This document shows positions 1 to 64,000 of a DNA stretch of 64,000 nucleotides, one piece after another. The position numbers were made by a program, and so were the translations under genes. The stretch comes from Thermococcus aggregans (GTDB lineage: Archaea > Methanobacteriota_B > Thermococci > Thermococcales > Thermococcaceae). A model generated the notes under the pieces. That model saw nothing but the letters and a program-made list of their open reading frames with translations. It was not told where the DNA came from and did not search any database. Position 1 is the first letter of the stretch; every line of letters begins with the position of its first letter. The stretch covers positions 744,001 to 808,000 of the forward strand of contig NZ_CP099582.1 in assembly GCF_024022995.1 (NCBI RefSeq), given 5' to 3'.

Positions 1-284
1 GTTGGGCACTCGTTTGCACAGATTCCACAGCCCTTACAATAGTCGTAATCTATTGCTACGTGTCCATCTTCTTTGATGTATATTGCCGGTTCTGGACAGA
101 ATTTCCAGCAGATGTAGCACCTTATACACTTGCTCTCATCGACAACTGGCATGAAAGTTCTCCAGTCGCCTGTGAAGTTTAATAGTGTAGTCCCTAGTGT
201 TATTGGAGCTTCTGGATATTCATCAACAGATTTAAATACCAGTTTTTCAGCTTTCGCCTTCTTCTCCCCGAATAAGGTGTTCAA
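1..284 (-). CDS. vorD: 2-ketoisovalerate ferredoxin oxidoreductase delta subunit (partial)
   Basis: Ferredoxin-like delta subunit that carries two [4Fe-4S] clusters and passes electrons from the 2-oxoacid oxidoreductase core to ferredoxin in the cytoplasm. The 94 visible residues hold a complete CxxCxxCxxxCP cluster motif (KCIRCYICWKFCPEPAIY) and the start of the second (YCKGCGICANECP). The C-terminus lies beyond the window edge. I chose a TTG start at 284 because GGGGTGA sits just upstream; no ATG is available. The N-terminus (MNTLFGEKKAKAEKL) resembles the valine-type delta subunit of Pyrococcus rather than the pyruvate-type, from memory of those sequences. It lies 42 nt downstream of the gamma gene, the usual Thermococcales order of gamma, VOR delta, alpha, beta, then POR delta, alpha, beta. 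Confidence 0.88.
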   Translation of the reverse strand, partial: MNTLFGEKKAKAEKLVFKSVDEYPEAPITLGTTLLNFTGDWRTFMPVVDESKCIRCYICWKFCPEPAIYIKEDGHVAIDYDYCKGCGICANECP

Positions 285-326
285 GATGTTTCACCCCTTA
301 TAAATGGATTTTAAAGGAAGGAAAAA

Positions 327-884
327 TCAAAGCTCGTAAACAACAGTCTTCTCGAAGGCTTCTCTTGCAGCCTTAGCGTTCTTTTCACCGAGTTCTCCTG
401 AGAAGGTCTCCTTGATAGCCTTCTCAACGCTCTCTATCTTAACTATACCTGTTGCTTTTGCAACGGCACCAAGAATTGATGTGTTTGTAATCGGCAGACC
501 AAGGATCTCAAGGGCTATTGTTGTAGCGTCAACAAGTGCCAATTTAGCTGGCTTCTTTTTGAGCTTCTCAAGAACTTCTTCCTTGCTCTTTTCGGTGTTT
601 ATAATTACCATTCCTCCATCTTTTAGACCGGCTGTTACGTCAACCGTGTCCAAGAGAGATGGGTCAAGAACAACTACAATATCTGGCTCATAAATCTGTG
701 TCTTGATTCTAATTGGCTTCTCGTCAATTCTTGTAAAAGCTGTAACTGGAGCACCTCTTCTTTCAACACCAAAGAACGGGAATGCTTGGACATACTTGCC
801 CTCTAAGAAAGCTGCTTCGGCTAGAATGTTTGCGGCTGTAACTGCACCTTGTCCACCTCTACCGTGAAAACGAATCTCTATCAT
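327..884 (-). CDS. porG: 2-oxoacid ferredoxin oxidoreductase gamma subunit (shared POR/VOR)
   Basis: Gamma subunit of pyruvate/2-ketoisovalerate:ferredoxin oxidoreductase, which in Thermococcales is shared by the two enzymes that oxidatively decarboxylate 2-oxoacids to acyl-CoA. The 185-aa protein begins [20 protein letters not shown], the typical glycine-rich N-terminus of the family, with the conserved [12 protein letters not shown] segment around residue 40. The reading frame stays open to 1034, but the ATG at 884 has a strong GGGAGGA ribosome site and matches the family start, so the extra 50 residues are rejected. It is the first gene of the operon, with vorD downstream. An A/T-rich element at 929-938 is a reasonable TATA box. 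Confidence 0.92.
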
Positions 885-928
885 CGTCTCTTCCTCCCAA
901 GTTTTGTCGATATTATTTCTCATAGTGC

Positions 929-938
929 ATTTATTTAG
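929..938 (-). promoter_or_regulatory. Putative TATA box of the por/vor operon
   Basis: On the minus strand this reads CTAAATAAAT, preceded by a purine-rich CCGAAAA that could serve as BRE. It lies about 45 nt before the gamma-subunit start, leaving room for a short leader with its GGGAGGA site. Assigned from position and composition only. Confidence 0.4.
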
Positions 939-1134
939 TTTTCGGTATGGCAAGAAGCCTCTTTCGGCATCTGTCTTTGGGTAAAAATGAACAGACAGCA
1001 ATTCCGATGGATAAGAGAATACATTAACAGACATGAAATTTGTCTTTACATTTGTAAAATAAAATCAAAAAGCCCAAAGGTCAAATTTTTTAAACACTTA
1101 AGCCCCTATATAGACTATATAGACGGTGAAGACC

Positions 1135-2097
1135 ATGGAAGAAATAGCAATAGCGGCAATAGCAATTACATTCTACATAGCATGGAATATAGGCGCCAAC
1201 GACAGCGCAAACGCTATGGGGACTGCAGTAGGTGCTGGGTTGCTAAGCTTTCGTCAGGCAACTTTAACAATAGCCATATTCGTTATGCTTGGAGCTTACC
1301 TAAAAGGATACAAAGTTATGAAAACGATAGGCAAAGGCATTGTTCCACCCGAGTACTTGACACTTAAAATCGCTATAATAGCCCTTCTGGCGGCTGGCGT
1401 TTGGGTAACGATAGCCACTATAAAAGGGCTGCCAGTGTCTACTACCCAAGCCATAGTTGGTGGGGTAGTGGGAGTGGGAATAGCAACCAATGCACCGATA
1501 AAATGGACGACTTTAATTAAAATAGTCGGAGCGTGGGTGCTCTCTCCCATTTTGGCAGCAATCTTTTCTCTGATACTCTTCAAGTTTTATGGAAAAATAA
1601 TAAACAACATCAAAAGCATAAGCAGAATTGAGTTTCTTTACAAATGGCTTGCCGTTCTCGGTGGATCATACATGGCATTTAACTTTGGAGCAAACGAGGT
1701 TGCAAATGCAACTGGCATTCTCGTTGGAGCAGGCTTCTTTGACCCAAAAACCGCGGGAATGTTTGGGGCTTTAAGCTTAGCCTTAGGATCCTTAACTTTC
1801 AGCTACGCTGTTATGTACACCGTCGGAAAAAAGATCACTTCTCTTGGGCCCATATCAGCTTTTTCCGCTCAATTCGGATCCGCCATAGCAGTTAGCTTGG
1901 CGAACATGTTTGGACTCCCAGTTAGTTCAAGCCAAGCTATAGTGGGTGGAGTTGCTGGAGTGGGTCTTGTAACAGGAAGAGGAGTTGATAAGAAGGTCAT
2001 ATGGGAGATAGCATTTGGATGGATTGCCACGCCAACGGTTAGCATAGCGCTATCCCTCGGAATCTTCAAGCTCTTTCAGTTCTCGGGATTAATTTAA
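1135..2097 (+). CDS. Inorganic phosphate transporter, PiT family
   Basis: Integral membrane phosphate permease of the PiT type, which imports phosphate with a cation. The 320 aa are almost wholly hydrophobic helices and show the internal duplication of the family: GANDSANAMGT near residue 20 and GANEVANATG near residue 184, each followed by a VSTTQAIVGG or VSSSQAIVGG repeat. The frame opens at a GTG (1126), but ATG 1135 is preceded at the right distance by GGTGA, so I start there. A TTTTTTAAAC element about 40 nt upstream is the likely TATA box. It stands alone and converges on the ABC exporter genes. No PhoU-like partner is adjacent. Confidence 0.9.
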   Translation: MEEIAIAAIAITFYIAWNIGANDSANAMGTAVGAGLLSFRQATLTIAIFVMLGAYLKGYKVMKTIGKGIVPPEYLTLKIAIIALLAAGVWVTIATIKGLPVSTTQAIVGGVVGVGIATNAPIKWTTLIKIVGAWVLSPILAAIFSLILFKFYGKIINNIKSISRIEFLYKWLAVLGGSYMAFNFGANEVANATGILVGAGFFDPKTAGMFGALSLALGSLTFSYAVMYTVGKKITSLGPISAFSAQFGSAIAVSLANMFGLPVSSSQAIVGGVAGVGLVTGRGVDKKVIWEIAFGWIATPTVSIALSLGIFKLFQFSGLI

Positions 2098-2111
2098 AAA
2101 AGGAAATAAAG

Positions 2112-3386
2112 CTATCTTCGTTTAAACCTCAGCTTTGCTGTGAGTACTTTTTCTGTTGTGAAGAACTTTGCTGTTACAAAAAGCGTCAGTACCGATATTA
2201 CTCCCAAATAAAGCGCGCTGGCATACATTGTGGAATATTGTTCCATGAGCATTGCTCTAGAAGCCAGGATCGGATGGCTGAAGGGTATTGCGAGCAAAAT
2301 GTACTTGATCACCGCGGGTAGTGTCTCTATGTCTACAAACATGAGTATAAACGTGGGAAATGCCAGAGGCATTATTCCCGCGCTCACTACGGTGTTTGCA
2401 CTCTTTGTATCTTCTGCAAAGACTGCTAGGAGCATTGCGAAACTTAGGGCGAATATCATCGCCAAGAACATTATGAGGACAAAAAGCGCTGCCCCTTGAG
2501 GAGTAACCGTTAGGCCTAGATCTTCGAGTGAAATCCCAATCTCGCCCGATGATGACATAATGCTACCAAGATAGTTCCTCATGCCGATCATGTACGCTAT
2601 TGCCGCTATTATGCCTATTACTGCAGTTCCAACCATTTTTCCAGCAACAATCGTTATTCTTTTCACAGGCAATGTGAGAAGGGTTTCAAGGGTCTTGTTC
2701 TCCTTCTCCATTGCCATGCTTCCCGCCGACATTTGGGCAACCAGTATTATCATTATGAATATTACGATTGGCATGGAAAAGGATTGAGACGCTATGATGT
2801 TGGCAACCAATGAAGGCGGAACTTCAATAATGCGTCCTTTAATTACGGTGAAGCTTTTCGCATCTATCGGCCTTAAAATTGCCTCTGGATCGCCTTCAAT
2901 ATTCTGTTGTATTTTTAACTTTGCAATGTACTCATTAATGACCGTTAAGACGGCGTTTATTCTTCCCTCACTTACCGCCTCTCTCATACCTCCACTTATG
3001 CCCTTGATTATGCCGTACACTTCAACTCGGGCTTTCTGGTTGTTTTCTATGGCCTTTGAAAAGTTCTTGGGAATTATTACAATCATATTGTAATTCTTCT
3101 CCTGAGCTTTCTCAATTGCTTCATCAACGCTTAGAGCTTCTATCTTGGTGAGAGTTACATTGGGAGCGGTCTCAAGAGCTTTAATAAGCAGTTCTCCGTA
3201 TTGACCCTCGTCGAGGTTTACAAGTACAACCTTGGTTTCCCCTTGAGCTTGCTCAAATCCCACTTGCATCATTTGACCCAATGCTGGATAAATGAGGAGA
3301 GGAACGACGATTATTCCAAATATCAATCCTTTATCCCTTAAGAGGTCCTTAAGTTCCTTCATTACAAGTACCCAGAAGTCACTCAT
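2112..3386 (-). CDS. ABC-2 type exporter permease, NatB-like
   Basis: Membrane subunit of an ABC-2 exporter. The 424-aa layout is one N-terminal helix (about 21-41, rich in Ile/Val/Pro), a roughly 150-residue extracytoplasmic domain, then five or six C-terminal helices from about residue 200, as in NatB and other YhaP/Ybhs-type permeases. A charged stretch with MAMEKENKTLETLLTLP, typical of ABC-2 permeases, follows the second helix. Its ATG overlaps the stop of the ATPase gene by 4 bp, so the two are translationally coupled and almost certainly form one transporter. The substrate is not evident; sodium export or removal of a toxic small molecule are the usual assignments for this type. Confidence 0.85.
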   Translation of the reverse strand: MSDFWVLVMKELKDLLRDKGLIFGIIVVPLLIYPALGQMMQVGFEQAQGETKVVLVNLDEGQYGELLIKALETAPNVTLTKIEALSVDEAIEKAQEKNYNMIVIIPKNFSKAIENNQKARVEVYGIIKGISGGMREAVSEGRINAVLTVINEYIAKLKIQQNIEGDPEAILRPIDAKSFTVIKGRIIEVPPSLVANIIASQSFSMPIVIFIMIILVAQMSAGSMAMEKENKTLETLLTLPVKRITIVAGKMVGTAVIGIIAAIAYMIGMRNYLGSIMSSSGEIGISLEDLGLTVTPQGAALFVLIMFLAMIFALSFAMLLAVFAEDTKSANTVVSAGIMPLAFPTFILMFVDIETLPAVIKYILLAIPFSHPILASRAMLMEQYSTMYASALYLGVISVLTLFVTAKFFTTEKVLTAKLRFKRR

Positions 3387-4132
3387 TCAAACACCTCCAC
3401 TTTCTGTTCTCTTCCGACTATGGACATAAAGACCTCTTCGAGGTTCTCAGCGTTGTATTTCTCCTTAAGCTCCTTTGGAGTCCCAATCTCCACAATTACT
3501 CCTTTATTAATCAGTGCCACCCTATCGCAGAGAAACTCAACCTCGAGCATGTTGTGGCTCGAAACCAGAAACGTTATCCCTTTCTCCCTTGCGAACTGCT
3601 TTATTGTTTGTCTTATGGTGTAGGCATTAATTATGTCCAGTCCGCTTGCAGGCTCATCTAAAATAGCCAGCTTGGGCTCGACCATCAAAGCCCTAGCAAG
3701 CAAGAGCTTTCTCGTCATACCTTTAGAATAGGTGGATATCTTGTCGTTTAGTCTATCTCCAAGTCCGCTCAGCTTAACGCCAAGCTCAAGCATCTTTTCA
3801 TAGCTCTTTCCCGTTTTGGCATAAAGCTTAGCCATAAATTGGAGATACTCAATCCCCTTGAGGTTCTTGTAGGCACCAGCCTCCTCTGGGAGATAGCTTA
3901 TGAGTTTTCTAACTTCCTCCCCGTCTTTAACGACATCGTATCCAAAAACTTCCGCTCTTCCTCCTGTTGGCGTCAATAGGGTTGCCAGAATCTTAAGAGT
4001 TGTGCTCTTTCCCGCACCATTTGGCCCTATAAGTCCAAATATCTCGCCTTTCTTTATCTCAAAGCTTACCCCCTTAAGGGCTTTGACTTTGCCGTAATCC
4101 TTTTCAAGATTTTCAACTTTTACAGCCGGCAA
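3383..4132 (-). CDS. ABC transporter ATP-binding protein, NatA-like
   Basis: Nucleotide-binding subunit driving the downstream ABC-2 permease. The 249 aa show Walker A (GLIGPNGAGKSTTLKIL, about 34-50), a signature motif drifted to YSKGMTRKL, Walker B (AILDEPASGLD) and the switch histidine in VSSHNM. The start is a TTG at 4132 behind a GGTGG ribosome site; no ATG lies upstream in frame. A 29-nt gap separates it from the XRE regulator, so it may be read through from the DUF2178/XRE promoter. If so, the exporter would be part of that regulated unit, but this is inference from spacing. Confidence 0.88.
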   Translation of the reverse strand: MPAVKVENLEKDYGKVKALKGVSFEIKKGEIFGLIGPNGAGKSTTLKILATLLTPTGGRAEVFGYDVVKDGEEVRKLISYLPEEAGAYKNLKGIEYLQFMAKLYAKTGKSYEKMLELGVKLSGLGDRLNDKISTYSKGMTRKLLLARALMVEPKLAILDEPASGLDIINAYTIRQTIKQFAREKGITFLVSSHNMLEVEFLCDRVALINKGVIVEIGTPKELKEKYNAENLEEVFMSIVGREQKVEVFE

Positions 4133-4161
4133 TTTTCCACCCCCGGTGGTTCGAAATTTTA

Positions 4162-4356
4162 TTACTCCTCGTATATGAATACGTCTTCAATCTTAACCTT
4201 AAAAAACTTCGCTATTTTGAATGCCAACCTCAGCGATGGGTCGTACTTCCCCTTCTCGATTGCTATGATGGTCTGCCTCGTGACGCCGAGGGCCCTCGCA
4301 AGCTCTTCTTGGGTTAAGCCTTTCGCCTCCCTCAGCTCGCGCAGGCGGTTTTTCAT
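4162..4356 (-). CDS. XRE-family helix-turn-helix regulator
   Basis: Small DNA-binding protein of 64 aa that is nearly all helix-turn-helix: the recognition region [20 protein letters not shown] covers about residues 13-32, followed by EKGKYDPSL, the usual loop of the Cro/CI-like domain, and a hydrophobic tail ending VFIYEE. No ligand domain is present, so it probably senses through a partner or acts as a simple repressor. It is the last gene of a tight run after three DUF2178 membrane proteins, with only 2 nt from the previous stop. The two palindromes at 5346-5377 in front of the operon are the obvious candidate binding sites (autoregulation); that link is inferred. Confidence 0.87.
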
Positions 4357-4358
4357 CG

Positions 4359-4658
4359 CTACATCCTCCTCGCGTAGTAGGCCCTAAATGCAAGGCTGCC
4401 GAAGAATATCGTGGCGAGTATCAAGATCGCTAAATTTCTGCAGGCTTCATCCTTCATAACGAGCCATGAGTAATAGAGCGCAGCAACGTCCACCGCCAGA
4501 ACCAGCTCCAGTGTCCTCATAGCTGCAAGCTTGGCTATTTCGAGGCCCCGCTCGTCGGGAGGGGCTCCTATCTCTTTGACAAACAGCCGGGTCATGAAGT
4601 ACCCCAGAACCCCACCACCAACGAGGGCGACTATGAAAACAATAATTAGCTCGTTCAT
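4359..4658 (-). CDS. DUF2178-type membrane protein, third of three
   Basis: Predicted membrane protein of 99 aa with four hydrophobic helices in two pairs, the layout of DUF2178. Between helices 1 and 2 is the family element [19 protein letters not shown], matching KDERGRKINQIASEKT and EDERTLRINEIASRRT in its two upstream neighbours. The C-terminus is YYARRM. The Arg-Arg-Met codons (AGG AGG ATG) also form the ribosome site for the XRE gene that starts 2 nt later. Function is unknown. The operon with an XRE repressor recalls small bacterial and archaeal modules in which a membrane protein and HTH regulator are paired, but no specific role can be claimed. Confidence 0.82.
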
Positions 4659-4949
4659 TCACATCACCCTCGCGTAGTGGTACCTTATCAGGGCGTGTCC
4701 GAATATAGCAACGACGTAGATGAGGGCGAGCACCTTGGCGGGGTCGAGCCACTGAAAGGCATCAACCGCGAGAATTCCCACAAGGAGGAGCATCTGGACG
4801 ATTATGAGGGTCTTCTCCGAGGCAATCTGGTTTATTTTCCTCCCGCGCTCGTCCTTCATCTGCCCTGTCTCTTTCATGAAGCGGTAGAAGGCGAGCCAGT
4901 AGATTACCGTGGCGGCCGCTATGAAGACGAATAGCCATTCGCTCCCCAT
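4659..4949 (-). CDS. DUF2178-type membrane protein, second of three
   Basis: Predicted membrane protein of 96 aa, four hydrophobic segments, paralogous to the genes on either side. The conserved charged segment KDERGRKINQIASEKTLI lies near residue 33 and the C-terminus is HYARVM. The ATG abuts the stop of the upstream gene and the ATG of the next gene abuts its own stop; in both junctions the codons for the terminal Arg-Val-Met (AGG GTG ATG) supply the GGTGATG ribosome site of the following gene. These junctions predict strict translational coupling, hence fixed ratios of the three paralogues. GC content is visibly above that of the surrounding genes. Confidence 0.82.
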   Translation of the reverse strand: MGSEWLFVFIAAATVIYWLAFYRFMKETGQMKDERGRKINQIASEKTLIIVQMLLLVGILAVDAFQWLDPAKVLALIYVVAIFGHALIRYHYARVM

Positions 4950-5333
4950 TCACATCACCCTCGAATAGTAGTGTCTGAAGAGGAGGTGGAGCGTCAACAT
5001 AACTGCCAGCACGAGGCCAACCGTTATGAAAGCGCCCTCCATCTTCGGGTCCGAGGTTTTTCCCGACAGCAAAAGCAGAGCAACGGCGAGGCCCAGGCTC
5101 GTTATCTGAAGGGTTCTTCTGGAAGCAATTTCGTTTATCCTCAGGGTTCTCTCGTCTTCGAGAATAAAGCCCTTCTTCTCAAGGTAAGAGAAGTAGAGGT
5201 TAACGAAAATCGCGGTTAAGGCGAAGGCAACCAAGGCGAACTCGCTTTTTTCTGAGCTCGTGGCCCATCCCACAACCCAGCCGAGAGCTACAACCGCGAG
5301 GAGCGCGGGTAATAACACCTTCTTCTCCTTCAT
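4950..5333 (-). CDS. DUF2178-type membrane protein, first of three
   Basis: Leading gene of the DUF2178 triplet. From ATG 5333 it encodes 127 aa with an N-terminal helix pair starting almost at once (VLLPALLAVVALGWVVGWA), the charged LEDERTLRINEIASRRT motif and a second helix pair, ending YYSRVM. An in-frame ATG exists at 5345, but GGTGA lies exactly 5 nt before the ATG at 5333, identical to the spacing in front of the next gene, so I prefer 5333. The upstream ATG overlaps the operator. The transcript probably begins inside the palindrome pair, so binding there should block initiation. The gene is GC-rich compared with the flanking ABC and PRC genes. Confidence 0.82.
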   Translation of the reverse strand: MKEKKVLLPALLAVVALGWVVGWATSSEKSEFALVAFALTAIFVNLYFSYLEKKGFILEDERTLRINEIASRRTLQITSLGLAVALLLLSGKTSDPKMEGAFITVGLVLAVMLTLHLLFRHYYSRVM

Positions 5334-5345
5334 CACTCTCACCAT

Positions 5346-5377
5346 GTAAAGTTTCCTTTACGTAAAGTTTACTTTAC
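5346..5377. promoter_or_regulatory. Tandem palindromic operator of the DUF2178/XRE operon
   Basis: Two abutting 16-bp palindromes: GTAAAGTTTCCTTTAC (5346-5361) and GTAAAGTTTACTTTAC (5362-5377), each with perfect GTAAAG/CTTTAC arms around a 4-bp centre. They lie between the TATA-like element and the first start codon, across the expected transcription start. The arrangement fits a repressor dimer pair. The XRE protein encoded by the operon is the likeliest ligand, but this is not shown. Confidence 0.75.
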
Positions 5378-5380
5378 ATC

Positions 5381-5390
5381 CTTATAAACT
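5381..5390 (-). promoter_or_regulatory. TATA box of the DUF2178/XRE operon
   Basis: The minus strand reads GCAAAAAGTTTATAAGG across 5380-5396: a purine-rich BRE followed by TTTATAAG, one of the clearest archaeal promoters in the window. A start about 25 nt downstream would fall within the operator palindromes. Confidence 0.7.
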
Positions 5391-5457
5391 TTTTGCATTA
5401 ATCTCCCAACATCCCCAAAGGTATTCTAAGATTCAGGCACTTCAAAGAACTCACTCT

Positions 5458-5838
5458 CTATTTTCTAAGCCAATGATAAAGCATCGAAATCAGATACGAA
5501 TATATGAAGAGCTGTACTGCCACAGAAAAGTATCTACTGAGGAGTTCAAACTCTTCTGTTCCATAACTGCTCGCTAATTTCCACACGGAAAATGCTACTA
5601 TTATTGGAAAAGAGATCTCAACAGTCAAAGTTAAAACTTTCATTTCCTTAATTTTCTCTTCTTCGCTTTTCTCAATCCCTGCAAGTTTCATTCCTAGATA
5701 TATAGAAACGAAAGCTAACATCACAGAGATTACTGCCCATGTAGGGTTTTTAGACTTCACAAAATAAACTGTGAGCAATGCGAACGAAATCATTAAGCTA
5801 AAGGCAATAAACCAGACGGGCCAGCGCTTAACTTCCAT
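5458..5838 (-). CDS. Hypothetical four-helix membrane protein
   Basis: Unrecognised 126-aa membrane protein. Hydrophobic segments lie at about 8-27, 33-53, 68-88 and 98-119, with a charged loop EKSEEEKIKEMK in the middle. This helix-loop-helix pairing echoes the size and topology of the DUF2178 proteins upstream, although the DERG-type motif is absent, so any kinship is uncertain. The ATG at 5838 is preceded by a GGTGG-like ribosome site. It is separated from the DUF2178 promoter by about 120 nt and ends before that promoter, so it is transcribed independently, possibly together with the PRC-barrel gene 41 nt upstream. Confidence 0.65.
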   Translation of the reverse strand: MEVKRWPVWFIAFSLMISFALLTVYFVKSKNPTWAVISVMLAFVSIYLGMKLAGIEKSEEEKIKEMKVLTLTVEISFPIIVAFSVWKLASSYGTEEFELLSRYFSVAVQLFIYSYLISMLYHWLRK

Positions 5839-5879
5839 ATAACCACCAGGGGATTATCCAAAATTAGAGGAAGCGGAGA

Positions 5880-6188
5880 TCAAGGCCCTTGGAGTTTCTC
5901 CTTTATTGTTGAAAGCCTTCTTAGCTTGGACTTTACGGCAAGCTTGTTGTGGTCGATGACAATAAATTCTCCGATGCTCTTAACTGCCTTCATTGGTATA
6001 AGGAGAAGACCCTCATGATCGGTAACGAACTCACTCGTGTCTAGGTCTTCATCCGGCTCAGCAACAATCACCAAAATTTCTCCGGTTTCCTCGTCAAAAC
6101 TCAAATCATAAAGCCATCCGAGTCTTATTCCCGTGTCTGTTATAAGCTCCATATCCCTAAGCTTTGATGCCTTAATTTTCACCATCAT
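5880..6188 (-). CDS. PRC-barrel domain protein
   Basis: Small (about 102 aa) single-domain PRC-barrel protein. The sequence shows the family pattern of short strands: ASKLRDMELITDTGIRLGWLYDLSFDEETGEILVIVAEP, followed by LLLIPMKAVKSIGEFIVID. PRC-barrels occur in RNA-processing factors and in photosynthetic reaction-centre H subunits; archaeal single-domain copies have no firm role, and a link to RNA metabolism or cell division is only a family-level suggestion. The frame begins at 6200, but GGAGGGGA is placed for an ATG at 6188 or 6185. It lies downstream of cdc48 after a 66-nt gap containing its own A/T-rich stretch. Confidence 0.82.
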   Translation of the reverse strand: MMVKIKASKLRDMELITDTGIRLGWLYDLSFDEETGEILVIVAEPDEDLDTSEFVTDHEGLLLIPMKAVKSIGEFIVIDHNKLAVKSKLRRLSTIKEKLQGP

Positions 6189-6266
6189 AATCCCCTCCAA
6201 TTTTTACCTACATAGGAAATCGTCCTTTTTCTATAAAATCTTTTCTAAGCTTAAAAATAATTAGGG

Positions 6267-8780
6267 TCAGAGAGTGAAGTAATCAACTTCCTTACGCTCC
6301 CCTCTTGCGGCACCTTTTCTACTCTCCTCAAATTGCTTGTAGTAGTCAATCATGTATCTAGTTATGCTTGGCTTAACTTTTTTCAGTGCTTCTTCGAAAT
6401 CTTTCCTTGAAACGCGAAGTTTCTCAAGGAATTCTTCAGCCTGCTCCTCCACGAGCTCCCTGGGAGTCTTAGAAACTGCCCCCCTAAGGGCAATTAAAGC
6501 GGCTTCTCTTACTACGGCTTCGATATCAGCACCGCTGTAGCCCTCGGTTTTCTTTGCAAGTTCCTCTAAGTCAACATCATCTGCCAACGGAACTCTCCTT
6601 GTGTGGACTTTGAAAATCTCAAGCCTTGCCTTTTCATCCGGCGCTGGAACCAAGATAAGCCTGTCGAACCTGCCAGGCCTAAGCAACGCCGGGTCGAGTA
6701 TATCAGGCCTGTTCGTGGCAGCAATAACTACCACACCGCTGTTCTCCTCAATACCATCCATCTCAGTCAAAAGCTGATTTAGCAAAGTCTCCATGTAGTG
6801 GGCTCCCTCGTGAACCCCCCTTGCAGGGGCTATTGCGTCTATTTCGTCAATGAAGATAACCGTGGGAGCAGCTTGCCTTGCCTTTCTGAAAATCTCTCTA
6901 ATCCTCTTCTCGCTTTCTCCGACCCACTTGCTAAGGACTTCCGGTCCGCGAATGCCTATGAAGTTAGCCTCACTCTCGTTGGCAACTGCTTTAGCAAGCA
7001 AAGTCTTACCTGTTCCAGGAGGTCCATAGAGGAGAATCCCCTTAGGTGGAGTAATGCCAAGCCTCTGGAAAGCTTTTGGATATTTGAGAGGCCATTCTAC
7101 GGCTTCTCTTAGTTCTTGCTTGACTTCCTCAAGACCTCCAATGTCCTCCCACCTAACATTCGGAACCTCCAAGAGGACTTCCCTAAGAGCCGAAGGCTCA
7201 ATCATCTTCAAAGCCTCGTAAAAGTCATCTTTTGTGACCTTAAGCTCTTGAAGCACTTCAGGTGGAATTCTATCTTCTTCGGGGTTTATTTTACCTTCAG
7301 TTATAAGCCTCCTTAACACCACCATAGCGGCTTCTCTTGCCAGTGCTGCCAAATCAGCCCCAACGAATCCGTGAGTCTTCTCCGCGATCTCCTCGAGGAG
7401 GAGGTCAATCAAACGGTGCTTTACTTCTTTGTACACTTCTCCGTCCTCTTTCAGAATAGCCTTGATTTCGTTTTCATCCTTTGCCTTCTCGACTTTTTTG
7501 ATAATCTCATCAAGCTTTTCTCTGTCAAAGGAGGATTTCCTCTTCAGCTCCTTTAATACCCTCAAAACGCTCTTCTTGTCGTAATCTGGCTCGATTGGCA
7601 TTCCTCTTGTGTGAATTTGGAGTATTTCCTTCCTTCCCTGCTTGTCTGGAACGCCGACCTCAATTTCTCTATCGAATCTGCCAGGCCTTCTCAAAGCTGG
7701 ATCAAGGGCATCAGGCCTGTTTGTAGCGGCGATAACTATAACCTTCCCTCTGCCCTTCAGTCCATCCATAAGTGTTAAAAGCTGGGAAACTACTCTCTTT
7801 TCAACTTCTCCCGTAACTTCTTCCCTCTTTGGAGCTATTGCATCGATCTCGTCAATGAAGATTATGCTTGGGGCGTTTTCCTCCGCCTCCTTAAAGATCT
7901 CCCTTAACCTCTCTTCGCTTTCACCATAGTACTTGCTCATTATCTCCGGCCCGTTGATAGCTATGAAATGGGCATTTGCCTCGTTAGCAACTGCTTTAGC
8001 GAGGAGTGTCTTACCAGTTCCCGGTGGTCCATAAAGCAGAACACCCTTTGGCGGCTCAATACCAAGGCGCTCAAAGAGCTCCGGATGCTTTAATGGGAGC
8101 TCCACCATTTCGCGAATCTTTTGAACGGCATCCTTGAGACCACCGATGTCCTCGTAGGTAACCTCGGGTACTTTCTCCTCTCTCACTTCTACTGCCTGTG
8201 GAAGAACTTCTATTTCGGTGTTGTAGGTTATCTGAACGATTCCCTTTGGGATTGTGTTCACAACAATGAACTTAAGCTCGCCAAATCCTAAGGGAAGGCT
8301 TTCAAAGAGCCCTCTAAACAGCTCATCGAATGGAGACCCAGTATAAAACTCCGTTTCTCTGCCGCTTGCCACTATTAGGTCTCCTTTAACAACCGGCCTC
8401 CCAAGGAGATTCCTTTTCACAAGCTCCCCTGGAATTTGGAGATAAACCCCTCTTTGTGCAGGTGCTAAAACGACCCTTTTGGCCTCTTGAGCCTCTGCTT
8501 TTCTTACAGTGACGTAATCACCTATGCTAACTCCAGCGTTTCTCCTGATGTAACCGTCCATCCTTATTATGTCAAGTCCCCTGTCATCGGGATGAGCATT
8601 TTCAACTATTGCTGCGGTCTTACGCTCTCCTTCAAGCTCCACTATATCTCCTGGCTGAACACCGAGCTGCCTTTGATATTTTCTATCAAACCTAACTATT
8701 CCCCTACCAACGTCTCGCTTTAATGCCTCAGCAACCCTCAACTTTATTTCCTTTTTAGTCTCCTCTTTTCCAAAAATCAT
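6267..8780 (-). CDS. cdc48: CDC48/VCP-type AAA ATPase
   Basis: Hexameric AAA+ unfoldase that remodels protein complexes and can feed unfolded substrates to the proteasome. The 837 aa show the CDC48 N-domain (about 1-200), then two AAA modules, each with GPPGTGKT Walker A, an [10 protein letters not shown] or [10 protein letters not shown] Walker B and an SRH region with [11 protein letters not shown] or [12 protein letters not shown] highly charged insertion of about 60 residues after PIEPDYDK in module one (rich in Lys/Glu, likely helical) is longer than in CDC48 of about 750 aa. The tail ends YFTL without a clear HbYX motif. The ATG overlaps the stop of the upstream RNase H-fold gene by 4 bp, giving translational coupling. 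Confidence 0.96.
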
Positions 8781-9550
8781 TTTTTACCACCCTTTTTCTT
8801 TCTATGAAGCTCAATTGCCTCTTCTAGAGTTAAATTACCCTTAGCAACCTCCCTCGCGAGCTTTGATGAAATTGTTATTTTACCATTGCTAAGCTCTCGG
8901 CTGCGAGTTTTTATGTATTCGATCTCACCCTTTGTAGGCTCGCCGGCATGGATAAGGTCTTTCAGCTTGACCTCTCTCCCATCTCTTAAAGCTATATTTA
9001 TCGAGGCAACTATGTCTTGTATTTGGGAAACCTCTATCCCGCCAACCTTTGGGGTTGTGCCTCTTTCATTCACGAGGATAATAGGGAACTCCTCACCAAG
9101 TACTGAGGCGAGAGTTTTAAGCATTAACACCCTGTGTCTCTTTGCCCCGTGCCCTATCTTAATCTTTGCCTTTGGATACTTCTCCAAAAGCTCCAATATT
9201 GTATCAACGTCCTTAGGGCTTTTGAGGTGATAGACCTCAATTACTCTATTGTCCGCAACAACGGCCACACCAGGCCTCTCCCCGGGGTCTATGGCAATGT
9301 ATACGTTCTTAAACCTTTTTCTCCCCTCAAGCCTCGCCAGTAATTCATCTATAAAGTTTTCATTTACAACCGCTATCTTTACTGGGAAGTTAATTTTATC
9401 ATACTCCTCTACACTCGTTAGAACAACTTCAACATCAAAAGGGATTTTATCGGTAAGCCTAAGGCTGTAAAAAGGGATCTTGTACTCGCGCAGGACCTTT
9501 GTTGCGATATAGTAAACCCTTGCGTTCTCAGTAACAACTGCAACTCTCAT
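8777..9550 (-). CDS. Predicted RNase H-fold (RuvC/YqgF-like) protein
   Basis: Conserved archaeal protein of 257 aa. From about residue 83 it has an RNase H-like fold: strand [15 protein letters not shown] with Asp88, then VNERGTT with Glu162 and IQDIVAS with Asp179, matching the D-E-D layout of RuvC/YqgF nucleases. The N-terminal 80 residues look like a Rossmann-type alpha/beta half and the C-terminus is short, basic and helical. A nuclease or resolvase-like role is inferred from the fold only. The start is ATG 9550; there is no ribosome site but TTTTTAATATT lies about 25 nt upstream, which suggests a leaderless mRNA. It is the promoter-proximal gene of the cdc48 operon. Confidence 0.75.
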
Positions 9551-9691
9551 GATTGATAAATCAAGGGAGAATATTAAAAACATTAGGGAAAACAAAAAGA
9601 AGAATAAAACAGCCCAAATTTAAGAACTAAGCGATAAGAGCCAGGAAATTTTATGATAAAGTTTATAAACTCCAAATGCGGAGATAAAACT

Positions 9692-9706
9692 GCCCCTAGA
9701 AGGGGC
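9692..9706 (+). other. Small hairpin in the leader of the Glu/Trp protein gene
   Basis: GCCCC-TAGAA-GGGGC, a 5-bp GC stem with a 5-nt loop, ends directly before the GGGGGTGA ribosome site. With the TATA-like GTTTATAAAC at 9661-9670 it defines a short structured leader. Whether it modulates translation is unknown. Confidence 0.5.
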
Positions 9707-9719
9707 GGGGGTGATATAG

Positions 9720-9905
9720 GTGCAGCCTCCCAAGAAGAAAAAGATTGAAGATTATGAGGAGGAAGAGGAGCTCTTTGAAGAGGAGGAATGGGAAGAAGAT
9801 TGGGATGAGGAATGGAATGAAGAGGAGTGGGAAGAGGAGGATTGGGAGGAAGATTTTGAAGAAGAGTGGGATGAAGACTGGGACGAAGAGGAAGAAGAAT
9901 GGTGA
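9720..9905 (+). CDS. Ultra-acidic, tryptophan-rich small protein
   Basis: Unrecognised 61-aa protein. After a basic N-terminus (MQPPKKKK) it is almost entirely Glu/Asp (31 Glu, 8 Asp) broken by aromatics at regular 4-5 residue steps: Trp24, 28, 32, 37, 42, Phe46, Trp50 and 54, plus a terminal Trp61. On a helix this spacing would make an aromatic stripe on a strongly negative rod. Evidence that it is a real gene: a GTTTATAAAC TATA box, a GGGGGTGA ribosome site 6 nt before the GTG start, and its own stop before the moeA promoter. Possible roles are a nucleic-acid mimic or a binder of a basic protein, both speculative. A low-complexity artefact is the alternative. Confidence 0.65.
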   Translation: MQPPKKKKIEDYEEEEELFEEEEWEEDWDEEWNEEEWEEEDWEEDFEEEWDEDWDEEEEEW

Positions 9906-9965
9906 TTCTCACAACCTCCCAACAATTTTATTAATCCTTTTCTCCTTCTTTATTTGGGTGGTGAA

Positions 9966-11168
9966 ATGGCATTTTTGAAAGTGGTTCCTCTTGAAGAAGC
10001 ACTAAACGTCATTAACTCTTTACCGCTCGAGCCGAAAATTGAAGATGTTGCCTTGGAAGATGCTCTGGGGAGAGTTCTCGCAGAGGACATAAGGTCTCCT
10101 GCAGATGTACCCCCTTTTGATAGAGCCACGGTGGATGGATATGCCGTAAGAAGTCAAGATACATGGAACGCGAGCGAGAGCAACCCAGTAGTTCTAAAAG
10201 TAATTGGGGAAATTCATGCCGGAGAAGAGCCCCAAATTGAACTCAAAGAAGGAGAAGCGGCATACATATCAACTGGAGCAGTCTTGCCAAAAGGCGCAGA
10301 CGCTGTGATAGAGTTTGAGATTGTGGAGAGGAAAGGGGACGAGGTAATAATCTCTAAGCCCACTTACCCTCAAGCGGGTGTAATGAAAGCTGGAGCAGAT
10401 ATCCCCAAGGGAAAGCTCATTCTAAAGAGAGGAACGAAATTAGGCTTTAAGGAAACCGCGCTCCTATCTGCTGTTGGAATAAGTAAGGTAAAGGTCTTTG
10501 CAAAGCCCAAGGTGGCGGTAATCAGCACGGGAAATGAAGTTATTTTGCCGGGAGAAGAGCTTAGACGTGGAAAGATTTACGATATCAACGGACGAGCTAT
10601 AAGCGACGCCGTTAAAGAACTTGGAGGCGAGGCTTACTTCCTCGGAATAGCCCGAGATAACGAAGAAAGCTTGAAAGAGAAAATAGTTGAAGGGCTCAAA
10701 TACGACATAGTAATCTTATCCGGCGGAGCGAGTGGGGGAACGAGGGATTTGACGGCTTCGATAATAGAGGAGCTTGGCGAGATAAAGGTGCATGGAATAG
10801 CAATACAGCCCGGTAAGCCGACTATCATTGGAGTTATCCAAGGAAAGCCCATTTTTGGACTTCCGGGGTATCCTACGTCGTGCCTAACGAACTTTACCCT
10901 TCTTGTTGCTCCCTTAATTAGAAAGCTCCTAGGAGGGGAATTCAAAGCTGAGAGAACCAAAAAGAGATTGGCTCACAAAGTGTTCTCCGTGAAGGGAAGG
11001 AGGCAGTTTTTGCCGGTTAAACTGGAAGGAGAAATCGCTAAACCAATTTTAAAAGGAAGCGGGGCAGTTACAAGCTTTATCGAGGCGGACGGCTTCGTTG
11101 AGATTCCAGAGAACGTTGAGATACTCGAGGAAGGGGAGGAAATTGACGTTATTTTGTTCCGCTTTTAA
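9966..11168 (+). CDS. moeA: Molybdopterin molybdenum/tungsten transferase MoeA
   Basis: MoeA inserts molybdate, or in Thermococcales chiefly tungstate, into adenylated molybdopterin to form the pterin cofactor used by aldehyde ferredoxin oxidoreductases. The 400-aa protein has the N-terminal PPFDRATVDGYAVRS segment, the beta-rich domain 2, the MogA-like domain 3 with VAVISTGNEV and SGGASGGTRD, and a C-terminal beta domain. The frame opens at 9954, but ATG 9966 follows GGTGGTGA and starts MAFLKVVPLEEAL, so I use that. A TTTATTAAT element lies about 35 nt upstream. It is a single gene followed closely by serS, which has its own TATA-like element. Confidence 0.93.
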   Translation: MAFLKVVPLEEALNVINSLPLEPKIEDVALEDALGRVLAEDIRSPADVPPFDRATVDGYAVRSQDTWNASESNPVVLKVIGEIHAGEEPQIELKEGEAAYISTGAVLPKGADAVIEFEIVERKGDEVIISKPTYPQAGVMKAGADIPKGKLILKRGTKLGFKETALLSAVGISKVKVFAKPKVAVISTGNEVILPGEELRRGKIYDINGRAISDAVKELGGEAYFLGIARDNEESLKEKIVEGLKYDIVILSGGASGGTRDLTASIIEELGEIKVHGIAIQPGKPTIIGVIQGKPIFGLPGYPTSCLTNFTLLVAPLIRKLLGGEFKAERTKKRLAHKVFSVKGRRQFLPVKLEGEIAKPILKGSGAVTSFIEADGFVEIPENVEILEEGEEIDVILFRF

Positions 11169-11219
11169 CTCCAAATAACTTTTAAATAACTCATCCGTTA
11201 TTATGGTAGGTGAAAGGGA

Positions 11220-12572
11220 ATGCTTGATATAAAGCTCATCCGCGAAAATCCGGACTTGGTAAAGGGCGACCTAATAAAGCGTGGGGAGTTAGAGAAGCTC
11301 AAGTGGGTAGACGAAATTCTTGAACTCGATAAGAAGTGGAGAGAAAACCTAAAGAAAATTAACGCCCTCAGGAGAGAAAGGAACAAGCTTGCTATAGAGA
11401 TAGGCAAAAGGAAAAAGGCAGGAGAGCCTGTAGATGAACTTTTAGCAAAGAGCAATGAGATAGCAAAGCAGATTGAAGAAATCGAGAGGGAAAACAAAGA
11501 AATCAAAGAAAAAATTGACTATTACCTCTGGCGTTTGCCCAATATAACCCACGAAAGCGTTCCCATAGGAAAAGACGACACAGAAAACGTCCCAATAAAA
11601 TTCTGGGGTAAAGCAAGGGTATGGAAAGGCCACTTAGAGAGCTTTTTAGAGCAGAGCCAAGGAAAAATGGAATACGAAGTAATCGAATGGAAGCCCCAGC
11701 TTCACGCTGACCTCTTACCCAAACTTGGAGGAGCTGACTTTGAAAGAGCCGCAAAGGTTAGCGGTTCAAGGTTCTTCTACCTCTTAAACGAACTCGTAAT
11801 TCTCGACCTGGCATTGATAAGGTTTGCTCTCGACAAGCTCATTGAAAAAGGGTTTACTCCAGTAATACCACCCTACATGGTTAGAAGGTATGTTGAAGAG
11901 GGAGTCACAAGCTTTGAGGACTTCGAGGACGTTATCTACAAAGTTGAAGGAGAAGACCTTTACCTAATACCCACATCAGAGCACCCGCTTGCAGGTTTCC
12001 ATGCAAATGAAATCCTTGACGGAAAAGACTTGCCCCTTCTCTACGCTGGAGTTAGCCCGTGTTTCAGAAAAGAAGCGGGAACTGCTGGAAAAGACACCAA
12101 AGGAATATTTAGAGTGCACCAGTTCCATAAAGTTGAGCAGTTCGTGTATTCAAGGCCAGAAGAAAGCTGGGAATGGCATGAAAAGCTCCTCCAAAATGCA
12201 GAGGAAATCTTCCAAGCTCTTGAAATCCCATACAGAGTTGTCAACATATGTACCGGTGATTTGGGCTACGTTGCGGCAAAGAAGTACGACATAGAGACGT
12301 GGATGAGTGCGCAAGGGAAGTTTAGGGAAGTAGTGAGCTGTTCAAACTGTACAGACTGGCAGGCAAGAAGGCTAAACATTAGATTTAGGGACAAGCCAAA
12401 TGAAAAGCCGCGCTTTGTTCACACCCTTAACTCCACAGCAATAGCGACATCAAGAGCAATAGTTGCGATAATTGAAAACTTCCAAGAGGAGGACGGAACG
12501 GTTAAGATACCAAAAGTCCTCTGGCCGTATACAGGATTTAAGGAGATAGTGCCGGTGGAAAAGAAGAAGTGA
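11220..12572 (+). CDS. serS: Seryl-tRNA synthetase
   Basis: Class II aminoacyl-tRNA synthetase charging tRNA-Ser and tRNA-Sec. The 450-aa protein has the N-terminal antiparallel coiled coil (about 30-110, rich in Lys/Glu) that contacts the tRNA long arm, and the catalytic domain with motif 2 (CFRKEAGTAGKDTKGIFRVHQF) and motif 3 (NSTAIATSRAIVAI). It is the common bacterial-like SerRS, not the rare methanogen type. The ATG is preceded by GGTGAAAGGGA at normal spacing and by TTTTAAATAA about 30 nt upstream. No zinc-binding insertion is seen. It converges on the RNase P protein gene. Confidence 0.97.
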   Translation: MLDIKLIRENPDLVKGDLIKRGELEKLKWVDEILELDKKWRENLKKINALRRERNKLAIEIGKRKKAGEPVDELLAKSNEIAKQIEEIERENKEIKEKIDYYLWRLPNITHESVPIGKDDTENVPIKFWGKARVWKGHLESFLEQSQGKMEYEVIEWKPQLHADLLPKLGGADFERAAKVSGSRFFYLLNELVILDLALIRFALDKLIEKGFTPVIPPYMVRRYVEEGVTSFEDFEDVIYKVEGEDLYLIPTSEHPLAGFHANEILDGKDLPLLYAGVSPCFRKEAGTAGKDTKGIFRVHQFHKVEQFVYSRPEESWEWHEKLLQNAEEIFQALEIPYRVVNICTGDLGYVAAKKYDIETWMSAQGKFREVVSCSNCTDWQARRLNIRFRDKPNEKPRFVHTLNSTAIATSRAIVAIIENFQEEDGTVKIPKVLWPYTGFKEIVPVEKKK

Positions 12573-12595
12573 TGCAAATAGTCGCTTACTCTCAC

Positions 12596-12979
12596 TTAAT
12601 CTTTCCTTTCCGATGTTTCTGCTTCTTTCTTTTTCCTCCGCTCCTTCTTTTCCCTCAAATACGGATACCTCATTATGTGCCCGCATTCCAAGCATTGTAT
12701 GACAACATGGGGCATTCTCTTCTGTCTTAGCCTGACTCTTGCATTAACACCGGGGACAAGGAAAGAATGGCATTTCTTGCAGTATCTCCTTTTCCATTTC
12801 CTCGGCATTCTAACTTTGGCCTTTTGTTGGACTGCTAAGGCTATCTCAACATATCGATTTGCCAGCTCTTTATCATAAGGAAAGACCCTCTCAGCCAAGC
12901 TAAAAAGAATATTTATTCTCTCAAGGGCGATCTTTTTCTTTTCCCTCTGCTCCTTGCGTTTTATGAACTTTTTTGCCAT
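12596..12979 (-). CDS. rnp4: Ribonuclease P protein component 4 (Rpp21)
   Basis: Protein subunit of the archaeal RNase P holoenzyme that trims the 5' leader of pre-tRNAs; family homologue of human Rpp21, acting with the Rpp29 partner on the specificity domain of the RNA. The 127 aa begin with a basic helix and carry a zinc ribbon with Cys67/Cys70 (RYCKKC) and Cys96/Cys99 (QCLECG). The C-terminus is a Lys/Arg/Glu-rich tail, probably disordered. The ATG has GGTGAGAAG directly upstream, and the gene follows the 500-aa OB/winged-helix protein by only 8 nt, so the two are co-transcribed from the promoter next to the 5S gene. Confidence 0.93.
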   Translation of the reverse strand: MAKKFIKRKEQREKKKIALERINILFSLAERVFPYDKELANRYVEIALAVQQKAKVRMPRKWKRRYCKKCHSFLVPGVNARVRLRQKRMPHVVIQCLECGHIMRYPYLREKKERRKKKEAETSERKD

Positions 12980-12987
12980 CTTCTCAC

Positions 12988-14490
12988 CTACTCCGGCTTT
13001 ATCATCTTCAGCTTGCCTATAAACGGCTCATAGAGGTAGCCATCGGCAATAAGGCGTTCTATAACTTCTTCTGCATATGACGGCTTAAATCCATACTCAA
13101 CCAGAGCGGTGTAAAACTCCTCCCTACTAACGGATCCATCCGTAGAAACAGCCTCCAAGTCCATGAAAACCCTCAAAGCCATTACTAAGCGCCTGTTTCT
13201 GAAGTCCCGTTCAATATATTTTTCGTAAACCTCCAGCACCTTCAGCATGTCTCTTTCGGAGATTTCGTTTATCCACATGTCCACTATCTCTTGGTTCATG
13301 TTTATAACGTCGCTTATGATCCTGTTGTTTATTTCCCCTTCAAATCTTGCTATCGACCCCAAGAGGCGTAGGCTTAAGAGGTATCTTGTGTTAGTTTCAA
13401 ATATCATTCCTTTAAGCCGCAAAGCATCGAACTTCTCCCCGTACTCCCTGGCATTTCTAAAAACCCATCTCTCAAATCTCTCTCTAAACTTTTCAACAGT
13501 CTTATCAGAAGGGCTGAGAGAGGGAATTTTTTCTTTTTCTACGAATATGGTAGCCAAGAGGTTAGGAACAAGCTGCTCAAGCTCCCGGTTCCTCTCCCAT
13601 CCTACGTGCTCATTTACAATAAAGGGGGCTTCGGAGGTATAAGCTAAGGGATCCTCTGGAGAAATTCGCTTATACATCTTTGGAGTCAAAAAGACTGCCT
13701 GCTTTTTTTCAAAATACTCTCTAGCCCACTCCGCAACTGGAATTTCTTTTCTAAGGAGACTTTTGCTCGGGGGCGAGTAGTACCTCCCTCCCCCAAGTAA
13801 GAAAGAGAAGTCAAGGTCGAGGTCTTCATCTACGAAGGACTTTGATATTCTCTTTTTTAAAATCAGCTCCTCTGGAAATAGGCTGATTAAATACCTCGAA
13901 GCTTCCCAGAGAGATTTTATAATTTTGGGGTCGTTTTTGAGTGCAGAAAAAGTCACTCCATCGCCCCAAACCTTTTTACTCCCTACTATAGAGGGTGAAG
14001 CAAAGAGAGAATAAAGGATAGCCTTTTTTAGCTCGTAATTAGCTGTTATAGTTGAATCTATGAGATGCTCCAGCTCTTCCTTTGTAAGGGCAAGTTCCTT
14101 GTAACGAAGCCAGTAATCCTCAACGCTGGCTTTCTCCAGAGAGATAACGTGTATAAGACGCATGTTTCCAAATGGATAAGCATCCACAATGCCGCTAAGT
14201 TTAACATACTCCCCGCTCTTAAGCTCTGCATTTATTTTGCTCTTTTCAGTAATCTTTATTACAACATAAGGCCTAATATCGCTCTTTGGGAGCTCACTTG
14301 GAGATAACGGGGAGAGAAGGTAATAGGCACCATCTTTCGGCACATTGGGAGGCTGTCTCAAGATTAAGAATCCCTCTACCTCAATAGGCTCTCCATTTTT
14401 ATATGATTGAATAACCCTTTGAAAGTCTCTAGCCCTTTTTGATGGGCTTATTGCTAATCTCTCAACACTTCTAAGCAATGTGTAGATCAT
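12988..14490 (-). CDS. Conserved archaeal protein with OB-like and MCM-like winged-helix regions
   Basis: Not firmly recognised; 500 aa. Residues about 30-130 look like an OB fold (EPIEVEGFLILRQ through SGEYVKLSGIVDAY), followed by ALTKEELEHLIDS and KKAILYSLFASPSIVGSKK, an order that recalls the segment joining the N-terminal and AAA domains of MCM helicases. No Walker A or B is present. The last 65 residues (EEFYTALVEYGF, then VIERLIADGYLYEP) resemble the MCM C-terminal winged helix. I infer a DNA- or RNA-binding relative of MCM without ATPase. The frame runs on into the 5S gene, so ATG 14490 is the sensible start; a TATA box about 25 nt upstream suggests a leaderless mRNA. Confidence 0.72.
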   Translation of the reverse strand: MIYTLLRSVERLAISPSKRARDFQRVIQSYKNGEPIEVEGFLILRQPPNVPKDGAYYLLSPLSPSELPKSDIRPYVVIKITEKSKINAELKSGEYVKLSGIVDAYPFGNMRLIHVISLEKASVEDYWLRYKELALTKEELEHLIDSTITANYELKKAILYSLFASPSIVGSKKVWGDGVTFSALKNDPKIIKSLWEASRYLISLFPEELILKKRISKSFVDEDLDLDFSFLLGGGRYYSPPSKSLLRKEIPVAEWAREYFEKKQAVFLTPKMYKRISPEDPLAYTSEAPFIVNEHVGWERNRELEQLVPNLLATIFVEKEKIPSLSPSDKTVEKFRERFERWVFRNAREYGEKFDALRLKGMIFETNTRYLLSLRLLGSIARFEGEINNRIISDVINMNQEIVDMWINEISERDMLKVLEVYEKYIERDFRNRRLVMALRVFMDLEAVSTDGSVSREEFYTALVEYGFKPSYAEEVIERLIADGYLYEPFIGKLKMIKPE

Positions 14491-14510
14491 CGAAGGAAAT
14501 ACAACCGTAA

Positions 14511-14523
14511 ACTTTATAAACCC
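14511..14523. promoter_or_regulatory. Shared bidirectional TATA region for 5S rRNA and the divergent gene
   Basis: AAACTTTATAAAC reads as a TATA box on both strands (AACTTTATAAACC plus, GGTTTATAAAGTT minus). It is about 25-30 nt from the 5S rRNA 5' end on one side and about 25 nt from ATG 14490 on the other. Both genes may depend on the same near-palindromic element. Confidence 0.6.
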
Positions 14524-14544
14524 TATGCTGAGAGTTAGTATCGG

Positions 14545-14668
14545 TACGGCGGTCATAGCGGCGGGGCCACACCCGGACTCGTTTCGACCCCGGAAGTTAA
14601 GCCCGCCAGCGATCCCGGGTGTACTGCCCTCCGAGAGGGGGCGGGAAACCGGGGACGCCGCCGGCCAC
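14545..14668 (+). rRNA. rrf: 5S ribosomal RNA
   Basis: About 124 nt of GC-rich sequence with archaeal 5S landmarks: the 5' TACGGCGG pairs with CCGCCGG near the 3' end; the internal CCACACCCGG, GACCCCGGAAGTTAAGCCCGCC and CGATCCCGGGTGTACTGCC segments are conserved loops and helices of the molecule. It is a solitary copy away from 16S/23S genes, as is usual for one of the 5S genes of Thermococcales. The termini are estimated to within 2-3 nt. A run with several T tracts (14676-14697) follows and may end transcription. Confidence 0.93.
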
Positions 14669-14675
14669 TCAACAA

Positions 14676-14697
14676 ATTTTAACAAACTTTTCTGCAA
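14676..14697 (+). terminator. T-rich end region after 5S rRNA
   Basis: AAATTTTAACAAACTTTTCTG directly follows the 5S sequence. Archaeal RNA polymerase stops in T-rich tracts without a hairpin, so this is the likely 3' end of the 5S transcript. Confidence 0.45.
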
Positions 14698-14781
14698 AAA
14701 CTTCCAAGAACAAACAAGATTGGGCGATTTTGCCTTGTTAGCTTTCTAGAAAATCAAAAAATCTAGAAAAACAAAAAGGAG

Positions 14782-15183
14782 TCATTCTTCTCTTTCGCAA
14801 AGCTCAAGGAGAACTCCGCCAACGCTCTTAGGATGTACAAAAGCTATTTTAGCCCCACCTGCTCCTATTCTGGGCTTTTCATCGATAAGCCTGAATCCCT
14901 TTTCCTTGAGCTTCTCCAAGTGCTCCTCAATATTCTCAACTCCAAGGGCTATGTGGTGTATTCCCTCTCCCCTCTTTTCGATGAACTTCGCTATTGGAGA
15001 ATCCTCTGCAGTTGCCTCCAAGAGCTCAATTCTTGTTTCACCTGCATGGAATATTGCAGTCCTAACTTTCTGGTCAGGAACTTCCTCAATTTCTTCAACC
15101 TTCAACCCAAGGTTTTCCCAAATTTTTATGGCTTCTTCAAGGTTCTTAACGGCAATCCCAATGTGGTCGACTTTCTTTATCAT
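14782..15183 (-). CDS. mce: Methylmalonyl-CoA epimerase
   Basis: Interconverts (R)- and (S)-methylmalonyl-CoA. The 133-aa protein is a single vicinal-oxygen-chelate unit pair: [22 protein letters not shown] at the start, [16 protein letters not shown] in the middle and GVLLELCE at the end, giving the metal ligands His (VDHIGIAV), His (IHHIAL) and Glu (LLELCE). Its ATG overlaps the stop of meaB by 4 bp. With the B12-binding mutase subunit and MeaB it makes a three-gene methylmalonyl-CoA operon. The large catalytic mutase subunit is not in the window. Confidence 0.95.
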
Positions 15184-16148
15184 ACTTTCACCCCCAAAGC
15201 TTTCTCCAAAACAAGATCAGCGGCAGAGTATGGATCAAGCTCCCTATTTACAATCTTATCTATAAGCCGAGCTATTTCGTTATCTTCCATCATTTCTCCA
15301 ATTTTTCTTGCAATTGTACTTGAGACAATAGCCTTAATCTCTTCCTCTACCCTGAATTTCCTCTTCTTTTCGATCTCCCCACTTTCCATCAAGAAAGCTT
15401 TGTGTTTATTGATAGCTTCCCAAAGCTGGTCAATTCCCTTATTGGTAAAAGCCACTGTAGAAATCACCGGCGGCCTCCAGCCCTTTTTCTCCCATTTCTC
15501 CTTCTCAAGGTCAAGCATTAGCTCAAGCTCAAACATTGTAGCCTCTGCACCTTCCTTGTCAGCTTTGTTGACTACAAAGATGTCTGCTATTTCCATTAAA
15601 CCGGCTTTTATGGCCTGGATATCATCACCCAAGCCAGGAACAGTGACTAGAACCACTGTATCGGCAGTTTTTACAATGTCCACTTCAATCTGTCCCACAC
15701 CTACGGTTTCCACAAAGATGACATCACATCCATAGGCATCGAGTATTTTTATCGCATCGTTGGTTGCCTTTGCTAACCCCCCAAGGGATCCCCTCGTTGC
15801 CATGCTCCTTATGAAAACGCCCTGATCTGTGGAATGTCTTTGCATCCTTATCCTATCTCCAAGAAGAGCCCCTCCTGTAAAGGGGGAAGTAGGGTCTACG
15901 GCTATAACTCCCACTATTTTTCCTTCATCTCTGGCTTTTTTTATTAGTTTATCAACCAGAGTTGATTTCCCAGAACCCGGTGGACCTGTTATTCCGACGA
16001 TATAAGCATCTCCGGTATAAGGGTAGATTTTTTTGACTATCTCTCTCGCTTTTTCTTCGTCGTTCTCTACTAACGTTATCAGCCTTGCGGTTGCCCTCTT
16101 ATCTCCTTTAAGCATCCTCTCAATTAACTCGTCTATCATTTCTATCAC
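15180..16148 (-). CDS. meaB: MeaB/ArgK-type GTPase, methylmalonyl-CoA mutase chaperone
   Basis: G3E-family P-loop GTPase that protects methylmalonyl-CoA mutase and gates loading of its B12 cofactor. The 322-aa protein has an N-terminal helix, Walker [14 protein letters not shown] near residue 54, the [20 protein letters not shown] switch region typical of MeaB, Walker [14 protein letters not shown] and NKAD for guanine recognition. The C-terminal helices provide the dimer interface. It sits between the B12-binding subunit (34 nt upstream) and the epimerase (4-bp overlap), the standard arrangement in Pyrococcus and Thermococcus. The old name ArgK (LAO/AO kinase) is misleading for this family. 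Confidence 0.95.
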
Positions 16149-16182
16149 TTGGATTAATTATCCAAAAAAGAAAATATAAACC

Positions 16183-16614
16183 TTAGCTTTCTCCCCTGAA
16201 CTTCTTCAGTTTTGGAACGTTCTCATCGATAAACTTAATAATCTCCTCAATTGGACTTCCAGGACCAAAGACTCTAGCGACGCCCATTTTTTCAAGTTCT
16301 TGGGCATCATCAGGGGGTATTATACCTCCTGCAAGTACAAGTATATCCTCATTTGGTTTTATGCCCTTCTCTTCCAAAAGCTTGAGAATCTTTGGTATAA
16401 GAACCATGTGAGCTCCAGAAAGGATGCTTAACCCGAGAACGTCTATGTCCTCCTGAATGACGCTTTCTACGATCTGTTCAGGCGTTTGTCTTATCCCAGT
16501 GTAGATGACCTCAAAACCCGCATCCCTCAGCGCCCTCGCTATAACCTTTGCTCCCCTATCGTGCCCATCCAATCCTGGCTTGGCTATTAGAACCCTAACT
16601 TTTGAGCGATCCAT
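16183..16614 (-). CDS. Methylmalonyl-CoA mutase, B12-binding subunit
   Basis: Separate C-terminal domain of methylmalonyl-CoA mutase, 143 aa, binding adenosylcobalamin in the base-off form. The motif DGHDRG near residue 16 provides the histidine that ligates cobalt; [10 protein letters not shown] and [11 protein letters not shown] form the rest of the DxHxxG-SxL-GG pattern of the Rossmann-like fold. In Thermococcales the mutase is split into a large catalytic chain and this small subunit, so the large chain must be encoded elsewhere. Promoter: CCTTTAAATAC about 35 nt upstream and a GGTGGTGAAGG ribosome site directly before ATG 16614. Confidence 0.94.
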
Positions 16615-16753
16615 CCTTCACCACCGAGTTTCATTAGAGTGAAATAGTATTTAAAGGTTGTCAAACCTAAAGGTCAGGGTTTACATTGGATATTTTATCC
16701 ATAATAGTGCAAGACTTTTAAATTCTTAAGCAAAGGAAAATACGGGAGCTAAA

Positions 16754-17404
16754 ATGATGGATCTCCATACTCACACAGTGTTTTCTGATGGAATTGGGAA
16801 TATAAGGGACAACATAGCAGAGGCCGAGAGAAAGGGATTAAAGATTGTTGGAATCAGCGACCATGTACATTTCTTCACGCCTCATTTGCTCAACTCGTAC
16901 CTATCCCTCATAGGACAGGCTAAAAAGGAAAGCGAGACAATCGTGCTAGCTGGAGTTGAAGCCAATATCCTCCCGGAGGGAGTTGATATAAGTTATGACT
17001 TTAGAAAAAAGCTCGATTATGTAATAGCCTCTGTGCACCTTTACCTTGAGCCTGGAAGACATGATGAGTACCTTGAACTCATAAAACTCGCAATTCAAGA
17101 TGAAAACGTGGACATAATAGGCCACTTTGGAAACGTTTTCCCCTATATCGGTTACCCTTCGATGGAGGAATACAAGGAAATCGTCGACCTTGCAGCGGAG
17201 TACGGAAAAGCCTTTGAGATAAGCTCCCGCTACAGGGTGCCGGAGTTGGATTTCATAAAGCTGTGCATAAAGCGGGGAGTGAAGCTCACCTTTGCAAGCG
17301 ATGCCCACCAGCCAAGAGACGTTGGAAGCATAAGCTGGAGCTTAAAGGCTTTTAAAAAAGCCGGCGGTAGAAAAGAAGATTTACTTTTCTCAGAGCTCCT
17401 ATGA
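16754..17404 (+). CDS. PHP-domain metal-dependent phosphoesterase
   Basis: 216-aa single-domain PHP protein, related to histidinol phosphatase and polymerase-associated PHP domains. Metal-binding motifs are visible: DLHTHTVFSDG at the N-terminus, GISDHVHFF, AGVEANI, YVIASVHLY, DIIGHFGN and TFASDAHQPRDVG near the C-terminus. It probably hydrolyses a small phosphoester; the substrate cannot be told from sequence. Two consecutive ATGs exist; the first, 5 nt after GGGAG, is used. ACTTTTAAATTC about 35 nt upstream is a plausible TATA box. The last 6 bp overlap the convergent maf gene. Confidence 0.88.
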   Translation: MMDLHTHTVFSDGIGNIRDNIAEAERKGLKIVGISDHVHFFTPHLLNSYLSLIGQAKKESETIVLAGVEANILPEGVDISYDFRKKLDYVIASVHLYLEPGRHDEYLELIKLAIQDENVDIIGHFGNVFPYIGYPSMEEYKEIVDLAAEYGKAFEISSRYRVPELDFIKLCIKRGVKLTFASDAHQPRDVGSISWSLKAFKKAGGRKEDLLFSELL

Positions 17405-17956
17405 GAGTTTGAATCCTAGATTTTTAAGTTCAAGGATTATTTTCATTGGAAAGCCAACAACATTGTAATAATCACCCTTTATCCATTCCACCAGAACGCC
17501 ACCTTTCCCCTGAATTCCATAGGCACCTGCTTTGTCGAGAGGCTCACCTGTGGAAATATACCACTCTATCTCCTCTTTACTAAGCTCGCGGAACTTGACC
17601 TCGGTAACAACATATCCCGTAATTTCTTTTCCTTCGTGAATTATGCAGTAACCCGTTATGACTTTGTGAACTTTTCCACTTAACTCCCTAAGCATTTTTC
17701 TGGCCTCTTCCTTATTTCTTGGCTTTCCAAGGATTTTGTCTTTGAGAACAACTATTGTGTCTGCCCCTACAACAGTTCCACCATACCTTGAGTAGACATC
17801 ACAAGCCTTTTTTCTGGCTACTTCAACGGCATGCTCCTCCGGTGTTTTTGCGATAGATTCTTCACTAACCTTGCTTGGGATAACATCAAAATTCTTAAAG
17901 AACTTGGACAGTATTTCCCTTCTTCTGGGGCTTTGGGATGCTAGGATCAGCCTCAT
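17399..17956 (-). CDS. maf: Maf-like nucleoside triphosphate pyrophosphatase
   Basis: House-cleaning pyrophosphatase of the Maf/ASMTL family, hydrolysing non-canonical or modified NTPs to NMPs (dTTP/UTP or m7GTP pyrophosphatase subfamilies). 185 aa, beginning MRLILASQSPRRREILSKF, the family signature, followed by VVGADTIVVLKDKILGKP and the YISTGEPLDKAGAYGIQGKGG segment with catalytic Asp and Lys. The frame has a TTG before the ATG; ATG 17956 is used. No ribosome site is seen, and TTTTTATATTTTG is about 25-30 nt upstream, so it may be leaderless. It converges on the PHP gene with a 6-bp overlap. Confidence 0.92.
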   Translation of the reverse strand: MRLILASQSPRRREILSKFFKNFDVIPSKVSEESIAKTPEEHAVEVARKKACDVYSRYGGTVVGADTIVVLKDKILGKPRNKEEARKMLRELSGKVHKVITGYCIIHEGKEITGYVVTEVKFRELSKEEIEWYISTGEPLDKAGAYGIQGKGGVLVEWIKGDYYNVVGFPMKIILELKNLGFKLS

Positions 17957-17992
17957 CAAAAGACACTTAAGGAATCAAAATATAAAAATTTT

Positions 17993-18050
17993 GGGCGATG
18001 AAGACAATTTCGCTAGCTGATGGGTGACGAGTACCCTCGCAACTGAGCCA
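17993..18050 (+). ncRNA. C/D box guide sRNA 1
   Basis: Complete C/D box layout in an intergenic stretch: box C GCGATGA (17995-18001), guide, D' CTGA (18017-18020), 3-nt spacer, C' GTGACGA (18024-18030), 12-nt guide, D CTGA (18043-18046). Total about 56 nt, the archaeal size. The D' guide contains AATTTCGCTA, the complement of the near-universal 23S segment UAGCGAAAUU; the D+5 rule would place 2'-O-methylation on the C of that segment (C1934 in E. coli numbering). The target of the D guide (GTACCCTCGCAA) was not identified. Confidence 0.82.
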
Positions 18051-18059
18051 GAAAAAAGA

Positions 18060-21000
18060 TCAAAGGGAAGCCCAAATTTCAATTCCCGCATCCAACACTC
18101 TTTTAAGCTCTTTGCCTATTGGAGTGTTTTTGTTAACCTTTACAAGCCCCTTCCTCGATGGAGTGGCTGTGAAAATGTACTGGTCGCCTGCAAAGAATTT
18201 GAGAGGTTTCTTTGCGAAGTCTGGTGAAACTCTAAGAACTATCTGCTTCTTCTTTTCTTCAGCTTCCACAGGAATCTTTTCCTTAGGCATTTCTGCAAGC
18301 TTCTCGTCAAAGCTCCTTACATCAATGCTTATTCCAAGCTTTTTCTCTATTTCGCTGATCCTCTTGCCTTTTTTACCTATGATTGCAGGAATGTCGAATT
18401 CATCGGCGTATATTATTGCCTTGTGTGGACTTGCAAGCTCAACCTCCGTATAAACGTCAGGGAGAAACTTTTTGATTTCTTGTTTGAGCTTCTTCTCTGC
18501 GAGTTTTAGTGCTGGTGGCTTCTCTTCTTTCTTTACAGGAACAACGCTTATTTCTTCACCGTAGGTGTAAATCTCGTATTCAAGCTCGCCCGTCATGAAG
18601 TCCCTAACTTCTATAACTGGCCTCGCTAAATCCTCTTCTGTCATTCCGCTGGGAACCTTAACCTTGTACTCTAAAGTCAGAACTTTGGCGACATTTCCGG
18701 ATTTTATGAAGATTACTGTATCAACTATCTGGGGAATCATTCCAAGCTCTACTCTTCCGATGAATCTCTGGATAGCGTCTATGGGCTTTGTAGCGTGCAC
18801 GACACCAACCATTCCCACTCCAGCCAGCCTTAGGTCTGCGTAGATCTTAAAGTCACTTGTCTTCCTCATCTCGTCGAATATCGTATAATCTGGCCTAACT
18901 AATAGCAAAACGTCTCCAGTTTTCTCCATTCTTCCTCCAAGTGCTGTATACTGAGTTATCTCTTCACTAACCTGGAGGTCTCTTGGCTTCTCCATGGTTT
19001 TAACTATCTTGCCCATGCTCGCGTACCACTCCGCTAAGGCCTGGGCGAAGGTCGAGTTGTGAACCAATACCGGCGTACTACCCGCTATGAAGTTGTGGTT
19101 GGGTACTGTTATGTCGTAGACCTCAAATTCGCCTTCAATGACTTCGATCTCCTTGACTCTATCCCAGAATATGTTTTCGTCGAGCATGAGGCGCAGATGA
19201 GCAAGGTACTCTTCAATGAACTCAGCCCTAGTGTAGTATTCCTCGACCGCTTTCTCGATAAGTTTTCTCAGCGTTGGAACCTGAACCTCTGCCCCAGACA
19301 GGAAAAGGCTGAGCATTGCTTGGGACATTGTTCCGTATGTGGAGCGCCCTATCTTCTCGAATATAACGGTTAGCAATCCCCTAACATCATCGCCGAGAGA
19401 CTTCCATATTTTTGCTTCCCGTTCAAGCAGACCGCTCTCTCTGTGAAATGCGCTTATCAGCTTGGCTATAGTCGAGGGCATGGGACTCCTTTCGCCCTTC
19501 AACCACAGCTTTGGCCCCTGTTCATCGATTCCGTTTCTTCTGTAGAATCCGTTTGAGACTTGAGAATCCACGAGTTCAACGATTTCTTTCCAGCGGCCCA
19601 GCTCCTTCGCGTACTGCATAAGCTTCCTAACTTCTCCTTCAATCCCAAGATAATCCCTATAAAGTGTGAGGTATTCTTGGTAGACTCTCCTCAGTCTGTC
19701 TGCTGAGTATGAAGTCTTAAGCGGGTCTTTGAAGGGTTTACGGAGCAACAGGCCGAGTGCCTTCACGGTCTCACCCGCTGGGATAGTGCCCACGTTGGGG
19801 TTTGCCTGTGTATCCAGGTGCCTCTCAAACCCTTCGACCTTAAATCTTGGTCTAATGAGTTCATAAAACCTTCTGATGTCGTCCGAATTTTTGACAAGCA
19901 CCCTATAGTAATAGCGGCTTTTGACCTTTTTCTTTGAAACTATGGATGGAATTCCTATACGGAGGAGCAGGTAGTGAATTCCCTGGGCAAAGTCCCTGCT
20001 CGCGGTTGCTATTTCAAGTTCCTTCCCGATGTATCCGTCGCCCTCAAACACTCCTCTGAGGAAGGCGGCTATTCTCCTCTCATCTGCCTTGAGGACGAGC
20101 TGGGGGACTTTTATCGTCCTTGCTTTTTCTTTCTCAGGGTATCCCATGGCCCTGAGGAGTTTCTCTATCGTCTTCGAGTTCCTAACGCGCAATCTGCCCG
20201 GTGAGACAAAGTAGAAGTCCTCCTCCGGCACGCTGAACACGGACTTAACCAATTGCTTGAAATGTTTGATTAGTTTCCCATCAAAATTGTTGAACTCAAA
20301 GACGCTTCCTGACCCCTCTGCCCACATGAAGCCTAGGAATTCAAAGAACTCTTCATTGAGCTTGATAACGGGCGGTATCTCACGTGAGCTCCTGTAATTC
20401 CGCCCCCTGTAGAACACGCTAACCGTCTCATTGGGCGACGCTTCATTTACGGGAACAACGCTTCCGTCCTTTAGCCGCGCAAAGAAGCCTTCGCTGACTA
20501 ACTCTCCAACCCAAATCTCATTTGGAAGGTCCGACTTCACCGCTATTTTTTTCGGAACCGCTATGGGAGAGCCTATCTCAAGGTTGCCCGCATCTTCCCA
20601 AACAACAAAACCGTTTCTTATCGTCAAGACCGGATGGTTTGGACTCAAGGTTATCTCTCTTCCGGTTGCGGTTTTCAGTTTGAGGAGCTTTGTTTCAACT
20701 CTCCGGTACACCCTTTCAATTTTCTGGACTTCAGTCTTGTTGTGGGAGAGCGTCACCACACTCATTCCAGACCGCAGTGAGGAAACGGGGGCAAAAGTCC
20801 CATCGGCAAGGAGTACTGGGGTTTCTGGAGGCAGGCACTTCCCTTCACCCGGCGCTCCAGCTATGAGTATTCCCTCGGCCTTGTCCATGAGCCTCTCAAG
20901 GAGCTTCTCGCTCAGGTCGTAATCCTCTATGCTCAATTTGGTTATTGGCCTGACCGCTGTAATTTCTATTCTATCGGCAAACGGGGGTTTTGCTATAACT

Positions 21001-21659
21001 ATACGATAGTTCCTTAACTGAACTACTGTAGCCCCGGGTTCATCGAGTTCTATAAAAGATTCTGGGTCTCTCCTAGCCCTCTCAACTATGTCGTCTGCAA
21101 TCTCTTCAAGCTCCTCATCGGTAAGCTCCTTATCCCTTATGGGAACGAGTTTCCACTGGCCAGGCTTTCCTTTCTTTGCTAGAGGCTTCACACCTGCCTT
21201 TAGGTGAACGCTCATTGTATGCTCATCAAAAAAGTCTTCGAGTCTGTGTTTGACTTCTTTCCTGCTCTCTAAATAGATTACCTCTATGCCCTTTGCTATG
21301 GCAATGTCTCTTTGCACCTGATCTCCGGTTATGAGAATTGCGTTAAGCTCTCTGGCAACTTCTCTTATCATGTGGTCAATTTCTCCAGCTTTTGCCCTTC
21401 TGATCTGCCACAGCTCTGGTCTCTCACCATAGAACTCTAAAAGAATCTTGTCCTCATCTGCGAGCTTTCTGAGTTTCTTTAACTCTTCAAGTCCAGTGTG
21501 CCCTATAGCCTTGCCTTCATTTGCCTGGTGCTCAATCTCAGCAACGACTGCCTCAGGAATGATTACCTTGACCTTTTCGTTAATCCTATTAAGATACTGG
21601 GTGAGCCTTCCATCAACTATAACGCTTGTGTCCGCAACAAATACCTTCACTATTCCCAC
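18060..21659 (-). CDS. PIN-domain, PilT-like ATPase and KH-domain protein with intein
   Basis: Conserved archaeal COG1855-type protein. The precursor is 1199 aa; 605 aa remain after removal of the intein. An N-terminal PIN nuclease domain (VKVFVADTSVIVDGRLTQYL, acidic residues Asp10 and Asp16, later TGDQVQRDIA), a secretion-type ATPase core from about residue 230 (P-loop GAPGEGK then STFAQALAEW, Walker B-like TIFDEMRKTSDF) and a C-terminal KH region (IPAIIGKKGKRISEIEKKLG) are visible. The combination suggests RNA binding and cleavage coupled to ATP, but no reaction is established. The P-loop is split between Lys274 and the Ser that follows the intein, so splicing is required for ATP binding. 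Next to the tnpB element. Confidence 0.92.
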   Translation of the reverse strand: MGIVKVFVADTSVIVDGRLTQYLNRINEKVKVIIPEAVVAEIEHQANEGKAIGHTGLEELKKLRKLADEDKILLEFYGERPELWQIRRAKAGEIDHMIREVARELNAILITGDQVQRDIAIAKGIEVIYLESRKEVKHRLEDFFDEHTMSVHLKAGVKPLAKKGKPGQWKLVPIRDKELTDEELEEIADDIVERARRDPESFIELDEPGATVVQLRNYRIVIAKPPFADRIEITAVRPITKLSIEDYDLSEKLLERLMDKAEGILIAGAPGEGKCLPPETPVLLADGTFAPVSSLRSGMSVVTLSHNKTEVQKIERVYRRVETKLLKLKTATGREITLSPNHPVLTIRNGFVVWEDAGNLEIGSPIAVPKKIAVKSDLPNEIWVGELVSEGFFARLKDGSVVPVNEASPNETVSVFYRGRNYRSSREIPPVIKLNEEFFEFLGFMWAEGSGSVFEFNNFDGKLIKHFKQLVKSVFSVPEEDFYFVSPGRLRVRNSKTIEKLLRAMGYPEKEKARTIKVPQLVLKADERRIAAFLRGVFEGDGYIGKELEIATASRDFAQGIHYLLLRIGIPSIVSKKKVKSRYYYRVLVKNSDDIRRFYELIRPRFKVEGFERHLDTQANPNVGTIPAGETVKALGLLLRKPFKDPLKTSYSADRLRRVYQEYLTLYRDYLGIEGEVRKLMQYAKELGRWKEIVELVDSQVSNGFYRRNGIDEQGPKLWLKGERSPMPSTIAKLISAFHRESGLLEREAKIWKSLGDDVRGLLTVIFEKIGRSTYGTMSQAMLSLFLSGAEVQVPTLRKLIEKAVEEYYTRAEFIEEYLAHLRLMLDENIFWDRVKEIEVIEGEFEVYDITVPNHNFIAGSTPVLVHNSTFAQALAEWYASMGKIVKTMEKPRDLQVSEEITQYTALGGRMEKTGDVLLLVRPDYTIFDEMRKTSDFKIYADLRLAGVGMVGVVHATKPIDAIQRFIGRVELGMIPQIVDTVIFIKSGNVAKVLTLEYKVKVPSGMTEEDLARPVIEVRDFMTGELEYEIYTYGEEISVVPVKKEEKPPALKLAEKKLKQEIKKFLPDVYTEVELASPHKAIIYADEFDIPAIIGKKGKRISEIEKKLGISIDVRSFDEKLAEMPKEKIPVEAEEKKKQIVLRVSPDFAKKPLKFFAGDQYIFTATPSRKGLVKVNKNTPIGKELKRVLDAGIEIWASL
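19056..20837 (-). mobile_element. Intein with LAGLIDADG homing endonuclease
   Basis: In-frame insertion of 1782 bp (594 aa). It begins with Cys1 (CLPPETPVLLADGTF, precursor residue 275) and ends VLVHN before an extein Ser, the standard class 1 splice junctions; NHPVLTIRNG carries the block B histidine. Two LAGLIDADG-like helices, FLGFMWAEGSG and FLRGVFEGDGYIG, mark the homing endonuclease, whose acidic residues look intact. It sits between Lys and Ser of the host P-loop, a common intein site class. GC content is higher than that of the exteins, in line with horizontal arrival. Confidence 0.93.
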
Positions 21660-21689
21660 CTCTCACCTTGCTTAGTCTCTCCACTTGTG

Positions 21690-23062
21690 ACCTGCCCTGC
21701 CCTTCAGGGCGGGGCTTCGTGAGAGTTCACAGGGACTACCCTCACTCTCACTGGCCGGGTCACACGGCCACTACCGGCTATCTCCCTAACGGGAGAATCG
21801 CCGGCTACCTTCCTCAAAATATTTAAAGCCCCATTCACGTCAGCATTAATCAAAACTCCAGTCGAAGACTGATAGAGACCCCTCTTGATTCTTTTACCCC
21901 AATACTTCTCCTTCTTCACCAGCGGTTCTAAAGCCAAAGCATCTGCCTTGCTCGTGTATTTTTCATCAACTTCGATGAAGTTAATCCCGTAACGCTCACA
22001 CTTTGCCTTCAGCTTTTGCTTGAAGAGGCCGTATGGGATATACTGGAAGTTCTGATTATTCACTTTCCCCAAGGAAGCCCTTTGCTTTGCTTCCTCCAAC
22101 TCTCCAATTACTATATTCCCGATTTTATTCTTCAAGCAGTATTTTATTATGTAGTTGACGGCTTGGTTCATAAAATTATTCATTACATTCTTCCTCTTCC
22201 TCAAAAGCCAAGCCATCTTTTTGCCAAACTTTACTCCTTGCCTAGCGTATTGATTCTGGAGTCTGGCCTTTTCTTTATTCCACCACCGGTTGAAGCTCTT
22301 CAACCACCGGCCTTCAACGATGAAGGCCGTCCCGGTGGTGTCGACGCAAGTGGCAAAATTATCAACTCCCAAATCAATGGCCAAGTACTTTGAGTAGTCT
22401 AAATCCTTCTTTTCCGGCTGGACTTCGTAAACGTACTCAACCTCGAACCAAAGGGCATTATGTCTTGGCAAAATGCGGACTTCCTTTATCTTGTGTCCTT
22501 TAACGTTCTTTGGTAGTGGGATTTCAAGGTACATTACACCGTACTTCTTGGCAAAGTTTCGGCCAAGAGTTAGAACAATTTTGTCCTCTTTTACCTTGAA
22601 GGACTGGTAGGGGAAGATTAGAACAAAGTGACCGTCTTTTGGTAAAAACTTTGGCGGGTGAATTGGCCTGTTGTAGTTGCCTTTTTTCCTTTCTTTTAAC
22701 AGTCTGAAGAAGGAGCGGTAGTTTCTTTCGACAATTTTCATGGTTTGCTGTGCCACTTGACTTGGCAAGAGTTTGTAGGGTTCACTGTCTTTAACCAAGT
22801 GATAGGCTTCGGCATATGGTAGAAAAGTTCCATTAAGCTCGTAGTGTCGTCTTGTCACATATAGGGTGAGGTTGTAGAGGTCTTTGGAGAGATGAGAGAG
22901 TATTCGAAGTAGTTTGTATGTCTTCTTGTCTACTCGGAGATGGTTCTTTTGGGTGAGGTACATTGACATCACTCATTATTATGTGTGTAATAGAGGTATT
23001 TAACCCTTTCGGTGCCTGCCTTTAGAGTGTTTGCATCCCACCCTAAAGGGCGAGGTTCGGAA
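21690..23062 (-). mobile_element. IS200/IS605-type element with tnpB only
   Basis: The tnpB gene is flanked by short GC-rich foldback sequences. Beyond its 3' end the minus strand has GCCCCGCCCTGAAGGGCAGG (around 21690-21712), with GCCCT/AGGGC arms. Beyond its 5' end it has CGCCCTTTAGGGTGGG (around 23039-23054). These are typical of left and right end hairpins recognised by the HUH transposase TnpA. No tnpA is present, so the element would need TnpA in trans. The exact ends cannot be fixed without an empty-site comparison. Confidence 0.65.
21704..22969 (-). CDS. tnpB: TnpB, IS200/IS605-family RNA-guided endonuclease
   Basis: About 421 aa. RuvC residues are in place: Asp200 in LAIDLGVDN, Glu291 in VIGELEEAKQ and Asp378 in INADVNGALNI. 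The N-terminal half has the usual helical and beta-barrel layout (FYxLLKxRKKG-like region and PKFLPKDGHFVLIFP). In place of the CxxC...CxxC zinc ribbon between the second and third RuvC motifs there is TSKADALALEPLVKKEKYWGK followed by RGLYQSSTG, with no cysteines. TnpB cleaves DNA using an RNA made from the element's right end and promotes retention of the element. Start: GTG 22972, ATG 22969 or ATG 22963 are all possible. Confidence 0.88.
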   Translation of the reverse strand: MSMYLTQKNHLRVDKKTYKLLRILSHLSKDLYNLTLYVTRRHYELNGTFLPYAEAYHLVKDSEPYKLLPSQVAQQTMKIVERNYRSFFRLLKERKKGNYNRPIHPPKFLPKDGHFVLIFPYQSFKVKEDKIVLTLGRNFAKKYGVMYLEIPLPKNVKGHKIKEVRILPRHNALWFEVEYVYEVQPEKKDLDYSKYLAIDLGVDNFATCVDTTGTAFIVEGRWLKSFNRWWNKEKARLQNQYARQGVKFGKKMAWLLRKRKNVMNNFMNQAVNYIIKYCLKNKIGNIVIGELEEAKQRASLGKVNNQNFQYIPYGLFKQKLKAKCERYGINFIEVDEKYTSKADALALEPLVKKEKYWGKRIKRGLYQSSTGVLINADVNGALNILRKVAGDSPVREIAGSGRVTRPVRVRVVPVNSHEAPP

Positions 23063-23125
23063 GAAAAATATAAGGTTTTGGTAAAAGTTCATAAAGGTTT
23101 AGGAGAATTGTAGTAGGGAACCGAT

Positions 23126-23863
23126 ATGGGAAGAATGATCTCAATAGCATCTGGAAAAGGGGGTACCGGAAAAACAACCACTACAGCAAATCTAGCAATT
23201 GCTCTAGGAAAGTTAGGAAAAAAAGTATGTGCAGTTGATGCAGATCTAACTATGGCAAACCTAAGCCTGCATTTCGGGTTAGATGATGCGGGAAAAACTA
23301 TCCACGACGTGCTGATTGAAGGGGGAGACATAAGGGAAGCTGTACACCCGACAAAATATGAACTCGTATATGTGGTTCCAGCTGCAGTAGATTGGGAACA
23401 CGTTGCTAAAGCAGACCCCAGAGAGCTCCCGGAGGTAATCCCAAAGTTAAAAAATGATTTTGACTATGTGCTAATAGATTGTCCAGCTGGATTGCAAATA
23501 GATGCTATGAGCGCCATGTTAAGCGGAGAGGAAATTATCCTAGTAACCAATCCGGAGATAGCAAGCATAAGCGACACCATGAAAGTAGGATTGGTCTTAA
23601 AAAAAGCTGGACGAGAAATCCTAGGCTTTGTACTCAATAGGTATGGTAAAAATAAAAACGACATACCGCCGGAAGCCGCGGAAGAGGTCATGGAGTTTCC
23701 TCTTTTGGCAGTTATCCCAGAAGATCCAGAAGTTAGAGAGGCAACATTGGAGGGAATACCAGTAGTGGCATACAATCCAGAGTCAAAGGCCACAAAAGCA
23801 TTTTTTGAGCTTGCAGAGAAGCTTGTGAGAATGGAAACAGAGAGACAATGGTGGATGGAATGA
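23126..23863 (+). CDS. MinD/ParA-like ATPase
   Basis: 245-aa member of the MinD/ParA/SIMIBI group. Deviant Walker A GKGGTGKTT near residue 10, Walker B-like YVLIDCPAGL and the AVDADLTMANL switch element are present, with the typical MinD phrases LVTNPEIASISDTMK and GFVLNRYG. Archaeal MinD homologues position membrane assemblies such as chemoreceptor arrays or archaella; which partner this one serves is not visible, as no MinE/ParB gene is adjacent. An amphipathic C-terminal targeting helix is not obvious (ends RQWWME). Its stop overlaps the start of the GPN GTPase as ATGA. The start at 23126 is preferred, with ATG 23135 as alternative. Confidence 0.9.
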   Translation: MGRMISIASGKGGTGKTTTTANLAIALGKLGKKVCAVDADLTMANLSLHFGLDDAGKTIHDVLIEGGDIREAVHPTKYELVYVVPAAVDWEHVAKADPRELPEVIPKLKNDFDYVLIDCPAGLQIDAMSAMLSGEEIILVTNPEIASISDTMKVGLVLKKAGREILGFVLNRYGKNKNDIPPEAAEEVMEFPLLAVIPEDPEVREATLEGIPVVAYNPESKATKAFFELAEKLVRMETERQWWME

Positions 23864-24603
23864 TAGTAGTATTTGTTGGGACTGCTGGAAGCGGAAAAAC
23901 AACCCTAACGGGAGAATTTGGCAAATTTTTGGAGGAAAACGAAAAGAAAGTTGCATACGTAAATCTGGATACTGGAGTTAAGAGTCTTCCTTACATCCCC
24001 ACGGTAGATGTTAGAGAACATATAACCGTAGAAGAGCTTATGAAAAAGGGGTATGGGCCCAATGGAGCCATTGTGGAAAGTTATGACTTCCTCATGAATT
24101 ACCTTGAAGATTACATCGAAAAGATACTGATGCTGGAGAAAGAAAACGACTACGTCCTTGTAGACACTCCCGGGCAGATGGAAACGTTTCTTTTCCACGA
24201 TTTTGGAGTTAAGCTAATGGAAAACCTTCCAAACCCACTTGTTGTATACTTATTTGACCCAACAATACTTAGAAGGCCCCATGATTACTGCTTCGTAAGG
24301 CTCTTTGCACTTTTAATAGACCTCCGACTTGGTGCGACGACTGTGCCAGCCCTAAACAAGATAGACCTCCTTAAGGACTTGGAAGAGACAAAAAGATATC
24401 TTGAGGATGTTGAATACCTCACAGGCCGCTTAAAACTCGACACTTCCATGCAGGGGCTTTTGGCATACAAGTTATGTAAGTTTTTGCCGGAGATCTCACC
24501 TCCAGTAAGGGTGCTTTATTTATCCGCAAAGAAAAGAAAAGGGTTTGATGAACTTGAAACTTTGGCTTATGAGCACTATTGCACCTGTGGAGATTTAACA
24601 TAA
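23860..24603 (+). CDS. GPN-loop GTPase
   Basis: 247-aa homologue of the archaeal GPN GTPase (the PAB0955 type) and of eukaryotic GPN1-3, which dimerise through their GPN loop and assist assembly of RNA polymerase. Walker A GTAGSGKTT at about 7-15, the Gly-Pro-Asn loop in GYGPNGAI (66-68), switch VDTPGQMETF, and guanine motif NKIDLL are all present. The frame opens at 23848, but ATG 23860 follows GGTGGATGG and overlaps the MinD stop (ATGA), giving translational coupling. The C-terminus ends with EHYCTCGDLT; the two close cysteines are unusual enough to note but may be incidental. Confidence 0.93.
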   Translation: MIVVFVGTAGSGKTTLTGEFGKFLEENEKKVAYVNLDTGVKSLPYIPTVDVREHITVEELMKKGYGPNGAIVESYDFLMNYLEDYIEKILMLEKENDYVLVDTPGQMETFLFHDFGVKLMENLPNPLVVYLFDPTILRRPHDYCFVRLFALLIDLRLGATTVPALNKIDLLKDLEETKRYLEDVEYLTGRLKLDTSMQGLLAYKLCKFLPEISPPVRVLYLSAKKRKGFDELETLAYEHYCTCGDLT

Positions 24604-24727
24604 GTTCAACGGAAAACTGAAAAACAGAACCTTTATTCAAGAAAGGTCCTCCAAAATGAATCCTTTTTTAGGAAGAAACTGGGAAGGTTTTTAATTTAGG
24701 AGAAACTAAGAGATTTCGGTGAGAGAA

Positions 24728-26170
24728 GTGTGCCTTATTGCTGGGGGAATCGGAAATCATCTAAAACCCAAACTCATAACAATGATAAACTCCGGAAAGC
24801 ATAGGGGTGGGGACTCATTTGGTGTGTGGACCGATGAAGGAGTATTGAAGAGCGAGGACTTTTCCCAAATTAACGAGATTCCAGATGGCAGTATAGGTCT
24901 TCTCCAGTGCCGCTTAGCTATGACAGGTTCAAAAAGCTTTACTCAGCCGTTTTTTAATAACTTTGTTTTGGTTCACAATGGGGAGATATATAACCACAGA
25001 CAAATAAGGGAGTTTTTAGAGAGAAAAGGAGTGGAATTCGAGAGCGACGTTGATACGGAAGTAATTTTGCGCCTTTTGGAGTTTCAAGTTGAAAGCGACA
25101 ATTCTATAGCCAAAAGTGTGAAGTATCTTATGAGAACCTTAAACGGAGACTACGCAGTGGCATTTTCCGATAAAGAGAACATTTATCTTTTCAGAGATCC
25201 TATTGGAGTTAGACCGCTTTACTACTCCCAAAATGGATTCTTTGCTTCGGAAAAGAAAGTTCTCTGGAGCATAGGTGAAAGACCTACTCCAGTAAACCCC
25301 GGAGAGCTCGTTAAAATATCCAGAAAAGGCATTGAAAGAGCCCAGCTCTTTAATATCTTAGAACTTAGGGGAAGATACTTTTCCTATGAGCAAGCGAAGC
25401 TGAGCATAAAGAAAAGTCTGGAATACGCCGTGAGAATTAGAAGTGCAAAAAATGTGGGAGTTTTGTTCTCTGGCGGTTTGGACAGCTCTTTAATAGCCCT
25501 TCTTGCTTCAAAATACTCAGATGTCACTCTCTATACGGCGGGAGCGGAAGGGAGTCAAGACTTAGAATGGGCAAGAAAAGTCAGTGACAAGCTTGGTTTG
25601 AAATTTAGGGAGTACGTGTTTAGCCTGGACGACGTGAAGAACTCCCTCGAAAAGGTTATGTTCGCTATAGAAGAACCTAACCCCATGAACCTCGCAATAG
25701 GGATTCCAATATACTTCGCAACAAAACTTGCCAGAGAGGACAATACCAAAGTGCTTTTAACGGGTCAAGGAGCCGATGAACTTTTTGGAGGATACGCAAA
25801 ATACCTCGAGAATCCTTCTTTAATGGAGAAAGATATATTAGAAATTGGAGAAAAGAATCTTGCCAGAGACGACAAAATTGCCATGCTGAATAGCGTTGAA
25901 GGAAGGTTTCCATTTTTAGACCTCAACGTTGTTAGGAGTGGGCTTAGAACGCCCTTGGAGTATAAAATAAAGAATGGGACAAGAAAGGTTATCCTAAGAG
26001 AGATCGCACTCGAACTGGGTCTTCCCAAAGAGGTCGCATACAGGGAGAAGAAAGCCTGCCAGTATGGCACTAATGCACAAAAGCTTCTCGAAAAGATTGC
26101 AAAAAAAGAAGGATTAAGACTGTCCCAATTTGCCGAAAAGCTCTTTTACGAGGTTTTTGAACATACATAA
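24728..26170 (+). CDS. asnB: Asparagine synthetase, glutamine-hydrolysing type
   Basis: Converts aspartate, glutamine and ATP to asparagine, or amidates a related substrate. The protein has an N-terminal Ntn glutaminase domain (to about 190) and a C-terminal ATP-pyrophosphatase synthetase domain (VGVLFSGGLDSSLIALLA, GQGADELFGGYAKYL). The start matters: GTG 24728 lies 5 nt after GGTGA and yields Met-Cys-Leu-Ile, putting the catalytic Cys at position 2 so that removal of Met exposes it; the earlier GTG (24719) would bury it. 480 aa, somewhat shorter than the 500-550 aa of common AsnB. It neighbours a surface-type protein and a glycosyltransferase, so a role in cell-surface chemistry is possible but unproved. 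Confidence 0.87.
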   Translation: MCLIAGGIGNHLKPKLITMINSGKHRGGDSFGVWTDEGVLKSEDFSQINEIPDGSIGLLQCRLAMTGSKSFTQPFFNNFVLVHNGEIYNHRQIREFLERKGVEFESDVDTEVILRLLEFQVESDNSIAKSVKYLMRTLNGDYAVAFSDKENIYLFRDPIGVRPLYYSQNGFFASEKKVLWSIGERPTPVNPGELVKISRKGIERAQLFNILELRGRYFSYEQAKLSIKKSLEYAVRIRSAKNVGVLFSGGLDSSLIALLASKYSDVTLYTAGAEGSQDLEWARKVSDKLGLKFREYVFSLDDVKNSLEKVMFAIEEPNPMNLAIGIPIYFATKLAREDNTKVLLTGQGADELFGGYAKYLENPSLMEKDILEIGEKNLARDDKIAMLNSVEGRFPFLDLNVVRSGLRTPLEYKIKNGTRKVILREIALELGLPKEVAYREKKACQYGTNAQKLLEKIAKKEGLRLSQFAEKLFYEVFEHT

Positions 26171-26314
26171 ACGGTTTTAAACCTTTTTTAACTTTCCCAC
26201 AGTCAGAATGATTTCTCAGAGGATTTTAATAAACAAACAAAGACACAGCAAAACGATTTCGTGAAAAAAGATTAAATAGGAGTTCTTCACTATAATAAAA
26301 TGAGGTGATACGCC

Positions 26315-27487
26315 ATGATGGAGAAAAAAGTATTAGTATGGCTGTTTAGCGCTTTGCTTTTAGGTAGTATCATACCACTATCACAGGCACAGAGCCTTTC
26401 AATAGTAATCCTCGTAAGCGACAACGAGGCAGACTCAGCACTTGCAGAGGAACTTGCCACCTTGCTGAACGCAAGCATAGTGGTAACAACATGGGGAGTA
26501 TACGATCCAAACGTAACAGCAGAAATAATGTCCTATGCCCCAGACAAAGTTATAATCATAGGCGGTCCCGACGCAGTGCCAAAGGATTATGAGACAGATC
26601 TAAACGAGATGGGAATTTCATACGTTAGGTGGTACGGTAAAGACAGGTATGGAACGAACTTAGAAGTACTTAAGAAAGCCATTGAAGAACACCCAGAACT
26701 CTTTGAGAATGTTAAGGTAGTCATTGCCCACGGAAGGGATTTGGGGGCAATCAAAATGGCAAAGGGCATAGAAGGGAAGAAGTTCATTCTCTACGTGGAC
26801 AACAACCTAACAAACACAACCGAAATACTCGGTACCTTGCTCAAAACCAAGAAAGTTGTAATACTCAAGAGTTACTTGATAGACAATGAAACACTCAACA
26901 GGATAAGGGAGCGCATTAGAGAAAGGGTCAGAGACGGAAACATAACCGAAGAAAACGTGACGATAACACCCGAGATGGCATGGGAAGCAATACAAGTAGC
27001 GATCAACAGAACTGAAACAGCCAAAGAGATGTTAGATGATCTCCCAGTTCCAGCTGCCAAAAAGCTAATTGAGCTCGCCGAAGAGAAGATACAAATCGCA
27101 AACGAGAGCTACAACGAAGGAAACTATGGAAAAGCTTATGGACAGGCAATAGCAGCAAAAGCCCACGCAGAGGTAGTAATTAAACTGGCCAGTAAGGAGT
27201 GGCAAAAGGTTATCCACGCAAGGGTAGAGATGAAGCTTGAAAGAGAAATACACAGGCTTGAAATTAAAGTAAGAGTTCTCGAAAAGGCAGGCATAGATGT
27301 TAGTGCAATAAAGGAAAAGATAGATGCTGCAAAAGCTGCAATACAGGGAGGAGACTACGAGACAGCCAGAGAGCTCATTGAGGATGCCAAAAACTTGTTA
27401 AGAGAAGTCTTTATCCAAGAAAGAGGCAAGATAAGGGAGAAGTACTTGCCCGTAAATCCACCACGTGGAAAAGGTAAAGGCAAGTAA
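26315..27487 (+). CDS. Secreted protein with CWB2-like domain and helical C-terminus
   Basis: 390 aa. A signal peptide is clear (VLVWLFSALLLGSIIPLSQAQ). Residues about 28-190 show cell-wall-binding repeat 2 features: VVTTWGVYDPNVTAEI, PDKVIIIGGPDAVP and VRWYGKDRYGTNLEV, the last the hallmark of this domain. From about 220 on the chain is highly charged and probably helical, with TETAKEMLDDLPVPAAKKL and repeated KAHAE/AKAAIQGGDYETARELIEDA units that look like a TPR-like or coiled-coil repeat, ending in basic PRGKGKGK. In archaea the CWB2 domain is found on secreted proteins that may attach to the S-layer. GAGGTGATACGCC precedes the ATG. Confidence 0.85.
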   Translation: MMEKKVLVWLFSALLLGSIIPLSQAQSLSIVILVSDNEADSALAEELATLLNASIVVTTWGVYDPNVTAEIMSYAPDKVIIIGGPDAVPKDYETDLNEMGISYVRWYGKDRYGTNLEVLKKAIEEHPELFENVKVVIAHGRDLGAIKMAKGIEGKKFILYVDNNLTNTTEILGTLLKTKKVVILKSYLIDNETLNRIRERIRERVRDGNITEENVTITPEMAWEAIQVAINRTETAKEMLDDLPVPAAKKLIELAEEKIQIANESYNEGNYGKAYGQAIAAKAHAEVVIKLASKEWQKVIHARVEMKLEREIHRLEIKVRVLEKAGIDVSAIKEKIDAAKAAIQGGDYETARELIEDAKNLLREVFIQERGKIREKYLPVNPPRGKGKGK

Positions 27488-27525
27488 TAGAAAGGCTTTT
27501 TACTTCTCTTCTGTATTTTTTATTC

Positions 27526-28593
27526 ATGAGAATTTTGGTAATAGGCCATTATCCCCCCCATAAAGGGGGAGTCGCAAATCATACTGACAACCTAGTTAAA
27601 GAGCTTAGAAAGCGGCATGAGGTTTATGTTTTAACTTATGGACCCATAACCCCGCGAGAGTTTGAGAGAGAGCTAGTTTATCAAGTTAGGGTTCCTCCAG
27701 TATTCGGCTTGAGGGGTGTTTTGTTTGTCATCCTAGCTTTTTTAAAGATATTGAAGCTCCACAAAAAGCTGAAGTTTGATCTTATCCACGCTCATTACGT
27801 TGGAACTACCAGTTATGCAGGAGTTCTTGCAAAAAAGAAGCTGAACATCCCATTGATTACAACAGCTCATGGAAGTGACCTCGACTTTATGTCAAAACTC
27901 CCCTTGGGAAGGTACTTTGTCAGAGAGAGCCTATCTAAGAGCGATATGATAATAGCTGTAAGCCACTACCTGAAAAAGAGAGCCCTCGACCTTGGAGCCA
28001 GGAAAATAAATGTTATCCCAAACGGTATAAGAAAATTAAAGCCAAAGAAAGCCGTGAAAAGGTACATCACATTTATAGGGGCGTTAACATATTACAAAGA
28101 CCCAGAAACATTTATACGTCTTGCAGAGCATTTTCCCAAGGAGAAATTCTTGATAGTTGGTGATGGCCCCCTTATGGGAGAATTGAAGAACAAAGCACCT
28201 CCCAACGTCAAATTTCTGGGATATAGAACAGACATCGAGAATGTACTGGCAGAAAGTAAAATGCTGGTAGTGCCTTCTCTAAGAGAGGGGTTCGGGCTTG
28301 TGATAGTTGAAGCTAACTTACTTGGCGTTCCCGTGGTTGGGAGAGCCGTTGGGGGGATAAAGGAGCTCATAAGAGATGGAAAAAATGGATACTTCTTCAA
28401 GGATTTTGACGAGCTTTTGGAAAAAGTGAGGCTTTTACTCGATAATAAAAAAGCTTTAAAAATGGGCAGAACCGGAAGAAGAATCAGTGAAAAATATGCA
28501 TGGGAAAAAATAACCGAGAAAGTTGAGGAAGTTTATAGAGAAGTTTTAGGTGAGGGACATGACAATAGTAATAAACATGCGAGATGTCGTTGA
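27526..28593 (+). CDS. Glycosyltransferase, GT4 family
   Basis: 355-aa GT-B fold glycosyltransferase. N-terminal Rossmann domain with GHYPPHKGGVANHTDNLVKEL, and the C-terminal nucleotide-sugar domain with FIGALTYYKDPETFI, IVGDGPLMGEL and the EX7E-type motif in REGFGLVIVEANLLGVPVVG. It transfers a sugar from a nucleotide donor to a glycan or lipid; acceptor and sugar are not predictable. No membrane helix is evident, so it is cytoplasmic or peripheral. A TTTTTTATT tract and only about 38 nt separate it from the CWB2 protein, and its end overlaps sua5 by 35 bp. No ribosome site is obvious before ATG 27526. Confidence 0.9.
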   Translation: MRILVIGHYPPHKGGVANHTDNLVKELRKRHEVYVLTYGPITPREFERELVYQVRVPPVFGLRGVLFVILAFLKILKLHKKLKFDLIHAHYVGTTSYAGVLAKKKLNIPLITTAHGSDLDFMSKLPLGRYFVRESLSKSDMIIAVSHYLKKRALDLGARKINVIPNGIRKLKPKKAVKRYITFIGALTYYKDPETFIRLAEHFPKEKFLIVGDGPLMGELKNKAPPNVKFLGYRTDIENVLAESKMLVVPSLREGFGLVIVEANLLGVPVVGRAVGGIKELIRDGKNGYFFKDFDELLEKVRLLLDNKKALKMGRTGRRISEKYAWEKITEKVEEVYREVLGEGHDNSNKHARCR

Positions 28594-29584
28594 TCGGAAG
28601 AAGATTAGGATAGCCGCGAGATCTATTAGAGAGGGAAAGCTTGTTGCGTTTCCTACGGAGACAGTCTATGGGCTCGGAGCAGATGCGCTAAATGAGAATG
28701 CCGTTAAACGTATTTTCGAGGCAAAGGGAAGACCTCCCGATAATCCCCTAATAATCCATATAGCTGACTTCACTCAAGTTTACGAGCTTGCAAGTGAAGT
28801 CCCGGAAAAGGCCAAACTACTCGCGGAGAAGTTCTGGCCAGGGCCTCTAACAATAGTGCTTCCCAAAAGTGATAAAGTCCCCTATGCCACTACTGGAGGA
28901 CTAGATACAGTAGCAATAAGAATGCCTGCCCATGAGATTGCACTAGCGCTAATAGAGGAAAGTAAAAGACCAATTGCCGCCCCCTCTGCGAACATAAGCG
29001 GAAAGCCGAGTCCCACTTTAGCAGAACATGTAGCTGACGATTTTTACGGAAAGATAGAGTGCATAATAGACGGTGGGGAGACTAAAATAGGAGTCGAATC
29101 AACTGTAATAGACTTAACCACAGATCCACCAATGCTTCTAAGACCCGGTGGATTGCCCCTTGAGGAGATAGAAAAGGTAATCGGTAAGATAAAAATCCAC
29201 CCAGCCGTGAAAGGAAAGCCTGTAGACCTTGCAAAAGCTCCGGGAATGAAGTATAAACACTATGCCCCAGAGGCGCAGGTAATTGTTATTGAAGGGGAAC
29301 GAGAGAAAGTCAAAGAAAAGATCAAGGAGCTTATCAAGGAATATAAAGCTCAAGGTATGAAAGTCGGTGTAATGGCAACTGGTGACTTCTACGAGGCAGA
29401 TGCATGTTTCAACATAGGGGAGAGCGAAGAAGAAATAGCAAAAAACCTATTCAAAGCCCTTAGAGAACTTGATAAAGATGGAGTGGATATAATACTGGCC
29501 GAAGGAGTTGAAGAAAAAGGATTAGGGCTCGCGGTTATGAATAGGCTCAAGAAAGCAGCCGGATATAGAGTACTAAAAGTCTAA
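28559..29584 (+). CDS. sua5: Threonylcarbamoyl-AMP synthase Sua5
   Basis: Makes threonylcarbamoyl-AMP from threonine, bicarbonate and ATP, the first step of the t6A37 modification of ANN-decoding tRNAs; the KEOPS complex then transfers the group. 341 aa: a YrdC/TsaC-like domain (FPTETVYGLGADAL, KGRPPDNPLIIHI, RPIAAPSANISGKPSPT, VESTVIDL) and the C-terminal Sua5 domain from about residue 225, joined by the typical linker APGMKYKHYAPEAQV. The GTG at 28550 is in frame but GGTGAGGGAC is best used for ATG 28559. The start lies inside the 3' end of the glycosyltransferase gene. Confidence 0.93.
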   Translation: MTIVINMRDVVDRKKIRIAARSIREGKLVAFPTETVYGLGADALNENAVKRIFEAKGRPPDNPLIIHIADFTQVYELASEVPEKAKLLAEKFWPGPLTIVLPKSDKVPYATTGGLDTVAIRMPAHEIALALIEESKRPIAAPSANISGKPSPTLAEHVADDFYGKIECIIDGGETKIGVESTVIDLTTDPPMLLRPGGLPLEEIEKVIGKIKIHPAVKGKPVDLAKAPGMKYKHYAPEAQVIVIEGEREKVKEKIKELIKEYKAQGMKVGVMATGDFYEADACFNIGESEEEIAKNLFKALRELDKDGVDIILAEGVEEKGLGLAVMNRLKKAAGYRVLKV

Positions 29585-29698
29585 TTTTTCAAAAATTTTT
29601 CGAATTTTAATGCATTTTATTGTCTATCGGAGAAAGCGTTAAATACATTGGGGATATAATAATAAACAGTTTGCTAAAACCAAGTGGGGTGGGCCCTT

Positions 29699-30883
29699 TT
29701 GATAACGGGTATAATAAGGTCTAGTCCAGGCGAACTTGAACTCGCTGGAAAGACCCTAGTAACCAAGGGAGACCTGAAAAGCGGTATGCGGCTTCTTATA
29801 AAATCTGCAAGGGAATATGAAAGACAGGGAAGAGTTTTAGATGCAGCCCGGATTTATAGATACATAGGAGATCTCATTCTTAGTGCTGATCCCCAAGCTT
29901 TGAAAGACGCTCGTCCTTTTCTCCTTAAGAGTGCGTATTATTATCTGGATCTTCTTGAGAGGGAAATTGAACTTGAAGAGCCCAATTTAGAACTTTTTGA
30001 TGAATTCTGCTCCAACATCCTCAGAATATTTGAAATTCTTGGAGAGAATAACAAATTTGAAAAATACGCAAGGGAGTTTGCCATAATATACAAGTCCATT
30101 GGTGATATTCAAATGAGAAGACATGATATTCAGAAAGCTATCGAGTCTTACGAAACGGCATATAGATACCACAAGACAATCCACAACTCAAGCGGCATTT
30201 CAGAGGTTGGGACAATCTTAGTCGACCTTTATGGTAAAGGGGCGGAGATATTCATATCCGAGAAAGAATACCAAAAGGCAGGCGACACATTTTTCAAGCT
30301 TGCATTTATTGTTAAGGATGTTTTTGGGTATGATGACCATTTTATGGAGCTCATGGAGAACGCAGGAAGAAACTATGAGAAGGCAGGTAAAGAATGGTAT
30401 GCTTATGGAGACCTTTATTATGCCGCAAAAGCATTTCTTAAAGCTGAATATTCCTACCTCTTAGCGGGAAACTCTGAGCGAACAGAGCTAATAGGATTAG
30501 ATACTGCAAAAATGCTTTACCAGCTCGCAGGTGAGTACAGAAAGAAAGGATTTATGAAGGAACTCGGAGATACTCTGGTAATGTTAGCTCAATCCCTCTT
30601 TGCCCTCGACAAGCTTTTAGAGGGCTTAAAAACTTACAAAGAACTCATCAATGAAGCAGAAGTCACATTGGAGCACAGATACAGAATAAGAAAAGCTCTT
30701 CTTTTTTATCTGGCTGCTAAGGAAAGAAGCAGGAACTACTTAGAATTCGTTGAACAGATGGAGTTCTATGCAAAAAGGGAGGCCTATGCGCAGGCAATAG
30801 ATTTAGCGGAGCTAATTTTTGAGACAAGGTTCCCAGAAATTAAAAAAGGATTACAAAAGGTAGAAGGGTTCAGCCCAGAATAA
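29699..30883 (+). CDS. TPR-like helical repeat protein
   Basis: Unassigned cytoplasmic protein of 394 aa, all helical. Several tetratricopeptide-like pairs are visible: LKSGMRLLIKSAREYERQG followed by DAARIYRYIGDLIL, YKSIGDIQMRRHDIQKAIES with YETAYRYH, KEYQKAGDTFFKLA and EYRKKGFMKELGDTL. Such proteins act as scaffolds; no partner can be read from the sequence. A GTG at 29684 opens the frame, but GGGGTGGG is better spaced for TTG 29699. A TATA-like AAATACATT occurs about 50 nt upstream. Its 3' end overlaps a convergent winged-helix gene by 14 bp. Confidence 0.75.
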   Translation: MITGIIRSSPGELELAGKTLVTKGDLKSGMRLLIKSAREYERQGRVLDAARIYRYIGDLILSADPQALKDARPFLLKSAYYYLDLLEREIELEEPNLELFDEFCSNILRIFEILGENNKFEKYAREFAIIYKSIGDIQMRRHDIQKAIESYETAYRYHKTIHNSSGISEVGTILVDLYGKGAEIFISEKEYQKAGDTFFKLAFIVKDVFGYDDHFMELMENAGRNYEKAGKEWYAYGDLYYAAKAFLKAEYSYLLAGNSERTELIGLDTAKMLYQLAGEYRKKGFMKELGDTLVMLAQSLFALDKLLEGLKTYKELINEAEVTLEHRYRIRKALLFYLAAKERSRNYLEFVEQMEFYAKREAYAQAIDLAELIFETRFPEIKKGLQKVEGFSPE

Positions 30884-31073
30884 CTTTCCTTCTATACCCC
30901 CTCCTTCTAGCATCCTTCAAGAAAAATATCTCTTCAACAAGATCCTTTTCCTTGAGAATCTTTAAAGCATAGCGGACAGTCCTTTCAGAAAGGTTTGTTC
31001 TTTTTGCAAGTTCTTTAGAAGACATGGGTCTGTCTCCTAAAGCGTTAAATACCTGGATCGCCGATTTTGGCAA
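30870..31073 (-). CDS. Small winged-helix transcriptional regulator
   Basis: 67-aa DNA-binding protein made of one winged helix: SAIQVFNALGDRPMSSKEL (helix 1 and 2), AKRTNLSERTVRYALKILKE (recognition helix) and a basic wing EIFFLKDARRRGYRRKVIL. It resembles the DNA-binding domains of MarR/TrmB-type archaeal regulators but has no effector domain. The start is a TTG at 31073; there is no in-frame ATG and the ribosome site is weak, so the N-terminus is uncertain. It faces the TPR protein gene and overlaps its end by 14 bp. Targets are unknown. Confidence 0.75.
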   Translation of the reverse strand: MPKSAIQVFNALGDRPMSSKELAKRTNLSERTVRYALKILKEKDLVEEIFFLKDARRRGYRRKVILG

Positions 31074-31153
31074 AGCAAAGTAAATCCCCCCTCATCACAA
31101 CCACCAAAAAGGGAGAGAAAAAGGAATTTATAAGAGTTTTGATAGAGGCAATT

Positions 31154-31573
31154 TCAAGACTGCTGTCTTAGGGCAACTCTTGGAAGCGGGATTGGATATG
31201 GGATTCTCATTTCTTTGGAAATTACCATTACTATGGGGGTCATTTCATTTGTCACAAAGTTCACTATCTCCGCAAACATTTCGGGAGGTATCTTCTTTTC
31301 TTTTTCCCATCCGTCCAAGATTTCGTCTATCTGCTCTTTTTTAGGTGGCAGATAAAATACCGCTCCTTTTATTACTGCTCTCGCAATTTCAGGGTTGTAC
31401 CCTATTTGATAAGTGAAGAGAACCTCAATCCCATTAACCTTTCCAGAAGGGGTCTTTATTTCCCCCAGCCTAACTTCCTCAATTTTTGGGGAAAGGTTTA
31501 CCTCAACCTTACTGACTGTCCCTCCCAGCTTTTCAACCTCAATTTTTGTTACATTAACACCTACAACAGGCAT
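31154..31573 (-). CDS. Conserved archaeal protein, possibly SecB-like fold
   Basis: Unrecognised 139-aa soluble protein. The N-terminal half is a run of strands (VGVNVTKIEVEKLG, SKVEVNLSPKIEEVRLGEI, GIEVLFTYQIGYNPEIARAVIKGAVFYL), then a helix and a C-terminal IVNFVTNEMTPIVMVISKEMR with a proline-rich tail PYPIPLPRV. The alternating strands, the AxIxGxVFY phrase and the PxPxP-type ending recall SecB-like chaperone folds, but this is a weak impression. ATG 31573 has GGAGGTGG just upstream. The region in front carries two direct repeats 21 bp apart that look like a regulator site. Confidence 0.65.
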   Translation of the reverse strand: MPVVGVNVTKIEVEKLGGTVSKVEVNLSPKIEEVRLGEIKTPSGKVNGIEVLFTYQIGYNPEIARAVIKGAVFYLPPKKEQIDEILDGWEKEKKIPPEMFAEIVNFVTNEMTPIVMVISKEMRIPYPIPLPRVALRQQS

Positions 31574-31588
31574 GTTTCCACCTCCTTC

Positions 31589-31620
31589 TAAAGATTACCA
31601 TAGCCTTATTAAAGATTACC
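31589..31620. promoter_or_regulatory. Direct repeats with 21-bp period upstream of the 139-aa gene
   Basis: TAAAGATTACC occurs at 31589-31599 and again at 31610-31620, an exact 11-bp repeat with 21-bp spacing (two helical turns), so both copies lie on the same face of DNA. Read on the minus strand the copies (GGTAATCTTTA) lie just upstream of the GGAGGTGG ribosome site of the 139-aa gene, and one overlaps a TATA-like ATCTTTAATAAGG. A regulator binding site is likely; the regulator is unknown. Confidence 0.55.
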
Positions 31621-31693
31621 TTTTGAAAGCATTTTCCAAGAGACGAGGATGTCAACTATTGGATTTAAAAAAGAATGACGACAAAAAGATAAC

Positions 31694-32401
31694 ATGCCAA
31701 GAGAAAAAGTCGCCAGGATATGGGACGAGAGAGAGGTTATTTATTCACCAAAGCGGTGGGAAATCTTAAAGGAAAAACGTGAGAAAGCCCTAAAGATCAT
31801 AGAAAGGTTAAGTCAGTTTGACCCTCATGTTTACGGAAGCGTTGCTAGGGGAGACGTCAGAAAGGACAGCGATATTGACATTATAATTCCATATAAAGTG
31901 CCCAGCTTCTTAATTGAGCTGAGCTTGGAAGGAATACCCTTTGAAAAGCGGAGAATTGTTATGGCGACTCCCTGGCATCTAATAAAAGGGCATATCAAGA
32001 TTGACGAGGAGACTACGATAACGTTCCCATTAGTTGAGCCCAAAGATAGGGAGCTCGAATTCTACAAATGGGGCGGAATGGTTGACATTTGGGGGCTTAA
32101 GACGAACCTTCGAGTACCCGGAGTCAACAAAAAGCTGATACTAATAACCCCAACCGAAAAAGGACACATAGAGAAAGAAGTCGTCGGAAGAGAAAGCGAA
32201 GTTGCAAAGATTCTTGGGGTTAGCATAGAGACCGTTCAAGAAAGAGTGAAGATTTTGACAAGAAGGGATGCAATAGGGAGAACCGGGATATACCTCAATG
32301 AAGAAGTGCCCGAGTGGATGAGCTTTGAAGAAGCACTAAAAAGAATAGCCGATAGGGACCCAAACGTTAGAAAAAGAGTTCGGGAAAGCGGTGGGATTTA
32401 A
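31694..32401 (+). CDS. Archaeal nucleotidyltransferase-domain protein
   Basis: 235-aa protein with a polymerase-beta-type nucleotidyltransferase core: YGSVARGDVRKDSDIDIIIPYKVP (about 53-76) supplies the GS and DxD metal ligands, and a third Asp/Glu may lie in KIDEETTITFP. The C-terminal 70 residues form a probable helix-turn-helix (VAKILGVSIETVQERVKILTRRDAIG), so the protein could act on tRNA or DNA. Thermococcal homologues are annotated simply as nucleotidyltransferase or DNA polymerase beta-like; the real substrate is unknown. It precedes tRNA-Gly by about 57 nt. Confidence 0.82.
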   Translation: MPREKVARIWDEREVIYSPKRWEILKEKREKALKIIERLSQFDPHVYGSVARGDVRKDSDIDIIIPYKVPSFLIELSLEGIPFEKRRIVMATPWHLIKGHIKIDEETTITFPLVEPKDRELEFYKWGGMVDIWGLKTNLRVPGVNKKLILITPTEKGHIEKEVVGRESEVAKILGVSIETVQERVKILTRRDAIGRTGIYLNEEVPEWMSFEEALKRIADRDPNVRKRVRESGGI

Positions 32402-32458
32402 AAGTATTCCAGCGAAAAATTTATAAAGCGTCTATAGTTGATTATCTACCGGAGTTGT

Positions 32459-32536
32459 GCGGTGGTAGTCTAGCCTGGTCTAGGACAGCGGCCTGCCACG
32501 CCGCGGGCCCGGGTTCAAATCCCGGCCACCGCACCA
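32459..32536 (+). tRNA. tRNA-Gly (anticodon GCC)
   Basis: Cloverleaf read by hand: acceptor GCGGTGG pairs with CCACCGC, the anticodon stem GCGGC/GCCGC encloses CTGCCAC with anticodon GCC, and the T arm is GCCCGGGTTCAAATCCCGG. The discriminator is A and the 3' CCA is genome-encoded (32534-32536). No intron. A TTTATAAAG element (32431-32438 region) is about 25 nt upstream of the 5' end. Confidence 0.97.
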
Positions 32537-32824
32537 CAATTCGTTTTTGGAACTTCCTACAACGTTTTGAGCATTTTAAAGGTGATAAAAGAAGTATATG
32601 GAATGTCACTTCTTTTTGAACGGTTTAACTCTAAATATACACCCAAAAGGCGTCAGAAGAGGATAAACATCTCCAATGATTTTCAGAGTACCCTCACTCA
32701 AAAAGAATAGACCAGAATTAAAAACCATCACACCCTAACGCCTTTTAGGCGGGGACCTACTAATTTTCCAATTTTCCAGAACACCTTTGCAAGCATTAGC
32801 AAAAATAAAAGACTGAAAAAGGAT
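32537..32824. other. Gene-poor spacer with an IS605-end-like hairpin
   Basis: No convincing gene. A short open frame from ATG 32599 (22 codons) has no support. Around 32728-32757 the sequence CACCCTAACGCCTTTTAGGCGGGGACC holds a CGCC/GGCG foldback and the CACCCTAA word also found at the tnpB left end near 23037, so it may be a solo end left by an IS200/IS605-type element. The segment just before the sulfur reductase stop is A/T-rich. Confidence 0.35.
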
Positions 32825-34161
32825 TCAAGTCCTCAGCTTTGCCAGCGCATCTTCTGCAGCCTTGAGTATCTGGTAGCCAATTGGGGAAGCCGTTAAGAGC
32901 GGGTGTGTCGCTATCTGCATTGTGTAGAGCTCGCTTGCAGTAAGGCGCTTCTGTATCGCCAGGGCTAGGATGTTTATCATCTCGCCGACGCTCTTACCGC
33001 CAGCTATCTGCGCCCCGAGTATCGCACCCCTGTCGCGGGAGAATATGAGCTTCACCGTGACCATGGAGGTGTCCGGGAACTTCGCGGGGTGCCTGTCTGG
33101 GCCAGATGCCCTGCCAACTATGACTTCAAAGCCTTCTTTTCTTGCAGCCTCTTCAGTTAGGCCCGCCGCGGCCAGGGTGAGACCCGCCACGTGGGTCGAG
33201 TAGGCACCTATCGTCCTCTTGTTCTCCCTGACGATCTGGAGCTTGAAGAGGTTCGCACCGGCTATCCTCGCCTCGAAGGTTGCTGTTGAGGCAAGCATAA
33301 GGCCGTAGGGCTTGCCCGTGAAGAAGTCCCTGTGCTCCACACAGTCGCCGACAGCGAAGATGTCCGGGTGAGAAGTCCTCATGTACTCATCGGTCCAGAT
33401 TCCGTAGCGCGTGACCTTCAGGCCGGCCTTAACCGCCAGATCAACGTTGGGCTTGTAGCCGGTCGAGAGGATTACAAGGTCAGCGGGTATCTCGCTCCCA
33501 TCGAGGAGCTTGACCTTCTCAACCTTCCCGTTGCCAAGGAACCTTTCGACCTGCCCGTAAACGACATTGATGCCGACTTCCCTAAGTCTCTCCTCCACCA
33601 TCTTACTGAACTCGGGGTCAAAGGAGCTCCTCAGCAACCTGCTCCTGACAACGAGGGTAACGTCCTTGCCGAGCTTCCTTATCTCGTCGCCGACCTCAAG
33701 GGCTATGAAGCCCCCGCCGACGATGACGATTTTCTCTGCCTCCTCAACTTTCTCGCGGAGTTTCTTCAGGTATTCGTAGTCCTTGGGGACGGTGTATACT
33801 CCATCGAGGTCAACGCCCGGAAAGTCCGGCTTTGCAGGCTTTGATCCGGTGGCTAGACGAGCTTCTCCCAGACGACTTTCTTTCCGGACTTGGTCTTAAC
33901 GGCCTTTTTGTCCGGATCAATCTCAGTGACCTCGTCCGTGAGGATTTCAACGCCGAGAGGCTCCAGGAACTTCTCGACGGGGAGGATGCCATCGTCAACG
34001 CTCTTCAGCGTCCCGAAGATGTAAGGGATTCCGCAGGGAATCATCCCTACTTTTTCCCTCTTAATGACGAGGACGCTCTTGTCGGGATAGAACTTCTTGG
34101 CAGCCATGGCTGTTGTAATTCCTCCTGCAGAGGCGCCAATAATCACAACATCATATTTCAT
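32825..34161 (-). pseudogene. NAD(P)H sulfur reductase / CoA-disulfide reductase, single frameshift
   Basis: Flavin-dependent disulfide reductase of the NSR/CoADR type, which in P. furiosus links NAD(P)H to sulfur or CoA-disulfide reduction. Residues 1-102 lie in one frame: MKYDVVIIGASAGGITTAMA binds FAD and Cys43 (MIPCGIPYI) is the redox residue. The frame stops at 33853, exactly where the next frame continues LATGSKPAKPDFPGVDL through the second nucleotide motif IVIVGGGFIALEVG to the C-terminal dimer domain (THPLLTASPIGYQ). Restoring one missing base near 33855 (CTCGTCTAG to CTCGTCCTAG) rebuilds about 445 aa. The cause may be mutation or sequencing error. The gene is much more GC-rich than its neighbours, suggesting recent transfer. 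Confidence 0.9.
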
Positions 34162-34204
34162 GTTAGACCCTCCTAAAGGTTTTCAGGCCATCTTAAATCC
34201 AAAA

Positions 34205-34221
34205 GTTTTTAACTTTTTGTT
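34205..34221. promoter_or_regulatory. SurR-type binding site upstream of the sulfur reductase
   Basis: GTTTTTAACTTTTTGTT is an exact match to the extended SurR pattern GTTn3AACn5GTT known from P. furiosus. It lies 44 nt before the reductase start and overlaps the TATA-like TTAAAAACT on the coding strand, so reduced SurR bound here would block initiation and S0 would relieve it, as expected for this gene. Confidence 0.7.
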
Positions 34222-34228
34222 AACTATA

Positions 34229-34305
34229 GGTTTGAAACATTGGTACATAACGCTTCAAAGGTAGACAAAAATCAACAGAAACGTTGTTATGTAACTCTTC
34301 AAACC
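34229..34305. repeat. Imperfect inverted repeat upstream of the sulfur reductase
   Basis: Left arm 34229-34252 and right arm 34282-34305 share GGTTTGAA/TTCAAACC and TACATAAC/GTTATGTA, with slightly different internal spacing, around a 29-nt centre. The word TAACnCTTCAAA also recurs as a direct repeat inside. It could be a terminator-like foldback for the upstream gene, a regulator site, or the remains of a small mobile element; nothing decides among these. Confidence 0.5.
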
Positions 34306-34352
34306 TTACGTTACCCCTTCCCCCTCCCAAAAAAGTAGGGTCAAAAGAAAAA

Positions 34353-35870
34353 TCAAAAGGTCTGTAGCCTCTCTGTAGCATTTACCAAGAGTGTTATTGC
34401 TTCTTTTTCCAACAAATAAGCCTCTCTAATTTTGTAAAGCTTAGGAAACGGAGTCATTCGCGTCCAAAAGATAATGCGAATTTCGTCCAAATTATCTTTG
34501 CCCCACCCATCTTGAAGTAACGCAATTGCTTCATTATGAAGGTTTAAAGCATTCTCCAGTGTTTCATTATCAACTCCAAGCTCTAGTGCCGTAGCATATA
34601 ACTCATCGAACCTGTCATAGTACTTGAAAAACCAGTGTGTCCATAACTTGGACAGTGTAGTTAACAGAGTAACACGCCTTTGTGGTTCAGGGAGAGGAAT
34701 AAGCTCTTGCTGTGGTGGTTTTATTGCCATTAAAAGGATATTATCACTCGACCATCCCACCACTACAACATTTCCGTTCGGTGCAACGTCAACGAAGCGA
34801 GCAACATCGTAAGAACCCCCATCGTAGGTGTAATCCCATTTCACGCTGCCAGAACGGCCCAAAACTAGAATCCATGCATCCATGTCTGATGCACTGACAC
34901 TATTTGTGTATCCCGCCACTACAATGTCTCCACTGGGAAGAACTGTAATTGAATAAATCCCATCTTCCCCTGATTCTCCAAATTGCTTTTGCCATATTAT
35001 GTTCCCACTGCTGTCAAGGCGGATTACCAAAACGTCGTTCTCTTCCCCATTTGTTGTTTGACCCGCAACTACAATGTCCCCATTAGGAGCAGTTGCTACG
35101 GCATAAGCTATGTCCTCGTTATCTTTATCAAATGTCTTCTGCCACTTTAGGTTGCCGTTCTCGTCAAGCCTAAGAACCAAAAAATCCATGATATAATCGT
35201 TTCCCGACTCTCCAGCGACTATGATGTCCCCGTTAGATGCCAATGCAACTGCATGTGCTACATCACCTTGGCTTATATCATAGGTCTTGCTTAACTTCAC
35301 GCTAGCGTTTTTGTCAAGCTTGAGAATCCAAACGTCTTCCTCAGGTACTTCCTTACCCCCATACGTTTGTATTTTACCAACGAGTATGACTTCTTCACCG
35401 GGAGTAATAATCGCGTCTAGAACGACGTTTGTATCGGGCATAGGGTAGTAATAATGTTCCAAGTCGTTTCCTTCACTGTCAAATCTCGAGATTGTCAAGC
35501 TATCTGGAGAAAGACCCATGAATCCATAATCATACCCTATTGCCAAGATATCTCCATTTGGAAGGGCTTTAACTGCATAAGCCACATCACTGTAAGCCAA
35601 AGTCCTGTTCCATTTGAGAGTTCCATTCTCATCGGTTTCAAAAATCAAAAAGCTCGAGAACCATCCAAAATACGTATGCCCTGCAACTATAGTCTCTCCA
35701 TCTGGAGTGACATCTACCAAACTGCCACCATTTACACTGCCAAAAGCATAAGTTTCATGCCAAAGGACTTCATAATCATTTCTCGCTTCTACTGGCGGTA
35801 CTCTACAAAAAATTCCAACTAATAAAGCCAGGGAAAATACAGCCCAAAATCTCTTTACTTTTCCTCTCAT
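34353..35870 (-). CDS. Secreted beta-propeller-like repeat protein
   Basis: 505-aa exported protein. The N-terminus is a signal peptide (MRGKVKRFWAVFSLALLVGI, then CRVPPVEAR). Residues about 35-390 are six or seven copies of a roughly 50-residue repeat with the pattern DVAHAVALASNGDIIVAGES then LVLRLDENGNLKWQKTF, typical of outer-surface beta-propellers. A C-terminal helical part of about 110 residues (RRVTLLTTLSKLWTHWFFKYYDRFDELYATALEL split over two helices) has no clear family. It may bind other surface proteins or polysaccharides. Start: ATG 35870 is chosen because GGAGGATC precedes it; ATG 35885 is also in frame. Confidence 0.83.
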   Translation of the reverse strand: MRGKVKRFWAVFSLALLVGIFCRVPPVEARNDYEVLWHETYAFGSVNGGSLVDVTPDGETIVAGHTYFGWFSSFLIFETDENGTLKWNRTLAYSDVAYAVKALPNGDILAIGYDYGFMGLSPDSLTISRFDSEGNDLEHYYYPMPDTNVVLDAIITPGEEVILVGKIQTYGGKEVPEEDVWILKLDKNASVKLSKTYDISQGDVAHAVALASNGDIIVAGESGNDYIMDFLVLRLDENGNLKWQKTFDKDNEDIAYAVATAPNGDIVVAGQTTNGEENDVLVIRLDSSGNIIWQKQFGESGEDGIYSITVLPSGDIVVAGYTNSVSASDMDAWILVLGRSGSVKWDYTYDGGSYDVARFVDVAPNGNVVVVGWSSDNILLMAIKPPQQELIPLPEPQRRVTLLTTLSKLWTHWFFKYYDRFDELYATALELGVDNETLENALNLHNEAIALLQDGWGKDNLDEIRIIFWTRMTPFPKLYKIREAYLLEKEAITLLVNATERLQTF

Positions 35871-36149
35871 GTCAAGATCCTCCATTCCAGCTTAAGAATC
35901 ACTATTAACAATATCTCCACAACCCCTTATCTAGAAGAGTTAGTAGGGATAAGTTAATAATGACATTTACTGTTATGCACCTTGAAATATAAAAATCTTG
36001 CTATTTGTTTAGGATTAGGTTTACATATTTTCATATACAGTGTGAACATCTTTTCACTCACAAAAATTATTAAAACAGCTCGTTTTCGTTTTTTCAACTC
36101 GTTATTGATTTTCACATCCATTTAAACATAATAATCCAAGAGAACTCCG

Positions 36150-37256
36150 CTATTTTGAATTTTTGAACTTAAGAGATTCCTCCGTAGAGCTTGCAATTCT
36201 CTGCAGTGTAATAAGCTCTTTTCTGTCCCATGCATCTTCGTCAAGAACCACGATTATTGTCCCGTTATACAGAAGAGCATAATCTCTCAAAGATGATAAA
36301 AACTTTGCAATAGCTTCAAAGCCGTTATACATTTTCAAATATTCAAGACAATCAAAGACAACAACGCCTCCTGTTCCTTTTTCTTCAGCCTCTTTTAAAT
36401 ACTGCACTACCTTGGCACTCATAAGAGGCAATGCTGTTGGAAAAGCAATATCAGACCTATGTTCATGTATGGATGTAACAAAAAACGTTTTCCACGTTTC
36501 TGGAAGGTTTTCACTTCTTACAAACGCCAACACGGGGAAATCACTCAATGACTCCTTCAGATCTTCAAATTTTTTCGGAGGGATGAAAAACAGCCCCGGT
36601 TTCATTCTAACCTTTCCAACCGAAATGTTCCCGGTAATGAATTCTCTTGAAAGTGCAAACTTCCCCATTTCATATATGGCTAGTGCTATAAGAAAGACAG
36701 AAACCACAAAAGTGAACGGGAGAAGTCTACTGATTGCCCTTGTAAAGGGATAGAGCATTTGGTAAAATCCATAAGCCAAAAGGAGCACACCCAAAAATTT
36801 AGCTTTTTGACCATATGCCTCTATTAACAACGAGAAAACGAAGAAACCAGATAAGGCAATTGCAAATCCCGAAATAGCATATGGAATCCCAACAACTACA
36901 AACCATTCTTGGGAATATCCCAGTATCTTTCCGAACATCACATACGTGGTCACAATAATGGGTACTAAAGAAAGTATCCTAAAGTGCTTGCTTAGTAATA
37001 TCTTTTCTTTCTCTAGGAGCCTAATAGCACCATAAAGAATTAACGCTCCAAAAAGTGCTCTTGAAAGTACCTGGATGTTTGCTAAATTCATAAGTTCAGC
37101 AGTAGCAGAAACAAACAACGAGAACAACGCTAATCCCCACCATAAAACCGGATCCCGTTTGTATCTTATGTAGGTGTAACTCAGCAAAAAGAATCCAAAG
37201 AGACTCATGAATATAATCCAAAATTGTGCTGTTGCTAAAAAGATTGATGTTTCCAC
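36150..37256 (-). CDS. Membrane protein with C-terminal DUF835 domain
   Basis: 368 aa. The N-terminal 210 residues are seven or so hydrophobic helices (FWIIFMSLFGFFLLSYTYI at the start) and the C-terminal 150 residues are cytoplasmic with DUF835 features: GLFFIPPKKFEDLKESLSD, PVLAFVRSENLPETWK and GGVVVFDCLEYLKMYNGFEA, resembling a P-loop-less RecA-like sheet. DUF835 is common in Thermococcales in signalling-like proteins of unknown role, often paired with many membrane helices. The start is a GTG at 37256 with GGGGAG upstream. About 280 nt separate it from the secreted propeller gene; that gap holds only A/T-rich sequence. Confidence 0.82.
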   Translation of the reverse strand: METSIFLATAQFWIIFMSLFGFFLLSYTYIRYKRDPVLWWGLALFSLFVSATAELMNLANIQVLSRALFGALILYGAIRLLEKEKILLSKHFRILSLVPIIVTTYVMFGKILGYSQEWFVVVGIPYAISGFAIALSGFFVFSLLIEAYGQKAKFLGVLLLAYGFYQMLYPFTRAISRLLPFTFVVSVFLIALAIYEMGKFALSREFITGNISVGKVRMKPGLFFIPPKKFEDLKESLSDFPVLAFVRSENLPETWKTFFVTSIHEHRSDIAFPTALPLMSAKVVQYLKEAEEKGTGGVVVFDCLEYLKMYNGFEAIAKFLSSLRDYALLYNGTIIVVLDEDAWDRKELITLQRIASSTEESLKFKNSK

Positions 37257-37359
37257 GCTACTCCCCTAATTTCACTTCACAAAAATCTACAGATTAAAAA
37301 TGTTTCTATACCTATGTCTATAAGGGCTATTATCCAACAAAAGAGAAAAATGAACAAGA

Positions 37360-38160
37360 CTAACCAGTAGCTCCTTTCAATGCGTCCTTGCAGGCACATC
37401 TCCTAATTTTCGGGATATACTCCACTGCTTTCATCAAAAGGAGCTTAATCTCCTCACTCTTCTGCTGCATAAGTTCGACGACTTCAGCATGGGTGAGCTT
37501 AGTTTTGCTTATGCCAGCTGCGTAATTAGTTACAATTGCAACGCTTGCATAGCACATTTCAAGCTCTCTTGCCAAAATAGCTTCGGGTGACTGAGTCATT
37601 CCCACGACATCAGCACCCAAGATCTTTAGTGCCCTAATTTCCGCCCTTGTTTCAAACCTTGGCCCTTCCATTGCTGCATAAGTCCCTCTTGGATGATAAG
37701 TAAAGCCCAACTCATTAGCGGCTCTTATTAGTGCATCTCTGAGCTCTGGACAGTAGGGGTCTGTAAAGTCGACGTGTGCAACGAACTTTCTTTCATGTGG
37801 CGAGCCTTCCCCATCGTAGAATGTATAAACCCTGTTTTTTGTAAAGTCAATGAGCTGATCAAGAATTACAAAGTCCCCTGGTTTCATAGCCTCGTTTAGA
37901 GATCCTACTGCTGAAGTTGCGAGGATTCTTTCAACACCCAGCTCGTAAAGACCCCATATGTTAGCCCGATAGTTTATCTTGTGTGGCGGAACGCTGTGCT
38001 TTTCTCCATGTCTTGCTAAAAATACAATTTCCTCATTTTTGTAAGTTCCAATTTTTACTTTAACTTCCCCATAAGGGGTTTTCACTTTTTCTTCCCTTAT
38101 ATTTTCAAGAAGTTTTGGATCGTAAACTCCAGACCCGCCTATTATTGCTATTTTTACCAT
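37360..38160 (-). CDS. mtnP: S-methyl-5'-thioadenosine phosphorylase
   Basis: Phosphorolyses methylthioadenosine, the by-product of polyamine synthesis, to adenine and methylthioribose-1-phosphate (methionine salvage). 266 aa with MVKIAIIGGSGVYDP at the N-terminus, the phosphate-binding LARHGEKHSVPPHKINYRAN, and the base/ribose-binding YAAMEGPRFETRAEIRALK typical of the hexameric MTAP group. The C-terminal Cys-x-Cys (RRCACKDAL) is known in the P. furiosus enzyme as a redox-active CXC disulfide. The frame opens at 38190, but ATG 38160 follows GGTGGTACTG and is the family start. A remnant TnpB lies immediately upstream. Confidence 0.95.
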   Translation of the reverse strand: MVKIAIIGGSGVYDPKLLENIREEKVKTPYGEVKVKIGTYKNEEIVFLARHGEKHSVPPHKINYRANIWGLYELGVERILATSAVGSLNEAMKPGDFVILDQLIDFTKNRVYTFYDGEGSPHERKFVAHVDFTDPYCPELRDALIRAANELGFTYHPRGTYAAMEGPRFETRAEIRALKILGADVVGMTQSPEAILARELEMCYASVAIVTNYAAGISKTKLTHAEVVELMQQKSEEIKLLLMKAVEYIPKIRRCACKDALKGATG

Positions 38161-38207
38161 CAGTACCACCAGAAAAAGTTTGAAGAACAAGGATTTAAAG
38201 CTAATGC

Positions 38208-39102
38208 CTCAAAATCACAATAATTCCAAGAGAATACTACCTCGAGATTGACTTGACAAAGTATCACTACTTGCATCCTCTCCTTGAGGAAATCAAAGAG
38301 GGAAAAGCAAAGCTTGGTGGCTTGTTTTTATTTCCAGACAAACTCGTCCTAAACTTTGTGAAAACTGTAGAATACTTTGAGCCAAGAGACTGGATGAGTA
38401 TAGACATAAACCTGACAAACGTTACAGTCCTCGCTGGATTAACAGTTTACAGGTTTGACACTAGGGAGCTTTATCACGTTCACAGAGTTTACGAGGAGAA
38501 GAGGCAGAAAATTCAAAAAATTTCCGCATGGAATAGAAGATTGAGCACAGAGCTGCTGAAAAAGTACTTCGGAAGGGAGAAAAACCGAGCAAGAGATTTC
38601 TTGCACAAGTTATCTAATAAAATTGTTGAAATTGCTAGGGAAAACGGATGGGTATAATCCTTGAGGAAATCCTTGAGGACTTGAATGACATAAAGGAGAG
38701 GGTTTTGAACGGTTCAAAGAGTTTGAATAGGAAGCTTTCCAAGTGGAATGCTCGTGAACTGCAAAGATTAATTGAGTACAAGGCGAGGTGGTTTGGTGTT
38801 CCGGTTGTTTATGTTAATCCGAGGAATTCTTCCCGGGTTTGCCCCGCATGCGGGGGGTTGGCTAATACCCCAAGAGGGGTGGTTAATGAAGTGTTCCTGT
38901 GGCTTTATTGAGGATAGGGATTTTATTGCTGTTTTGAACCTTCGGATGTGGGGCTCAGGGGTTACCCCGAAAGGGCTAGAGGTTTCGAGGGCTTCAACGC
39001 CCAATGAAGGGCCAATGAAGACCAACCCCTACGGGATCATGGCAGTAGAAAAACAAAGAATTGGGATGAAATTCCATAAAATTACACTAACTTCCCCGTA
39101 GG
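38208..39102 (+). pseudogene. Truncated, frameshifted TnpB of a second IS605-type element
   Basis: Three successive frames together give a decayed TnpB. The first (to 38657) reads PREYYLEIDLTKYHYLHPLLEE and SIDINLTNVTVLAGL, the RuvC I region; its metal Asp is in SIDINLTN. The second (38648-38911) has GIILEEILEDLNDIKERV with the RuvC II Glu and the first half of a zinc ribbon (VCPACGG). The third carries the second half (KCSCGFIEDRDFIAVLNLR) and a C-terminal tail. The N-terminal third is missing upstream next to mtnP. It is a different TnpB subfamily from the one at 21704, because here the zinc ribbon is kept. Confidence 0.82.
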
Positions 39103-39191
39103 GAGAACCCCCTTGAAATCAAGCAAAAACATCTTAACAATTTTGCGATTTTTATTCATAAAAGACGGAAAGGAATACGTCAAAAAACGAA

Positions 39192-39401
39192 CTAGCTGAG
39201 TTCATCATAAACTACGCTAACAACCTCGCCATCGTCTAACGAGACAAAGCTGACCTTTATTTTTTTACCAGTTTTTGGATCTACTACAATAAAATCAGGT
39301 TTCTTAAGGTATTCACTTGAAGGAACGCGCCAAACATCGTCGTAATGGAGTTTTAGTTCCTTCATAAACTTCTTTAAATCTTTCTTAATCATCGTAGGCA
39401 T
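39192..39401 (-). CDS. Hypothetical small protein
   Basis: 69-aa unrecognised protein starting MPTMIKKDLKKFMKELKLHY, then a basic beta-rich part (PDFIVVDPKTGKKIKVSFVSLDDGEVVSVVYDELS). The ATG at 39401 follows GGTGATACCT, an excellent ribosome site, so the frame is probably used although it lies in a decayed neighbourhood between a TnpB relic and a broken DUF89 gene. No known motif is apparent; it could be a stand-alone conserved thermococcal protein or the remainder of something larger. Confidence 0.55.
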   Translation of the reverse strand: MPTMIKKDLKKFMKELKLHYDDVWRVPSSEYLKKPDFIVVDPKTGKKIKVSFVSLDDGEVVSVVYDELS

Positions 39402-39483
39402 AGGTATCACCAATGGATTATACAACTTCAAAGTATAAAAGGCTTTCTAATCGATGCTTGTCAAGAATAATATCGTCAAATGC

Positions 39484-40158
39484 CTATATGCACAGCATGC
39501 TCCCCCGAGGAACTCCTAACTCCCTTGTCACCGACGAACATTTGGCCTTTAGCAGATGAAAAACACGCTTATCCTTGATTTCGCTAAGGGTTTCAAAGCC
39601 AGTTGAAATTATTGTTCCAAGTTAATCGAACCTCGCAGCTTTTTCCAGATGAGGGAAGTTTTCCCTGATCTTTTTCAAAAAGAGCCTGTCAAAGTAGATT
39701 TCACCGCAGTTGTCGGTAAAATACAGCAAAACCCTAACATTTTCAAGCTTTTTAAAGAGCTCCTCCGAGCGGTCTAAATAAAGCTCCTCTTTAACCAGCT
39801 CCATTACATCTTTCTTGTAGCTAACGGCAAAATCAATAACATTTCCCACTATTGCAAGTTTCAACGCGGTTTTGAGGTCAATTTCTGTACTGCTCTCGAT
39901 TTCATTCAAAACTTTTTCTGCCCGCTTATTGAAAGCTTCTTTATAGACTTTAAATGGGTCCCGAACCCTAAGGAATGCATAGAGTTCAAGAAATCTTACT
40001 GGAGATTATCGCGGGTATCGAGTCTTCCTCAAGCTTTCCCATGAGCTTTGCACTGAAAATGGCAGCTTTCTTTCTCTTTGCTAAGTCTTCTGTTGCAATC
40101 TCAATATCCTTTGACGTTGGTTTGCAATACATGTGAAGCATTCATAGTGAATCTTCAT
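39484..40158 (-). pseudogene. Decayed DUF89/ARMT1-like phosphatase gene
   Basis: Remains of a DUF89 protein (metal-dependent small-molecule phosphatase family). ATG 40158 with GAGGTAGGC starts MKIHYECFTCIANQRQRILR, the family N-terminus with its CxxC. The frame then shifts to ATEDLAKRKKAAIFSAKLMG and again to FLELYAFLRVRDPFKVYKE. The third part keeps YFTDNCGEIYFDRLF, the conserved metal-site motif, but then runs straight into an in-frame stop and the C-terminal end VFHLLKAKCSSVTRELGVPRG, so the centre of the C-terminal half is deleted. At least two frameshifts, one deletion and a stop make function very unlikely. Confidence 0.85.
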
Positions 40159-40199
40159 GCCTACCTCCTCAAGGTTCGCAATAGGTTTAAAAAGCATTG

Positions 40200-40217
40200 A
40201 CCGAACATTTGTTCGGT
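40200..40217. promoter_or_regulatory. 18-bp palindrome at the MFS transporter start
   Basis: ACCGAACATTTGTTCGGT has perfect 8-bp arms around a TT centre. It lies between the divergent DUF89 relic and the MFS gene, directly in front of the GGTGGTGA ribosome site and its GTG start. It is most likely an operator; an mRNA hairpin hiding the ribosome site is the alternative. Confidence 0.6.
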
Positions 40218-40224
40218 GGTGATT

Positions 40225-41508
40225 GTGGAGGTAATAGAGAAGGCAAAATTCGGGAAGTTCCATTACATACTTCTTGCCATACTTGGAACGGTATGGGCAT
40301 TTATAGCAGTGAACACTCTATCCGTAAGCTTTGTCATTCCTTTACTAAGCAAAGAGCCGGCATTTCAGGGAAGCCTGAGCAAACTTGGGGCAATGGGCTC
40401 TGCGGCATTGTGGGGAATGCTCTTTGGTGCATGGTTTTTTGGTATAGTTGCAGATTACATAGGAAGAAGAAACGCTTTAGCAATAGCAGTTTCGCTTTTT
40501 GGACTGGGAAGCGTTGTGAGTAGCTTCGCTAATAGCTTAGATCAGCTTATTGCTCTTAGGTTTATAGTTGGGCTCGGACTGGGGGGAGCCTTACCCGTTG
40601 CAAGCTCTTACTTTGCCGAGTTCATGCCCGCAAAAATCAGGGGTGCTATGATATCCATTTTGGAAAGCTTCTGGGCCATCGGCACAATAATAATAGGGAT
40701 AGTCGCAATCCTCTTAAAAGCTAGCTGGAGGAGCATACTTCTATTTGGTGGGAGCGTATTGGTTTTGCTACCGCTGATACTCTGGCTCCCAGAGTCCCCA
40801 AGATTTTTAGCCCTCAAAGGAAAAACAAAAGAAGCTGAGAAAGTTATAGAAAGAATATTTGGAAGAAAAGCTGAAGTCAAAGTGCAAGAAAGCAAGCAGG
40901 TAAAGGTAACAATAATAGAGTTATGGAAGAAGTACGGCAAAACAACACTAATGCTTTCAATTGCATGGTTCAGCATAGCTTTCGCTTACTACGGCTTTTT
41001 CATATGGCTTCCAAAGTTTTTAGCGGCAACCTTGGAGATAACTGTCTTCAAGAGCTTTCAGTACTTTATAATAACCGCCGTAGCCCAGCTGCCAGGATAC
41101 TGGAGCGCAGCTTATCTCCTTGAGAAGATAGGAAGAAAGAAAACACTTTCCGCTTATTTGCTGCTTTCGGGCTTAGCTGGAGTAATGTTCTATTACTACG
41201 CCAGTTCGGGAAACGTATATGCGATACTCACAAGCGCAGTTCTCTTCAGTTTCTTCAACCTCGGAGCATGGGGGGCTATATACGCCTACACTCCTGAGCT
41301 TTATCCAACAGAAATCAGGGGAACCGGAGCAGGATGGGCTGGAGGAATGGGAAGAATCGGAGGAGGGTTAGCTCCAATACTGGCCGGAAAAATTATGGAA
41401 TCTTCAACCGTTGGAGTAGCAGTGCTAGTAATCGCCGTGATTTCGATTGTGGGAGCCTTGGACGTTTTTGTCCTTGGAAAAGAAACTAAAGGAACGGAAT
41501 TAATATAG
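40225..41508 (+). CDS. MFS transporter, sugar/acid-type
   Basis: Twelve-helix major facilitator of about 427 aa. Family marks: the loop 2-3 motif GIVADYIGRRNALAIAV, the loop 4-5 region RFIVGLGLGGALPVASSYFAEFMPAKIRG, LWLPESPRFLALKGKTKEAEKVI of the sugar-porter group, and the second-half YLLEKIGRKKTL and ELYPTEIRGTGAGWAGGMGR. The substrate may be a sugar, benzoate or another organic acid; sequence does not decide. The frame starts at GTG 40216, but GTG 40225 is 6 nt after GGTG and avoids the palindrome, so it is preferred with moderate certainty. No companion enzyme gene is present. Confidence 0.88.
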   Translation: MEVIEKAKFGKFHYILLAILGTVWAFIAVNTLSVSFVIPLLSKEPAFQGSLSKLGAMGSAALWGMLFGAWFFGIVADYIGRRNALAIAVSLFGLGSVVSSFANSLDQLIALRFIVGLGLGGALPVASSYFAEFMPAKIRGAMISILESFWAIGTIIIGIVAILLKASWRSILLFGGSVLVLLPLILWLPESPRFLALKGKTKEAEKVIERIFGRKAEVKVQESKQVKVTIIELWKKYGKTTLMLSIAWFSIAFAYYGFFIWLPKFLAATLEITVFKSFQYFIITAVAQLPGYWSAAYLLEKIGRKKTLSAYLLLSGLAGVMFYYYASSGNVYAILTSAVLFSFFNLGAWGAIYAYTPELYPTEIRGTGAGWAGGMGRIGGGLAPILAGKIMESSTVGVAVLVIAVISIVGALDVFVLGKETKGTELI

Positions 41509-41530
41509 GATGTCCAGGAATTCAAGCTCG

Positions 41531-41608
41531 TCAATTATGGGCTTTCTTTTTCTTTTTTTCAAGCTCCCTCATATAGAGGTAATCATAAAGCTTTGATATT
41601 ATCTCCAT
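41531..41608 (-). CDS. Possible micro-protein with A-rich slip site
   Basis: ATG 41608 is preceded by GGAGGTGAGAGAA, a very strong ribosome site, and by a TATA-like ATTTAATAATATT at about 41645-41660. The 25-codon frame reads MEIISKLYDYLYMREL then a Lys/Glu run. A run of A (GAAAAAAAGAAAAAG) would allow a +1 slip to ...PIIDELEFLDILY, ending at 41500 inside the MFS gene, about 35 aa. It could be a micro-protein, a frameshifted relic or a chance ORF. No homologue is recognised. Confidence 0.4.
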   Translation of the reverse strand: MEIISKLYDYLYMRELEKKKKKAHN

Positions 41609-41884
41609 TTCTCTCACCTCCTTTCTTTTTTGAGCTCTCACTCGAATATTATTAAATTAATCAGTTTAAAAACATTTTGAGGCCTTTTTTTAGCTATGAA
41701 TGAGCACCAAAATACAAAACTCCCGTAAAAAAGGCAGGATGACTATGTTTAAGGTTCAATGCACATATTTTGACAATTAAAAGAGCTCTTCGGAGATTTC
41801 TTTCTTCAAATGGATACGTCAATACAATGATTAAAGACCTAAGGATTATAAACCTACGAACAGCCTTACATATGGTGGAGAAAA
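41609..41884. other. Spacer between micro-ORF and SRP54 gene
   Basis: About 275 nt, mostly A/T-rich, with the TATA box of the micro-ORF (about 41645-41660, minus) and that of ffh (GGATTATAAACC near 41840-41851, plus, about 35 nt before its ATG). I see no RNA gene or conserved ORF between them. Confidence 0.45.
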
Positions 41885-43231
41885 ATGGTACTGGACAAAC
41901 TCGGCCAGTCACTCAATAATGCCCTGAGAAAACTCGCGCGTGCAAGCAGCGTTGATGAGGCCCTCGTGAGAGAGGTAGTTAGAGATATCCAGAGAGCTCT
42001 GCTTACGAGTGATGTTAACGTTCGTCTCGTTCTTGACCTTACTAAGAAGATTGAAAAAAGGGCTTTAGAAGAAAGGCCACCGGCTGGAGTTTCCAAAAAG
42101 GAGCATATAATCAAGATAGTTTATGAAGAGCTAACTAATTTTTTGGGAAAGGAGGCAAAGCCCATAGAAATAAAAGAAAAACCCACTGTTCTCTTAACGG
42201 TTGGTATTCAAGGATCTGGAAAAACCACAAGTGTGGCAAAACTTGCGAGGTACTTCCAAAAGCATGGGTATAAAGTCGGCCTTGTGTGCTCTGATACTTG
42301 GCGTCCAGGGGCTTATTCCCAGCTAAAACAGCTGGTAGAGCCATATGGAATTGAGGTTTTTGGAAACCCTGAGGAAAAAGATGCAGTGAAGCTTGCTAGA
42401 GAGGGAGTAGAGCAATTCAAGAAGAAAGGTGTAGATGTAATAATAGTTGACTCCGCAGGAAGGCACAAGGAAGAAAAAGGACTCATAGAGGAGATGAAAC
42501 AAATAAGCGAAGCAATTAACCCTCATGAGGTCATCTTGGTAATCGACGGAACAATTGGACAGCAGGCATACAATCAGGCGTTGGCCTTTAAGGAAGCAAC
42601 CCCCATAGGCTCTATAATCGTTACCAAGCTCGATGGTTCGGCAAAGGGTGGAGGTGCCCTCTCTGCTGTTGTAGCCACTGGAGCCCCGATAAAGTTCATC
42701 GGTGTAGGCGAGAAGATAGATGATTTGGAACCCTTTGACCCGAAGCGTTTTGTCTCAAGGCTTTTAGGATTGGGAGACATTCAAGGCTTACTTGAGAAGT
42801 TCGAAGAGCTTAGCAAGGAGACTGAGTTCACAGAAGAAGACGTTGAAAAATTCTTGAAGGGGAAGTTTAGCCTCAAAGACATGTATGCCCAGCTAGAAGC
42901 GATGAGAAAAATGGGACCACTGCAGCAAATACTAAAGATGATCCCCGGATTGGGATACTCCATTCCAGACGAAGTTATTAAGGTCAGTGAAGAGAGATTG
43001 AAAAAGTTTAAGGTCATCATGGACTCTATGACAGAAGAAGAGCTTGAAAATCCTGAGATAATAAACTATTCAAGAATTAAGAGAATAGCGAGAGGTTCTG
43101 GAACAAGCACAAAAGATGTGAAGGAATTGCTCAATCAATACAAGCAAATGAAAAAATTCTTTAAGGGTATGGACAAAAGAAAATTGGCCAAGATGGCCAG
43201 GAAGTTCAACTTTGGAGGGTTAGGCATATGA
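41885..43231 (+). CDS. ffh: Signal recognition particle 54 kDa protein
   Basis: SRP54 GTPase that binds signal peptides and 7S RNA and docks with FtsY at the membrane. 448 aa: N domain ([21 protein letters not shown]), G domain with P-loop [58 protein letters not shown] and the ALTEARGDP-like region; C-terminal methionine-rich M domain ([40 protein letters not shown]) that contacts RNA and signal peptide. GGTGGAG precedes ATG 41885. A small RAM-domain gene follows with a 4-bp overlap. Confidence 0.97.
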
Positions 43232-43467
43232 TAGAGGCTTTTGTTCTAATTATTGTAAAGCCCGGAAATGAGGATAAGGTTTATGAGAAGCTAAAGGGCA
43301 CCCCACAGGTAAAGGAGATATACAAGGTCTACGGAGAATATGACATAATTGCGAGGATTGAGGTAGAGAACATTAAAGAGCTGGATCACTTTCACGATGA
43401 AATTTTAAGAAGAATAAACGAGATAGAGATGACCGAAACGTTAATAGCAAGCTCCTACAGGGGTTGA
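43228..43467 (+). CDS. Stand-alone Lrp/AsnC ligand-binding (RAM) domain protein
   Basis: 79-aa protein consisting only of the alpha/beta effector domain of Lrp/AsnC regulators: [38 protein letters not shown] and [13 protein letters not shown]. The DNA-binding half is missing, as in the small stand-alone RAM proteins that form ring oligomers and bind amino acids. Its ATG overlaps the SRP54 stop (ATGA), giving translational coupling to ffh. It may modulate a full-length Lrp regulator such as the one at 45146, but that is inference. Confidence 0.88.
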
Positions 43468-43479
43468 GGTGATAGAGTA

Positions 43480-44001
43480 GTGAAGAAAAGGTGGGTAGCA
43501 ACAATAAATTTGGAAAGCCTGCGGGTTGAAAGCGACCCCTCTTTTAGATTTAAATGCCTCCAGTGTGCCCGCTGTTGCATGAACCTTGAGGTACCTCTTA
43601 GAGACGAGGACATCACAAGGATAGAGGATATTGGATTTAACGCGTGGGAATTTGTAGATTATGAAAAGATGTTCTATAGGGGGGACAAATTTCTGGGGTA
43701 CGGAATTAAGAAGAGACCATTTGATGATGCCTGCGTTTTTCTGGGAGAAGATGGAAAGTGTAAGATATATCCCAACCGACCATTGGCATGCAAGCTCTAC
43801 CCCTTTATCCTAGTCAAGCACGGGTTTACAATCGATGTATACGTAAAGGAAGATTCATTCTGTAAAGGTGTCAACCATCCAGATGGAGACCCCATAGACT
43901 TGGACTTTGTAATGAGGTATTTTGGTGAGGTAATATCCGAATATCGACAAAAAATGGGAATTTCCAACCACCAAAATAAACCAGCAAATCTTACAATTTG
44001 A
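43480..44001 (+). CDS. YkgJ-family cysteine cluster protein
   Basis: 173-aa protein with the zinc/iron-sulfur binding pattern of the YkgJ (CxxCxxCC) family: Cys26, 29, 32, 33 (FKCLQCARCC), then Cys85, Cys94, Cys104 (CVFLGEDGKC and PLACKLYPF) and Cys128 (DSFCKG), eight in all. Members bind metal or Fe-S clusters and no reaction is known. Start: GTG 43480 after a GAGGTGATAGAG site. The C-terminus (ISEYRQKMGISNHQNK) is polar. It is 12 nt after the RAM-domain gene and so probably in the ffh transcript. Confidence 0.84.
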   Translation: MKKRWVATINLESLRVESDPSFRFKCLQCARCCMNLEVPLRDEDITRIEDIGFNAWEFVDYEKMFYRGDKFLGYGIKKRPFDDACVFLGEDGKCKIYPNRPLACKLYPFILVKHGFTIDVYVKEDSFCKGVNHPDGDPIDLDFVMRYFGEVISEYRQKMGISNHQNKPANLTI

Positions 44002-44066
44002 CCCAAAACCGAAACTTATTTATACATTTTCTTGTCAATGTTATCTTACCAGCAGGAGGTGAGAGC

Positions 44067-44780
44067 TTGAGTCAAATAGAAGCAGTTAAAGAGAAACTTC
44101 GCGTCATCAGGATTTTAAGGCTTCTAAAAAAGAGCTACACCTATGAGGAGCTCTCAAGGATTACTGGACTCCCCATAACGGTACTTAACAGATACGTTAG
44201 GGGGAAGGTGCTCCCAAGTACCAAACGTGCTAAAGAACTAATAGAGATTCTTTCTCCTTATGTGAATCTTGAGGAAGAAGTTAGAAAGAGAATAGTTTTT
44301 GATAAGCATGGATTGTTTGATAACCTGAAAATCCTCAGCGATACAGATTTAATGAGTCTTATTGCTGAAAATGTTGCCTCAAAGTACATGGAAATAGACA
44401 TAGACAAAATATTAACGGCTGCAACGGATGGTATTCCTTTAGCAGTCCACATCGGAAACGAGCTTGGAGTAGATGTAGTCTACGCAAAGAAAAAGAAAGA
44501 AGTTGGTGTTGAGAAGTTTTACGAGGTCAATTATGTCTCAAGTTCTTCGGGAAGCGTTATGACGCTTTATCTCCCTTCTTGGGCCATTAAAAAAGGAGAC
44601 AAAGTCCTCATAGTCGACGACGTTGTGAGGAGTGGAGAAACTCAAAGGGCCCTCATAGAGATGTGCAGGCAGGCAACTGCAACGCCTGTAGGAATGTTCT
44701 TCCTTATAAGTGCCGGCAATGCAATAGACAGAATAAAGGAAGAATACAACATCCCTGTGGAAGTTATGGTAAGGCTTTGA
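44067..44780 (+). CDS. PRTase-like transcriptional regulator, GfcR/PyrE-like
   Basis: About 237 aa. The N-terminus is a helix-turn-helix (LRLLKKSYTYEELSRITGLP, then ITVLNRYVRGKVLPS) and the C-terminal 170 residues form a phosphoribosyltransferase fold with PRPP loop VLIVDDVVRSGETQRALIEM. This pairing is that of GfcR-type regulators, which act as transcription factors and not as orotate phosphoribosyltransferase. It may respond to a phosphorylated sugar or nucleotide. Start: TTG 44067, 5 nt after GGAGGTGA, is preferred; the frame is open further upstream from 43998, but that would extend over the gene's own leader. Confidence 0.82.
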   Translation: MSQIEAVKEKLRVIRILRLLKKSYTYEELSRITGLPITVLNRYVRGKVLPSTKRAKELIEILSPYVNLEEEVRKRIVFDKHGLFDNLKILSDTDLMSLIAENVASKYMEIDIDKILTAATDGIPLAVHIGNELGVDVVYAKKKKEVGVEKFYEVNYVSSSSGSVMTLYLPSWAIKKGDKVLIVDDVVRSGETQRALIEMCRQATATPVGMFFLISAGNAIDRIKEEYNIPVEVMVRL

Positions 44781-44812
44781 TCCTTCATTATTTATTATTT
44801 GGAGGACTTCAA

Positions 44813-45157
44813 ATGGAGAATTTAGAAAACGAAGATAGATTCATGATATATAATGTGGACGGAAAAAGCATAATGGTGAAAGCAAGGCTCAGTGAAGAGT
44901 TTGACTTTGTTTGCAGTGAAGAAGAATGTGGGAAGAGGCTGGAGCTCCACGGTGTTATAAAAATTGTGCCTCTTCAAGAATATTGGAAAGTCCTAAAAGA
45001 GACTGTGAACGAAAATGAGGAATTTCACGTTATAGAAACCCTAAATCCCATACCGCTTATTTTCGAAGGCACAGTAAATGGAAAAAGAGTAAAGCTACCA
45101 GTTGAAACTCTGCAGAGCCTAGCAAGAAGATTCGTGAGAAATTTCCTAGACCTTTAG
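44813..45157 (+). CDS. Hypothetical archaeal protein
   Basis: 114-aa unrecognised protein. MIYNVDGKSIMVKARLSEEFDFVCSEEECGKRLELHG at the start and HVIETLNPIPLIFEGTVNGKRVKLPVETLQSL at the end suggest a small beta-rich domain plus a C-terminal helix. The two cysteines near residue 40 are too few for a zinc site. ATG 44813 has GGAGGACTTCAA upstream and TTTATTATT before it. Its 3' end overlaps the convergent Lrp-family gene by 12 bp. Homologues are expected in Thermococcales by context only; function unknown. Confidence 0.65.
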   Translation: MENLENEDRFMIYNVDGKSIMVKARLSEEFDFVCSEEECGKRLELHGVIKIVPLQEYWKVLKETVNENEEFHVIETLNPIPLIFEGTVNGKRVKLPVETLQSLARRFVRNFLDL

Positions 45158-45589
45158 CGTTAAGTCCTCTTTAACTATATCCATCGCGACATGAGTGTAC
45201 GTCTTTTCCACGCCATCTATTCTCAAAAGCTTTTTGACGAATTTATTCATATCTTCCCTTCCTTTGAATTTTGCAATGACTATTATGTCATACTCTCCCG
45301 TAACATCGTAAACGCACACCACATGGGGGTCTTTGGCTATTTCCTTTTCAATATCAATGATTCTCTTTCCTTGAGCTTTAACCCCAATTATCGTCGTAAG
45401 GTCATACCCCAGCTTAGCGTAATCTAACTTTGGAGCAAATCCCAGGATTACACCCTCTTCCTCGAGCCTCTTTATCCTGTTATATACTGTTCCCACGGCA
45501 ACTCCGACTTCTTTCGCTATCTCTCTATAGGAAAGCCGGGCATCTTTTTGAAGAATGGAAATTATTTTTCTATCCAGCTCATCCACCAT
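45146..45589 (-). CDS. Lrp/AsnC-family transcriptional regulator
   Basis: 147-aa regulator with the full Lrp layout: winged HTH at the N-terminus (MVDELDRKIISILQKDARLSYREIAKEVGVAVGTVYNRIKRL, split over the HTH and linker) and the RAM effector domain (TTIIGVKAQGKRIIDIEKEI, VYDVTGEYDIIVIAKFKG, YTHVAMDIVKEDLTLKV). It binds DNA as dimers to octamers and responds to an amino acid. The frame extends to 45682, but ATG 45589 has a GGTGTGGCTG site and matches the family start. It faces tRNA-Arg, and its own leader contains a GTTTATAAAT-like TATA. Confidence 0.9.
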   Translation of the reverse strand: MVDELDRKIISILQKDARLSYREIAKEVGVAVGTVYNRIKRLEEEGVILGFAPKLDYAKLGYDLTTIIGVKAQGKRIIDIEKEIAKDPHVVCVYDVTGEYDIIVIAKFKGREDMNKFVKKLLRIDGVEKTYTHVAMDIVKEDLTLKV

Positions 45590-45703
45590 CAGCCACACCA
45601 GTGAAACTTTTAAGAGGGAGTTTAAATACCCTTTGATTTTTGTTAAATTATTTTGTTTAACAAAAGGTTTATAAATCGACAAGAGAGGATAAAAAACGGG
45701 AAT

Positions 45704-45781
45704 GGACCGGTAGCCTAGCCAGGATAGGGCATCGGCCTCCTAAGCCGAGGGTCCGGGGTTCAAATCCCCGCCGGTCCGCCA
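45704..45781 (+). tRNA. tRNA-Arg (anticodon CCT)
   Basis: Acceptor GGACCGG pairs with CCGGTCC; anticodon stem TCGGC/GCCGA with loop CTCCTAA gives anticodon CCT (AGG codon, Arg). The T arm is GTCCGGGGTTCAAATCCCCG. Discriminator G and a genome-encoded CCA (45779-45781). No intron. GGTTTATAAATC about 30 nt upstream is the likely TATA box. Confidence 0.97.
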
Positions 45782-45861
45782 TAAATTCGTTTCTTGATCA
45801 GGTTTTAAAGTTCTGAAGCAAGAAAAAAGATTTTTACTAAGAAGAGCTCAAAAAACTGTTC

Positions 45862-45918
45862 TGTCTCAGATGTGATGGCCATCATCACCCTTCAGTGCCG
45901 GGCTCGACCATCATCGAC
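45862..45918 (-). ncRNA. C/D box guide sRNA 2
   Basis: On the minus strand: box C ATGATGG (45914-45908), guide TCGAGCCCGGCA, D' CTGA (45895-45892), 3-nt spacer AGG, perfect C' GTGATGA (45888-45882), guide TGGCCATCACAT, box D CTGA (45869-45866). Length and 3-nt D'-C' spacing match sRNA 1 and 3. Targets predicted by complementarity are UGCCGGGCUCGA (D') and AUGUGAUGGCCA (D); I could not place them in rRNA or tRNA from memory. A TATA-like CTCTTAAG lies about 30 nt upstream. Confidence 0.82.
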
Positions 45919-45998
45919 ATTGATACATATTCCCAGAAACTTAAGAGTTTTTCGACAAAGTTAAAAACTTCTACAAGGATTCTTTTCTGGTGATGCTC

Positions 45999-46202
45999 AT
46001 GATCAAAATCAAAGTCATTGGGAGAAAAATAGAGAAAGAGCTGGAGTATCAAGAGGGCATGAAAGTCAAAGACGTCCTAAGGGCAGTAGGATTCAACACA
46101 GAAAGTGCCATAGCCAAGGTAAACGGAAAAGTTGCCTTAGAGGATGATCCCGTTAAAGACAACGATTACGTTGAAATCATCCCAGTAGTGTCTGGAGGAT
46201 AA
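45999..46202 (+). CDS. ThiS/MoaD-like ubiquitin-fold protein
   Basis: 67-aa small sulfur-carrier type protein with the beta-grasp pattern and a C-terminal Gly-Gly: KIKVIGRKIEKELEY, KVKDVLRAVGFNTESAIAKVNGKVA and YVEIIPVVSGG at the end. The Gly-Gly end can be adenylated and thiocarboxylated for thiamine, molybdopterin or tRNA thiolation, or conjugated to lysines as a SAMP-like modifier. Which of these applies is not shown. The frame opens at GTG 45990, but GGTGATGCTC is placed for ATG 45999. No partner enzyme (ThiF/MoeB-like) is adjacent. Confidence 0.88.
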   Translation: MIKIKVIGRKIEKELEYQEGMKVKDVLRAVGFNTESAIAKVNGKVALEDDPVKDNDYVEIIPVVSGG

Positions 46203-46275
46203 ACGGCTTCCCCAAATTCTTCCAAATTTTGAAGAACTGCTTCAGCCAAAAGAATAAATGGTTGAAAGAAAGAAA

Positions 46276-47469
46276 TCATCCAAGCCTTTCTTTCATGAAC
46301 TTCTCTAAGTTGTCCATGGCCTCTTCTAAGACAGGCACTGGTGGTAGGAATATTGAGCGGAAGTGCATTTCTCCACCTTCTCCAAAGCCAGATCCATGAA
46401 CAAAGAGCACATGGGCGTTGTGAAGCACGTCAAGGACGAACTCCTTGTCACTCTTCCATGGTCCCTCTTCAATCTTGGGGAAGATGTAGAATGCTCCCTG
46501 GGGCTTTTGTGTGCTTATTCCAGGCATCTCGCTAAGGCGCTTGTAGATGTAGTCTCTCCTCTCTTTGAGCTTCGCCATGTACTCCTCAAGGTAGTCCATG
46601 GGGCCCCTAAGCCCTGCTATTGCCGCTTTTTGAGCTGGGGTGTTCGGACAGATCCTTATCCTTGCGAGCTTCCCTATAGCTTCTCTAACTTCGGCAAGTT
46701 TGTTCTCTGGGTCTACGAAATACATGTAGCCTAATCTCCATCCCGTTGCGAAGTAAATCTTCGAGAGACCGTTCATGACGATAACGGGAACGTCTTTAGT
46801 TAGGGAACCCGGAGAAACGTGCTTTCCTTCGTAGGTCATGAGGTCATAGATTTCATCGCTTATTATTGGCAAATCATACTCTCCGGCGAGGTCAATTATC
46901 TCCTTAAGGGTCTTCTTTTCGTAGAGGGCTCCAGTTGGGTTGTTTGGGTTTATAACGGCTATTGCCTTGGTTTTGTCGGTTATCTTTTTCCTCATATCGT
47001 CTATATCCGGTTGCCATCCTTCCTCTTCAATGGTTCTGTAGGCCTTGGGCACGCCACCATAAAACTTAACTAAGCCGACATACGGCGGATAGCTTGGGCC
47101 GGGGATCAATATCTCTTCGCCTCCATCGATAAGGGCGCCAAAGATAAATTGCAAGGCTTCAGTAACAGCCGCTGTAACTTGGACATCTTCGGGGGTAATA
47201 TCAACACCGTTCTTTTTCTTTTCCCTCTCAACGATAGCCTCTCTAAGCTCTCTATCTCCCTCACTATCGCCATAATAGTTGTGTCCTTCCATTATTGCTT
47301 CACAGTATGCCTTTTTCATATGCTCTGGTGGCTGAAAATCAAACTTCACCGGATCACCGATGTTGAGCTTGATAATTTTTATTCCTTGCTTTTCAAGCTC
47401 CCTTGCGGGCAAAACAACATCCCTAATGGCATATTCAATACTCATTGCCCGTTTTGACGCTTTAATCAT
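46276..47469 (-). CDS. alaT: Alanine aminotransferase, class I aminotransferase fold
   Basis: PLP-dependent transaminase of 397 aa, resembling the alanine aminotransferase of P. furiosus that interconverts pyruvate/glutamate and alanine/2-oxoglutarate and serves to excrete reductant as alanine. Motifs: INPNNPTGALY, SDEIYDLMTYEG, the PLP lysine Lys237 in NGLSKIYFATGWRLGY, and the C-terminal substrate arginine region MHFRSIFLPP. The frame starts at 47484, but GGGAGGTGTGGCT directly precedes ATG 47469. It is a single gene. The AlaT name rests on similarity recalled from P. furiosus; other 2-oxoacids may also be used. Confidence 0.88.
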   Translation of the reverse strand: MIKASKRAMSIEYAIRDVVLPARELEKQGIKIIKLNIGDPVKFDFQPPEHMKKAYCEAIMEGHNYYGDSEGDRELREAIVEREKKKNGVDITPEDVQVTAAVTEALQFIFGALIDGGEEILIPGPSYPPYVGLVKFYGGVPKAYRTIEEEGWQPDIDDMRKKITDKTKAIAVINPNNPTGALYEKKTLKEIIDLAGEYDLPIISDEIYDLMTYEGKHVSPGSLTKDVPVIVMNGLSKIYFATGWRLGYMYFVDPENKLAEVREAIGKLARIRICPNTPAQKAAIAGLRGPMDYLEEYMAKLKERRDYIYKRLSEMPGISTQKPQGAFYIFPKIEEGPWKSDKEFVLDVLHNAHVLFVHGSGFGEGGEMHFRSIFLPPVPVLEEAMDNLEKFMKERLG

Positions 47470-47584
47470 AGCCACACCTCCCATGTATGTCAGAATATAT
47501 TAGTCTTACAAGCATAAAAGTTTTTTCCAAAATTACGGGTGGGGTTTAAAGATAGCTTTAAAAGATGAGAAGCATAGCTATTTC

Positions 47585-47642
47585 AGGCGATGACGATTAG
47601 CAAGCATACTGAGAAGTGATGACGTGAACACCCTCCGAGCCC
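47585..47642 (+). ncRNA. C/D box guide sRNA 3
   Basis: Box C GCGATGA (47587-47593), a 15-nt guide, D' CTGA (47609-47612), 3-nt spacer, perfect C' GTGATGA (47616-47622), guide CGTGAACACCCT, and a D box that is CCGA (47635-47638) instead of CTGA. TATA-like GCTTTAAAAG lies about 25 nt before box C. It fills the gap between alaT and hypD. Guide complements: UAUGCUUGCUAA and AGGGUGUUCACG; not placed. Confidence 0.75.
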
Positions 47643-47673
47643 TTCTATTTTTCAAAATGAAGCAAAAAGGAGC

Positions 47674-48783
47674 TTAAAATAGTGCGCCGTATTTGTAGAA
47701 TATTTGGCAAGTTCCTTCGTAAGAAACCATGCAAGGCCCCACGGGATTCCTTGGAGTGCATTTCTTTCCAAACAGAGGACATTGCGTCGGCAATGCTAAC
47801 CCTCTAAGTATGGCTCCGCATATACATCCCTTCTCTAGATCAGGCAGCTCTGGAGGCTTGACCTTATAAAATGTCCTTATCTCATAGTCTTTGTATTCCT
47901 TCTTGAGCTCCAGTCCGCTTTTTGGTATTACTCCCAATGCCCTCCACTTAGCATCAACGACGTCAAAGAGAGCCTTTATAGTTTTCTGGGCTTCAACGTT
48001 ACCCTCATATTTTACGACCCTCGTGTACTGGTTCTCTATCTTTACTTCCCCTTTTCTTATCATTCTAAGGAGCATGAAAACGCCCATAAGGAAGTCAACA
48101 GGTTCAAAACCCGCAACCACCTGAGGAACTCCGTATTCTGTGGTTATGTACTCCCATCCCTTGACCCCTATTATCGTGGACACGTGCCCGGGATCAATAA
48201 GGCCATCAAAAACTGTCCCCTGCTTAATCAATGCTTCCACGGCAGGTGGAGTTAAACGGTGTACTGAATAAATCTTAAAGTTCTCTATTCCCCTATCGAT
48301 TGCTTCCTTTAGTATTCCAGCCGCAGGAGCGGTTGTTGTTTCAAACCCGGGAGAAAAGTGAACCACGAGCTTATCTTTCTCTTTCAGTGCTATCTTATAG
48401 GAGTCATAAATCGAGTAAACAATTCTAACATCAAAACCCTCGCTCCTTAAGTCGGCAAAACTCCCCATTGCAGTGGGAATTTTATACATGTCCCCAAAGG
48501 TTGTGAGAATTATCTCTTCCCCTTCTTCCTTTGCCATGCGCATTATTTCCATCATTGTTGCAATGTCCTCGGCAGGAGTTATACAAACGGGACACCCTGG
48601 GCCGCTCATTACCTTAACGTTCTCCGGCAGAAGTGAGCGTATTCCACTCCTTGTTACCGTATCTTCATGCGTTCCACACACGTGCATTAACTTTACTTCC
48701 CTGCCTATCCTCTCTGCTTCTCGTTTTATTCCTTGGAGAATCTTCTGAGCTAGCTCTTTATCCTGAAAGATCGAAAGCTCCAT
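47674..48783 (-). CDS. hypD: Hydrogenase maturation protein HypD
   Basis: Scaffold Fe-S protein on which the Fe(CN)2CO group of [NiFe]-hydrogenase is assembled together with HypC and HypE. 369 aa. Conserved features: MHVCGTHEDTVTRSGIRSLLPE, GPGCPVCITP (active cysteines), FSPGFETTTAPAAG, GFEPVDFL and the C-terminal Fe-S cysteine cluster CICGAILRG, CPLFGKKCTPRNPVGPCMVSYEGTC. ATG 48783 is used because it follows GGAGTGAGC; GTG 48789 is the upstream alternative. It overlaps the hypC stop region, so the two are translationally coupled. The other hyp genes are not in the window. Confidence 0.95.
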   Translation of the reverse strand: MELSIFQDKELAQKILQGIKREAERIGREVKLMHVCGTHEDTVTRSGIRSLLPENVKVMSGPGCPVCITPAEDIATMMEIMRMAKEEGEEIILTTFGDMYKIPTAMGSFADLRSEGFDVRIVYSIYDSYKIALKEKDKLVVHFSPGFETTTAPAAGILKEAIDRGIENFKIYSVHRLTPPAVEALIKQGTVFDGLIDPGHVSTIIGVKGWEYITTEYGVPQVVAGFEPVDFLMGVFMLLRMIRKGEVKIENQYTRVVKYEGNVEAQKTIKALFDVVDAKWRALGVIPKSGLELKKEYKDYEIRTFYKVKPPELPDLEKGCICGAILRGLALPTQCPLFGKKCTPRNPVGPCMVSYEGTCQIFYKYGALF

Positions 48784-48785
48784 GC

Positions 48786-49010
48786 TCACTCCTCCATAGC
48801 TTTCATGACCTCTTCCCAGGCTTTCAAGCTTTCCAAAGCAGCTTTCTCATCAAGTTTTTCAATGGCAAATCCAGTGTGGACTATAACGTAATCGCCAACT
48901 TTAACATCCTTCACGAAGTCTATGCGCGCTTCTCTCCTAACCCCGCCAAAATCAACTATTGCAACGTTATCCTTAATTTCAATTACTTTAGCCGGCATCG
49001 CCAGACACAT
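48786..49010 (-). CDS. hypC: Hydrogenase maturation chaperone HypC
   Basis: Small HypC/HybG chaperone that with HypD carries the Fe(CN)2CO group to the hydrogenase large subunit. 74 aa. The invariant N-terminus Met-Cys-Leu-Ala-Met-Pro-Ala is obtained only from ATG 49010 (Cys at position 2 is needed for binding HypD), so the ORF start at 49019 is rejected; GGTGGAG precedes. YVIVHTGFAIEKLDEKAA is the typical C-terminal segment. A GTTTAAAAAC TATA element lies about 40 nt upstream of the start. Confidence 0.95.
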   Translation of the reverse strand: MCLAMPAKVIEIKDNVAIVDFGGVRREARIDFVKDVKVGDYVIVHTGFAIEKLDEKAALESLKAWEEVMKAMEE

Positions 49011-49088
49011 TTTCTCCACCTAATCAAAACTTATAGAAGGGAGTTTTTAAACTCTTTTTAAACCATAGGTTGTTCACGAACCCGTGTA

Positions 49089-49970
49089 TCATAGAAGCCC
49101 TATTTCAATCAGGGTCTTCTCTATGTCCCTAATGGCTTCTTCATCAAGGGGCAAAGCCGGCATTCTTGGATAGCCGACTTCAAGGCCAAGCATCCTCATA
49201 GCCTCTTTTATCGCACTTATCTGGTTGTACTTTTTGACAACAACCTCGTTGAGGTAGTTTATCATGATCTGCAGCTTTCTTGCCCTCTCATACCTCTTTT
49301 CAAGAAATGCGTTGTAGAGTTCAACGCAAAGTCTCGGGGCAACGTTTGCAACCGCAACAACCGCCCCATGTGCTCCTAAGACCCATGAGGGATACATAAC
49401 ATCCGCAGTCCCCGCTAAAATGCTTATCTTATCCCCAACTCTTCTTATAAGCTCTGTTATTCTTCCTATTGATCCGCTTGAGTCTTTTATTCCAACTATA
49501 TTGGAATGCTCATTCACGAGCTTTTCAATGACTCCCAAATCTATGTTGATTGTGGTGAACTTTGGAACGTTATAGAGCAGAATTGGAGCTTCCACCTCGT
49601 AGGCAATTCGGGAGTAATGGGCGAAGAGCTCCCTTTTGTCAGGCTTGAAGTAGTAAGGCGGGGCTATTAAGAGGGCATCCACTCCGATATCCCAGGCTTC
49701 CTTTGCAAGCTTTATCGTTTCTCTGGTTGAATTTTCAGCGACACCGGCTATGACGGGGATTGGCGATTCTTCTCGAACAATCTTAAGAACCCTAAGCTTT
49801 TCTTCAAAACTTAGATATGGGAACTCTCCGTTGCTTCCCAAAGTTACCAAGCCGTTTAGTCCAGCATCTGCAAAATAGTGGACAAGCTCACGCAGCATTT
49901 CTTCGTTTATTTTCTCTTCATCGTCAAACGGGGTCACATGGGGGACAAAAACTCCTTCAAACATAGGCAT
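49089..49970 (-). CDS. DapA/NAL-family aldolase-type lyase
   Basis: Class I aldolase-fold enzyme of 293 aa resembling dihydrodipicolinate synthase, N-acetylneuraminate lyase and 2-keto-3-deoxygluconate aldolase. Key residues are visible: GSNGEFPYLSFEEKLRVLKI, the tyrosine motif LLYNVPKFTTINI and the Schiff-base lysine in IVGIKDSSGSIGR. Since Thermococcales make lysine, where they do, by the aminoadipate-type route, a role in sugar acid or 4-hydroxy-2-oxoglutarate cleavage is as likely as DHDPS. The start could be ATG 49970 or 49964. A GTTTAATTA element is roughly 25-30 nt upstream, so the mRNA may be leaderless. Confidence 0.85.
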   Translation of the reverse strand: MPMFEGVFVPHVTPFDDEEKINEEMLRELVHYFADAGLNGLVTLGSNGEFPYLSFEEKLRVLKIVREESPIPVIAGVAENSTRETIKLAKEAWDIGVDALLIAPPYYFKPDKRELFAHYSRIAYEVEAPILLYNVPKFTTINIDLGVIEKLVNEHSNIVGIKDSSGSIGRITELIRRVGDKISILAGTADVMYPSWVLGAHGAVVAVANVAPRLCVELYNAFLEKRYERARKLQIMINYLNEVVVKKYNQISAIKEAMRMLGLEVGYPRMPALPLDEEAIRDIEKTLIEIGLL

Positions 49971-50017
49971 CAATTTAAAAAGGGACTTTACCTAATTAAA
50001 CCTTACGGTGAAAAGGG

Positions 50018-50872
50018 ATGAGATGCTTGGTAATCGGACACCTAACCCACGATATCATAATAAAAAACGGAAGGAAAACTGAGGGAATTGGGGGAGGAGT
50101 TTATTATTCATCCCTTGCACTTTCAAAGTTCTGCGAGGTTGTAGTTTTGACTAAAGTTGGGAAGGACTTTCCGATTGAGTGGCTTGAAGAGCTCGAATCT
50201 TATGGAATATCCACGATAATAATCCCCTCCGAAAAAAGCACAACATATGAGCTCCTCTATCTAGGCGAAAACACCAGACAGCTTAAGCTCCTCTCCAGAG
50301 CGGATTCATTTACTCTTGATGAGATACCCAAGGAAAAGTTCGACCTCGTACTGCTAAACCCGGTCGCAAATGAAATCCCACAGGAAGCCCTAAGCATCAT
50401 AAATGCTAAAGAAGTCGTTGCAGATGTTCAAGGGTTTCTTCGAGGGTTTGAAAATGACAACGTTGTTCTGAAAGAAATAGACGGAGAGTTCCTAAAAAAC
50501 GCGCAAGTTGTTCATGCAGATGCATATGAGTTTCAGCACATAAGAAACTTACGCCCCGACGATGTTGAGGTTCTTTTAATATCAAACGGCGCTGAAAGAG
50601 GAGTGGCATATCATAGAGGAAAAAAGTACCTCTACCACCCCCTTAAAATAGACCTGGATGACCCTACAGGCGCAGGGGACGTTTTTCTGGCGAGTTTTGC
50701 TTATTTTTATATGAAATGTCCCTTTGTTCTGGCGTTGAAGCGAGCAAATGCCTTCACAGCAACTTTTTTGGAAAGACGGAGCATCGACTTTCCAATTAGT
50801 GATGCCTTAGAAAAGGCTAAATTTGTGAAAGTAGAAAAAGTAGATGCCAATGAGGAAACGTCAGCACGCTGA
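50018..50872 (+). CDS. PfkB-family carbohydrate/nucleoside kinase
   Basis: 284-aa ribokinase-fold kinase. The N-terminal [12 protein letters not shown] and [17 protein letters not shown] (substrate-binding GG element) and the C-terminal [17 protein letters not shown] (anion hole, catalytic Asp) are diagnostic. Thermococcal members phosphorylate sugars, nucleosides or myo-inositol (an inositol kinase of this size class is known in Thermococcus); the present substrate cannot be told. ATG 50018 follows GGTGAAAAGGG. It is divergent from the DapA-family gene and 35 nt before the Nudix gene. The C-terminal 50 residues ([20 protein letters not shown] and on) are typical. Confidence 0.86.
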
Positions 50873-50907
50873 GGGATGATGAGAAGGGACTTGGCCGAGG
50901 TGATTGT

Positions 50908-51423
50908 ATGGAGCGATACGTCCTTCTCCTAAAAACCCCTAGAGGATACGACATAACCCCAATCAAGGAAGATATAGAAAATCTGATAAAAAGCAAATAC
51001 CCTGAGGTTAAAGCAGAGATACATAAATGCATAGGTCTAACCGTAGACCTCGTAATCCTCTACAACGACGGTATAGTTCTGGTAAAGAGACGTAACGACC
51101 CATATAAGGGGCATTGGGCACTTCCGGGAGGATTCGTGGAGTATGGGGAGAAGGTTGAAGATGCCGCTGTGAGAGAAGCAAAGGAAGAAACTGGGCTTGA
51201 TGTTGAGCTTCTAAAACTTATTGGGGTTTACAGCGACCCGAATAGGGACCCAAGAGGGCACACGGTTACAGTAGCATTTTTAGCCAGAGGAAAAGGAAAT
51301 CTAAAGGGAGGAGACGACGCGAGTGAAGCCAGGGTCTTTAAGTTCGAGGAGGTAAAAAATCTTAAGCTTGCCTTTGATCACAAAAAGATTGTAGAAGATG
51401 CCCTCCGCATTATGGGTGGTTAG
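50908..51423 (+). CDS. Nudix hydrolase, ADP-ribose pyrophosphatase-like
   Basis: 171-aa protein with an N-terminal extension of 40 residues and a Nudix domain containing the complete box [25 protein letters not shown] (about residues 72-96, read in two parts). Loop residues [20 protein letters not shown] match the ADP-ribose pyrophosphatase subgroup of archaea. It hydrolyses a nucleoside diphosphate linked to X. ATG 50908 has GAGGTGATT upstream. The Mth938-like gene starts 2 nt after its stop, so the two are co-transcribed, and the PfkB gene just upstream may be too. Confidence 0.91.
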
Positions 51424-51424
51424 A

Positions 51425-51778
51425 ATGGTAGAAAAAGTTGAGTTCGGGAGGATAATTATAAACGGAAAGGAATATCACCATGATATCATCATTTATCCCT
51501 CCGGAAAGGTGGAAAAGAGGAAAAAGTGGCTCAGCAAGGAGAAGCACGGGACAAGCCACAAGCTCGATCCAGAGGAGCTGAAAGAGTACCTAGGAGAGGA
51601 GTTCGAAGTCCTTGTTGTTGGGACGGGCATTTATGGGATGCTCTCCCTTCTTCCAGAGAGCAGAGGGCTAGTAAAAGGGAAAGAGATCATCGAGAAGCCC
51701 ACTCCCGAGGCGGCAAAGGCCTTTAACGAGCTCAGAGAAAAGAAAAAGGTGCTTGGGATATTTCATATCACCTGCTGA
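51425..51778 (+). CDS. Mth938-like (DUF498/AAMDC) protein
   Basis: 117-aa member of the Mth938 domain family, a compact alpha/beta/alpha fold of unknown biochemical role. Visible features: EFGRIIINGKEYHHDIIIYP, EVLVVGTGIYGMLSLLPE (glycine turn) and the C-terminal KPTPEAAKAFNELREKKKVLGIFHITC. In other organisms it is fused to or near assembly factors of complex I or oxidoreductases, which hints at cofactor assembly. Here it follows the Nudix gene by 2 nt and overlaps the end of the ABC permease by 11 bp. Start ATG 51425 follows GGGTGGTTAGA. Confidence 0.87.
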   Translation: MVEKVEFGRIIINGKEYHHDIIIYPSGKVEKRKKWLSKEKHGTSHKLDPEELKEYLGEEFEVLVVGTGIYGMLSLLPESRGLVKGKEIIEKPTPEAAKAFNELREKKKVLGIFHITC

Positions 51779-53246
51779 GCCTTCTGAGAAGGAGTGCCAA
51801 AGCTAGAGAGATCACAAGGGCCATAGCCTGACTTTCAATTATGCTGGAGCTTATAAAAATCGGAAGAGCGATAATACCAAAGACTATGCCAACAAGTACA
51901 AACATAAGGATTACCTGAAGCCATTTGAGCTCAGGAATACCTAACTCTTCTCCCTTATACCTGAAAAAGTAGAGCATTATTACGGAAGACGCTATAAACG
52001 GTAGAAAAAGAGCATAAGGAAGCAAAACAAAAGCTTTAGGATCGTAGTAAAGACCAAAAGCGACCAAGGAAATGCCTAAAAAGGTTGGAATAAGGGCCAT
52101 TGAGATTATTTTTGCAACGACAAAATCTCTTTTCTTTATGGGGAGAGTCCTGAGAAAGTCCAAATTCTTCCCTTCAACTTTGAGAACCGCATCAGCACCT
52201 GGGACAGAGAATAGGCCAATCATGAAGATAACATGAAAAAGATCTTCTAGGCCTAGCTTCCCCCGCTGAAGAGCAGAAATAAGCGTCGGAAATACTATGT
52301 AGATTGGAAATAGAAATGCAACAAGCAGCGCTGGTTTTCTTAGAAATATTTTAAAGTCCTTTGAAACCAGTGCCAGAACTTTGCTCTTTGGTGATGCCTT
52401 AAACGTTGAAATGCTTCTCCTTTCTGAAACCACGGGAGGTTCGAGAATCTTATTCCATACTCCCTTAAGGGTAAGGTAATACACAAATCCAAAGGCAATT
52501 GAATATCCAAGGAAAAGCCCTATACTTCTCAGAGGGTCAAAAATAGAGGAGACTGCAAAAGGGTAGGCAATAAAATATCTTTCCACTATCCCAGCAACCT
52601 CTCCAGAGTGCCTCCTTATGTAGTACTGGAGATAGTTCATCATCATAAACATTCCTATGAAAAGCAGGAACATCACAACTCTGGCAAAACTCCTTAAAGA
52701 ATGTCCCCTACTCGCCCTTTGGTGTATTCTAAGGGAGAAGAAGTTAACCAAGACCAATCCAAGCGTATGGCCCAAGAACAAACCCAACAACAGCCAGAGA
52801 ATCGCAAGAAACCCCGATAACGGATACTTCATCAAAAGGACAAGGGCACTTGGGAGGACCGTGGCAAGTGAAGGAGAAATCTCAAGAAGCAGGAGAGCAC
52901 TGAGGTATCTGGAGCCCATTCTTATGGGAAGGAGCTTTAACGGCTCAAACAGACCCACAGAAAGGATGTATGAGGTCTGTACCGTAGTGACGTACATAGC
53001 AAAGACGAAGGGTATTAATGCAAGGGAAACCATTAGAGAAGAAAGGACAAGCTTTTCATCAGTGAAGGCTAATGTAGAGGCCATCAACAATCCAAAAGGG
53101 AGGAAACCAAGGACTTGAAAGCCAATACCACGCTTAATATTCATAGCGTTTTTGATGGCTTTTTGAAACTGCCTATCATCATTCACTATTAGGGGGTTTC
53201 TCTTTGCTATTTGGTAATGAAGCTCGCGATAAAGTATTCTGATCAT
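51768..53246 (-). CDS. ABC-2 type exporter permease, 12-helix
   Basis: 492-aa integral membrane protein, about 12 predicted helices in two halves of six separated by a cytoplasmic loop (KGVWNKILEPPVVSERRSIST, then FKASPKSKVLALVSKDFKI). The half-transporter duplication and ABC-2-like segments (LFSVPGADAVLKVEGKNLDFLRTLPIKKRDF) indicate an ABC exporter permease. ATG 53246 follows GGTGATTTT. It is encoded 8 nt downstream of its ATPase, so the pair forms one transporter. Substrate unknown; self-resistance, lipid or peptide export are all possible for this group. Confidence 0.83.
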   Translation of the reverse strand: MIRILYRELHYQIAKRNPLIVNDDRQFQKAIKNAMNIKRGIGFQVLGFLPFGLLMASTLAFTDEKLVLSSLMVSLALIPFVFAMYVTTVQTSYILSVGLFEPLKLLPIRMGSRYLSALLLLEISPSLATVLPSALVLLMKYPLSGFLAILWLLLGLFLGHTLGLVLVNFFSLRIHQRASRGHSLRSFARVVMFLLFIGMFMMMNYLQYYIRRHSGEVAGIVERYFIAYPFAVSSIFDPLRSIGLFLGYSIAFGFVYYLTLKGVWNKILEPPVVSERRSISTFKASPKSKVLALVSKDFKIFLRKPALLVAFLFPIYIVFPTLISALQRGKLGLEDLFHVIFMIGLFSVPGADAVLKVEGKNLDFLRTLPIKKRDFVVAKIISMALIPTFLGISLVAFGLYYDPKAFVLLPYALFLPFIASSVIMLYFFRYKGEELGIPELKWLQVILMFVLVGIVFGIIALPIFISSSIIESQAMALVISLALALLLRRLSR

Positions 53247-53254
53247 AAAATCAC

Positions 53255-54016
53255 CTACAATGCAGCTTTTAGAGCCCGTAAGATGTTCTCTACTTCTCCT
53301 TTGCTCTCCGTGAGCTTAAGGAAGATATCCTCAAGGTTTTCTTCATGGACTTTTTCTTTTAACTCATCTATTGTCCCATCCACAATAAGCTCCCCTTTAT
53401 AAATAAGCCCAATCCTATCGCATATCATCTCCGCTAGGGGCAATACATGGGTAGAAAACACTATGCTCTTTCCTTCCATCTTGAATTCAAGCAAAAGCTC
53501 CCTCAGTATTCTCGCACTTTTAGGATCTAGACCGTTCATGGCCTCATCGAGCACAAGAACCTGAGGATCGTGAAGAAGAGCAGAAATAAGGGAAATTTTC
53601 TGCTGCGTGCCAAAGCTCAGTGTTCCAATAAACTGATCGAGGTACTCCTCAATTCCAAAGGCTTTGACAAGGTAATTGACTCTCTCCTCCAGCTTTTCCT
53701 TATCAATGTTCCTAACACTCCCGATAAAGTTGAAGAACTCCCCAGGCGTTAGGCTCTCATATAGAATGGGCGTTTCGGGCACAAAACCAACAACTTCCTT
53801 TACCCCTATGGGGTCCCTCAAAGGATCAATGCCAGCTACAAGCACCTTCCCTGAGGTCGGCTTAACTATTCCAACTAGAATTTTCATCGTAGTTGATTTT
53901 CCGCTCCCATTAGGGCCTAAGAGCCCGTAGATTTCGCCATTACTAACCCGAAAGCTTATCCCATTGAGCACAGTTTTATTGCCGAACTTCTTGATGAGAT
54001 TCTCCACTACGATCAT
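53255..54016 (-). CDS. ABC transporter ATP-binding protein
   Basis: 253-aa nucleotide-binding protein for the downstream 12-helix permease. Walker A GLLGPNGSGKSTTMKIL (about 32-48), Q-loop VVGFVPETPILYESLT, signature TLSFGTQQKISLISALL (LSFGT rather than LSGGQ), Walker B VLVLDEAMNGLDPKS and the switch FSTHVLPLAEM. The start ATG 54016 is preceded by a GAGGGT element. It is divergent from the DHPS-like gene, with an A/T-poor spacer of about 80 nt between them. Confidence 0.9.
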   Translation of the reverse strand: MIVVENLIKKFGNKTVLNGISFRVSNGEIYGLLGPNGSGKSTTMKILVGIVKPTSGKVLVAGIDPLRDPIGVKEVVGFVPETPILYESLTPGEFFNFIGSVRNIDKEKLEERVNYLVKAFGIEEYLDQFIGTLSFGTQQKISLISALLHDPQVLVLDEAMNGLDPKSARILRELLLEFKMEGKSIVFSTHVLPLAEMICDRIGLIYKGELIVDGTIDELKEKVHEENLEDIFLKLTESKGEVENILRALKAAL

Positions 54017-54098
54017 ACGACCCTCGATTAGGTGAGAGTCCTTGCTCTAATAAACCTTTTGGGAGAGGTTTATAACCCTTGAAATGCGAAATAATAAC

Positions 54099-55613
54099 AT
54101 GAAAATCTTACTGGTAACAGGAATCCTCGCGGAGCCACTGGTTAGGAAGTATGGAAAAGGCTGCGATGTATTTGTGTGCCCGGTTAGTGTAGCGGCGTTT
54201 TTCACCCCGAAAATGATCATAAACTGTTTAAAAAAAGCCCGTATAAAAGATTACGACCTAATATTAATTCCCGGACTCGTAAGGGGATCTGCTCAAGAAA
54301 TTGAAGATTCTCTTGGAATCCCCACGTTTAAAGGTCCAAGAAACGCTTCAGATCTGCCTCAGGTTCTTGAAGCGCTCAAAAAAGGATTCAAGCTAAGCAA
54401 AGAAACCCCTGCAGATGATCTTTTTGAAATAGATGCGCTCAAGAAAGTCAAAGACATCAAAAACAAAACAAAAAACAAAAGATACATCGAAAAAGCTCTT
54501 AAAAAGCCTTACAACTTCCTTATAGGCAGCTTACCGGTTGGGCTCGACTTTCCACAAAGGATAGTGGCTGAGATAGTTGACGCACCAAAGCTCAACTTTG
54601 AAGAGCTTCTGAACAAAGCCCTCTACTACCTAAAAAGTGGAGCGGATATAATTGACATAGGACTGGTAAGCGGAGAAGAGCATTTAGAATTCGTCGAGAC
54701 TATTCCAGAGCTTAGAGATGCCCTAAAAGAACTCGGTCATGATGTGCCAATAAGCCTTGACTCCCTTAATCCAAGGGAACTCGAAAAAGCCCTCGATTTT
54801 GCAGACTTGTTTTTAAGCGTTGATGAGAGCAATCTGGAAGCATTGGTAACCGAAAAGCCCGTTGTTCTAATCCCGACAAACCAAAAAACCGGCTATTTCC
54901 CTACTAACCCTCAGAAAAGAGCTGAATTCCTTGAGAAGCTTAAAGAAAGGGCAGCTTCCCTCGGGTATAAGAGAATTATCTTAGACCTAATTCTTGAGCA
55001 TGTGCCCAACTTAGCAAGGTCAATCTCTGCTTTTCAGCTCTATAGGGAAAGACACGGAAATGATATCCTTTTAGCGGGAGTTGGGAACGTTGTGGAGATG
55101 ATAGATGCAGACAGCGTAGGGATTAATGCCCTATTGGCGGGAGTTGCAAGGGAATTGAACATATCCCTTCTCCTCACTACGGAAGTGAGTCCAAAGTGCA
55201 GAGGGAGCGTTAAGGAGCTAAGAAGGGCTTTGGATATGACGTTTTTTGACGTCCCAAAGGATCTCGGATTTGACTTGCTCATTCTAAAAGAAAAGAAAAG
55301 CGAAAACGTTACCTACAAGGTGGAGTCGCCAATCTTAAACGCCCGGGAAAAGGGCGTAAAGCTTGAAGAGATTTACTTCAGAATCTTTCTTAAAGACGAG
55401 AAGATATGGGTAATAGCACATAAAGGCACCGAACAGCTCTTGACGATAGTTGGAGAAGAGCCCAATGCAATAATTGACACAATTCTGGAGCATTTTGACA
55501 TTTCTCCAAGGCATGCGTTTTACCTCGGCAGAGAGCTCGAAAAGGCAAAAACTGCACTCAAACTAAAAAGAAGCTACCTGCAGGAGAGTGAGCTCTTCAA
55601 GGAATTCTACTGA
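54099..55613 (+). CDS. Archaeal dihydropteroate synthase-like protein
   Basis: 504-aa archaeal protein of the DHPS-like family (TIGR00284 type). The middle part carries the TIM-barrel pterin-binding signature ADIIDIGLVSG with LDSLNPRELEKALDFADL and VEMIDADSVGINALLAG; the N-terminal 130 residues (KILLVTGILAEPLVRKYG) form a separate domain and the C-terminal 90 residues are family-specific. It is thought to act in archaeal pterin biosynthesis, without proven activity. The annotated frame could begin at 54084, but TATA box GAGGTTTATAACCC (54064-54077) is 22-28 nt before ATG 54099, so a leaderless mRNA from there is most likely. Confidence 0.85.
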   Translation: MKILLVTGILAEPLVRKYGKGCDVFVCPVSVAAFFTPKMIINCLKKARIKDYDLILIPGLVRGSAQEIEDSLGIPTFKGPRNASDLPQVLEALKKGFKLSKETPADDLFEIDALKKVKDIKNKTKNKRYIEKALKKPYNFLIGSLPVGLDFPQRIVAEIVDAPKLNFEELLNKALYYLKSGADIIDIGLVSGEEHLEFVETIPELRDALKELGHDVPISLDSLNPRELEKALDFADLFLSVDESNLEALVTEKPVVLIPTNQKTGYFPTNPQKRAEFLEKLKERAASLGYKRIILDLILEHVPNLARSISAFQLYRERHGNDILLAGVGNVVEMIDADSVGINALLAGVARELNISLLLTTEVSPKCRGSVKELRRALDMTFFDVPKDLGFDLLILKEKKSENVTYKVESPILNAREKGVKLEEIYFRIFLKDEKIWVIAHKGTEQLLTIVGEEPNAIIDTILEHFDISPRHAFYLGRELEKAKTALKLKRSYLQESELFKEFY

Positions 55614-55624
55614 AAAAATTAAAA

Positions 55625-55829
55625 CCAGCCTGAGGAAATAGTTGAGAGATGATGAAAGGCCACCGTTCTGCCTACCTGTTAATTGTGTAGAGAGTGTTAA
55701 TCTCGTAACGGGTAGGCTTCCCTCCTCCCGTCTTCATTGGAGGGCTTTCGGGGGAACGGAGACTCCCCACATCTTCCGCTGAGCCTCCATTCGGGCTTAA
55801 AACCCCACATATCGGAGACTACCACATCA
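55625..55829 (-). ncRNA. Solo IS605 right-end-derived RNA candidate
   Basis: On the minus strand the segment contains the C-terminal coding remnant of a thermococcal TnpB (SPESPPMKTGGGKPTRYEI, then NTLYTINR and a stop at 55672) followed by the right-end tail, but no tnpB body. A clear promoter, CGTAATTTTTATATAGG (TATA 55851-55860), sits about 25 nt before the proposed 5' end, and a T tract (55613-55622 as read on the minus strand) could end transcription. In intact IS605 elements this region produces the guide (omega) RNA for TnpB. A stand-alone transcribed copy is inferred, not shown. Confidence 0.5.
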
Positions 55830-55850
55830 TGACAAAATTCACACCAAACC

Positions 55851-55860
55851 TATATAAAAA
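55851..55860 (-). promoter_or_regulatory. TATA box upstream of the solo IS605 remnant
   Basis: The minus strand reads CGTAATTTTTATATAGG, a BRE-like CGTAA followed by TTTTTATATA. There is no gene for it on that strand other than the remnant RNA; the closest ATGs downstream open no frame of more than a few codons. Confidence 0.5.
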
Positions 55861-55952
55861 TTACGGAAAAACAAAAGACACCAAATGTTTCGATTGTTCT
55901 AATCAAGAAAACAGCCTGAGCCCATGGCTATTAGGAGTACAGCCAAAGCTGA
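55861..55952. other. Spacer before the 98-aa gene
   Basis: About 90 nt between the remnant's promoter and the stop of the next gene (also minus). It is A/T-rich with no ORF or fold seen. Confidence 0.4.
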
Positions 55953-56240
55953 TTAGGGGTTTTCAAAGAGAGGAATCTTGGGTTTTCTGAACTTTTCCTC
56001 CAGTTCTGTTCTTTTTGTTCTAACTTCTTCCAAAAGCTCCGTTATTTTTTCGTTTTTATGCTTGGTTGAGAGACTCACTAAAATGCCCTCAACAAACCCG
56101 AGTATGGAAACTTTTATGAAATCTTCCCCTTTTTTGCTGGAAAGCTCCTTCTGAAGGACTACAAAAGAATCTATAGCCTTAACAACATTTTCTTCCCCAA
56201 GCTCTTCGCATAATTGCTTTATCTTTTCAACAGTTTCCAT
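55953..56240 (-). CDS. Hypothetical helical protein
   Basis: 95-aa unrecognised protein, METVEKIKQLCEELGEENVVKAIDSF at the start followed by EDFIKVSILGFVEGILVSLSTKHKNEKITELLEEVRTKRTELEEKF (in two helices) and a proline-containing tail PKIPLFENP. Entirely helical, charged, coiled-coil-like at its end. The ATG at 56240 has GAGGTGATGTCT before it and sits 5 nt beyond the TatD stop; the ORF itself opens at 56249. It is the last gene of the TatD/UPF0248/MBL run and may be co-transcribed. Function unknown. Confidence 0.6.
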   Translation of the reverse strand: METVEKIKQLCEELGEENVVKAIDSFVVLQKELSSKKGEDFIKVSILGFVEGILVSLSTKHKNEKITELLEEVRTKRTELEEKFRKPKIPLFENP

Positions 56241-56245
56241 AGACA

Positions 56246-57007
56246 TCACCTCAAATTTAGTTTAAAGAACTTAACAGCGTTCTCGTGGGTTATTTTTTCA
56301 ACTTCTTCAATCGACAGTTCCTTTAATTTAGCTATCTCCTCAACCGCAACCTTAACATAATGCGGCTTATTTTTCTCGCCCTTGAACGGGCTCATGTAGG
56401 GGGCATCGGTCTCAACGAGAATGCTCTCAATATCCAGAGCTTTTACAACTTCCCTGACTTCAGGGATGAACGTTACCCCGGTGCTTATTCCTATAAAATG
56501 CCCGTTCTCAGCAATTTCCTTTGCCGTCTCGATGTTCCCGGTATAGGAGTGAAAATATCCAAGGAGGCCCTTCCTTTGGACTTCTTCATAGACTTCTCTC
56601 TCCGCGTCCCTTGCGTGGAGTACAACTGGCATTTCAAGCTCTAGGGCCAAGTTTAGGAAATAGTGGAATATTTCACGCTGGTTTTTTCTTTCTTCTTCAG
56701 TCTTAGCATAATAGTAATCAAGCCCAATCTCGCCAATTGCAACGATTTCATCCCTATGCTCCAATATAAACTGCTCCACCTCTCTCACTTTCTCCCAATT
56801 GCCTCTCCTTGCCTCGTTTGGAGCAAAACCCAAGGTTGGGAATATAAAGCCAAAATAAGGTTTTAAAAGCTCCCAGCTCTTCCATACGTGGAATTTCCGG
56901 TATTCGGTTATGGAATCAACTACCGCAATTAGGTGTTTTCTGCTCTCTTCAACGACGGCTGGAATCTCCTTCTTGAACATTTCCACATGAGCGTGGGCAT
57001 CTATCAT
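56246..57007 (-). CDS. TatD-family metal-dependent hydrolase
   Basis: 253-aa TIM-barrel hydrolase of the TatD family, putative 3'-5' deoxyribonuclease or D-aminoacyl-related hydrolase. Motifs: MIDAHAHVEMF (first metal site), AIGEIGLDYYYAK, MPVVLHARDAEREVYEE, YFHSYTGNIETAKEIAENG, ILVETDAPYMSPF and the ending VKFFKLNL. All typical. The annotated start at 57022 is not supported: ATG 57007 follows GGAGGGAGCTGAA. It lies 24 nt downstream of the UPF0248 gene, in a tight four-gene run. Confidence 0.92.
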   Translation of the reverse strand: MIDAHAHVEMFKKEIPAVVEESRKHLIAVVDSITEYRKFHVWKSWELLKPYFGFIFPTLGFAPNEARRGNWEKVREVEQFILEHRDEIVAIGEIGLDYYYAKTEEERKNQREIFHYFLNLALELEMPVVLHARDAEREVYEEVQRKGLLGYFHSYTGNIETAKEIAENGHFIGISTGVTFIPEVREVVKALDIESILVETDAPYMSPFKGEKNKPHYVKVAVEEIAKLKELSIEEVEKITHENAVKFFKLNLR

Positions 57008-57031
57008 TTCAGCTCCCTCCATGATTACTGC

Positions 57032-57295
57032 TCAGAATTTTACCTCATCTTCCAAGCCCCTCTTTTTCCAGACAACCTTCCCGTCTTTCCTTACAACTGC
57101 CAGAATTCTGTGGTAAGGAATTTGGGTGTCTTCGATAAAAAAGTAGCCGTGGCCGAGTGTTATCAGCTTAACGGGAATCTTCTTAACGTTTCCATAAGCC
57201 CCCCGATGCTCAATAACTATGTAATAGTCCTCCTCGTTCTCCCGGGGGTCGTATTTAATCTTTGCCAGAACCTCTTTAACGAAGCCTTTCCTCAC
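57032..57295 (-). CDS. UPF0248/DUF504 family protein
   Basis: 87-aa protein of the archaeal UPF0248 (DUF504) family, described in some species as next to RNA-processing genes. Features: VKEVLAKIKYDPRENEEDYYIVIEHRG and the conserved IPYHRILAVVRKDGKVVWKKRG. It is a small basic beta-rich protein, and RNA binding is plausible. The start is GTG 57295, whose first base is shared with the stop of the MBL gene; a GTG directly overlapping the preceding stop is not unusual. Function unproved. Confidence 0.88.
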   Translation of the reverse strand: MRKGFVKEVLAKIKYDPRENEEDYYIVIEHRGAYGNVKKIPVKLITLGHGYFFIEDTQIPYHRILAVVRKDGKVVWKKRGLEDEVKF

Positions 57296-57981
57296 TAAAA
57301 CTCCCCCAGAATCTTTTTAATATGCTCAAAATTCTCCTTCCAGTTTGTTACCGGCTTTCCATGTCCGGGCAAGGCAATGTAAACATCAAGACTGCTTAAC
57401 CTTTCCAAGCTCTCTATTAACTTCTCAAAGCTTCCTGTGGGCAGATCAGTCCTCCCTACTGCGCCTTTGAACAAAGTATCCCCCGTAAAAAGGATTTTCT
57501 CCTCGGGCTCATATAGGCAGCTGCTTCCTGCCGTATGGCCCGGAGTGTGAATAACTTCAAGCTTTTTGCCTCCTACCTCTAGAATATCTCCATCATCAAG
57601 CCTTACATCAACTGAATGCGGCATAAACCTCTTGCCATAAGCGTACGAGAGAATAACATAATCGTCTCCTCTCTCAATAACATCAGCCGCGAATCTATGG
57701 GCGGCAAACTTAACATCGATCCCTCTTTTCTCCAAAACCTCCTTAAATTTTCTGTTGCCTCCAATATGGTCAAAGTGCTCGTGGGTGTTTAAAATTATGA
57801 CTTTTTCGAGGCCGTCAAGGTAGTTCTCCCGCTCAAGAACTTCAAAGTATCTGTGCCAGTAAATTCCCGTTCCCGTGTCAATTATCAGCCCTTCTTTCCC
57901 ATCACGAAATAGGTAAATGTTTGAGTCGTAGCCTATTCCCTTGAGCATTACTGTGTTTGGCGGAATCTCCACTGGTATCAT
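57295..57981 (-). CDS. MBL-fold metallo-hydrolase
   Basis: 228-aa metallo-beta-lactamase-fold enzyme. Metal ligands are complete: NTHEHFDHIGG (HxHxDH), HTPGHTAGSSCLYEP (His) and FTGDTLFKGAVGRTDLP (Asp), and the ALPGHGKPVTNW ending supplies the last His. This layout is that of glyoxalase II-like or persulfide dioxygenase-like hydrolases. The ORF stays open to 58131 but the extra N-terminal peptide maps onto a structured leader, and ATG 57981 with its GAGGTGATTGTA site is preferred. It is the first gene of the run towards UPF0248, TatD and the 98-aa protein. Confidence 0.88.
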   Translation of the reverse strand: MIPVEIPPNTVMLKGIGYDSNIYLFRDGKEGLIIDTGTGIYWHRYFEVLERENYLDGLEKVIILNTHEHFDHIGGNRKFKEVLEKRGIDVKFAAHRFAADVIERGDDYVILSYAYGKRFMPHSVDVRLDDGDILEVGGKKLEVIHTPGHTAGSSCLYEPEEKILFTGDTLFKGAVGRTDLPTGSFEKLIESLERLSSLDVYIALPGHGKPVTNWKENFEHIKKILGEF

Positions 57982-58095
57982 TACAATCACCTCAAAAGGC
58001 TCGAGGGGGGACCGCGTCCTCATCTCGGGGGAGCAAGTCCCGTCAGGAGGGATGAATCTCTTCATCGCCTGAGGGTAATAAGAGGAAACCCCAAC
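57982..58095 (-). promoter_or_regulatory. Structured leader RNA upstream of the MBL gene
   Basis: The leader of about 113 nt folds well. Stem I (58072-58043) is UCAGG/CCUGA plus GAUGAA/UUCAUC with a GAGA tetraloop (GNRA). Stem II includes GGGAC/GUCCC and CUC/GAG within. Near the start codon CCUC at 58006-58003 can pair with the GAGG of the ribosome site. The expected 5' end is near 58095, given TTATAAATA at 58117-58126. A riboswitch or autonomous small RNA is possible; no known family was recognised. Confidence 0.5.
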
Positions 58096-58116
58096 ATAAA
58101 CTTTTTCCTTGTCCAC

Positions 58117-58126
58117 AGTATTTATA
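58117..58126 (-). promoter_or_regulatory. TATA box of the MBL operon leader
   Basis: The minus strand reads GCTTATAAATACTG: a good TATA box about 25-30 nt before the predicted leader 5' end. On the other strand the same A/T core is close to the M20 gene, whose own promoter must lie here too. Confidence 0.5.
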
Positions 58127-58160
58127 AGCACCCGCGGGGATTATCACTTAGGTGAGTTAT

Positions 58161-59216
58161 GTGAAAGCTGAAAGAGCGAAAGAGATTTTGGTTGAACTTT
58201 TAAAAATTCCGTCGCCATCTGGTCATGAAGACCGCCTCGCTTTGCATATAATGGAGTTCCTTCACAAATTAGACTACGACGTTCACATAGAGAGCGATGG
58301 AAAAGTTATTGACCTCGTTGTAAACCCCGATGCCGAGCTTTTCTTTGAAGTTCATATGGATACGATAGACATGAGGGCTGAACCTTTTGTTAGGGGGAAC
58401 ATAGTCTACGGCACCGGAGCGAGCGACGTCAAAGGTGGGTTGGCAAGCATTCTCCTTATGCTTGAGAGCCTAAAGAAGGAAAAGCAAGACCTCAACGTTG
58501 GAGTTGTGTTTGTGAGCGACGAAGAAAAAGGCGGAATGGGTTCTGCGCTTTTCATGGAGCGCTATAAACCGAAGATGGCAATTGTAATAGAGCCAACAGA
58601 CCTTGAAGTGCACATAGCCCATGCAGGAAACATAGAGGGCTATTTTGAGGTTGATGGAAAGGAAGCACATGGGGCATGTCCAGAAAGCGGTATAAACGCC
58701 ATAGACCAAGCTTACAGAATGATAGAAGAATTAAAAGCCCTTGAGCCATTTAAACAGAAAGGAAAGTACTTCGACGCTTACATAGGACTGCAGGAGCTAA
58801 TATGTGAGAATCCATATTATCTCATTCCCGCTCTGTGCAGGGGAAGATTCGAGGCAAGGCTTTTGCCCGATCAGGAAGTTGAGGACGTTCTCGACCTAAT
58901 GGATCCCATTTTGGATGAATACACCCTCCGCTATGAGTACACAGAGATATGGGATGGCTACGAGCTGAGTGAGGATGAAGAAATAGTGCAACTGGCCAAG
59001 AAGGCCATGGATGCCGTTGGCTTGGAAGACTTCGGAGGAATGAGAAGCTGGACTGATGCTATCAACTTCATGTATAACGGAACAAAGACAATCGTTTTTG
59101 GCCCCGGAAACCTCGATATATCCCACACAAAAGGCGAAAGAATAGACGTTAGAGACGTCGTCAAGGCGAGCGAGTTTTTAAAGAAGGTCAATGAGATTTA
59201 CGGAAAAGGCGAATGA
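58161..59216 (+). CDS. M20-family amidohydrolase, LysK/ArgE-like
   Basis: 351-aa zinc exopeptidase/deacetylase of the M20 family. Metal-binding and catalytic motifs are present: FEVHMDTIDMR, YGTGASDVKGGLA, VSDEEKGGMGS (catalytic Glu), VIEPTDLEVHIAH and MRSWTDAINFM. Similar to the archaeal LysK, which hydrolyses the carrier-protein-bound lysine or ornithine intermediate in the LysW pathway; ArgE/DapE-like or acylase roles remain possible. The frame opens at GTG 58152, but GGTGA at 58151-58155 is correctly spaced for GTG 58161. No LysW or other lys genes are in the window. Confidence 0.87.
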   Translation: MKAERAKEILVELLKIPSPSGHEDRLALHIMEFLHKLDYDVHIESDGKVIDLVVNPDAELFFEVHMDTIDMRAEPFVRGNIVYGTGASDVKGGLASILLMLESLKKEKQDLNVGVVFVSDEEKGGMGSALFMERYKPKMAIVIEPTDLEVHIAHAGNIEGYFEVDGKEAHGACPESGINAIDQAYRMIEELKALEPFKQKGKYFDAYIGLQELICENPYYLIPALCRGRFEARLLPDQEVEDVLDLMDPILDEYTLRYEYTEIWDGYELSEDEEIVQLAKKAMDAVGLEDFGGMRSWTDAINFMYNGTKTIVFGPGNLDISHTKGERIDVRDVVKASEFLKKVNEIYGKGE

Positions 59217-59285
59217 GCTTTTTCTTTTCATTGCCTTTTAAATTTTAGAGTGCGCTAGTTACTCCAATTCGCAACTCTTAAATAG

Positions 59286-59314
59286 TTTACTTGTGAGTAA
59301 TTTACTGGTGAGTA
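59286..59314 (+). repeat. Tandem direct repeat at the DUF234-type ATPase start
   Basis: TTTACTTGTGAGTA (59286-59299) is followed after 1 nt by TTTACTGGTGAGTA (59301-59314), 13 of 14 matches with a 15-bp period. The second copy supplies the GGTGA ribosome site of ATG 59317 and the repeat also includes a GTG that opens the frame at 59293. It may be an operator or a recent duplication. Confidence 0.5.
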
Positions 59315-59316
59315 TA

Positions 59317-60699
59317 ATGTTTGTTAACAGGAAGTCTGAGCTTTCGCTCCTTGAAGATAGGTTCAAAAGTGAGAAGGCCGAGTTCATAGTCGTTTACGGA
59401 AGGCGGAGGGTTGGCAAAACTGCCCTTCTCCTTGAATTTCTGAGGAGGAATGAAGGAATTTATCTTCTCGCAAGAGAAACTAGTGAAGCTGAAAATCTCA
59501 AACGCTTTTCTCAAAGGGTTGCGGAGCATTTTGGAGATGAGTTTATTATGAAAAACCCATTCAGAAGCTGGGATGCTTTCTTTGAATACCTTTACCAGAG
59601 GGCAGATGAAAGGCTTGCCGTAGTCATTGATGAGTTCCCCTACCTTGTCAAAGGAAATCCATCCCTTCCGTCAATACTCCAAGAGTATTGGGACTTAAAG
59701 CTCTCCAAGAGCAAAATTTTTCTAGTAATCTGCGGCTCGTCCATGAGCATGATGGAGAGGCTTCTCGGCTACAAGAGCCCAATCTACGGAAGAAGGACGG
59801 CTCAACTAAAGGTCTCTCCACTTGACTTCTTCGAGGCTCGAGACTTTTTGCGGGGTTATTCACTCGAAAACTTCGTGAAGGCTTATGGAATTCTCGGGGG
59901 CACGCCCGCTTACCTTCTTGAGTTTAACGATTCAAAAAGCATAGAGGAGAACCTTCTTGACTACTTCCGTCCGGACTCTTTCCTCTACGGAGACGCTCGA
60001 TTTGTCCTCATGGAGGAGCTTGAGGAGCCGAGGAACTACTTCGCGGTGATGGAGGCAATAGCTAGAGGAAAAACGACACTTGGAGAAATAATGAATGAGA
60101 CAGGGCTTGAGCGCGGCACCGTAGCCAAATACCTGAGCGTTTTAAATGACATCGGCTTCGTGAAAAGGGAGGTTCCAATAACGGCTAGCAGGAAGAGCAG
60201 GAAAGGGCGCTACTACATAGGCGACCCCTACTTCGCCTTCTGGTTCCGCTATGTTCATCCCAATGCAGACCTAATAGAGATGGGACAAGGTGATATCCTC
60301 GTTGAGCTCGTCATGGAGGACTTGAACGAGTACATCGGCTGGGTCTTTGAGGAAATTGCAAGGCAGTTCCTTATTAAGCTGAACAAAGCCAAAAAGTTAC
60401 CCTTCCGTTTTATGAAAATCGGCCGCTGGTGGCATAAGGGCGAAGAAATTGATTTGATAACCTTAAACGAGCGAGAGAGAAAAGCGCTTTTTGTTGAGGT
60501 CAAGTGGAAGGATCTAAAGGAGAGGGAATCAAGGAGAGTTTTGGAAGACTTGAAGAGAAAAGCAAAACTGGTTGGGCTTGAAGGCTGGGAAAAGCGCTAC
60601 GGGCTCGTGGGTAAAAATGTTGAGGGTAAAGAGGAACTACGTAATGAAGGTTATTTGGTCTGGGACATAGAGGATTTCGAAAGCCTTATTTCCTACTAA
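59317..60699 (+). CDS. Archaeal ATPase with DUF234-like C-terminus
   Basis: 460-aa P-loop ATPase of the archaeal COG1672 family. YGRRRVGKTALLLEF is Walker A (about 26-40), AVVIDEFPYLVKG Walker B, VICGSSMSMMERL sensor I, and the C-terminal 150 residues contain a winged helix (LGEIMNETGLERGTVAKYLSVLNDIGFVKRE, split) followed by a DUF234 nuclease-like domain with WWHKGEEIDLITLNERERKALFVEVKW, which matches PD-(D/E)xK spacing (Asp, then EVK). These are lineage-specific and often mobile, with no known role. The frame begins at 59293, but ATG 59317 has GGTGAGTATA. Confidence 0.87.
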   Translation: MFVNRKSELSLLEDRFKSEKAEFIVVYGRRRVGKTALLLEFLRRNEGIYLLARETSEAENLKRFSQRVAEHFGDEFIMKNPFRSWDAFFEYLYQRADERLAVVIDEFPYLVKGNPSLPSILQEYWDLKLSKSKIFLVICGSSMSMMERLLGYKSPIYGRRTAQLKVSPLDFFEARDFLRGYSLENFVKAYGILGGTPAYLLEFNDSKSIEENLLDYFRPDSFLYGDARFVLMEELEEPRNYFAVMEAIARGKTTLGEIMNETGLERGTVAKYLSVLNDIGFVKREVPITASRKSRKGRYYIGDPYFAFWFRYVHPNADLIEMGQGDILVELVMEDLNEYIGWVFEEIARQFLIKLNKAKKLPFRFMKIGRWWHKGEEIDLITLNERERKALFVEVKWKDLKERESRRVLEDLKRKAKLVGLEGWEKRYGLVGKNVEGKEELRNEGYLVWDIEDFESLISY

Positions 60700-60776
60700 A
60701 AGAGGTGAATTTCTATGCAGAAGAAGCTCTTAAAATCCTTTCCATGGCGAAAGCCTTTGAGTTCTCCTCTAAGGTT

Positions 60777-63548
60777 TCATCCGTCGGCTTTCTCTTTCCT
60801 GTCTACCCAGAAGCGCCTCGTTCTTATATACCTCTTTTCGGCCTCAAGTAGTGCCACGAGCAAGGCATCACCCTTGTATTGGCTCAAAAGCCTAGCAGCG
60901 GTGTCTGCACCGACACCATAGCTTGCCAGCGCTAGGACAGCATCAAAACCATAGGCTTTGATTAAATCACTTGCCTTTATCAGCCTTCTATACGCACTTT
61001 CCTCTTCTTTTTCAAGCTTCTTTCCCCTCTTAAGCTTCTTCAATGCAGATACGAACAGTTCAGCATCTATGGGATGTGCAACGGCAATCATCTTGGAAGA
61101 ACATTTGGGACACTGAAGGTAATCTAAGCGGTTCTTCAGGCGTGAAACCTTAGTGGTGCTCTTCCACCCGCAGTTGGTGCAGACTAGGAAAACTTCTGTG
61201 TTGAGGAGCCTTTCTTTAAACAGCATCAATATCTCATCCCTCTCAAGCTCTCCACCGACTAAAAACTCGCCACCGACGCTTAAGTTAAGGACACCGAGAG
61301 GCGAAGGCTCTTTCCTTAAGGCTGCTTTTATTCGGATTTTTCCGTCCTTAATTGCCTTTAAAACTTCTTCAGCTTTCTCCACATCAAGTTTGTCATGGAA
61401 AAGCTCGTTTAGAGTTTCTTTTTCAACCACAGTGCCTTCAAAAAGTCTCTCTACTTTTCTTATCTTTGCTTCTCTCCTCAAAGCCCCTATCCTTTTTGCC
61501 ACGTTGAGCATTCTCCACCTATAGGTGTGGCTGTCTCTCATTGCCCTTGAGAGGACGAATGGCAGTGCCTTGGCATCTTGGAGGAGATAAGATTTAACCT
61601 CACTGGGATTGAGCTGGAAAGGAGACTTGACCACTATTGCGTGAGCTTGAGCCCTCATAGAGAAAACTTTTCCATATTTTGCAGCCAAAAACGCCAGAAG
61701 GAACCTACCAATTGTCTCATTCACTTTGTTGCCGAAATCAGCATGGATAATTAAAGCATTTGGAAGGGATTCAATCCCAATGTCCCTATCGGTGCCCAGA
61801 GGCTCCTGTTTCTTTAAGGTTGAGAAAGTTAGCTCAAGCTCCCCATCTTCGAAGTCAACTTTGGATATGAGCTCCTTGGCAGAGCTGAAATCAAAAAGAA
61901 GCTCCCTTTTAAGCCTTCCAACATCTTGAGCCACTTCAAATGGAACCGGTATCATTTCCCCTTCCCAGCTCGGCACGGCACTTTCTAAACTCTTGCTATC
62001 CCTCACCTTGAGTAGCTTTGATTCTTCATCGATTCCCAGCAGAATCCAGCTCCTTCCGTGCATTATAAACTCCATCCCCTCTTCGAGATCCATCACAAAG
62101 CTCTCATCCAAGCGCCCAATTATCTTCCCGCTCTTTACGTCAAAAACCCGATAGCTGATTTCGTCTGGAATTGTGGAGAGGTTCTCGTAGTAGTACTGAT
62201 ACGCTCCCCTCCTAAGGTAAATGATACCACTTTCCTCATCGTAGCCGATTAAGCGAGCTTTACTAAGCATGTTTAAAACTTCGCAATATTCTTCCCACTT
62301 CAGCTTTCTGTAGGGATAAGCCCTTTTGGCAATCTCAAAGGGGACTTCTTTTGGCAGCTTTCCTTGTTCTATTAAGAGGCCCACAACAAAATGGCCAAGA
62401 ACATCTAAAGCGTTTTCATATGGCTTTACAGCCTCAAGCTTGCCTTCAAGAGCCCTCTGGGCTATAACCAAGCTCTCAAGGTAATCTTCTATGTTCGTGG
62501 CAATTATGTAGCCTTCACTAACCTCCCCAGCCCGGTGTTTTGCTCGCCCTATCCTCTGAATAAGCCTGTTAACCTGCCTCGGACTCATATACTGCACGAC
62601 AACATCTACATCTCCAATATCAATCCCCAGCTCCATAGAAGACGTGCACACAAGGGCTTTTACCTTACCCTCTTTTAAAGCCCTCTCGGCACTTATCCTC
62701 GCTTCCCGTGAAAGACTGCCGTGGTGAACCTCAACGGGCTTGCCCCACGCTTTTAAACGGTGAGCGAGAATTTCAGCGAACTGTCTCGTGTTCGTGAATA
62801 TTAAGGCCCTTTCGTGCTTCTCTATTATCTCCCAGAGAACCCTAAGCCTAGTGGCAACATCAAGGGAAACGTTAAGCTTTCTCGCAAGGTCATTGTCCTT
62901 TTCATCGGGCTGTGGGAATAGAACCCTAACTCTGTATCTTTTTTCAATAGGCGGCTTAACTACTGTATCGGCTTTAAGCCAAGCCTTGATTTCCTCTTCA
63001 TTTCCAACGGTTGCAGAGAGTCCAATTCGCTGAAAATCGGCAAATTCAGCAAGTCTTTCAAGGGCAAGACTAAGCTGCACTCCCCTCTTGTTGTCAACAA
63101 GCTCCACTATCTCATCCACTACTACAAACTTTACGTTTTTGAGGGCTTTTCGAAGAGATTTCATCGTTAAAATTACCCCAAGGGTTTCGGGGGTTATGAT
63201 GAGCATATGGGGAGGCTTCTTTACCTGCTGGGCTTTTCTGTAGGCTGAAGTGTCCCCGTGTCTAACTTCCACGTTAATCCCAAGCTTCTCTCCCCACCAT
63301 AACAGTCTGTCCAACAAATCCCTGTTAAGAGCCTTCAAAGGAGCAATATACAGTGCGGAGATTGGATCTAACTTTTCTTCCAAAATTGCGTTGAAAACCG
63401 GAAGAACTGCTGCCTCGGTCTTCCCGCTTCCAGTGGGAGCTACGATTAAAACACTCTTTCCAGCACTAACCTCTTCAAAAGCCCTAATCTGGAGCTCATT
63501 AAGCTCTCCAAACTTTTCTTCTACAGCCTTCTTTAAAAGGGGATGCAT
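60777..63548 (-). CDS. Lhr-type DEAD/H-box helicase
   Basis: Superfamily 2 helicase of 923 aa of the archaeal Lhr group, implicated in nucleic-acid repair and RNA processing. Helicase motifs: I (VAPTGSGKTEAAVLPVF), Ia (YIAPLKALNRDLLDRL), II VVVDEIVELVDNKRG (Val in place of the usual His), III (LSATVGN), IV-VI (LIFTNTRQFAEILAHRL, TSSMELGIDIGDVDVVVQY, NRLIQRIGRAKHRAGE). The C-terminal domains end with a zinc ribbon: CTNCGWKSTTKV and LQCPKCSSKMIAV, then a helix-hairpin-helix-like end. ATG 63548 is chosen; TTTTTAAAC about 25 nt upstream suggests a leaderless mRNA. Confidence 0.9.
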   Translation of the reverse strand: MHPLLKKAVEEKFGELNELQIRAFEEVSAGKSVLIVAPTGSGKTEAAVLPVFNAILEEKLDPISALYIAPLKALNRDLLDRLLWWGEKLGINVEVRHGDTSAYRKAQQVKKPPHMLIITPETLGVILTMKSLRKALKNVKFVVVDEIVELVDNKRGVQLSLALERLAEFADFQRIGLSATVGNEEEIKAWLKADTVVKPPIEKRYRVRVLFPQPDEKDNDLARKLNVSLDVATRLRVLWEIIEKHERALIFTNTRQFAEILAHRLKAWGKPVEVHHGSLSREARISAERALKEGKVKALVCTSSMELGIDIGDVDVVVQYMSPRQVNRLIQRIGRAKHRAGEVSEGYIIATNIEDYLESLVIAQRALEGKLEAVKPYENALDVLGHFVVGLLIEQGKLPKEVPFEIAKRAYPYRKLKWEEYCEVLNMLSKARLIGYDEESGIIYLRRGAYQYYYENLSTIPDEISYRVFDVKSGKIIGRLDESFVMDLEEGMEFIMHGRSWILLGIDEESKLLKVRDSKSLESAVPSWEGEMIPVPFEVAQDVGRLKRELLFDFSSAKELISKVDFEDGELELTFSTLKKQEPLGTDRDIGIESLPNALIIHADFGNKVNETIGRFLLAFLAAKYGKVFSMRAQAHAIVVKSPFQLNPSEVKSYLLQDAKALPFVLSRAMRDSHTYRWRMLNVAKRIGALRREAKIRKVERLFEGTVVEKETLNELFHDKLDVEKAEEVLKAIKDGKIRIKAALRKEPSPLGVLNLSVGGEFLVGGELERDEILMLFKERLLNTEVFLVCTNCGWKSTTKVSRLKNRLDYLQCPKCSSKMIAVAHPIDAELFVSALKKLKRGKKLEKEEESAYRRLIKASDLIKAYGFDAVLALASYGVGADTAARLLSQYKGDALLVALLEAEKRYIRTRRFWVDRKEKADG

Positions 63549-63577
63549 AATAAGAAGAGTGAAGGAAGGTTTAAAAA

Positions 63578-64000
63578 TCACTCGGCATAATAGGCTTTCT
63601 TATAGATCTCCTTTATATCCTCAACACTGGGCTCTACGGGGTTGAAGTTGACCAAAGGGTCTCCATAGGCTTTCTTTGCCATTTCATCGAGCCTTGCCAT
63701 GAAGACTTCTTCATCAACGAGATCACTGAGCTTTGGCACGCCAAGCATTTCGTTAAACTCTTTAATAACTTCAACAAGCTCTTCTGGAGTGTTGAACCCT
63801 ATTTCCTTTGCTATCTCTCCGTATTTCCGCCTTGCGTAGTCGCTTTTCATGTTAAATTCTATCACATAGGGAAGGAATATCGCGTTGAGAAGTCCATGCG
63901 GTCCAATCCAAGCAGCTTTGTGGCTCAAGCTGTGGCAGATTCCAAGGCGAGCGTTCAAGAAGGCTATTCCTGCCATTGTTGCCGCATAGTGAACTTGCTC
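63578..64000 (-). CDS. Iron-containing alcohol dehydrogenase (C-terminal part)
   Basis: Only the last 140 codons are inside the window; the start lies beyond 64000. Visible: MAGIAFLNARLGICHSLSHKAAWIGPHGLLNAIFLPYVIEF, the metal-binding His-rich segment of group III alcohol dehydrogenases (HSLSHKAAW...GPHG, in which the third His binds iron), followed by the helical C-terminal domain ending IYKKAYYAE. It reduces aldehydes to alcohols with NAD(P)H, or oxidises them, a way to dispose of reductant in Thermococcus. Its 3' end abuts the Lhr promoter region with a 29-nt gap. Confidence 0.9.
   Translation of the reverse strand, partial: EQVHYAATMAGIAFLNARLGICHSLSHKAAWIGPHGLLNAIFLPYVIEFNMKSDYARRKYGEIAKEIGFNTPEELVEVIKEFNEMLGVPKLSDLVDEEVFMARLDEMAKKAYGDPLVNFNPVEPSVEDIKEIYKKAYYAE

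Follow-up and report, generated by a model that had tools for sequence, protein, structure and literature searches.

A small acidic-tryptophan protein retained across the Thermococcaceae, a candidate mask for basic nucleic-acid-binding surfaces

The acidic-tryptophan ORF lying before moeA in the window is a genuine gene, near-universal in the Thermococcaceae, with a conserved start, head, tryptophans and promoter. The gene family is under purifying selection at the protein level and is constrained for charge and Trp. Judged by sequence, the protein belongs to an orphan family without a match in the libraries searched. We infer, with a probability of about 0.45, that it is a disordered polyanion and that its Trp 'stickers' cover the basic surface with which another protein binds nucleic acid. 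The window is the whole 64-kb stretch of DNA that was analysed (G000:C1:744001-808000), and all feature positions are given in its coordinates:

9720-9905, plus strand: ORF of the 61-aa acidic-tryptophan protein, with a GTG start and a TGA stop (from the sequence and homologues).
9726-9743, plus strand: PPKKKK head, encoded by CCTCCC and four Lys codons, conserved in 21 homologues.
9744-9902, plus strand: acidic tail with regularly spaced aromatics and Trp as the last residue (from the spacing analysis and the C-terminal Trp counts).
9662-9669, plus strand: TATA box, TTTATAAA inside AAAGTTTATAAACT (from the sequence and the family promoter count).
9690-9708, plus strand: leader hairpin with the core GCCCC-TAGAA-GGGGC at 9692-9706 (from the sequence, folding and similar leaders elsewhere).
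9707-9715, plus strand: Shine-Dalgarno-like GGGGGTGAT (from the sequence).

The composition of the encoded protein (31 E, 8 D, 8 W, 4 K, 2 P, 2 F and 1 Y) bore out an earlier sequence-only reading, which had described a strongly acidic chain behind a short basic head: 39 of the 61 residues are acidic and the net charge is about -35. The GTG at 9720 aligns with the ATG that opens the MQPP start of homologues; the usual N-terminus among these is M-Q/E/D-P-P-K-K-K-K, and the translation start is thereby fixed. Among 21 aligned members Pro3 and Pro4 are invariant and Lys5-7 nearly so. Family proteins are 41 to 72 aa long. A composition count gave 46% E, 14% D and 10% W, with G, A, S, T, R and C almost absent, and in 90 of 99 unique proteins the tail contains no K, R or H. 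Trp is the C-terminal residue in 82 of the 106 copies overall and in 59 of the 62 at the moeA locus. MoeA is encoded downstream on the plus strand; the upstream neighbours, on the minus strand, are a 257-aa protein and then Cdc48. The gene for the 257-aa protein (8780-9550, minus strand) is that which the sequence-only reading had called an RNase H-fold gene; its product has no Pfam match at 1e-5. It is found in 91 of the 94 family genomes, in three of which one in-frame TAG lies inside the matched stretch.

Copies of the acidic-tryptophan gene were located by sequence, profile and pattern searches across 94 Thermococcaceae genomes. This resulted in 106 copies, with a recognisable copy in 89 of the 94 genomes and in all 74 of those with at least 90% completeness and at most 5% contamination; the genomes without one (G010, G046, G051, G052 and G062) are all 73-86% complete. 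Counted among the 106 are L088 of G015, which has no start codon, L211 of G091, a fragment at a contig end, and the divergent copies of G042 and G068, the one in G068 being the only copy of that genome. Outside the count stand G029:C1:45241, which has two in-frame TGA codons, a second G056 match not separately listed by the protein-based census, and G078:C1:975052, a 27-position profile match where no acidic ORF was found. An unrelated acidic ORF, L212, was removed before counting. There, at about 1235756 of G092:C1, an acidic/Trp stretch opens a 63-aa ORF that lies among several clustered short genes, possibly a mobile element. The script placed a start in 99 of the 106 copies, choosing in G080 (L006) an in-frame ATG upstream of MQPP, and in five of the other seven a Met is plainly visible ahead of the head.

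For the locus comparison we used the 91 genomes that hold the gene for the 257-aa protein and took from each the sequence upstream of that gene. In 62 of these genomes a short ORF of this composition stands at this locus, 61 being divergent acidic ORFs identified by the script and one the G015 frame without a start codon. The sequence-only reading would have been undermined by absence from this locus in relatives or by indels that break the frame at a neutral rate, neither of which occurred; the frame stays open. In the G015 copy the head and tail are in frame although the start codon is absent, and an open copy in home B is also present in that genome. Of the 29 examined genomes without a moeA-locus copy, 26 hold one elsewhere. 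The 106 copies occupy at least five homes: home A, before moeA, which is the locus of the window (62 copies); home B, beside genes for an MFS transporter and a PLP enzyme (25 copies); home C, flanked by a calcineurin-like phosphoesterase and a PHO4 transporter (7 copies); home D, flanked by a pterin-binding-domain gene and a NIP7-like gene (8 copies, all in genus g3); and home E, near GINS (1 copy). These labels are based on matches to neighbour genes, and the three copies without such a match were left unassigned; one of them, in G088, adjoins a phosphoesterase-like gene as in home C. Counted per genome, 47 had A only, 14 A and B, 10 B only, 8 D only, 4 C only and 6 other arrangements. Since genomes that lose the copy of one home mostly keep another elsewhere, as a trans-acting function predicts, the product acts in trans, and since the gene sits in at least five homes, its function is independent of the neighbouring genes. 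The gene is kept in all well-sequenced Thermococcaceae genomes examined, at whichever home, and is likely to be important.

Copies of home B differ at the C-terminus, where only 6 of the 25 end in W; a pocket for a C-terminal Trp can therefore not be general. After the head, the home B members of genus g4 (e.g. L165:1291-1587 and L239:1348-1581) share a motif, EFEPLDAVEEAYE, that is more fixed, and most of them lack the C-terminal Trp; this suggests a diverged second role.

Selection was measured in nearest-neighbour pairs of PP-headed copies only (73 of 106), leaving aside pairs that were identical or had a pS above 0.6; one pair, G001/G059, spans different homes. The 23 pairs (1129 codons) showed a pS of 0.258, a pN of 0.033 and a dN/dS of 0.107. 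Differences at codon positions 1, 2 and 3 were 0.024, 0.021 and 0.138, with change concentrated at third positions. Trp was retained at 123 of the 128 sites where either member of a pair has it, and because 43 of the 83 replacements were Glu/Asp swaps, charge is what is kept. The same reading had offered low-complexity coding as the dull explanation; near-universal retention together with a dN/dS of about 0.11 rejects it. We consider it hardly credible that the frame is open by chance in GA-rich DNA, or that a DNA or RNA element is conserved here instead of a protein. The DNA is indeed purine-rich and of low complexity, and the leader contains a hairpin, but the changes are dominated by third positions, the start and head are conserved, and copies at other loci share both head and tail. 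For practical purposes the dN/dS value ruled out a chance ORF.

Searches of Pfam, NCBIfam and PHROGs matched none of 21 members in any of the three at E<=0.1, and Pfam gave no match for 13 members at E<=1. The statement in the sequence-only reading that no family was recognised was thus upheld, and none of the three libraries models the acidic-tryptophan protein. Profile A1, run on 115 genomes of the phylum, matched 60, all of them Thermococcaceae and none outside the family, with the caveat that the HMMER composition correction may hide weaker members; presence in the rest of the phylum was rejected on this result. The only search of archaea beyond the phylum of the window was a head-pattern scan of genome_contigs (84,980 species by its description), which covers members with this head and would overlook any with a different one; it returned 31 loci. 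All 13 in Thermococcaceae carry the acid/Trp tail and none of the 18 others do, and we rejected a broad prokaryotic family with this head. A viral origin was likewise rejected, none of 69 IMG/VR head matches having an acidic tail. A literature search of open-access articles found nothing on this family or on the letters MQPPKKKK, and nothing combining archaeal histone, histone chaperone, Thermococcus kodakarensis and acidic.

The TATA box, hairpin and ribosome site named in the sequence-only reading are all present upstream of the ORF. A TATA-like box was detected between -110 and -20 in 86 of 98 copies, as against 20% of shuffled upstream regions, and the boxes fall into two main classes, near -55 and near -38. 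From the usual TATA-to-start spacing, the transcript start is expected at about 9690, and the leader hairpin probably lies close to the 5' terminus of the transcript. Folding of the leader of this copy gave a z of -1.36, and the five leaders folded had modest scores (z from +0.42 to -2.83). A GCCC...GGG hairpin directly before the ribosome site is frequent in the -55 TATA class, which includes the window copy, in homes A and B alike, and its pattern has a single match within the 64-kb window. A simple word list detected a Shine-Dalgarno-like word in 56 of 98 copies. Taken as sequence signals, the promoter, leader and ribosome site support expression of the gene. The GC-rich hairpin adjoining the ribosome site is common to copies of home A and home B (L165, L169, L238, L239 and other B copies); the leader and promoter were therefore probably duplicated together with the gene. 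The Pro3-Pro4 codons (9726-9731) read CCT-CCN in 56 of 88 PP-headed copies, and CCT makes up 15% of the Pro codons of moeA in the same family. Being complementary, CCUCC and the ribosome-binding site pair in the folds of some leaders; self-masking of the start site by the head codons is possible.

The gaps between successive aromatics after the head of the 61-aa protein are 7, 5, 4, 4, 5, 5, 4, 4, 4 and 7, so that the sequence-only description of an aromatic every 4-5 residues is true of most gaps. Among 99 unique proteins 82% of the gaps were of 3-6 residues, as against 39% in shuffles, and the gap variance was 3.9, as against 17.1 ± 1.3. Since these proteins are related sequences, we repeated the analysis with 17 members below 75% identity and found the spacing regular: gaps of 3-6 residues made up 70% (37% in shuffles) and the variance was 6.4 (22.5 in shuffles), with 0 of 2000 shuffles as extreme. 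The power of the aromatic periodicity peaked at 4.5-5.1 residues; for the 17 members, 17 of 2000 shuffles were as high at period 5 and 6 of 2000 at period 4.5. At 3.6 the power for all proteins was 0.11, compared with 0.151 ± 0.014 in shuffles, and for the 17 representatives 459 of 2000 shuffles were as low. Aromatics placed every 4-5 residues do not lie on one face of an alpha-helix, and the acidic helix with regular Trp proposed in the sequence-only reading was left unsupported. From the conserved spacing, the aromatics may be anchors set along an extended chain.

AlphaFold2 modelled the 60-aa G077 homologue as one helix over residues 6-58 (mean pLDDT 75.9, pTM 0.38), which would suit a helical scaffold, either a single alpha-helix or a coiled coil with an aromatic stripe. 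E-rich chains often yield such single-helix models, and we give this one little weight. Hydrophobic residues, examined as aromatics only, did not recur at the period of 3.5-3.6 of an amphipathic helix or coiled coil; 3.6 was unenriched and 4.5-5.1 enriched. A scaffold of this kind is thus quite improbable, and a helix stripe was rejected because the aromatic repeat is off the helical period. Given the AlphaFold2 helix, disorder of the chain stays a proposal.

A chain made mostly of E, D, W and F/L/V behind a PPKKKK head leaves few other jobs than masking, which is why we favour that function; as a class it is probably the best reading, fits the composition, and would work in the manner of prothymosin, DSS1 and the acidic histone chaperones, with no homology claimed. 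The guess of the sequence-only reading, mimicry of nucleic acid or shielding of a basic protein, is of this class and is plausible. On this view most of the polyanionic protein would be unfolded, its short basic head followed by Trp/Phe 'stickers' at intervals of 4-6 residues. Acting in trans, it would attach reversibly to an abundant protein, on the positively charged surface with which that protein binds nucleic acid, with carboxylates replacing phosphates and Trp anchoring through hydrophobic or cation-pi contacts. Free basic proteins would thereby be kept soluble, or be assisted on and off DNA or RNA, and the head might touch nucleic acid or fold back onto the tail. The first candidate partner is archaeal histone; RPA, Alba or ribosomal proteins would follow. 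Thermococcaceae generally have histones, so that co-occurrence cannot discriminate. Histones are the natural first partner since, according to a 2021 paper (PMC7990501), archaea had yielded no identified homologue of the histone chaperones or remodelers of eukaryotes. RPA would be the second candidate, by analogy with DSS1.

A protein of this composition could instead bind cations or act as a scaffold. Polyamines are abundant in hyperthermophiles, and charge in the family is more conserved than sequence, as would be expected of a cation or polyamine buffer or of a general anti-aggregation polyanion without a dedicated partner. The regular spacing, the conserved Trp and the PP and Lys head would need a further reason, and we hold such a buffer to be distinctly unlikely. 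Within the masking reading, the protein might be a lineage-specific, near-universal histone (or RPA) chaperone of a new and minimal kind: an acid/Trp chain of 45-70 residues, headed by a basic stretch, it would load basic DNA-binding proteins and unload them again. We regard this as unlikely. If it did shield histones or RPA, a small, heat-stable and genetically tractable factor for archaeal chromatin or recombination would be at hand, and free-histone management in histone-bearing archaea would become testable in T. kodakarensis. Such a chaperone would fill a function for which, in the text available of PMC7990501, no archaeal counterpart of the eukaryotic factors is identified. The family also offers a natural test of the conservation of charge and regular aromatics instead of exact sequence.

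Of the known systems compared, DSS1/SEM1, a subunit of the 26S proteasome and a partner of BRCA2 and RPA, is similarly small, very acidic, aromatic-dotted and partner-driven; the Thermococcaceae protein has in addition a PPKKKK head, regular spacing and, in most copies, a C-terminal Trp. A DSS1-like single-strand mimic would bind OB-fold proteins (RPA, recombination mediators) and aid ssDNA release. The architecture class is the same, and SEM1/DSS1 occurs among the weak PDB matches of the family profile (E 2.4-2.9), but the match is low-complexity and not significant, three unrelated proteins score better, and Pfam, which presumably includes a DSS1/SEM1 model, matched none of the members at the thresholds above. 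With nothing better than the PDB SEM1 match at E 2.4, DSS1 was dropped as the family identity and kept as an analogue. DSS1 is described as small and highly acidic, and has been proposed as a DNA mimic on RPA, in the available part of one paper (PMC6954417), but mimicry by DSS1 itself is disputed in that of a review (PMC8881015), and we consider this mode of action doubtful for the Thermococcaceae protein.

The acidic histone chaperone motifs of the Spt16, APLF and Anp32e type share an acidic stretch with aromatic anchors and cover the DNA-binding face of the histone dimer. An acidic chain with placed aromatic anchors is also what was found here, the likeness being one of composition and spacing; those motifs are segments of larger proteins, whereas ours is a 61-aa protein. 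Prothymosin alpha is by description likewise small and extremely anionic, has a short patch of basic residues, and binds a basic protein without folding; it lacks the aromatics present in the Thermococcaceae protein. The Thermococcales inhibitor of PCNA, TIP, is described as a 64-aa protein restricted to Thermococcales that has one putative PIP motif and part of a PH-like domain (PMC4929162). Both proteins are small and lineage-restricted, and the acidic-tryptophan protein is set apart from TIP, by description, by its head and acidic tail.
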